32,388 nucleotides of DNA, taken from assembly GCA_023266895.1 (NCBI GenBank), contig JAHFOI010000010.1:1-32388 (forward strand), in the 5' to 3' direction. Origin of the DNA: Candidatus Woesearchaeota archaeon. GTDB taxonomy: Archaea > Nanobdellota > Nanobdellia > Woesearchaeales > ARS49. Under the pieces are notes generated by a model that had not been told where the DNA came from, made no database searches, and was given only the letters and a program-made list of their open reading frames with translations. Made by a program: the position numbers and the translations under genes. This document shows, one piece after another, positions 1 through 32,388 of this stretch. Position 1 is the stretch's first letter; every line of letters starts with the position of its first letter.

Positions 1-333
1 AAAATAGAAGGTGACTACACAAGCCTCAAGCTCGGCAACAGCGACAATGTTGTTGTAGGACAACGAGTTATTGCAGTAGGCAGCCCTGCAGGACTTGAGT
101 TTAGCGTGAATGAAGGCATTATCTCAGCACGACGAACCATCAAGGGCAATGAATACTTTCAAACAGATGTTGCGCTCAATCCAGGAAACTCAGGAGGACC
201 ACTTATTGACAGCAATGGAAAAATCATAGGAATCAATAACTTTAAACTCAAAGGCTTTGAAGGACTTAATTTTGCTCTCAGTATTAATGAAGCAAGCACT
301 TTTGTTCAACAAGCAATAGTGAGCGACACCTAA
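1..333 (+). CDS. Trypsin-like serine protease (HtrA/DegP, S1C family), C-terminal part, truncated by window start
   Basis: Open in frame from base 1: ...LGNSDNVVVGQRVIAVGSPAGLEFSVNEGIIS...QTDVALNPGNSGGPLIDSNGKIIGIN; GNSGGPL catalytic-Ser motif. Confidence 0.9.
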   Translation, partial: KIEGDYTSLKLGNSDNVVVGQRVIAVGSPAGLEFSVNEGIISARRTIKGNEYFQTDVALNPGNSGGPLIDSNGKIIGINNFKLKGFEGLNFALSINEASTFVQQAIVSDT

Positions 334-334
334 C

Positions 335-1387
335 ATGCTCACACAATCACAAATAGAACTACTTCATCATGCACTTGAAAAATCACAACACCCGTTTTTT
401 ATCTTTCATGATGACCCTGATGGACTCGCGAGTTACTTGTTATTGCTTAAGCACTATAAAAAAGGCACAGGCATGGCAGTTAAAGCAAAACCGCATGTCA
501 CTGAAGAATACTGTCGTTATCCTCAAGAACACAATGCAGATACTGTTTTTGTCCTTGATATCGCCCTTGTGGACCAAGAATTCATTGACACAGTCAAGCT
601 ACCAGTCTACTGGATAGACCATCACCCTGTCCAAGAACCAAAACGCGCACACTACTTTAATTCACGGCACACAGGAAAAAACATACCCACACCAGTCATG
701 TGCTTGCAAATAACCAATAACCCTGCACATGTTTGGCTCGCAACACTTGGCGCAATTGGCGACTGGTACTGGCCAGCATATGCAGAACAATGCAGAATAG
801 ACTATCCAGACTTGTTACCCCAGCCAGTCAACACAGTACCTGACGCATTGTACAACACACTCATGGGAGTACTTATTCACTTGTTTAGCTTTAATCTCAA
901 AGGAACAAGCCAAGATGTAAAACGCAGCATACATTACTTAGAACAAATAGAAGATCCTTATGAAATACTTAATCAAACAAGCAGTGCAGGAAGCTTTGTG
1001 TGGAAGCGATACTTGAATATTAAACACGCTTATGACTTGCTTAAAGAAAAAGCATTACGCTCAACACCCAAAGAAGGGCTGTATGTCTTTACCTACACTG
1101 CAGACACGCTCAGCCTCACCAAAGACTTAGCAAATGAATTGCTTTATAGATTTCCTAACACAGTCATCATCCTCGGCAGACACAAATCCGGAGAATATCG
1201 ATGCAGCATACGCGCACCAATAACAATTAACATTAGCAAGCACTTACCTGAACTTGTGCAAGGCATACGTGCAAAAGGAGGAGGCCACGAACAAGCAATA
1301 GGCATAGGAGTGCACGAAGATGACTGGGAAATATTCCTTGCAAGAATGAAAGATGTGGTGCAAGAGGAACAAAGAATAGAAACATGA
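335..1387 (+). CDS. DHH/DHHA1 family phosphoesterase (RecJ-like)
   Basis: HDDPDGLAS, WIDHHP (DHH motif) and C-terminal GGGHEQAIGI (DHHA1). Confidence 0.85.
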   Translation: MLTQSQIELLHHALEKSQHPFFIFHDDPDGLASYLLLLKHYKKGTGMAVKAKPHVTEEYCRYPQEHNADTVFVLDIALVDQEFIDTVKLPVYWIDHHPVQEPKRAHYFNSRHTGKNIPTPVMCLQITNNPAHVWLATLGAIGDWYWPAYAEQCRIDYPDLLPQPVNTVPDALYNTLMGVLIHLFSFNLKGTSQDVKRSIHYLEQIEDPYEILNQTSSAGSFVWKRYLNIKHAYDLLKEKALRSTPKEGLYVFTYTADTLSLTKDLANELLYRFPNTVIILGRHKSGEYRCSIRAPITINISKHLPELVQGIRAKGGGHEQAIGIGVHEDDWEIFLARMKDVVQEEQRIET

Positions 1388-1415
1388 TTAGAGGTCAGAA
1401 GCTTTTTTTCCTGAA

Positions 1416-1853
1416 CTAACCATGTTGAGAAGATCGCAACACTTTTTCATACAACAAAAAAGTGCTTGCATGCTTGTAGCCAAGCTTTTCTGAGAAGGAC
1501 TTCATTGGAGAATTCCAGTCACGCACAAGAGCAGAAATTCGCGTGCAGCCTTTTTTGCGAGCAAGTCTTTCAGCACCAGCATACAATAGCTGACCCACAC
1601 CCTTGCCACGTAGTTCTTTAGCAACAACAACTGCATGCACAACAAGACGTTTTTCTACAAGATATATTTGACACTCAATAAAACCAACAACTGTTTTTTC
1701 AAACACAACAAGATACTGATAGTCTTTATTCTTTATGTTTTTCCTAAGATTTTTTTCAGCATACTCACCAGGATAGTCCTCAACCTCTTTCACACCTTTT
1801 ACTATGCGTGCCATTACAAAAACATCAGACAGTTTTGCAGGACGAATAATCAT
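1416..1853 (-). CDS. GNAT family N-acetyltransferase
   Basis: MIIRPAKLSDV...VVHAVVVAKELRGKGVGQLLYAGAERLARKKGC: acetyl-CoA loop (R/Q-x-x-G-x-G/A) RGKGVG. Confidence 0.85.
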   Translation of the reverse strand: MIIRPAKLSDVFVMARIVKGVKEVEDYPGEYAEKNLRKNIKNKDYQYLVVFEKTVVGFIECQIYLVEKRLVVHAVVVAKELRGKGVGQLLYAGAERLARKKGCTRISALVRDWNSPMKSFSEKLGYKHASTFLLYEKVLRSSQHG

Positions 1854-1854
1854 A

Positions 1855-1955
1855 TGCGTCGGCTGGGAGTCGAACCCAGGCCATCAGCTCACGCCGACCA
1901 AAAACATGCTTTGCGGTCTTGGAAGGCTGAGATCATACCGTTAGATCACCGACGC
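1855..1955 (-). tRNA. tRNA-Gly (TCC) with canonical 37/38 intron of about 30 nt (intron 1890-1919)
   Basis: Reverse complement GCGTCGG..TCAGC CTTCCA^[AGACCGCAAAGCATGTTTTTGGTCGGCGTG]^A GCTGA..CTGGGTTCGACTCCCAGCCGACGC+A73. BHB-like pairing: GACC/GGUC inner helix, CA^A and UG^A 3-nt bulges, CUUC/GGCG central helix (one mismatch). Confidence 0.9.
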
Positions 1956-2289
1956 AATACAGACAAACAACACGCCTTAGTTTAAAAAGCTTGATTTTTC
2001 TTATGAAGCAATGTGGTTGAAGAATGGCATGACGCAGTCTATGAGGTGTTCAATAATCTGAGGATTTTTGGAGCCACAAAAATGAAGTGTTATTTTTGCA
2101 GGCTTCAGAAATTAAGTTGGAAGTAATTGGGACTGAGGGCTTGTTGCGTTGTTGTTTATGTTCTTGAACGCAAGCAAGTGGGTTGCTCGCTTTATTTTGT
2201 GGTAGCGGTTACGCACAACAACACTTGCTGATACTGCGATGAAGCAACTCATCAAAATCAGTGCAATAGAAAACGCAAGCTATTACATT

Positions 2290-2430
2290 TGAAACAGCAA
2301 ACTGGACACGTATCTACTGCATTTTTCATAACACGACCTTGCTTGAACTCACTACCCGACTTTTAGAGGAAGAAATTGCGGAATTCCGAAAACACCTGGA
2401 AGCAAACAGAATGAATTCAGGTCAGGAATG
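2290..2430 (+). pseudogene. Possible decayed coding remnant
   Basis: Open stretch without an ATG: ...ITFETANWTRIYCIFHNTTLLELTTRLLEEEIAEFRKHLEANRMNSGQE*; protein-like, with an upstream fragment (MKQLIKISAIENASYYI*) in a different frame. Confidence 0.25.
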
Positions 2431-2465
2431 ACCGCAATGACAGTCAGTTTCTTCAAGCATCACTC

Positions 2466-3371
2466 GTGAGTAGCGAAAGAATTATAAGGGGGTTGATGTT
2501 TTGTAGGTTAATGAGCAGTATTCACGTTCAAGAAAGTCTTCCTTATTTTGCAGAGAAAACTCCGTTGGGTCGTTGTGAATGGACTCGTGGTTCGGATAAC
2601 TGGATGTACTTGAAAAATGCATTGCCTTGGGCTGAATTGCAGGGTGCTCCTTTGCAGGAATTAGGTTCTGCAGTTATTTTTCGTGCCGGTTGTTATGAGG
2701 CGAGCAAACAGATTATTAATGAACAAGAACTTGCGAAGAAACTTGATGGTTCAAACGTATATCAAATGCTCAGTACACTCTTTATTGCCTATCGTTCTTC
2801 ACGAGGTTGGCGTGTGGCATTTGCGCCAATACAAAACACCGCTGAAGGTGTGAAGGTAGCAATAGAAGGTCAAGAACTGAACGCAAAAGGACAGGAATTG
2901 ATTCTGCCATTAGAAGGACTGGTGGGCGACATGATTGCGCAGGCAAAGAAAAGTAGAAGAATTGTACTCCCGCTGGAATCCACTCCTTTAGACTTATCAA
3001 CTGCGCCCTCAAAAGGCGGGTCTGAGTATGCAAAAAATGATCACGTGATTGCTCTGCATGGTGGTGGTAGTGTTGGACGTGAGATTGCAGAAATTCACGC
3101 AGGATATCTTCATGATTGCAATAAACCAGTAGGCGTTGTGTATGAACTAACGATGACCAATCTTGATGGAATTTTGCCAAAAAATGATTCTCTAGCAAAT
3201 ACGCATGCAGTTATTCGCCGTGTGGGTCTTGGCGGCGTTGGCTACGGCAACTTCAATGATGTCGGCGCCGGTGGCTACTTTAGCGGCGTCGGCCGGGCTC
3301 GTGGGGAAGTCCACGTCGTCGCGCAAAAAATTTCCGCAAAACACGGTTCGAAGTGTTCTGTTCGGGCATAA
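2466..3371 (+). CDS. Hypothetical protein with Gly-rich C-terminal segment
   Basis: 301-aa ORF from GTG; alternative downstream starts (e.g. MSSIHVQES at about 2511); no family recognised; C-terminus VGLGGVGYGNFNDVGAGGYFSGVGRARG. Confidence 0.6.
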   Translation: MSSERIIRGLMFCRLMSSIHVQESLPYFAEKTPLGRCEWTRGSDNWMYLKNALPWAELQGAPLQELGSAVIFRAGCYEASKQIINEQELAKKLDGSNVYQMLSTLFIAYRSSRGWRVAFAPIQNTAEGVKVAIEGQELNAKGQELILPLEGLVGDMIAQAKKSRRIVLPLESTPLDLSTAPSKGGSEYAKNDHVIALHGGGSVGREIAEIHAGYLHDCNKPVGVVYELTMTNLDGILPKNDSLANTHAVIRRVGLGGVGYGNFNDVGAGGYFSGVGRARGEVHVVAQKISAKHGSKCSVRA

Positions 3372-3482
3372 TTCTTTTGTTAGTAATAGTTGAATTGCTT
3401 TTCTGGAAATTTGTTAAATAGGATTTCTAAATGACTCAAGCTATCGCAATCCTTAAATAATCATTTGGCAGTCTCTTATGTT

Positions 3483-3905
3483 ATGCAACAGCAGTCGCGA
3501 GTGGAATTTTTGGCAAAGTATGGATTGGCAGCAATAGTGCTGATTCTTGTGGGCAGCATTCTTACGTATGGAGGTATTCTTGCATTTCAGGCACGCCAAA
3601 ACCAATGCAGTTTTGATTTTGGCATTACCTGCACAGACTACATTATCACACCCACAGGACTCACGCTTAGCCTTCAGAACAATCTTGGACAGGACATACG
3701 TATTCTCTCACTGAAAGACACTCAAGGAAGCTGTGATGTGCGCGATGCAAAACTCAGCTCAGATAGTACGCAAACATTTTCGCTCACTAAATGCCAACAC
3801 AACCAAACAGGGGTGTATGAAACACGCGTTGAACTTTTATACAGCACGCCAAGCGGAACTCACAGAACCATGACTGGAACAGTGAGTGGCACAATACAAA
3901 GCTGA
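3483..3905 (+). CDS. Pilin-like membrane-anchored protein (archaeal type IV pilin-like N-terminus)
   Basis: MQQQSRVEFLAKYGLAAIVLILVGSILTYGGIL: short polar N-terminus then hydrophobic helix, resembling DPANN pilin-like proteins; TATA-like ttaaata about 26 nt upstream of the ATG; secreted domain with paired Cys. Confidence 0.6.
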   Translation: MQQQSRVEFLAKYGLAAIVLILVGSILTYGGILAFQARQNQCSFDFGITCTDYIITPTGLTLSLQNNLGQDIRILSLKDTQGSCDVRDAKLSSDSTQTFSLTKCQHNQTGVYETRVELLYSTPSGTHRTMTGTVSGTIQS

Positions 3906-3937
3906 AGCTTTAAAACCATTAGATACATATTTTGCAT

Positions 3938-5608
3938 ATGCAGGCTCACGAACAGTTCTATCAGGAAATGATCCAACTCCTTATTGAGAAAGGAGTGAAC
4001 AAAAAAACAATCACTACACAAAAAATAAAGCTATGCAAAAAATACAACCTGCAAAAAATTCCCACAGACATACAACTGCTTTTACATGCTACACCAGAAC
4101 AGTTTGCACAGCTTCAGCTGGTCACAAAGCCCATGCGAACACAATCAGGAGTTGCACCAATTGCACTCATGACCGCACCCCATCATTGCCCACATGGAAA
4201 ATGCACGTTTTGCCCTGGAGGTATCAACAGCCCTTTTGGTGATGTGCCCCAAAGCTATACTGGTCATGAACCAAGCACTATGCGAGGCATACGCAACAAT
4301 TATGATAGTTACCTCATGACCATGAACAGACTAGAACAATACACCATTCTTGGTCATTGCCCACAAAAAGCAGAAGTCATCATCATGGGAGGCACATTTC
4401 CTGCAATGCCCAAAGAATACCAAGAAGAATTTGTGATAAACACATTTAAAGCACTCAATGATTTCAGCAAGTTTTACCAAAAAGACCTGTTTGATATTAG
4501 TGCATTCAAAACTTTCTTTGAGCTACCTGGAGAAAAAGGAAACACCGAACGTGTCGCAAACATCAAGAAAAAGTTACTCACACTCAAAACCACAACAACA
4601 CTTTTGGCAGAACAAGAAAAAAACGAACAAGCACACGTGCGCTGCGTTGGGCTCACCATAGAAACAAAACCAGACTGGGGATTTGCTGAACACGGCAACA
4701 CCATGCTGCGTCTTGGGTGCACAAGAGTAGAACTCGGCATAGAAAGTGTGTATGATGACGTGCTCACCCACGTACACCGAGGACACACAGTGGCAGACAC
4801 AAAAAAAAGCATTCGCGAACTCAAAGATTTAGGCTTTAAAATTCACGCACACTACATGCCAGGATTACCTCTTACGACAAAAGAAATGGATATTGAAGGC
4901 ATGAAACAATTATTCTCAAACCCTGACTTCAGACCAGACATGCTCAAATTATATCCCACAATGGTCAGCCCAGGAACAGGACTGTGGCATGACTGGAAAC
5001 AAGGAAAATTCACACCTCTCACAACAGAAGAAGCTTCCAAACTTATTTCTGAGTTTAAGCCCTTTGTTCCAGAGTATTGCAGAATCATGCGCGTACAACG
5101 CGACGTGCCAACAAAGTTTTGGAGCGCAGGAGTCAGCATGACAAACCTACGCCAGCACATTTTTGAAACATACAAACCAAACTGCAGATGCATTCGGTGC
5201 AGAGAACCAGGAATGCGTCAAGTGGAGTATGCAGCAGTGCAGATGCATGTGCAGGAATATGCTGCGAGTAAAGGAACAGAGTTCTTCATATCGTTTGATG
5301 ACACAAAAAACGACTTGATAATAGGATTTTGTAGAATGCGTTTTCCAAGTCAATGCCTGCGTGAAGAGATAACAAAACACACTGCACTCATACGAGAACT
5401 CCATGTCTATGGTACTGCAACTGCGTTAGGTAATGAAGGAATTCTACAACACAGAGGGTATGGAAAGCAATTACTGCAAAAAGCAGAAGAAATAGCGCGA
5501 TTGAGTGGCAAGAAAAAAATGGTTGTTATTGCAGGAATTGGGGTGCGCGAGTATTATTACAAACAAGGATACACAAAAGAAGGACCCTACGTGAGTAAGG
5601 AGTTGTGA
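3938..5608 (+). CDS. elp3: tRNA U34 carboxymethyl/acetyl-modifying radical SAM/GNAT enzyme Elp3
   Basis: GVAPIALMTAPHHCPHGKCTFCPGG radical SAM motif; RLGCTRVELGIESVYDDVL; C-terminal GNAT HRGYGKQLLQKAEEIA; ORF-track start is TTG 3932, ATG at 3938. Confidence 0.95.
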   Translation: MQAHEQFYQEMIQLLIEKGVNKKTITTQKIKLCKKYNLQKIPTDIQLLLHATPEQFAQLQLVTKPMRTQSGVAPIALMTAPHHCPHGKCTFCPGGINSPFGDVPQSYTGHEPSTMRGIRNNYDSYLMTMNRLEQYTILGHCPQKAEVIIMGGTFPAMPKEYQEEFVINTFKALNDFSKFYQKDLFDISAFKTFFELPGEKGNTERVANIKKKLLTLKTTTTLLAEQEKNEQAHVRCVGLTIETKPDWGFAEHGNTMLRLGCTRVELGIESVYDDVLTHVHRGHTVADTKKSIRELKDLGFKIHAHYMPGLPLTTKEMDIEGMKQLFSNPDFRPDMLKLYPTMVSPGTGLWHDWKQGKFTPLTTEEASKLISEFKPFVPEYCRIMRVQRDVPTKFWSAGVSMTNLRQHIFETYKPNCRCIRCREPGMRQVEYAAVQMHVQEYAASKGTEFFISFDDTKNDLIIGFCRMRFPSQCLREEITKHTALIRELHVYGTATALGNEGILQHRGYGKQLLQKAEEIARLSGKKKMVVIAGIGVREYYYKQGYTKEGPYVSKEL

Positions 5609-5612
5609 GTTC

Positions 5613-6098
5613 TTGAGAGAGATTCGTGGCTATGTTTGTATTGCTGCAGTTGATGAGTGTAGTTTCACGTTGTTTGGTCAAAACTGTGAAGGCACAGAAC
5701 CACCGTACAAAAACATTGAAACAAACGGATTTACACCATATAAAACACGAGCTGAAGCACAAAAAGGAAAAACAGCACTTTCTGCACGACGTGATGTTTC
5801 AAAAGTTCACATTGGCAGGCTTGAGATGTCAATTGCAGACGCGCATGAATTGGAGCGTCTTGCAAGAGTTAGTTCATTGGTCGTGATCATGCACCTTGAT
5901 GGATGGTCGCGATTGCTTGGAAGCTATGTAAGAGGGAACACAAGCGCATACCCTCTTTATGGTGCATATTGCTGTGATACAAATTTTGCTACGTTTACAA
6001 GTTTTGATAAGGCGCAAGAGGCTGGAGCTGAAGCAAGCCGCCAAGGCGGCTGCCAAGTACAGCTTGCACGTTTTAAACTCAGAATGCAAACTTCTTGA
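5613..6098 (+). CDS. Hypothetical protein with two tandem copies of an about 70-aa domain
   Basis: 161-aa ORF (TTG start); internal similarity YKTRAEAQKGKTALSARRDVSKVHIGRLEM / FTSFDKAQEAGAEASRQGGCQVQLARFKLRM. Confidence 0.55.
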   Translation: MREIRGYVCIAAVDECSFTLFGQNCEGTEPPYKNIETNGFTPYKTRAEAQKGKTALSARRDVSKVHIGRLEMSIADAHELERLARVSSLVVIMHLDGWSRLLGSYVRGNTSAYPLYGAYCCDTNFATFTSFDKAQEAGAEASRQGGCQVQLARFKLRMQTS

Positions 6099-6158
6099 AA
6101 TACACGAAGGATGTTTATTGAGGAGTTTGACTGATTTTGAAGAGTTATGCAAACCTCT

Positions 6159-6536
6159 CTATTTCAAAAGTACTTTTTTAAGTCCGCTAACTCGTGCAAA
6201 GTCTTGATCAAACGTGATAAGAGTGCTGTTGTGACGCATGCAAATTGCTGCAATGAGAATATCAAAACTACTTATCATCGCACCTTTTTCTTCCAAGGTT
6301 CTTGAAATCATGGCAGAAAGTGTTGCTGATTCTGAATCGTGGCTGAGAACAATCATCTGTTTCAAAAGTTCTTGAATAATAAACAATTGCTTTTGTGACT
6401 TTCTTCCTGCAAGAAGTTCGTGCGCGCAAATACTTGTTGTATACAGTTCTGCATCACCCATTACCGCAATCACTTTTTGTGCAAGGTTAGTGTGCTCAAA
6501 TACTTCAATGAGTGCGCTTGAGTCTAGAACGTACAT
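6159..6536 (-). CDS. vapC: PIN-domain ribonuclease toxin (VapC-like)
   Basis: MYVLDSSALIEVFEH...TTSICAHELLAG...SSFDILIAAICMRHNSTLITFDQDFARV: PIN acidic residues. Confidence 0.9.
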   Translation of the reverse strand: MYVLDSSALIEVFEHTNLAQKVIAVMGDAELYTTSICAHELLAGRKSQKQLFIIQELLKQMIVLSHDSESATLSAMISRTLEEKGAMISSFDILIAAICMRHNSTLITFDQDFARVSGLKKVLLK

Positions 6537-6768
6537 CAGCTAACCTCCAATCAGTTCCCTGGCTTGCCATTGCCCTGCTTTTTTGTACATCTTCACGAAA
6601 CCTCGCAACATCTTCCTGACTATCTTTAAGAACACCAAGAATGTCATTTATTCGTAGTTTTTTACTGCTCATACGAAGAAATAATTCACTAAAGCTTTCT
6701 TCGTCACCTTTTAACCTACGTACCGCACTGTATGCATCTTCAGTGATGGTAATTGTCTTTGTTGCCAT
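6505..6768 (-). CDS. vapB: VapB-type antitoxin (DUF217-like)
   Basis: MATKTITITEDAYSAVRRLKGDEESFSELFLRM; overlaps the downstream PIN toxin; ORF track extends start to 6837 but ATG at 6768 fits the family. Confidence 0.85.
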   Translation of the reverse strand: MATKTITITEDAYSAVRRLKGDEESFSELFLRMSSKKLRINDILGVLKDSQEDVARFREDVQKSRAMASQGTDWRLADVRSRLKRTH

Positions 6769-6870
6769 GTTTACGTGTATGTTTAAACAGTATATAAGCC
6801 TTGTGTTGAGAGAATGCACGTTTGCAAATTCAAACAAGACTTATTAATATGAACCAACTAATTTCATTTC

Positions 6871-7821
6871 ATGCATGTTCTCAAACCTAATCCAGAAGCA
6901 ACACGTTATGCATTCAAGCCAGCATTCATCGAACGATATTCAAAACTCACAGACTTTGAAGTATTCAAAAAATATAGCCTCAGTTTCTTGCGCAAAAGCA
7001 TTCGCGTGAACACCATAAAAACAAGTATTGCAGAAATCAAAAAACGAATGGCACGCACGTGGCAGTTTGAACAAATACCCTGGTGCAACGAAGGCTTTTG
7101 GATAAACCATGTTGAAGGACGCAGAGATATAGGCAATACAATAGAACACGTTCTAGGGTATATCTATGTGCAAGAAGCAGCAAGTATGATCCCACCACTT
7201 GTTCTTGATCCACAACCTGATGACCGCGTGCTAGACATAGCTGCAGCACCAGGAAGCAAAACAACACAACTCGCTGCAATGATGCACAACAAAGGAATCC
7301 TTATAGCAAATGATGTAACAGGAGACAGACTAGCATCACTTGGCATTAACATCATGCGCACAGGCGCAGCAAACATTGTTGTCACGCAGTCACAAGGTGA
7401 ACGCATGCGAGAACTAGAATTTGACAAAATACTGGTAGACGCACCATGCTCAGGCACAGGAACCATACGAAAATCGCTTAGCACGCTTGAAATGTGGAAT
7501 CCTGACATGGTCACGCGACTCGCGAAAACACAGCAACGCATATTACGCAATGCATTCAACATGCTTGCGCCACGAGGAACACTGGTGTATTCCACATGCA
7601 GCTTAGAGCCAGAAGAAAACGAAGGAGTTGTGAGTGAATTTCTCAACACAACACCTCACGCAAAACTATTGCCCATAGAACTTGATATCATTCGAAGTGA
7701 ACCAGTAAAAGAATGGAATGAAGTGGTGTTTCATCAAGACATCAAACACTGCCTTCGTATCTGGCCTCAAGACAATGACACAGAAGGATTTTTTGTGGCA
7801 AAAATTGAAAAACAAGAGTGA
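6871..7821 (+). CDS. NOL1/NOP2/Sun (NSUN) family RNA m5C methyltransferase
   Basis: VLDIAAAPGSKTTQLAA, DAPCSGTGTIRK, YSTCSLEPEENEGVV (two catalytic Cys motifs). Confidence 0.95.
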   Translation: MHVLKPNPEATRYAFKPAFIERYSKLTDFEVFKKYSLSFLRKSIRVNTIKTSIAEIKKRMARTWQFEQIPWCNEGFWINHVEGRRDIGNTIEHVLGYIYVQEAASMIPPLVLDPQPDDRVLDIAAAPGSKTTQLAAMMHNKGILIANDVTGDRLASLGINIMRTGAANIVVTQSQGERMRELEFDKILVDAPCSGTGTIRKSLSTLEMWNPDMVTRLAKTQQRILRNAFNMLAPRGTLVYSTCSLEPEENEGVVSEFLNTTPHAKLLPIELDIIRSEPVKEWNEVVFHQDIKHCLRIWPQDNDTEGFFVAKIEKQE

Positions 7822-7906
7822 GTTTTTCTTCTTCTTCAGTCAGTCTTTTTTTTTCTGGTAGAAAAAGTTGCACAATCTTTTTAAGTAGCGTAATTTCTTC
7901 TTTTTC

Positions 7907-9667
7907 ATGCAGTCTGCCAGAAAATTACTAGAGGATCTATTAGTAGAAAATGAGGGATTTCAAGATCTTCGCACACCTGTACTTCTTGCTTCAGGACAAG
8001 TTGGAATTTACTATGTATTTACTGAAAAAACTTTTCCTGGACTTGATTTTAAGATTTATGGTGATGATGCTGCACAAATGCAGAACTATGTCTTGCACCA
8101 AATGAAAAATGCTAAAAAATTCATGCAAATCATGAATTCAGTTGCAGAACGCGCTAAAGAACTCCTCAAATACTCACGCAAACCAGTCATAAGTGGTGGA
8201 CAAACCAGAGACTGGCTTTTTAGTATGGTTGTCGCAAAAATCCTCAACATGCCTCATGTTGCAATTTACAAACCCGAAGGAGGACAAAATGACAGGTATG
8301 AAATACTATCTCCTTCAGGCAAAGTTCTCCCAAAAAAATATTTGCGTGGAGCTGATGCAGTTCATGTTGTTGATCTTATTACTGAAGCGTCAAGTTGTTA
8401 TTCAGAAGATGAACAAGGAAAACAAGTAGGGTGGATTCCAATCTTAAGACGTGCAGGTGTTAAAGTGCACAACCTTCTTGCGATGATTAGTAGAAAAGAA
8501 GGAGGCGAGAAAAATCTCGCAAAAGTGGATGTGACTGTTGAGTCTTGTGTACAGGTAGACGCAGATTTTTTGAGAAAACACGCAAAACACAAACGAATCG
8601 CTCTTACCTATGTTGCAGATCCAGAAGCCTGGGCGAAAAACTATATCGCAAGACATGGACTCAAAGCATTTGAGCGTTCCTTTTGCCCTGCAGGCACAGA
8701 GTTAGAACGAGCACGCCGATTCTTGCAGAGATATGGAAATGTGCTGAAAAAAACAGGAAGATTAAAAGAATTAGATGCAGAACTTCATCGAGAATATGGT
8801 TTTTCTGCAATAGAGTTAGCGCACGGAAAAAATAGTTACACCAAAGGCAATACTTTCACGAAGAGCTGGCAAAAAGCAGTACAAAAGAAAAATTCATTGC
8901 TCTGCGCAGGACTGGATCCTGGAGAATACTGGTCTCAAAACAAAGACACATTACCTAAAAGTGCAAATAAGTTCAAGTGGTGTTTGCAATACATTGACGA
9001 CATAGCACCATATGCTGCAGCAGTAAAAATTAACAGACAATTCATCAAAGGATTAGGCGAACAGAAAATAAAAACGCTTACAGACAGAATACACAAGCAT
9101 GGCATGGTGGCAATAATTGATGAGAAACTCACAGATATTGGTAACACTAATAATCAAGGTTTTTATGAATCACACAAGCAAGGTTTTGATGCAGCAACAT
9201 ATTGTCCATTTCCTGGCAACACAAAAGAAGCATCGCAACAAGCGCATGGGTGGGGCATGGGAATAATAGCACTAGATATCATGAGTAATCCAGAATTCAA
9301 ACAAATAAAAAATGCCTTACTTGACAAGGAACTGAAATTTTATCAATGGATTGCGCACGAAATGGGCAAGCACGCTATTGATGGCGCAGTTATTGGTGCT
9401 CCAAGCGCTGCTAATCATGTCACGCGCAAAGAGGTTTGGAATGTGAAGAATATTGCTGCAAAATATTCACGCAATCCTCTTGTCCTTGTGCCAGGCATTG
9501 GTGCGCAAGGCGGAGAGGAAAAAACTATTATTGAAATCTTTGGTGATAACACCATTTGCAATGTTGGCAGAGCACTTATGTTTCCAAAACAGCAAACTTC
9601 GCAAGCAAGACGAGAAGAAGCAAAAAAATACAGAGACAGGTTTAATCAGTACCGAAGAAGGGTGTGA
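7907..9667 (+). CDS. Bifunctional orotate phosphoribosyltransferase-like / orotidine-5'-phosphate decarboxylase (PyrE-PyrF fusion)
   Basis: N-terminal PRTase-like region; C-terminal ODCase: LLCAGLDPG, AAAVKINRQFIKGLG, AIIDEKLTDIGNT, LVPGIGAQGG. Confidence 0.85.
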   Translation: MQSARKLLEDLLVENEGFQDLRTPVLLASGQVGIYYVFTEKTFPGLDFKIYGDDAAQMQNYVLHQMKNAKKFMQIMNSVAERAKELLKYSRKPVISGGQTRDWLFSMVVAKILNMPHVAIYKPEGGQNDRYEILSPSGKVLPKKYLRGADAVHVVDLITEASSCYSEDEQGKQVGWIPILRRAGVKVHNLLAMISRKEGGEKNLAKVDVTVESCVQVDADFLRKHAKHKRIALTYVADPEAWAKNYIARHGLKAFERSFCPAGTELERARRFLQRYGNVLKKTGRLKELDAELHREYGFSAIELAHGKNSYTKGNTFTKSWQKAVQKKNSLLCAGLDPGEYWSQNKDTLPKSANKFKWCLQYIDDIAPYAAAVKINRQFIKGLGEQKIKTLTDRIHKHGMVAIIDEKLTDIGNTNNQGFYESHKQGFDAATYCPFPGNTKEASQQAHGWGMGIIALDIMSNPEFKQIKNALLDKELKFYQWIAHEMGKHAIDGAVIGAPSAANHVTRKEVWNVKNIAAKYSRNPLVLVPGIGAQGGEEKTIIEIFGDNTICNVGRALMFPKQQTSQARREEAKKYRDRFNQYRRRV

Positions 9668-9674
9668 CAATTTT

Positions 9675-10070
9675 TCAGTAGTTCATTACTTTCAAACCTA
9701 ATTTTGCAAAGTTTTGATCTCGCGTGAGAATTTTTTTGCAACCAATCTCAAGATACGCTGCTGCAATCAAGACATCTGTCACTTGAGCTTTTTTGCCAGT
9801 TCTTATGAGACTTGCCTGCATTTCAGCAGCATGCATTGCACTTTCTTTTGAAATCCCAAGAAATTCCAAGGTATCAATAAACCCTTCAGCAATTCTTCTT
9901 TCTTCAGGCGAACGCTGTTTCACTGCAAGTCCTATAAAAGTTTCAAAAATACTAATTGGTGTTATAAAAAGTGCCTCTGAACATACGCCTTTTGCTATTG
10001 CGATTGCTCCACAATCTCCATTTAAAAAGTCAATAGTAAAAGTAGTGTCCACTCCAATGCGCTCTTGCAT
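9675..10070 (-). CDS. vapC: PIN-domain toxin (VapC-like)
   Basis: MQERIGVDTTFTIDFLNGD...ITPISIFETFIGL...VTDVLIAAAYLEIGCKKILTRDQNFAKL. Confidence 0.88.
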   Translation of the reverse strand: MQERIGVDTTFTIDFLNGDCGAIAIAKGVCSEALFITPISIFETFIGLAVKQRSPEERRIAEGFIDTLEFLGISKESAMHAAEMQASLIRTGKKAQVTDVLIAAAYLEIGCKKILTRDQNFAKLGLKVMNY

Positions 10071-10303
10071 TATGGCCTCACTTTGTGTAAAATCCTGTCG
10101 GTTGTTTCTTGCTTTAGCTTTGTAATGACTTTTTTCATTTTAGCAACATCTTTTTCAGGAATTTTCCAGGCACCCGCAAACTTCATAATAGAGTCCTTCT
10201 TTTCAATGATCCTCAATAATTCTTGTGAAAAACTCTCATTTGCACGCTTATTTCTCACAAGTAAGTCATACACTGAATCCATAATTGCAATGTTCTTAAC
10301 CAT
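10070..10303 (-). CDS. vapB: VapB-type antitoxin (DUF217-like)
   Basis: MVKNIAIMDSVYDLLVRNKRANESFSQELLRII; abuts the PIN gene. Confidence 0.85.
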   Translation of the reverse strand: MVKNIAIMDSVYDLLVRNKRANESFSQELLRIIEKKDSIMKFAGAWKIPEKDVAKMKKVITKLKQETTDRILHKVRP

Positions 10304-10354
10304 GGGTATGGGTACTCATACGCAGTATTTAAACCTTTTCTTTTTATAGGGCAG

Positions 10355-10678
10355 TCATTTCCATAATTGCGCGTGTAGCCATTGGGAATATTTTTCATTT
10401 GCTTCAACAGAAATCTTCACAATGCAGGGAATTTTGTAGGAATGAACCCGTTCAACTTCTGATGTAAGTCATGCATAATTCTTGTCAATAGTCTTGCAGA
10501 TAAGCACACACTCTGATTCCTCAGCAATCGTGCTATTCTATCAGTACATACTCGTTATGTTGTCAAAAATATTCGCGCACGCAACCAATTTCTTGGATAG
10601 CAAGTGCGTGGCAATTTTTTTAGCTTCAACATTCTTGGAACAAGTAATATACACAAACACAAATTTATTGCCTTTCAC
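10355..10678 (-). pseudogene. cutA: cutA (divalent-cation tolerance protein) pseudogene, three in-frame nonsense codons
   Basis: Single-frame minus-strand translation VKGNKFVFVYITCSKNVEAKKIATHLLSKKLVACANIFDNITSMY**NSTIAEESECVLICKTIDKNYA*LTSEVERVHSYKIPCIVKISVEANEKYSQWLHAQLWK*; stops at codons 46 (TGA 10541-10543), 47 (TAG 10538-10540) and 70 (TGA 10469-10471); GTG start overlaps upstream gene stop (GTGA). Confidence 0.88.
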
Positions 10679-11676
10679 TTTTTCACCACATTTACAGGTT
10701 TTTTTTGAATGAATGATTTCACGTTTTTAATAGTAGTATCAAGAATTCGTTTTAATGCTTCAGGTGAATTAAATGCATTATGGGGAGTGATAAAAACATT
10801 AGGCTGTTCAATAAGAAGGTGATCGTCAAGCACTGTTGCAAGATGAGCTGACGTATACACTCGCGAGAGGTGTGACTTATCTTCTTTCACTATGCCTTCT
10901 TCTTCAAGTACATCGAGACCAAGTGCAGAAAAAATATTGTTCTCAAGACCATACAATAACGCTCTGGTTTCCACAAGACCACCTCGCGCAGTATTGATCA
11001 ACACACACCCTTTTTTTATTTTGCGCACATTTTTCACATTAATCACGTGATGTGTGCTTTTATTGTACGGTAAATGAAGCGAAATAACATTGCTCTGGTG
11101 GAGCACAGACAAAAGGGGCAGATATGACACGCCTTGTGCTGTTGCCCAAGTTTTATCAGGAAACTTATCAAATGCAATAACTCTCATGCCAAAAGCAAGT
11201 GCATACTGTGCAACCTGCTTGCCAATTCTGCCAGTGCCACAAATGCCTAGAGTCTTGCCTTTCAAATCAAATCCGCGCAAACCTTGCAAGTTCCAATCAC
11301 CAGAACGCGTGCGAATAATACTGTTGGTAATCTTGCGCGAAATATTCAGCAACAACGCAAATGCATGCTCCGCAACAGTGTTTTCGCCATAACTTGGCAC
11401 GTTACAAACTAAAATACCTTTTTTTTTACATGCAGTAAGGTCAATGTGATCAAATCCTGTGCTTAAGGTTAAAATGAGCTTTAGGTGAGGCATTTGCGCA
11501 AGCAGTTCTTTACTTACAACTGAATTGACAAACACACCAAGAATGCTTGAATTTGCGGCAACGCTGACTGAGTTCTGAGTAAGTTTCTCTTGCATGCATA
11601 TGACTGTATGACCAGCGAGTTCTTTTTTCAAATGCTCAGCTTCCCAAGGCTCAACTTCAAAAAACACAATCTTCAT
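10675..11676 (-). CDS. D-isomer specific 2-hydroxyacid dehydrogenase
   Basis: GKTLGICGTGRIGKQVAQYALAFGMRVIAFD (Rossmann GxGxxG); INTARGGLVETRALLYGLE; likely start MKIVFFEVEP at 11676. Confidence 0.93.
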   Translation of the reverse strand: MKIVFFEVEPWEAEHLKKELAGHTVICMQEKLTQNSVSVAANSSILGVFVNSVVSKELLAQMPHLKLILTLSTGFDHIDLTACKKKGILVCNVPSYGENTVAEHAFALLLNISRKITNSIIRTRSGDWNLQGLRGFDLKGKTLGICGTGRIGKQVAQYALAFGMRVIAFDKFPDKTWATAQGVSYLPLLSVLHQSNVISLHLPYNKSTHHVINVKNVRKIKKGCVLINTARGGLVETRALLYGLENNIFSALGLDVLEEEGIVKEDKSHLSRVYTSAHLATVLDDHLLIEQPNVFITPHNAFNSPEALKRILDTTIKNVKSFIQKKPVNVVKK

Positions 11677-11791
11677 AACAGTACAGCACGAGCTGTTGTA
11701 TATAAGAATTTCCTTCAACAATGTTGCTTGGAAAATAGAATCTCTTATTTTTTTTCCTAAGCTTCTTAAGCTACGCCACTATATTCGCTTC

Positions 11792-12613
11792 ATGAAAAGC
11801 TATCTTTCAAAAATGCTTATTGCAGGAATTCTCGGATTGGCAGGCTGCACTCAGGCTCCAAAACAAGCATCGTTGCTCCAACAAAATTTACCACTTGACT
11901 TGCCACTTGAACAGCGTATGACTCATGATCAAAAACAGGCACACAAATATGCACTCATCGTGTGCGGTAGTAATGAAGAACGTTTTGCGTCACATGTTGC
12001 AATGGCATATGCAGGACTTCAAACCATGCATTTTCTTCCTGAACATATCATGATTCTTGATGCAGAACGAACACAAACTACATATCCTCGTGATGGTTTT
12101 GCAAGTCTTGAACAAGTACGCACTGCCATGAAACATCTTGCGCAGATTGTGAGTCCACAAGATACTGTTGTGTTATGCCTTCTTGATCATGGCGCACTTG
12201 ATTATGCCATGGAACGAAAACAATCTCTTGTGCTCACCAATGGCCAGATGAATGTTAGTGAATTTTCAAAACTACTTGCGAACATACATCCAAAATATGG
12301 GCTCTTGCTCACAGACTTTTGCTATGCCGGAGCATTTGTGGAAAAACTACCCAACACATTTAATGGTATTAGTTCAACAATTGACTCAGAAGAATGCGTA
12401 CCAGAACACGCAAACAGTTTTGCATGGTATTTTTTTCTGGGAGCTGCAACACAAGAAGCAGACACTAACCACGATGGCAGACATACCGTAGGAGAGCTGT
12501 TTCAATATGCCTGCAAAAAGCATACCTGGGCAGCAAATGGATTTACAGTACCTCTTGCAACAGGCATTCCTAACATGCAAGATATTAGCCTTGAAGACCC
12601 TATTCTCGATTAA
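11792..12613 (+). CDS. Clan CD cysteine peptidase-like (caspase/legumain fold) lipoprotein with EF-hand-like loop
   Basis: Lipobox-like MKSYLSKMLIAGILGLAGC; His motif VLCLLDHGA, Cys motif LLLTDFCYAGAF; DTNHDGRHTVGE loop near C-terminus. Confidence 0.75.
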   Translation: MKSYLSKMLIAGILGLAGCTQAPKQASLLQQNLPLDLPLEQRMTHDQKQAHKYALIVCGSNEERFASHVAMAYAGLQTMHFLPEHIMILDAERTQTTYPRDGFASLEQVRTAMKHLAQIVSPQDTVVLCLLDHGALDYAMERKQSLVLTNGQMNVSEFSKLLANIHPKYGLLLTDFCYAGAFVEKLPNTFNGISSTIDSEECVPEHANSFAWYFFLGAATQEADTNHDGRHTVGELFQYACKKHTWAANGFTVPLATGIPNMQDISLEDPILD

Positions 12614-12714
12614 TGAGCAAAAAAGGAGCAATAGACTTTTCATTTTATGTGATTTTGTCACATTTAATCATCTTTCACAATAAATATATAAATAACGACA
12701 GGTACGTACAACGC

Positions 12715-13350
12715 GTGACCAACATAAATCAAGTAGTATGGAAGGTGCTTCAGCAAGATCTTGCCATACAAAAAGACATGTGGCGCAAAATTATTAACAC
12801 ACGCGCACTTGCGAAATACTTAATAAAGAAGTACAGCTTGCTCGCATCCCTTGATTCAGTTATATCAGCAATACGAAGATTTCAAACCCAAGACCACTTT
12901 GAAGAAGAAGAAAAAAAATTGCATACTATTTTTAAACAAGCTATTGTGAGCACAAAAAACAATGTGTGCTGCATGACGATTGGACTCACAAGTCATGAAT
13001 TTCTCACGCGCGTATGCAAAACACAAAACACAGTGCATTTCAGAATAAGCACAGGAGAACACGAGTTCAAACTTGTTACAGAAAACCCTTCACTCCAAAA
13101 AATAAAAGGATTATTCTCACAAGACGAAATTCTTGGATTAGATCAAGACTTAAGCGAAGTTTCAGTGGTGCTTACCGACCTTGCTGTAGAAACAAAAGGA
13201 GTCCTTGCACGTATTGCCACAGAACTCACACTTGCAAATATTAATATTCAAGAAATTATTATTACACCGCCAGAGTTCCTTATTTATGTCAAACAAAAAG
13301 ATATAGTAAAAGCACATGAGTCAATACTTAAACTCGCAAATGGAGGATGA
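12715..13350 (+). CDS. ACT-domain protein (putative regulatory)
   Basis: C-terminal ACT-like LSEVSVVLTDLAVETKGVLARIATELTLANINIQEIIITPPEFLIYVKQKD; TATA-like aaatatataaat at about 12681-12692 lies inside the longer ORF, supporting in-frame GTG start at 12715 rather than 12613. Confidence 0.65.
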   Translation: MTNINQVVWKVLQQDLAIQKDMWRKIINTRALAKYLIKKYSLLASLDSVISAIRRFQTQDHFEEEEKKLHTIFKQAIVSTKNNVCCMTIGLTSHEFLTRVCKTQNTVHFRISTGEHEFKLVTENPSLQKIKGLFSQDEILGLDQDLSEVSVVLTDLAVETKGVLARIATELTLANINIQEIIITPPEFLIYVKQKDIVKAHESILKLANGG

Positions 13351-13661
13351 CTATGCAAGAAATCCAATACATAGGAACTAAAGATTTGAGCCCTGAAGAA
13401 CAAGAAACTATACAAAACATTAGCGAAGAACAATGGCACAAAATTCAAAGAATCCACAAAAGTGTGCTTGGCATGACTGTTCATGTGAAAACCGCAGAAA
13501 AAACAGGCGCTAAAAAACGCTATGACATTCACCTTCGTCTTTCAGTCCTTGGCAAAGAACACATAGAAAGTTGTGCCGCAAGCGATTATGATTTACGAAC
13601 TGCATTACATAAAAGTTATGAAGATATCACACATCAAGTAGAACACAAGCTTAGAACGTAA
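13347..13661 (+). CDS. Small protein resembling HPF/RaiA (S30AE) fold
   Basis: KRYDIHLRLSVLGKEHIESCAASDYDLRTALHKSYEDITHQVEHKLR resembles the HPF core; overlaps previous gene by ATGA. Confidence 0.45.
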   Translation: MTMQEIQYIGTKDLSPEEQETIQNISEEQWHKIQRIHKSVLGMTVHVKTAEKTGAKKRYDIHLRLSVLGKEHIESCAASDYDLRTALHKSYEDITHQVEHKLRT

Positions 13662-13683
13662 TAGAATGTAATTAACAGTGCAA

Positions 13684-13758
13684 TAGCGGGGGCTGGATTT
13701 GAACCAGCGACCTACGGGTTATGAGCCCGTCGAACACTCCAGGCTGTTCTACCCCGCT
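13684..13758 (-). tRNA. Initiator tRNA-Met (CAT)
   Basis: AGCGGGGTAGAACAGCCTGGAGTGTTCGACGGGCTCATAACCCGTAGGTCGCTGGTTCAAATCCAGCCCCCGCTA; GGG/CCC anticodon stem and A1-U72. Confidence 0.92.
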
Positions 13759-13805
13759 GTAGAGTATTATTAAAAGTACCTGCTTTAAAAAGGTTTGGAC
13801 TGTGC

Positions 13806-14306
13806 TTATTCCGCGTGACTTTCAGATTGCAACTCTTTTTTTTCCGCAATTTTTTCTTGGTTTTTTTGTACAGACTTATGCTCTAATGCCATGAGCATTT
13901 CTTTAACCTGTTGTGGGTATCGCACGCCAGAAAGATATAGATCATGTTCGCTTGCAGTGTTCACGAACAAGGTGCCATATCCTAAAATTCTTTCGCCAAT
14001 ATTTTGATAGACACGAAAATCAATAATTTTGTCAAACGAAGCTGATGCATGCTCTCTCGACCAAATACCTTTTCTTAACAAAATGGTATATTGCTCAACT
14101 ACAATCGTGTTATATCGTACAGCCGCTTCAACATGAAGTAATAAACTCATTGTAATTACGAAAAATCCATATGAAGCATACCTGAAAAAAGCAGTATTGA
14201 CAAACAAGCAACTTAATGAACCTGCAAGTAACACACAACTTATGATATACAGTCGCCAGTGATACAACCTCGTTTGCTGAATCTTCAAAGGCAAAAAAAT
14301 TTTCAT
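13806..14306 (-). CDS. PH-domain (bPH2/YdbS-like) membrane protein
   Basis: Two hydrophobic helices, then YNTIVVEQYTILLRKGIWSREHASASFDKIIDFRVYQNIGERILGYGTLFVNTA. Confidence 0.75.
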   Translation of the reverse strand: MKIFLPLKIQQTRLYHWRLYIISCVLLAGSLSCLFVNTAFFRYASYGFFVITMSLLLHVEAAVRYNTIVVEQYTILLRKGIWSREHASASFDKIIDFRVYQNIGERILGYGTLFVNTASEHDLYLSGVRYPQQVKEMLMALEHKSVQKNQEKIAEKKELQSESHAE

Positions 14307-14428
14307 ACAGTGTAGGTCGCATACGGAGTTTATATCTCTTTGTTCCTAAGATCCATTATTTTTGTGCAACAAACAATAACTCAAAAACAACATTTAAAAA
14401 GGCAGGTCTTGCTTAAGAGGTAATAACT

Positions 14429-14512
14429 GCCACGATGGCACAACTTGGTACTGCGGTGGATTGCTAATCCACTTTCCGTAAGGATTTCCCGGTTCAAATC
14501 CGGGTCGTGGCG
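14429..14512 (+). tRNA. tRNA-Ser (GCT)
   Basis: GCCACGA..GTGGA TTGCTAA TCCAC TTTCCGTAAGGATTT (long variable arm) CCCGG TTCAAAT CCGGG TCGTGGC G. Confidence 0.95.
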
Positions 14513-14604
14513 TGCCATGCATACAAGCGTCAGCGATTATTGCTTGATTGTCTGGTTGGTTTGAACCGGGCTATGAAACGAGCAAAGCATCGTTGAATTT
14601 GTCG

Positions 14605-14627
14605 GGTTCAAATCCGGGTCGTGGCGT
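14605..14627 (+). repeat. Exact 23-nt duplication of the tRNA-Ser 3' end (T-arm/acceptor), other copy 14491-14513
   Basis: ggttcaaatccgggtcgtggcgt present at both positions, offset 114 nt; second copy ends immediately before ATG 14628. Confidence 0.95.
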
Positions 14628-15248
14628 ATGGATTTTGTACCACCAGTAACATTTTTGTTATCTCTAATCACGTTTATCAGCCAAGCAGGATTGTTGTTAT
14701 TATTAGTACTGTGGCTGGCACGTAAGCACTCAACATCCTTTAATCAATTTTATGTGCGAATTAAACTATTTTTTACAGCTAATGTTCTTGTTCTTGCATT
14801 TATGGTTACGTTCACAGCAACACTTGGCAGCTTATTTTATTCAGAAATCGCACTCTACGAACCTTGTCGACTGTGCTGGTTTCAACGAATCTTCATGTAC
14901 CCTCAAGTGATCATATTTGCAGTTGCACTCTACAAGAAAACAAATGATGCATTTAAGTATAGCATTCCTCTTGCCATCATTGGAGGACTTATTGCAGCAT
15001 ATCATTACAGTATTCAATTGATTGGTCTTGCAAAACCCTCCTTTTCAGATGCATGCAGCATGACAGGAGTTTCCTGTGTTTCAACACAAATCCTTAAATT
15101 TGGCTACATCACCATACCACTCATGTCCTTAACAGCATTCGTGTTGCTCCTCGTATTTGCTGGTTGGCAGAGTTTACGCACCATAAGTAAGAAAGAAATA
15201 AATGAAATGCCTCAGGCAATAGAAGATGGACTTGACATACCAAATTAG
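14628..15248 (+). CDS. dsbB: DsbB/BdbC-like disulfide bond formation membrane protein
   Basis: YEPCRLCWFQRIFMYPQV (CxxC-WFQR) and DACSMTGVSC; several transmembrane helices. Confidence 0.88.
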   Translation: MDFVPPVTFLLSLITFISQAGLLLLLVLWLARKHSTSFNQFYVRIKLFFTANVLVLAFMVTFTATLGSLFYSEIALYEPCRLCWFQRIFMYPQVIIFAVALYKKTNDAFKYSIPLAIIGGLIAAYHYSIQLIGLAKPSFSDACSMTGVSCVSTQILKFGYITIPLMSLTAFVLLLVFAGWQSLRTISKKEINEMPQAIEDGLDIPN

Positions 15249-15780
15249 ACTTTGGAAAGATAAAAGAATTAAGCCATTCACTATATTACTTGCATGGCTC
15301 CACATACCACCATACTTTTTTTCTCTTGCAGGTCTGTTTAGTGGAATACTGGCAGCAGCATATGTTTTCAAACAATCAACTTTATTTTTCACCTTTGTTA
15401 TTTTCCACATCATATGTGATAGTCTTGATGGAAGTATTGCAAGATATACAAAAAACTTCAAAACAGCATGGCTTGACAAATACTTTGTTGACCAAATAGT
15501 TTTTGCAAGCATACTCATCGGGGTCTATGTGCAAACTCGTGATCAGCTCATTATTGCAGGAGGTATTGCGTATGGAATAGCACACGTGTATAATAGTTTC
15601 AATATGCGTAAAAACATACTTGTACGACCAGAAATTCCAATGTATTTACTCCTTTTTTTTAATCAACCAGTATTTGTTGCACAAGCACTATTCTTCATAG
15701 GTATTCTTAATCTGTGCATAGTTTTTTTTTCACATAAACTACCATGGTTCAATACCTTATTTCAACGTTCAGAAGAATAA
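15226..15780 (+). CDS. CDP-alcohol phosphatidyltransferase family protein (atypical motif)
   Basis: CDSLDGSIARYTKNFKTAWLDKYFVD, variant of DxxDGxxARx8Gx3Dx3D; multiple hydrophobic segments. Confidence 0.75.
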   Translation: MDLTYQIRLWKDKRIKPFTILLAWLHIPPYFFSLAGLFSGILAAAYVFKQSTLFFTFVIFHIICDSLDGSIARYTKNFKTAWLDKYFVDQIVFASILIGVYVQTRDQLIIAGGIAYGIAHVYNSFNMRKNILVRPEIPMYLLLFFNQPVFVAQALFFIGILNLCIVFFSHKLPWFNTLFQRSEE

Positions 15781-15954
15781 ATTTTTCTCAAGAAGAAATG
15801 AAAACTCCAAACCACCTTGATTTCACTGCTGTTCGAAAGTTGCAACTTGGTTTGCTAAGATTGCAACTAGTCTCACTGCGGTTCGTAGGCTATAACTTGC
15901 TCCACAAGATACAACCAGAGCTGGAAACGCATGACAGAGCCTAAAAAAAGGTTC

Positions 15955-16581
15955 TTACTTCTTTTCTGAAAAATCAGTTTGAGTAAGTATTTTTTTTGCA
16001 TCAACAAAAATAGGAATGGTGCGGAGTATGCACACAAAAAGTGTTAATGCAACTAAGCTCATGACTACTGGTTGTAGCCAATAAAACCCGTTTGTTTTTG
16101 GTTCATTAAGCATGCTAATTCCTATAAGCCCTGTGAATGACAGTATTTTTAGTGTATTGATACTTCCTCTCATGAATTTTGAGCTTGTCAGAAATCGTGT
16201 CCACATAAGTTCATGAAATGTTCTTTCACCAAAAGGTGTTTTGCCTTTTTTGAATGCAAGCGCGCGAATAGTATCTACAACAAAGCCTCTTGCTACAAAA
16301 AATAAAGGAATCCAAACCTGAATGAGATTAAGCTGTGCAAACACAATCCAATACGTATTTTCTACTATTCTATCCCCCGCAATGTCTATGAGGCTTCCTG
16401 CAGTTGTTGCTTGATTGTACGTTCTTGCCATCCAGCCATCAAGCCAGTCAAGAGTTAGTGCAATGAGTGTTAAAAAGATAGAAAAAATTTTTGCGGTTAC
16501 ACTGTTTGTATACAAAAGTCCCACTGCGATAAATGCAAGCACAACTCGTACACTTGTTATGGTATTTGGAAGGTTTATCAT
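15955..16581 (-). CDS. CDP-alcohol phosphatidyltransferase family protein (PgsA-like)
   Basis: LDWLDGWMARTYNQATTAGSLIDIAGD: exact D(x)2DG(x)2AR(x)8G(x)3D(x)3D motif. Confidence 0.92.
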   Translation of the reverse strand: MINLPNTITSVRVVLAFIAVGLLYTNSVTAKIFSIFLTLIALTLDWLDGWMARTYNQATTAGSLIDIAGDRIVENTYWIVFAQLNLIQVWIPLFFVARGFVVDTIRALAFKKGKTPFGERTFHELMWTRFLTSSKFMRGSINTLKILSFTGLIGISMLNEPKTNGFYWLQPVVMSLVALTLFVCILRTIPIFVDAKKILTQTDFSEKK

Positions 16582-16606
16582 GGCGTATGTTCAGTATTCT
16601 TTTTAA

Positions 16607-18073
16607 TCACTTCTTTGCCCACTTCCATCGAGAACCTGACGAAGTATCTTCTACAAGCACCCCTTTGGCAAGCAGTTCATCACGCAAACAATCAGAAGCT
16701 TGCCAGTCTTTTTTGTTACGCGCCAGTTCACGTTGGTGTATGAGCTCATCAAGATCTGAAGGTAAAGAATTGTGTGCAAATGATAACACGCCAAGCACAC
16801 TATTCACCTTTTTTAGTGCATCAAGGGCTTGTGTTGCATCACTTGCGCCAAGGTTTCCCTTTGCAAGCAATCCATTCGTGGTACTCACGAAACTAAATAA
16901 TGCTGCAAGTGCTTTTGAGATATCAAGATCATCATCTAATGCACGCTCAAACTTGCGAAGTACGCCATCACGCAAACGCGCAAATACTGGAAGTGAAGGT
17001 CTGGATTGAAGTGCAGAATTTTCTTGTGCTTCTAACAATAACCTGACACATTCTTGCAAGCGATCAAGACCTGCAGTTGCTGCACCTAGACTCTCAAAAG
17101 TGAAGTTTAATTTAGCACGATAATGTGTGCTCAACAACAAATAACGAATCGCAGAAGGAGAAAATCCTTTTGCAATAAGATCACGCAATGTGTAAAAATT
17201 ACCTTCTGATTTAGACATTTTTTTGTTATCCACAAGCAAGTGCTCAGAATGCAACCAATATCTCACGAATTTTTCGCCAAAACATGCTTCACTCTGGGCA
17301 ATTTCATTCTCGTGATGTGGAAAAATATTATCCACTCCACCGGTGTGAATGTCTAGCGCGGTAAAGTTCTCTTTTTCAAAACCAGTGTTATCAAATACTG
17401 CAGTCAAATGCTTCGCACTCATTGCACTGCATTCAATATGCCAGCCAGGACGCCCCCTGCCAAGCTCAGTATCCCAAAAAACCTGACCATCTTTTTCATC
17501 CCAAAATTTCCACAACGCAAAATCAGCAAGACCCTCCTTATCATATTCATCCGCACGAACACGGCCCGATGCAGCAGCTTTCAATTGCGCTGGATCAATA
17601 TGTGCGAGCCTGCCATATTTCTTAAATTTTTTAATTGAGTAATAAATGCCATCCTCAGTTTTGTAGGCAAATCCTTTTTCTAAAAGAACTTTAATGAGCG
17701 TAATCATTTCAGGAATGTGTTCAGTGGCTCTTGGGTATACTTCTGCAGGCTCAATGTGCAATGTTTTAATATCTTCAAAAAAAGCAGTTGCATACGGGTC
17801 TGTGAATTCTCGTAAGGATATGTTCTGTTGTTGAGAATCCCGAATAATCTTGTCATCAACATCAGTCAAATTCATAACCTGCTTGACTGCAAAACCTTTG
17901 AATTTCAGAAAACGCCGCAAAAGATCTTCAAAAAGATACGTGCGAAAGTTTCCAATGTGCGCAAAGTTGTAAATTGTTGGACCACAGGTATACATGCGCA
18001 CCATGTTTTCTCCTGTTGCTGGAGCAAAAACTTCCTTTTTCTTGGTCATTGTGCTAAAGACTTTGAACACCAT
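16607..18073 (-). CDS. cysS: Cysteinyl-tRNA synthetase
   Basis: MYTCGPTIYNFAHIGNFRTYLFEDLL (HIGH), WHIECSAMS, KKMSKSEGNF (KMSKS). Confidence 0.97.
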   Translation of the reverse strand: MVFKVFSTMTKKKEVFAPATGENMVRMYTCGPTIYNFAHIGNFRTYLFEDLLRRFLKFKGFAVKQVMNLTDVDDKIIRDSQQQNISLREFTDPYATAFFEDIKTLHIEPAEVYPRATEHIPEMITLIKVLLEKGFAYKTEDGIYYSIKKFKKYGRLAHIDPAQLKAAASGRVRADEYDKEGLADFALWKFWDEKDGQVFWDTELGRGRPGWHIECSAMSAKHLTAVFDNTGFEKENFTALDIHTGGVDNIFPHHENEIAQSEACFGEKFVRYWLHSEHLLVDNKKMSKSEGNFYTLRDLIAKGFSPSAIRYLLLSTHYRAKLNFTFESLGAATAGLDRLQECVRLLLEAQENSALQSRPSLPVFARLRDGVLRKFERALDDDLDISKALAALFSFVSTTNGLLAKGNLGASDATQALDALKKVNSVLGVLSFAHNSLPSDLDELIHQRELARNKKDWQASDCLRDELLAKGVLVEDTSSGSRWKWAKK

Positions 18074-18990
18074 TAGACATCACCATCTTTATCATCAGAA
18101 TCATCCTTGCCTTGTATCATTTTAGCAACACGCTCATCAACTTTTTGTTCAATAGAAACTGAACCGGTTTCTGAAAAGGCTTTATGCGGGGGTGTGTTTT
18201 TTTTTGGCACTGAGTCAGGCTGTGTTGCTTCAGTTGTGGGTAGCGGGGTGGGTATGTGCGAATTCTTTTCTTTTTTTGCAAAACCTGAGTTTTCTTCTTT
18301 AAGTTTGTGTGACAATGGGTTTGGCGTTGGACCTTCTTCTATGGCATACACCTCTAAACCCGCCATGGTATCTTGTGGGATAATTTCAGAAGAAGGCGCA
18401 ACAGCAGCAACATCTCCATACGGCTCTATTGCAGGTGATTGAGGTGATGATTCCAGTTCTTTTTTTGCAATTGCCTGCTCAATACTGCTTGCATTACCAA
18501 AACGTTCCTTGAGCCTATCCTCAGGAATGTCAAAATACTCAAAAAACTTTTTCGCAACCTTAATCAGTTTTGTTCTTCCCTGTTTTTCTCTTGTGATATA
18601 TCCTAATTCTTCAAGATTATTCAGGTGATCATATGCCTTATTTGTTCTTATTGCAATCACCTTACTTTGGAGCACTGGACTTTTAAACGCAACCACTGCT
18701 AGAGTTTCAAGCACGCTTTTTGTAAGTTCAGTTTTTTTCACAACTTTACGCACAATAGATAAATACTGATCACGAACACCTAATTTGACATAATCACCTT
18801 CTTCATGCAACGCAATGCTTGATTTCTTTTCCTCTAATTCTTTCTTGAGCAAACCTAAGGCATGCTTGAGTTTTGCAACATCAGGCTCTTTACACAAACT
18901 ACCCAGCTCTTGCACTGAAAGACGCTTGCCTGTGCTAAACAGCACGCTCTCAATTTTGTTTTTCAAATCACCATCAGAAAAGTCACTCAT
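18073..18990 (-). CDS. scpB: Segregation and condensation protein ScpB, with long low-complexity tail
   Basis: IESVLFSTGKRLSVQELG...LETLAVVAFKSPVLQSKVIAIRTNKAYDHLNNLEELGYITREKQGRTKLIKVAKKFFEYFDI. Confidence 0.9.
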   Translation of the reverse strand: MSDFSDGDLKNKIESVLFSTGKRLSVQELGSLCKEPDVAKLKHALGLLKKELEEKKSSIALHEEGDYVKLGVRDQYLSIVRKVVKKTELTKSVLETLAVVAFKSPVLQSKVIAIRTNKAYDHLNNLEELGYITREKQGRTKLIKVAKKFFEYFDIPEDRLKERFGNASSIEQAIAKKELESSPQSPAIEPYGDVAAVAPSSEIIPQDTMAGLEVYAIEEGPTPNPLSHKLKEENSGFAKKEKNSHIPTPLPTTEATQPDSVPKKNTPPHKAFSETGSVSIEQKVDERVAKMIQGKDDSDDKDGDV

Positions 18991-19540
18991 TGGAGTACAA
19001 ATCCTCTTTTTTTCTTACAAACTTTTGCACCACCATAGTATCAAGAATCTTAAACAGCTCAGGAACATTGATGCCAGTCACTTCACTTAGTTGTTCACAA
19101 GTCTGCGGACCTGATCGCAAGGCAAACTTCACAAAATTTCTTAGCACATTAAATGCATTCTTGTCAAGCAATTCCTGACGAGCACGTGCGTTTTTCACAT
19201 ACAAATCAGTATCGTGCAAGTGTGCTTGTAAGTCATTCAGCAAATCAGACAGTTCTGCTCCTGTCATTTGTACATTGACTGGTTCAATAATTTCTATAGA
19301 ACTCGGCATGCTATCAAAACAAAAATCCAATAATTCTTTTGGCTTTGCAAACAAGATTTCAAGCTCGGCAAACACGCTGAAAAACTTCTCTTTTTGTTCT
19401 GCAGGAACGCAATCTACACTCGTGATCTGAAGACCTTCCTGCTTGAGTTTTTCTACATAGTTCTTCAGCGTCAGCTCAATGTATTCCTTGGGTGCACCAA
19501 GCATCTCAATAATTGCACGAACCGTAAGTTTTTGCTCCAT
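18983..19540 (-). CDS. Hypothetical protein with predicted HTH-like C-terminus, in operon with scpB
   Basis: 185 aa; SGPQTCEQLSEVTGINVPELFKILDTMVVQKFVRKKEDLY resembles a winged helix; overlaps scpB start. Confidence 0.6.
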   Translation of the reverse strand: MEQKLTVRAIIEMLGAPKEYIELTLKNYVEKLKQEGLQITSVDCVPAEQKEKFFSVFAELEILFAKPKELLDFCFDSMPSSIEIIEPVNVQMTGAELSDLLNDLQAHLHDTDLYVKNARARQELLDKNAFNVLRNFVKFALRSGPQTCEQLSEVTGINVPELFKILDTMVVQKFVRKKEDLYSNE

Positions 19541-19690
19541 GACTTTGTTTCATTTAACACTCTATTTAAACCTTCGGGGCGAGTAGATGATACAATATGG
19601 CTTTTGTAGTGTCTTTGTTACTATTCTTTTGTACTCGCAAATCTTTTTAAATGATCTAAAAGGTGAAGATCTAGAAAGAAGGAGGGGGAT

Positions 19691-20191
19691 ATGGGATTTT
19701 TAGAACTCTTTGGGAAAAAAAAGCAGTCCATACAATTTAGTCTGCCACCCTTGCCTTCACCACCACAATTTGAGTCAGGCTCATTAGCGTCACATATTTC
19801 TTCAGATATTGAACCAGTACAAGCAGGACAAACTATAGAAGTATCAGAACCAAAAAAACCATTCCTGCTTGAGCCAATCCAGTTTGAAAAAGAAGAAACA
19901 AAACCTCGCGATTCATTTCAATCAGTTCACCAGTCATTTCAAGAAACGCCAGAACAAATACGCGCACAACCACGTGCAATGTTTATTTCAACAACAGACT
20001 ACAAGCAAATTTTTTCAGGTGCAAACATCATACGAACAAAACTAGAACAAGCAGAACACATCATGAACCAGCTCACTACACTCAAAAATCAGCAAGAACA
20101 CTTTTTTGAACAATGGAGAGTACAATTAGAAGACACAGAAAAAAAAATCACATACATTGATATGGTATTAGACAAAGCAACAAGATCATGA
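19691..20191 (+). CDS. Coiled-coil protein, Pro-rich N-terminus plus duplicated helical domain (member 1 of 3)
   Basis: ggaggggg Shine-Dalgarno-like upstream; C-terminal MFISTTDYKQIFSGANIIRTKLEQAEHIMNQLTTLKNQQEHFFEQWRVQLEDTEKKITYIDMVL. Confidence 0.6.
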   Translation: MGFLELFGKKKQSIQFSLPPLPSPPQFESGSLASHISSDIEPVQAGQTIEVSEPKKPFLLEPIQFEKEETKPRDSFQSVHQSFQETPEQIRAQPRAMFISTTDYKQIFSGANIIRTKLEQAEHIMNQLTTLKNQQEHFFEQWRVQLEDTEKKITYIDMVLDKATRS

Positions 20192-20260
20192 AAAAAATCT
20201 ACAACAGTATACTAAAATAATACTATAAGATAATACTAAACGTGTGCAACAGGTGAACTC

Positions 20261-20488
20261 ATGGAAAAAGCTCCAGTATTTGTCCGCATAGAAGAATACA
20301 AAGACATCATGGATATACTTATCCTCGTTAAACAACGAATTGGACAAGCGCATACACTTCTTGAAAAAATAACAGAACTAAAACAACAAGAAGACAACGC
20401 GCTTGCACAATGGGCAAAAGACCTTGATGAAATCACTAAAACAATAGCAGACATAGACAACACCCTGCTAAGCCCAGAACAACCATGA
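20261..20488 (+). CDS. Small coiled-coil protein paralogous to C-terminal domain of upstream gene (member 2 of 3)
   Basis: VFVRIEEYKDIMDILILVKQRIGQAHTLLEKITELKQQEDNALAQWAKDLDEITKTIADIDNTL aligns without gaps to 19691..20191 C-terminus. Confidence 0.65.
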   Translation: MEKAPVFVRIEEYKDIMDILILVKQRIGQAHTLLEKITELKQQEDNALAQWAKDLDEITKTIADIDNTLLSPEQP

Positions 20489-20841
20489 GCAACCTTCTCT
20501 ACGTCGGCATACCAGAACCAGAAAATGTACGCAAAAACGTACTCAGCACAGCAAAACGAGTGATCACACTTCTTAAAGATCATCAAGACTATGCACGCAT
20601 ACGCAACGAAAAAGAAACAAATATACAACAACTCAAAAAAACACTTGATAGCATAGCAAGCCAAACACGAAAACTTAAAAACATACTCCCCAAAAGAAAC
20701 ATGCCACCAACGCAAAACATGCCGCGACATTCATGTCAAGAACAAAAGTCAGAACGCAAACAACAAAACAATACTTTCAACAAAATAGACCTTCTCGAAC
20801 AAGAATTAAACAAAATAGAAAAACGATTACGCGCATTTTAG
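20485..20841 (+). CDS. Coiled-coil hypothetical protein (member 3 of 3)
   Basis: ATGA overlap with previous gene; MSNLLYVGIPEPENVRKNVLSTAKRVITLLKDHQDYARIRNEKETNIQQLKKTLDSIASQ. Confidence 0.6.
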   Translation: MSNLLYVGIPEPENVRKNVLSTAKRVITLLKDHQDYARIRNEKETNIQQLKKTLDSIASQTRKLKNILPKRNMPPTQNMPRHSCQEQKSERKQQNNTFNKIDLLEQELNKIEKRLRAF

Positions 20842-20888
20842 AAAACTTTTTTAGAAACCTTTAATTAACAAGTTATTGAATAATACGT

Positions 20889-21344
20889 ATGCGCTGGAAA
20901 AAAGAAACACTATCAGGAACACCTCGGGGATTTGCAGAACAGGTGCCAATCTATGAAGTTATTGCACGCTATATTCTTCAGGAAGATGATGAACACCTTC
21001 TTGTTGATAGAGTTTTTGCAGGATGCCGAGAATTTTTGTGCATAACCTATGAAGGAAAACTTTTTTATGAAAGAATAACTCTCTTTGAAGGAAAAATAAC
21101 AAGTGTTCATAGCACATACAAGATGCCTTTTCCTGATGATTCTACCCAACCGTGGAGTGTTGTTGAATCACAACTCGCACTTTTCTTGGATCCGCCCCCA
21201 ACACCCTTGCCAATGTATCAAAACATAAAACGCTTTGAAGAATACCTTCGACTCATTCCATGGCAAAAAGATTTTATCCCATTATATTCAGGTAATGGAA
21301 TATTTTTCCAACCAAGATTATGTGCGAAAAATAATCAGAAATAG
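20889..21344 (+). CDS. Hypothetical protein
   Basis: 151-aa ORF with ATG; no recognised family. Confidence 0.5.
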   Translation: MRWKKETLSGTPRGFAEQVPIYEVIARYILQEDDEHLLVDRVFAGCREFLCITYEGKLFYERITLFEGKITSVHSTYKMPFPDDSTQPWSVVESQLALFLDPPPTPLPMYQNIKRFEEYLRLIPWQKDFIPLYSGNGIFFQPRLCAKNNQK

Positions 21345-21355
21345 TTAGTGCGTAA

Positions 21356-22585
21356 TTATCTTTTTTTGCGCAGTAATTCCAAATGTTCTTTCACACGCTC
21401 TCCTTTCCTAAGATCTTCAGGAGTGTAATCCATACTAACTCTTTTTCCCATAAAATCATCAATAAATGCATCCACGCTTAAAGCTGAGTAACCCATCTCA
21501 TTTTTCTTTGTTTCTCCTACAACAAGCACACCCGTTTGGTGAGCAAGTTGAATTGCTTCATGCACTTCATACGGCGCAATACCTTTTTCCCGAAGCATCT
21601 CCAAAATTCTTTGAGCATCAAAAACCACATCGCAAGGAGTTGCTGAACTACGAATCTTTTCTTGCCAGTCTTTGGCAACATCACGCACTATGCGTACAAG
21701 AGCAGGATATGCTCGTGCAGGGTTAAGAATGCGTCCTTCACTAACTCTTGGTGCACCCTGGTGTTTTCTTGCATAGGAGCCCAGACTTTCTAAAACTTCA
21801 GTATCTCTATACGCGCGTTCCAACAAGAGCTCTTTGAGTTCAGAAAATAGGTCCTTCGCATTTTCTTCTGCGGTCACAATTCTAAGCGCAACTTCAAGAG
21901 ACATACCTCTTCGCAAATTCTTGTATGTTCTTGCAGTTGTGGGTGTCACAATCATCACAGGTTTTTGATATTCTTCAGGTAATTCTGGTTTGGGCGCCAC
22001 TAGCTCAAGAGCTGCAATAGGTGCAGCCGGAACAGGCACAGAAAGATTTTCAGCAGCACCTCCAAGAGCAGCTTCTAAATCCAGTTTTTTTTGGTGGGAG
22101 GGATCTACCTTTTTCATATATGTCCCTTGCATGCTAGTTCCATCACTCCCCCTGCGTACTTCAGGCACATAAGAAAAATTATTTTCAGGCAACAATTTTT
22201 GTAATTTTTGTTCAGTCAGTTTACTTGGAGGGGTTCTTTGGCAGATTGGTTCTTGTCTTCGTGCGTACTTTTTCGGTTTTCTTTTTGCAGAGGGTATGAC
22301 TTGCATTGTGCGCATTGCTTGCGTCATGAGCATTTTCATGTTTACAGGCGCATGCGCTCTACTGTCAAGAACCTCACTCAAGCTTGGTATACGCACACTT
22401 CCAACATACAACTGAGTTGGCGGAAGTTTTTCTATGCCTGAAATCTTAATCTGTTTTCCACAAACTACTGCAAGAGAATCTGTTGTTTCTGTTTTTTTTA
22501 AATCCAAATCTTCTTTACGTTTCAAAGAAAATCTACTTACTGAAGATGCATACGAAATTTTTAGTACATACCGTGCGTCATTCAT
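21356..22585 (-). CDS. Hypothetical protein
   Basis: Long ORF; likely start MNDARYVLKISYASS at 22585 with TATA-like tttaaag about 30 nt upstream (ORF-track start 22606); no recognised family. Confidence 0.55.
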   Translation of the reverse strand: MNDARYVLKISYASSVSRFSLKRKEDLDLKKTETTDSLAVVCGKQIKISGIEKLPPTQLYVGSVRIPSLSEVLDSRAHAPVNMKMLMTQAMRTMQVIPSAKRKPKKYARRQEPICQRTPPSKLTEQKLQKLLPENNFSYVPEVRRGSDGTSMQGTYMKKVDPSHQKKLDLEAALGGAAENLSVPVPAAPIAALELVAPKPELPEEYQKPVMIVTPTTARTYKNLRRGMSLEVALRIVTAEENAKDLFSELKELLLERAYRDTEVLESLGSYARKHQGAPRVSEGRILNPARAYPALVRIVRDVAKDWQEKIRSSATPCDVVFDAQRILEMLREKGIAPYEVHEAIQLAHQTGVLVVGETKKNEMGYSALSVDAFIDDFMGKRVSMDYTPEDLRKGERVKEHLELLRKKR

Positions 22586-22653
22586 ACTAAAACTTCTTAA
22601 AATCAACAGTACTTTAAAACTTTGTTATTAAAAATTTTGCAGGGTCTAAAACC

Positions 22654-22755
22654 TCGCACTTTAGTGCGAAATTTTTAATCCCAAAAACTCGCTGTGTGGC
22701 GAGAGCGTAAAACCATGGGCTTTAGCCCGCGGATAGCTCCGAGCAGCGAGTTTTT
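22654..22755. repeat. Palindromic structured intergenic element (candidate MITE/PATE or structured RNA)
   Basis: tcgcact-tt-agtgcga (22654-22669); 12-bp inverted repeat aaaaactcgctg (22683-22694)/cagcgagttttt (22744-22755) enclosing gggct-tt-agccc (22717-22728). Confidence 0.75.
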
Positions 22756-22848
22756 GTTATTCCACAACAGAAAATTTTGAAACAAGTTATTTGAGCAGTC
22801 ACAACAACCCTTATAAACCCATTCTTACTTGTGTTTTATAGACGGAAA

Positions 22849-25338
22849 ATGACTCAAGAACCACCTATCCAAGAAGAACCAAAAGACACCTCAAAAATCG
22901 TCACACGAATCCTTGAAGAAGAGATGAAAAGCTCATACTTAGCATACTCTATGTCAGTCATTGTCGGCAGAGCATTACCCGCAGTCGCTGATGGGCTTAA
23001 ACCAGTGCATCGACGAGTGCTGTTTGGCATGCATGAACTTGGCATGGCACACACAAAAGCATTCAAAAAATCAGCACGCATCGTTGGAGAGGTCATGGGA
23101 AAATTCCATCCTCACGGCGACGCACCCATTTATGAAGCACTTGTGAGAATGGCACAAAACTTTAGCCTACGCTACCCACTCGTGCATGGCCAAGGAAACT
23201 TTGGAAGCATTGACGGCGACGCAGCAGCAGCTATGAGATACACAGAATGCAAACTCACCCCACTTGCTGACGAACTCCTTGAAGACCTTGATAAAAAAAC
23301 AGTGGCATTTGCGCCAAACTTTGACAACAGCCTCCAAGAACCACTTGTGCTTCCCAGCAAAGCACCCATACTCTTACTCAACGGAAGCACAGGTATTGCC
23401 GTAGGCATGGCAACCAATATACCGCCACACAATATGCGCGAAACATGCACTGCAATTATGCACGTTATTGACACTCCTGAAGCAACACCTCTGGATATAT
23501 TACCACTTCTTCCAGGACCAGACTTTCCCACAGGAGGAATAATCTGTGGAACCCAAGGAATACATGATGCCTACACAACAGGCAGAGGTAAAATTACTGT
23601 CCGAGGCAAAACACACATAGAAGACCACAAAGGAAAACAACGCATCATCATTGATGAAGTACCATACATGGTCAACAAAGCACAACTTGTAGAACAAATC
23701 GCAGACCTTGTACGCGACAAAAAAATCCAAGGCATCACTGACATCAGAGACGAAAGCGACAGAGAAGGCATGCGTGTGGTTATAGAACTCAAACAAGGAA
23801 CAAACACAGACCTCATCCTCAACCAATTACATGCACACTCACGACTTCAAGAATCATTTGGCATCATACTCCTCGCAATCATAGACAAACAACCAAAAAT
23901 ATGCACGATCACAGACATCATACATTCATTTGTGCAACATAGACAAGTCGTGATACGCAAACGCACAGAATATGACCTTGCAGAAGCACAGGCAAGAGAC
24001 CACATCGTACAAGGATTACTCATTGCACTCACAAATATTGACGCAGTCATTATCACTATCAAGGCCAGCAAAAGCACAGAAGAAGCACGCGAAGCGCTTA
24101 GCGTAAACCATGAACTCACTAAAATACAAGCCCAAGCAGTCCTTGACATGAAACTCCAACGTCTGACAAGTCTTGAACACACAAAACTCAACCAAGAACA
24201 CGATGAATTAATTAAACTCATCACAGAACTCCAAAGCATACTCGCGAGCCAACAAAAAATAAATGACCTCATCAAAAAAGAACTTGCACACCTTTCTGAA
24301 ACATACGGCGATGCACGGCGCACGCAAATCATTGCAAGCACAAGCATAGTAGAAGACGAATCACTCATCAAAAACGAAGATGTCATCGTCACGGTCACCA
24401 ATGCAGGCTATGTCAAACGCATACCCCTCGACACGTACAAAGCACAAAAACGTGGAGGTAAAGGAATCATCGGCACAGAAACAAAAGAAGAAGACGTGGT
24501 AGAACAACTTTTCCTCGCAAACACACACAATTACTTACTCTGCTTCACAAGCCTTGGCAAAATACACTGGCTCAAAGTCTACCAGCTACCAGAAGCAGGA
24601 CGCTACGCCAAAGGAACACCCGCAGCAAACCTCATAGAACTTGAACAAGACGAACACGTCACTACATTTATTCCAGTGCATGAGTTCAGCCAAAACACGT
24701 ACCTCTTCATGACCACACGCAATGGCATAGTCAAGAAAACAAGTCTCGAAGAATTCAGCAATCCACGCAAAGGAGGCATTATTGCGCTTAGCCTAGAACA
24801 AGAAGACAAACTCATCAGCGTACTGCACACAACAGGAAAAAACAATATCCTCATTGCAACAGAACAAGGCATGGCAGTCAAGTTTGATGAAAATGATGTC
24901 CGCGCCATGGGCAGAACAGCATACGGCGTGTACGGCATAAACCTGCACGATGGAGACAAGGTGGTTGGCGCAGCAATCGCAAACGACAATGAAAGTCTAC
25001 TTACCATCACAAAAAAAGGATATGGAAAACGAAGCCCTATCAGCGAGTACAGACTCATTGCCCGAGGAGGCATTGGCGTGATCAACATCAAAATCACAGA
25101 CAAAAACAGCACGGTAGTTGCCGTCAGACCAGTCAAAGACACTGATGAAATCATGCTTATCTCACAACAAGGAATAGTGCTCAGAACACCCTCCTCACAA
25201 ATCAGCATCATTGGAAGAAACACCCAAGGCGTACGCGTCATGCGACTTGATGAACAGGATTCAGTTGTGAGCGCAACTATCATCCCTGCAGAAGACAAAA
25301 CACTCGAAGAAAATAGCGCAGGAACACATGGAAGGTAA
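22849..25338 (+). CDS. gyrA: DNA gyrase subunit A
   Basis: SYLAYSMSVIVGRALPAVADGLKPVHRRVLFGM; AAAAMRYTECKL (catalytic Tyr); QKRGGKG GyrA-box-like; beta-pinwheel CTD repeats. Confidence 0.96.
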   Translation: MTQEPPIQEEPKDTSKIVTRILEEEMKSSYLAYSMSVIVGRALPAVADGLKPVHRRVLFGMHELGMAHTKAFKKSARIVGEVMGKFHPHGDAPIYEALVRMAQNFSLRYPLVHGQGNFGSIDGDAAAAMRYTECKLTPLADELLEDLDKKTVAFAPNFDNSLQEPLVLPSKAPILLLNGSTGIAVGMATNIPPHNMRETCTAIMHVIDTPEATPLDILPLLPGPDFPTGGIICGTQGIHDAYTTGRGKITVRGKTHIEDHKGKQRIIIDEVPYMVNKAQLVEQIADLVRDKKIQGITDIRDESDREGMRVVIELKQGTNTDLILNQLHAHSRLQESFGIILLAIIDKQPKICTITDIIHSFVQHRQVVIRKRTEYDLAEAQARDHIVQGLLIALTNIDAVIITIKASKSTEEAREALSVNHELTKIQAQAVLDMKLQRLTSLEHTKLNQEHDELIKLITELQSILASQQKINDLIKKELAHLSETYGDARRTQIIASTSIVEDESLIKNEDVIVTVTNAGYVKRIPLDTYKAQKRGGKGIIGTETKEEDVVEQLFLANTHNYLLCFTSLGKIHWLKVYQLPEAGRYAKGTPAANLIELEQDEHVTTFIPVHEFSQNTYLFMTTRNGIVKKTSLEEFSNPRKGGIIALSLEQEDKLISVLHTTGKNNILIATEQGMAVKFDENDVRAMGRTAYGVYGINLHDGDKVVGAAIANDNESLLTITKKGYGKRSPISEYRLIARGGIGVINIKITDKNSTVVAVRPVKDTDEIMLISQQGIVLRTPSSQISIIGRNTQGVRVMRLDEQDSVVSATIIPAEDKTLEENSAGTHGR

Positions 25339-26473
25339 GCATTTTCAGTTTATAGCACTCACACACAAAGGCATGGAAGCAAGTACTGCGGTAGAAGTGC
25401 GAGAAATAACAAGCGCAAAAACAGAACTACTCACTGAAGCAGTGCTTTTTTCTTGCAGTATTGAAAACGCATGCGAATTTGCCTACAAAACACAAAGCAC
25501 ACGCACAGTCATGCTCAGCCTCAACAAAGGAACAATATTACTTAATGATGCAACAAGCTATGCAGCACTTGTGCCAGACGTAAGCGACTACCTTACCAAA
25601 GAAAAAACATTCCAAGTCACATGTGACAAAGAAACTCATGAACTCACAAGCCAAGAAATCAATGATGCCTGCAGCACAGTTATCAAAGAAAAAACCGGAA
25701 ACCAAGTCAGTTATAAAAACCACGACATCACCTTCCTTGTGTTTACTCGCGAAAAAAAAGCATGGTTTGGAATAGACCTCACAGGATTTGACCTCAGCAA
25801 ACGACCCTACAGAGTGTTCTTAGGAACAAACTGCCTTAAAGGCACTATTGCCTACGGACTCATTCGCATTGCAGGATACTCAGCAAAAAAAACACTCCTT
25901 GACCCGTTTTGCAGGCATGGAATCATACCCATAGAAGCAGCATTGTACGCGCAAAAAATATCACCACACTATTACGCCAAAGAAAAATTTGCATTCCTTA
26001 AACTCTGGCCAGCACTCAAAGAAAAAATCAGCAACTGGGACAACAAACCCACAGAAAAAACACCTGAACAAAAACCCATCTTTGCAATGCATGACCAATT
26101 CACCTTTGTATCCGCGGCAAAAAAAAACGCACAACTTGCCGGCGTTAATAAAGAAATTGAGTTCAGCAGAGCAGACATAGACTGGCTTGACATCAAACTT
26201 GGGGAAGCAAGCATTGACTGCATTGTATCATACCCACCGCAACATGCGCATGCTCCAGAAAAAACTACCAAACTCATGCATAACTTCTTCAACAGAGCAC
26301 GACACTTCATGAACACAAAAGGAAAAATAGCACTCATTGTCCAACAAAATACTGACGCAGTCTTACATGCAGCACAATCAAACAACTTCAAACTCATTGA
26401 AGAACACGTGCTCTTTCAAGGACAAGAAGAACTGCCCATAAAAGTGTTTGAGAAACAGCAGGAAAAAAAATAA
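25328..26473 (+). CDS. THUMP-domain class I SAM RNA methyltransferase-like protein (RlmL/Trm14-like), divergent motifs
   Basis: N-terminal THUMP-like region; LLDPFCRHGIIPIEAALYA (cf. DPFCGSGTIPIEAA); IDCIVSYPPQHA at motif IV position; overlaps gyrA end by 11 bp. Confidence 0.75.
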   Translation: MEGKHFQFIALTHKGMEASTAVEVREITSAKTELLTEAVLFSCSIENACEFAYKTQSTRTVMLSLNKGTILLNDATSYAALVPDVSDYLTKEKTFQVTCDKETHELTSQEINDACSTVIKEKTGNQVSYKNHDITFLVFTREKKAWFGIDLTGFDLSKRPYRVFLGTNCLKGTIAYGLIRIAGYSAKKTLLDPFCRHGIIPIEAALYAQKISPHYYAKEKFAFLKLWPALKEKISNWDNKPTEKTPEQKPIFAMHDQFTFVSAAKKNAQLAGVNKEIEFSRADIDWLDIKLGEASIDCIVSYPPQHAHAPEKTTKLMHNFFNRARHFMNTKGKIALIVQQNTDAVLHAAQSNNFKLIEEHVLFQGQEELPIKVFEKQQEKK

Positions 26474-26586
26474 TCTTTTTGTAATCAATCTTTTGTCGCA
26501 CTATGACTTACTTATATTATACTTCTTTAGACCATATGGCTTTAGACCATACTTCAGTATCTCATTGAGATATTAAATCCGCCAAT

Positions 26587-26609
26587 AACTGGTACCAGTT
26601 GGTACCAAC
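26587..26609. promoter_or_regulatory. Candidate double operator: overlapping palindromes AACTGGTACCAGTT and GTTGGTACCAAC
   Basis: TGGTACCA boxes at 26590-26597 and 26600-26607, centres exactly 10 bp apart, about 40 bp upstream of ATG 26651 and just upstream of TATA-like cttaataa. Confidence 0.7.
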
Positions 26610-26650
26610 ACTACCACTAAGCTTAATAAGCAGTACATACTTCTTCACCT

Positions 26651-26953
26651 ATGCCAAGCATAAGCATTCATCTACGCATCAATCAAAAAGTATTTTCGCA
26701 ACTTCAACATGAAGCAGAACAAACTCACACCTCAGTACCAGAAGTAATTCGCAAACAAATACATCACAAATACTCAGTCAAAAAATCACGCCAACGCCAC
26801 CAACCACTTGCCTATGGCTTTGCAGGACCAGCACACCGCAAGATAAAAACCTTTGAAGACTGGTTTTCAGGACCACCCCACAGAAAAATCAAAACCTACG
26901 AAGATTGGTTCTCCGGACCACCAGGAAGCGCACGAAACAAGAAGAAAAAATGA
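26651..26953 (+). CDS. Ribbon-helix-helix-like DNA-binding protein with tandem 15-aa C-terminal motif
   Basis: ISIHLRINQKVFSQLQHEAEQTHTSVPEVIRKQI (RHH-like); HRKIKTFEDWFSGPP HRKIKTYEDWFSGPP repeats. Confidence 0.7.
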   Translation: MPSISIHLRINQKVFSQLQHEAEQTHTSVPEVIRKQIHHKYSVKKSRQRHQPLAYGFAGPAHRKIKTFEDWFSGPPHRKIKTYEDWFSGPPGSARNKKKK

Positions 26954-27065
26954 AACAAATCGATCACTCTTTTGTTTTGTCGTTATGGTGCATAATACGC
27001 GTGACAATTAAATAACACTTGTTACTTTACTATTACAACTGTTACAAAAGAATAACGAATATCGG

Positions 27066-27563
27066 TTGCTGAACTTGTTTTTTCAGCAGCCAACAACTGA
27101 TTTTCAGCTTCGTCAGATGAGCAGACTTGCGAAAATAGCACCGCCGTCAACAAAAAAATATATCAATGCATTGATAACAGAAGGAATTATTGCCAAATCA
27201 AACAAAGGAATATATCCTTTGTATCGTGCAGTTCGTGATGGGCAGTTTTTCAAAGCTCTTAAAAAGTGGTCATTAATACGTGAACTTACTCTCAATGGTT
27301 TCACAAATAATATTGTTGAACTATGCAGTCCTGACCCGATTATTTTATTTGGAAGCGGAAACCGAGGCGAAGACATTGAATGCAGTGATATTGATATTGC
27401 AGTAATTGCAGAAGAAAGCACTCTGAGCCTGAAAAAGTATGAAACACTTCTTCATAGAAAGATTTCACTCCTGTTTGTTAAAAAATACAGCGAACTTAGC
27501 AAGGAACTCAAGAATAATATAGTCAATGGAAGCATTTTGTATGGATATTTGAAGGTGTTCTGA
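27066..27563 (+). CDS. HTH + nucleotidyltransferase (MNT/minimal NTase) protein, putative antitoxin
   Basis: Winged-helix N-terminus; PIILFGSGNRGEDIECSDIDIAVI (GSxxxG...SDIDI NTase motif); TTG start uncertain. Confidence 0.85.
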   Translation: MLNLFFQQPTTDFQLRQMSRLAKIAPPSTKKYINALITEGIIAKSNKGIYPLYRAVRDGQFFKALKKWSLIRELTLNGFTNNIVELCSPDPIILFGSGNRGEDIECSDIDIAVIAEESTLSLKKYETLLHRKISLLFVKKYSELSKELKNNIVNGSILYGYLKVF

Positions 27564-27564
27564 A

Positions 27565-27969
27565 ATGGAGGAACTCATCAAAATGACTCCTGATAAAGAA
27601 CGTGCAAAGAACTTGCTCGCACAAGTTGAAGTCAGACTTCGGGACTCAAAAAACAAAGATCCAACTGAATTTGCAACACTCATCATTGAAGCATACTATG
27701 AACTAATCAATCAACTACTCACTGCACTCCTTGCAGTTGATGGTTACAAAACCTTGAGTTACATAGCACTCATTGATTATCTCCGTATAAAATATTCAAT
27801 ACAATTCAGTGAACATGAACTCCAAACCATTGATGAACTGCGAAAAATTAGGAATCGCATAGCCTATGAAGGATTCATGATCAAGAAAGACTATCATGAT
27901 CGTAAAGCGCAGTGTACAATTCAAATAATTACTAAACTCAAAAAAATCGTTTCAAACAAAGTATTGTGA
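27565..27969 (+). CDS. HEPN-domain protein, putative toxin partner
   Basis: Helical; DELRKIRNRIAYEGFMI matches the HEPN motif region (RNxxxY in place of RNxxxH); adjacent to MNT gene. Confidence 0.8.
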   Translation: MEELIKMTPDKERAKNLLAQVEVRLRDSKNKDPTEFATLIIEAYYELINQLLTALLAVDGYKTLSYIALIDYLRIKYSIQFSEHELQTIDELRKIRNRIAYEGFMIKKDYHDRKAQCTIQIITKLKKIVSNKVL

Positions 27970-28078
27970 ATGTTTTTTTGGTGTATTGGTGAGTGTGTGA
28001 GACAATTTGCGATTAGTCAAACATTCTAAAAAGCCAAGGAAAAAGAACTCTGTTAAAACTTTCACACCGTAATTATTT

Positions 28079-28402
28079 GTGAGGGTGGTACACAAGATAA
28101 AACTCAAACAAAGCAATACTGTTTACCACGGTTCATTAAGCTTCCAATCTGGCAATCCATTATCTTTTCTTCGTTGATTATCTTCTGAAGAGCAATACAA
28201 CAGAGCACCTAACCTCGAAACTGCACTTACGTGTTTACATATTATTTCCAGACCATTACATTCAGTTGGCGCAAGAAGATTGTATGTTCTCAAAGAAAAA
28301 ATCTTGAACTCACAACTAAGTCAGTTTCACCTACTCTTTTCAGAACATAGTCACGAACTTGTTTCTAAAGAAAAGTTAGTTGCTCATTGCTGTCATCATT
28401 AG
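28079..28402 (+). pseudogene. Possible decayed gene, one in-frame TGA
   Basis: GTG-initiated frame MRVVHKIKLKQSNTVYHGSLSFQSGNPLSFLR*LSSEEQYNRAPNLETALTCLHIISRPLHSVGARRLYVLKEKILNSQLSQFHLLFSEHSHELVSKEKLVAHCCHH*; 107 codons, TGA at 28175-28177. Confidence 0.3.
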
Positions 28403-28493
28403 AATTTGGAAGGGGTGCTGGATTCATTTTTTACTCCTATTTTGGTAGATGGAATTTTCTTTTTATGATCAACGAATGAGTTCTTAATAAATC

Positions 28494-28598
28494 TTACACA
28501 ACCATTGCTTGCCAGTCAAGGCGTGACTTGCAGCGTGGACATTCTTTAGGCGTGTTTACTCGTGGTTGCCAATCGTATCTACACTTGTTACATAGCAT
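28494..28598 (-). CDS. 34-aa archaeal zinc-ribbon miniprotein
   Basis: MLCNKCRYDWQPRVNTPKECPRCKSRLDWQAMVV*: CxxC...CxxC; TATA-like tttataaa about 45-50 nt upstream. Confidence 0.8.
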   Translation of the reverse strand: MLCNKCRYDWQPRVNTPKECPRCKSRLDWQAMVV

Positions 28599-28745
28599 GG
28601 TATGCACCTCAACAGGATGATAGTCCTAACAGTAGTAGGAGGTTTATAAAGATGGTGGCAAAGAGTCACTGCGTAGTGGTTATCTTATTCTGTCCAGCGG
28701 TGTTTTTCCTACACAATGTTTAAATACAAACGTCTATTACTAGAC

Positions 28746-29109
28746 TTTGGCTTGGGTGAGGAGCTCGCTGACGGTGACGTCAATGACGTTGCTGAGGAAA
28801 GTCTGCCCACTACAATCAGAATAATAACTGAGGAACAAGTTACTGGCAACAGATCCAGCAATGGATGGCTCCATCACAGAAACGGCACGGCCTGCATTAC
28901 AAGCATGAATGCTGCGAAGGCATCCGCGAGGCTGCTGAGCTAACCAGCAGACGATGATGCAGGAAACGTTGAAACGGATAGCCCTAACTGGTGCAAGGCA
29001 CTCACGTGCTGCTTAGTAGAATGCGAACACGCCCTCATGAGTCATATCATGAACACTGCTTATCAGTGTCAAGGCGCACAAAAGGCAGCTTATCCTTGCC
29101 CAAGCCAAA
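28746..29109 (+). ncRNA. rnpB: RNase P RNA
   Basis: Terminal 11-bp P1 helix tttggcttggg/cccaagccaaa; CR-I gctgaggaaagtctgccc; CR-V-like tagaatgcgaaca; 3' cacaaaaggcagcttatcc. Confidence 0.9.
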
Positions 29110-29115
29110 CTTACT

Positions 29116-29277
29116 ATGGCAAAAGACCGCGTCAATATGCCCTCAGGCACAGCAGGACTCACGCGCTACTTTGACGACTACAAATCAAAAATAGAGCTCT
29201 CACCATGGACTATTGTAGGCATATGCATTGCAGCAGCAGTACTGGTTATTGTGCTCCACATTATTATTCCCGCGTGA
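29116..29277 (+). CDS. Preprotein translocase subunit Sec61-beta (SecG/SecBeta)
   Basis: MAKDRVNMPSGTAGLTRYFDDYKSKIELSPWTIVGICIAAAVLVIVLHIIIPA*: archaeal Sec61-beta signature plus single C-terminal TM; not in ORF track (53 aa). Confidence 0.93.
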   Translation: MAKDRVNMPSGTAGLTRYFDDYKSKIELSPWTIVGICIAAAVLVIVLHIIIPA

Positions 29278-29286
29278 GGAGACAGC

Positions 29287-29613
29287 ATGATTCCTGGCAT
29301 GAACCCAAGAGATGTACAGCGTGCAATGCGCAAACTCGGCATGCAACAAGAAACCATCATTGCTTCTGAAGTTATCATACGCTGCCAAGACAAAGATATC
29401 ATCATACAACAGCCCTCAGTCATGAAAGTCAACATGATGGGTGAAGAAAACTACCAAATCTCAGGAACAATCAAAGAACAACCACGAGCAGCCGCAATAA
29501 CTGAAGAAGACATTACTGCAGTCATGCAACAAACAGGTAAAGATAAAGAAACAGCACGAGCAGCCCTCGAAACACATGGTGACATTGCCAAAGCAATACT
29601 TTCACTCACATAA
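29287..29613 (+). CDS. nac: Nascent polypeptide-associated complex protein (archaeal NAC-alpha, NAC + UBA)
   Basis: MIPGMNPRDVQRAMRKLGMQQETIIASEVIIRCQDKDIIIQQPSVMKVNMMGEENYQISG...ITEEDITAVMQQTGKDKETARAALETHGDIAKAILSL. Confidence 0.96.
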   Translation: MIPGMNPRDVQRAMRKLGMQQETIIASEVIIRCQDKDIIIQQPSVMKVNMMGEENYQISGTIKEQPRAAAITEEDITAVMQQTGKDKETARAALETHGDIAKAILSLT

Positions 29614-29682
29614 AAAAATAATACAAAACTATACCACAAAATTTATGCAACAAAACACATACATACACAATCAACACAGTAC

Positions 29683-30183
29683 ATGAATCAACACATTCAC
29701 ACAAAAAGCTCACACATGAAAGAATCACTCCAAAACGCAAAACAAGAACTCAAACGCGCAGACCACCTTATTTTTGTAAGCCTCAAGTACACACGCACAG
29801 TTGATGTCATAAAAAGCATTATAGAACGCCTCATTAACTGCCTTGATCAAGTAATGAATGCACTCCTCAACCATGCTAAAGAACAAAAAAAAATAACAGA
29901 ACTACCCACACTTGCGCGCATCAAAGCAGAGGTGTGCAAAAGCCTGTACGCTCATGATCCTACTATTCAAAACTACATTGCATTTTATCAACTGCTCAGA
30001 AAAATCGACAAAGCACAATTTGAGCGAACACAAGAATACCGCAGACATGTCACCATGACCGCACACCTTGATGAAGGGCATGTTGAATTAACTATTGATA
30101 TCATTCAAGACTACTTTCACAGAACCAAAGAATTTATTATCTACGTAGAAAAACTTCTTATTGGAGAACATGAACAACAATAA
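29683..30183 (+). CDS. Hypothetical all-helical protein
   Basis: LKRADHLIFVSLKYTRTVDVIKSIIERLINCLDQVMNALL...; ORF with good coding appearance, overlaps minD-like gene. Confidence 0.6.
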   Translation: MNQHIHTKSSHMKESLQNAKQELKRADHLIFVSLKYTRTVDVIKSIIERLINCLDQVMNALLNHAKEQKKITELPTLARIKAEVCKSLYAHDPTIQNYIAFYQLLRKIDKAQFERTQEYRRHVTMTAHLDEGHVELTIDIIQDYFHRTKEFIIYVEKLLIGEHEQQ

Positions 30184-30931
30184 CTCGTTGCACAGCAATA
30201 CTATGCAAGAAAACATGCTAAATAATACTCCTCATACTGTTAATGGTAAAAATAATGATTCTCACAATGTCCTTGCGCTTGCAGGAAAAGGAGGTGTAGG
30301 AAAAAGCACTATTGCAGTAAATCTTGCACTTGCAATGACGCATGCAGGAGCATCAACAATTCTCCTTGACACAAATATCACGAGCCCAAGCATGAGCCAA
30401 CTCCTCGGAAGCACACACCTGCCTCACACAATTCAAGAAGTGCTTGCAAACAAATGCACACCCCAGCAGGCACTCTACCAGCACCCCACAGGACTACGAT
30501 TTGTACCTGCAAGTATAGCAGCAGAACACGCGCACACACAACTCACACGCCTTCCTGCATTATTACGACACTATCAAACACAAGCGCAGACACTTATATT
30601 AGACGGACCAGCAGGATTTGGCACAGATGCACAAACAGTGTTGGGCAATGCCACAAATAACCTCATTGTTGTTACACCAGACAGGCTAAGCATTACTGAA
30701 GGACTACGCTTACGCCATGCATGCCCAAATGTACGAGGCATGATAGTCAATAAAACAACAACAGAAACACTTTCTGAAAAATTCCTTCTCGCACCCATCC
30801 TTGCAACACTGCCTGAAGAACACATGCTCCAGCACGCAGCACGACTTGGACAACCATTTAATCACATATCACCCGCAACCCTTTTTGCCACACAAATCGC
30901 AGCACTCGCACAACAGTGCCTAAGACTCTGA
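30170..30931 (+). CDS. MinD/ParA-family P-loop ATPase
   Basis: VLALAGKGGVGKSTIAVNLALAM (deviant Walker A); TLILDGPAGFGTDAQTVL; VVTPDRLSITEGLRL. Confidence 0.9.
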   Translation: MNNNNSLHSNTMQENMLNNTPHTVNGKNNDSHNVLALAGKGGVGKSTIAVNLALAMTHAGASTILLDTNITSPSMSQLLGSTHLPHTIQEVLANKCTPQQALYQHPTGLRFVPASIAAEHAHTQLTRLPALLRHYQTQAQTLILDGPAGFGTDAQTVLGNATNNLIVVTPDRLSITEGLRLRHACPNVRGMIVNKTTTETLSEKFLLAPILATLPEEHMLQHAARLGQPFNHISPATLFATQIAALAQQCLRL

Positions 30932-31167
30932 GTAATTATTGCAATAAAGTCCTATTCTGCACCTCAAGACAAGAGAGCATTCCTACTGTCTTTGCAGTCT
31001 TGCTCAAAAACATACTATTTTATTTTTTTGATCGCGCAAAAAGCGTTTTATTTGCTTTTTCTTTTCGTATCTCGTCAATAAGCTTGGCATGCAAAAACGA
31101 CTTTTTATTATTTTGCAATCGCGCAAAAACAAAAAGATTTAAATACGTTCCTTACTTTGTTGCTCGT

Positions 31168-32244
31168 ATGAACTGGATAAAGCCGCAATATATGAAATCA
31201 GAAGTAAACCGTGCTGGAAAGATCTTAATCAGTGAAAATGCTTCTGAAGAAGATAAAGAAAATTCAATGAAAATATTGGATAATTGGCGTGCAAGCCACA
31301 GCTATCCAATGCAAGTATTTAAAAAAAGACTAAAAATATCTGCAGAAGCTATAGATAAGAAATCTTTTACTGTGCAACGTTTAAAACGCGTTCCCGCGAT
31401 TTTATCAAAATTGGAAAGATCGTATGATGGGCGTCCGCCGACCATGAATCTTTGGCAAATGCAGGACATAGGTGGTTGTAGAGCTATCTTGCCATCATTT
31501 GCTAGTGTTAAACAGTTATACGAAACGTATTATGTCAAAAGTGGTTTCAAACACAAAAAAGTTGGAGTTAAAGATTACATAACGTATCCGAAAAAAGATG
31601 GCTACAGAAGCATACATGTTATTTATGAATACAGAAGTGACAAAAATAAGAAAGAATTTAATGGATTGCGAGTAGAGCTTCAAATAAGATCAAAACTTCA
31701 GCATCTTTGGGCAACCGCAATTGAAACAGTCGGTTTTTTTACACGACAAGCGCTCAAATCAAATGAAGGAGAAAAAGAATGGTTAGACTTTTTTAAATTA
31801 CTTGGTTCTGCTTTTGCTTTTAAGGAGGGCTGTCCTCTTGTTCCAGGGACTCCACTAGAGAAGAATGCTCTTCACTATCAAATAATTCAAAAAGAGAAAG
31901 AATTAAGTGTGATGAATAAAATGTTCGCATGGACAAACGCAATAGAATTATTTCAAAAAGAAGTTCAGTCTAAGAAAAAAGCACGCTTTTTTTTGTTAGA
32001 ACTGGACATTTTAGGAATGAAAGTGAACATCAAATCATACACTAAAGAAGAGGAAAATAAAGCGATTATTGACTACTCTTTTCTGGAAAAAAGACATGCT
32101 GGTCAAAAAGATTATGATGTAGTTCTTGTTGGAGCAGATAAAATTGGAGATCTGAAAAAAGCATATCCTAATTACTTTGTTGATACAAAGGAATTTCTCA
32201 ATGAGGTAAAGAAGATAGTGGGCCAGGCAAATGGTAGTGCATAG
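31168..32244 (+). CDS. RelA/SpoT-domain (alarmone synthetase-like) protein
   Basis: NLWQMQDIGGCRAIL; DYITYPKKDGYRSIHVIYEY; LRVELQIRSKLQHLWATAIE; TATA-like atttaaat about 30 nt upstream of ATG 31168; ORF-track start 30916 is an over-extension. Confidence 0.85.
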   Translation: MNWIKPQYMKSEVNRAGKILISENASEEDKENSMKILDNWRASHSYPMQVFKKRLKISAEAIDKKSFTVQRLKRVPAILSKLERSYDGRPPTMNLWQMQDIGGCRAILPSFASVKQLYETYYVKSGFKHKKVGVKDYITYPKKDGYRSIHVIYEYRSDKNKKEFNGLRVELQIRSKLQHLWATAIETVGFFTRQALKSNEGEKEWLDFFKLLGSAFAFKEGCPLVPGTPLEKNALHYQIIQKEKELSVMNKMFAWTNAIELFQKEVQSKKKARFFLLELDILGMKVNIKSYTKEEENKAIIDYSFLEKRHAGQKDYDVVLVGADKIGDLKKAYPNYFVDTKEFLNEVKKIVGQANGSA

Positions 32245-32291
32245 AAATCTTTATACACTACCTATTGTCATACATCTCTAAAGATGATCAT

Positions 32292-32388
32292 ATGAACCAA
32301 CAAAACTCATTCAAAACACCCCTGGTGGTATTTCTTGACAGAGCAGTATATTGGACAGGCATAGGCATGGCAATTATTGCAAACTTTT
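32292..32388 (+). CDS. Start of a putative membrane protein, truncated by window end
   Basis: MNQQNSFKTPLVVFLDRAVYWTGIGMAIIANF... open to the end. Confidence 0.55.
   Translation, partial: MNQQNSFKTPLVVFLDRAVYWTGIGMAIIANF

Follow-up and report, generated by a model that had tools for sequence, protein, structure and literature searches.

The stretch of DNA analysed here (the window; 32,388 nucleotides) belongs to the genome of a woesearchaeote (1.09 Mb in 52 contigs), and carries a gene for a small protein, P0001, composed of a predicted RHH head and a repeat tail. The translation of this gene reads MPSISIHLRINQ...LAYGFAGPA-HRKIKTFEDWFSGPP-HRKIKTYEDWFSGPP-GSARNKKKK. The features of the locus, together with related sites located elsewhere, are listed in Table 1.

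Table 1. Positions of the P0001 gene, its parts, the doubled palindromes and nearby features (positions without prefix refer to the window)
Feature	Position	Strand	Basis or remark
P0001 gene, likely RHH protein, 100 aa, ATG to TGA	26651..26953	+	ORF; paralogue and same-genus homologue
Likely RHH head, residues 1-50: strand region SISIHLR, helices 12-25 and 29-49	26651..26800	+	AlphaFold, Foldseek, PDB profile match
Lead-in LAYGFAGPA	26807..26833	+	Identical in paralogue; L-YGFAGPA also in G001
Tail unit 1, HRKIKTFEDWFSGPP	26834..26878	+	Short low-confidence helix modelled at 68-72
Tail unit 2, HRKIKTYEDWFSGPP	26879..26923	+	Short low-confidence helix modelled at 83-87
C-terminal GSARNKKKK, partial third-unit remnant (FSGPPGSAR) and lysines	26924..26950	+	
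Proposed operator, tandem 8-bp palindromes TGGTACCA-GT-TGGTACCA, 10-bp period	26590..26607	.	One of five perfect genome sites
TATA-like box TTAATAAG, 15 bp past operator, about 21-28 bp before ATG	26623..26630	+	Read from sequence
GGCGGAT, degenerate counterpart of GACGAGA, at window site	26577..26583	-	
Direct repeat CTTTAGACCATA, twice, 15 bp apart	26525..26551		Upstream of proposed operator
Paralogue gene	C18:28449-28742	-	
Doublet	C27:32513		Between convergent ends of SAM methyltransferase and polysaccharide deacetylase genes
Doublet	C46:11753		Downstream of CYTH protein gene and tRNA-like structure; faces convergent alpha/beta hydrolase gene
Doublet, mixed, TGATATCAGCTGGTACCA	C46:28640		Between divergent CMAS-type methyltransferase gene and L7Ae-headed operon
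Tandem AGTTCACT-AC-AGTTCACT, 10-bp period	L003, about 1865-1895	-	At -152 of the G001 homologue
MNT/HEPN-type pair	27066..27969	+	Downstream of P0001
Archaeal RNase P RNA	28754..29101	+	Rfam RF00373, 104.7 bits
tRNA gene	1855..1955	-	Rfam; missed by ARAGORN
tRNA gene	L068:14915-15010	+	Rfam; missed by ARAGORN
tRNA-like structure	L066:5890-6022	+	Missed by Rfam and ARAGORN

An RHH-like N-terminus had been proposed for this protein in the earlier note, and the proposal was supported by the helices of an AlphaFold model, by Foldseek matches to CopASO, Arc and CopG, and by a profile match to AvtR. In the model, which was built on a shallow set of only 3 sequences, the two head helices are separated by a three-residue turn, and residues 11-40 reach a pLDDT of 86-92. 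The tail was modelled at a pLDDT of about 44-61, and little was formed beyond the two head helices except for low-confidence helical turns over FEDWF and YEDWF. The strand of the RHH head was absent from this monomer model. With the model as query, Foldseek retrieved the RHH proteins CopASO, Arc, CopG, TacA1 and AtaR; the best matches showed a probability of up to 0.99 and a target-normalised TM of about 0.8-0.9, but E-values above 0.3 because the RHH domain is so short. When the family profile was compared with PDB, residues 7-54 matched AvtR of an archaeal virus (E=0.001). The score of P0001 against Pfam RHH_1 was 12.6 bits, below the cut-off of 20.5. Since short RHH domains often fall below this cut-off, the sub-threshold score lowers the case for membership in the family but does not exclude it. 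Weak profile matches below cut-off were observed for RHH_1, CopG_antitoxin and Arc-like families, while NCBIfam gave no match of P0001 above cut-off and PHROGs gave only weak matches to Arc-like regulators. As judged from the model and the fold search, the N-terminus of P0001 is likely an RHH domain.

The presence of a tandem 15-residue repeat in this ORF was confirmed. Tail units 1 and 2 share 14 of their 15 residues, with a single F/Y change, and the estimate in the earlier note that about half of the codons differ synonymously proved right (7 of the 14 identical residues). By the Nei-Gojobori method, the two units differ by 8.0 synonymous changes on 8.8 sites, that is at saturation, and by 2 changes on 36 nonsynonymous sites. 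An alternative and equally valid register is F[AS]GP[AP]HRKIKT[FY]EDW at residues 57-71 and 72-86, followed by FSGPPGSAR as a partial third copy. The tail is basic (11 K/R vs 4 D/E), and its best-conserved part is the LAYGFAGPA lead-in.

Exactly one paralogue of P0001 was detected in the genome; the heads of the two proteins are 35% identical, and their tails are identical over 43 residues. The same-genus genome G001 encodes one homologue, which carries a single tail unit, LEYGFAGPAKRNVKSYIDLFSETK, and keeps the core YGFAGPA..R..K..(F/Y).D.F. As the paralogue has the same 43-residue tail and YGFAGPAKRNVKSYIDLFS is found in the same-genus genome, the repeat is not a product of chance. The tail was detected in no further genome among the 353 searched of the order. 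The G001 homologue was the only relative found in GTDB contigs, and no relative was found in viral contigs. Order-wide profile matches at E-values of 1e-4 to 6e-3 were generic RHH heads or unrelated ORFs, all tail-less, and the tail alone gave no match against PDB. The upstream neighbour of P0001 is a THUMP-type methyltransferase gene, and beside this gene in genomes of the family no tail motif was found outside G000. The copy number of tail units, which the earlier note proposed to compare, does vary, and the tandem arrangement is limited to the source genome, as the sole relative outside carries one unit. The earlier note would have given up its proposal if the motif were confined to this genome and an RHH fold were not predicted; the fold is predicted, and the one-unit core is present in one other genome.

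A tandem TGRTAYCA doublet precedes the gene of each paralogue, and this is the new observation reported here. The full candidate operator reads TGGTACCAGTTGGTACCA before P0001 and TGATATCAGCTGATATCA before the paralogue gene, the latter lying 15 bp ahead of TTTTTATAG; both are composed of two perfect 8-bp palindromes with a 10-bp period, in the pattern TGRTAYCA-NN-TGRTAYCA. The P0001 promoter appears to be of the leaderless type. The whole genome was searched for TGRTAYCANNTGRTAYCA with up to 3 mismatches, using the reversed pattern as control. Five perfect sites were detected, none with 1-2 mismatches and 27 with three; the total of 32 sites against 30 for the reversed control indicated that the 3-mismatch sites are at background level. 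From base composition, 0.007 perfect sites were expected, although operator statistics of this kind are after the fact, since the idea arose from inspection of the upstream sequence; the genome-wide gap between five and none is exempt. Perfect TGRTAYCANNTGRTAYCA was absent from 25 other genomes of the family. Two of the five doublets stand at an equivalent promoter position, one ahead of each of the only two genes of the protein family. The G001 homologue has no TGRTAYCA doublet upstream, which counts against the operator reading, and G001 contains one AGTTCACTACAGTTCACT doublet and no regulon.

The sequence of the doublets themselves was also informative. Octamer changes at positions 3 and 6 preserve the palindrome, and GACGAGA is located exactly 6 bp beyond three of the doublets, with GACGGAGA at a fourth. 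An RNA hairpin was rejected as an account of the doublet: at the mixed site, each octamer stays palindromic and the arm-to-arm pairing between octamers is broken, which points to DNA-bound symmetric dimers. An extended repeat or transposon was also rejected, as similarity among the five sites stops after the N6-GACGAGA element. The doublet appears to be the operator of this RHH pair, an assignment that rests on promoter position. The doublets before both genes are stronger evidence for a DNA-bound protein than that offered in the earlier note, in which they were missed.

It is fairly probable that P0001 and its paralogue constitute a pair of promoter-binding RHH regulators, with diverged heads and one shared multivalent motif tail. 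DNA binding and the use of the doublet as operator are well supported predictions, and we infer autoregulation and a docking role of the tail. In RHH dimers a two-stranded sheet reads the major groove, and repeated sites are occupied by dimers lying side by side. By this mode, each dimer would insert its sheet into the major groove of one TGRTAYCA palindrome, and the doubled site would hold two adjacent dimers separated by one helical turn. The dimer pair would be located just upstream of the TATA/BRE of each own gene, a position compatible with activation or repression, and at three further intergenic sites. Strand residues 5 and 7, which are expected to face DNA, are S5/H7 in P0001 vs G5/L7 in the paralogue, and R9 is invariant in all three proteins. 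The palindrome centres also differ between the own operators, GTAC for P0001 vs ATAT for the paralogue. An invariant R9 with differing positions 5 and 7 would fit palindromes that have the TG..CA frame in common but differ in their centres. The tail plausibly presents several copies of a short linear docking motif; its flexible basic chains would be held alike while the heads diverge, and the eight motif copies per doubled site would provide an avidity surface for one common partner, such as a co-regulator or basal factor. Archaeal RHH proteins are known to bind cooperatively, and to act at their own promoters as well as at a small number of other sites (PMC5569661).

Several known systems share a part of these features. 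AvtR of Acidianus filamentous virus 6 (PDB 4hv0), detected by the profile match, is an archaeal RHH regulator, and such regulators bind their own promoters. However, AvtR carries two tandem RHH domains per chain, in contrast to the one RHH domain and repeat tail of P0001, and its consensus ATnnTnnTAnnACnTT is unlike TGRTAYCA. The Arc, CopG and MetJ repressors have the RHH fold (Arc and CopG by Foldseek) and bind repeated palindromic sites as side-by-side dimers, but they recognise other operators and have no comparable tail of linear-motif repeats. SvtR of SIRV1 is an archaeal RHH autorepressor acting on its own promoter and three other sites (PMC5569661). The size of this regulon is nearly the same as that of the five-doublet set, but SvtR is viral, lacks a repeat tail and has another binding consensus.

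Two of the five doublets are located between convergent genes, outside recognised promoters, and this counts against the regulator reading. Together with the one doublet in a divergent gap and the exact spacing of the GACGAGA element, it would be in line with a chromosome organiser or segregation protein, for which the doublets would serve as dispersed anchors (cf. MatP/matS and RHH ParB/parS) and the tail would contact ParA, SMC or PCNA. RHH ParB proteins that bind repeats do exist, and omega of pSM19035 binds DNA repeats that overlap its own promoter as well. We consider such a role rather unlikely, as only five sites were detected and two of them share one position before the two protein genes, as the sites of regulators do. 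Omega needs four or more contiguous heptads and ParA, whereas each site here contains two octamers and no ParA was recognised among the neighbouring genes scanned, so that neither the array nor the partner that mark an RHH ParB system was seen for P0001.

The nearest folds are mostly RHH antitoxins, the best match being CopASO of Shewanella (PDB 6iya), and MNT/HEPN genes begin 112 bp downstream of P0001. P0001 might then be a solitary, or orphan, antitoxin, of which the RHH head autoregulates and the tail neutralises a toxin as in the CopASO and ParD types, possibly with MNT/HEPN as partner. CopASO requires two inverted repeats in its own promoter (PMC8706911), and its disordered C-terminal tail folds on its toxin. 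The CopASO tail is, however, acidic and toxin-binding with the toxin gene alongside, whereas the P0001 tail is basic and repeated, with no shared toxin. The MNT/HEPN genes form a self-contained pair and accompany just one of the three family members. No recognised toxin was found next to the paralogue, the neighbours of which are an ABC ATPase with a ferredoxin domain and unnamed small genes, or next to the G001 homologue, which is located near truB and a BatA/VWA gene. The conserved adjacent toxin by which type II RHH antitoxins are recognised was not found here, no recognised toxin being common to the three loci. In addition, five dispersed sites exceed what a TA operon needs, and an orphan antitoxin is unlikely.

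For the regulator pair, the evolution of the tail was then compared with that of the head. The three heads, those of P0001, its paralogue and the homologue in G001, are about equidistant (35, 29 and 31% identity; dS 0.8-1.0). Between the paralogues, the tail sequences show 7 differences (dS 0.29), all of them synonymous (chance 3e-5), indicating selection on the tail peptide. Either paralogue tail shows 62% identity to that of G001, with dS saturated. In comparison with G001, conservation is higher in the tail than in the head (13/21 vs 14/49, P=0.015). Between the paralogues, the head exceeds the tail in both synonymous change (18/33 vs 7/29, P=0.02) and nonsynonymous change (49/120 vs 0/100, P<1e-15). 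As the heads are equidistant while the paralogue tails are identical, the tails have probably been homogenised by gene conversion. The simplest account is a conversion of the tail between the paralogues that followed the genus split and came in addition to selection on the peptide. The tandem duplication predates this conversion, as the codon differences between units follow nearly the same pattern in both paralogues. The view in the earlier note that the repeat is old and constrained as peptide is thus upheld by the synonymous saturation between units and by the changes between paralogues, but the near-identity of the paralogue tails is probably due in part to recent gene conversion and is not a measure of pure long-term constraint.

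Conversion could also have acted on a tail without function. The identity of the paralogue tails is discordant with the divergence of the heads, a sign of conversion, and the relative carries only one unit, as might be expected if the tail were a drifting duplication kept alike by gene conversion, with no specific partner and with the RHH head alone of importance. This is quite improbable: the exclusively synonymous differences between paralogue tails speak against it, the units retain 14/15 residues despite saturation, and the tail core is kept in G001 while the head drops to 29% identity.

It is highly improbable that the tail units are non-canonical PIP-like peptides tethering PCNA to RHH-bound sites: the genome encodes PCNA, IKTFEDWF and IKTYEDWF carry neighbouring aromatics at PIP positions 7-8 and are hydrophobic at position 4, and the initial Gln was missing in 34% of confirmed PCNA-binding motifs in a survey (PMC6881253), but here position 4 is aromatic and not aliphatic as well as Gln being absent, positions 7-8 are LF in G001, the best-conserved YGFAGPA is not part of the PIP-like stretch, FEN1 of the same organism has a canonical box, QTGLSAYFS, at its end, and octamers of such kind are common by chance. 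The canonical PIP box, Q-x-x-[ILMV]-x-x-[aromatic]-[aromatic], was rejected for IKTFEDWF, which starts with I instead of Q, carries F/Y at position 4 and fits at positions 7-8 only.

To our knowledge, the regulators of DPANN archaea are almost uncharacterised. The RHH pair formed by P0001 and its paralogue is real and lineage-specific; its repeat tail is conserved and unusual, and its set of candidate operators is sharply defined. From sequence alone, a protein pair, a predicted five-site operator and a defined tail peptide are at hand, and these are accessible in vitro without culturing. A more specific reading, possible but doubtful, is that of a genus-restricted module in which different operators recruit the same partner, perhaps a basal transcription factor or clamp, through the conversion-homogenised tail; the five doublets, of which some lie away from every known promoter, would be part of this module. 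If true, a repeated linear motif on an RHH dimer would have been homogenised between paralogues with diverging heads, giving a simple example of how evolution separates 'where to bind' from 'whom to recruit'.

Some further observations were made on the neighbouring genes and RNAs. In the MNT/HEPN-type pair, the MntA-like protein contains GSGNRG...DIDIAV, and the HEPN partner is without a clear RX4-6H and reads RNRIAYEG; the pair matched PDC-M05A/B of PADLOC, with NCBIfam MntA below cut-off. Two overlapping ORFs of 75 and 67 aa are probably spurious because they coincide with the RNase P RNA gene. Both tRNA genes missed by ARAGORN are longer than usual and probably intron-bearing. Upstream of the G001 homologue, the tandem AGTTCACT doublet, the sole perfect copy in G001, sits within an inverted repeat AACATTTGC...GCAAATGTT. 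The tRNA-like structure stops about 30 bases short of one of the five doublets. It consists of an acceptor GCCGGCG/CGCCGGC, a D-arm, a long variable arm and an anticodon loop CTGAACC; its T-loop region contains extra bases, and its folding z-score is -5.
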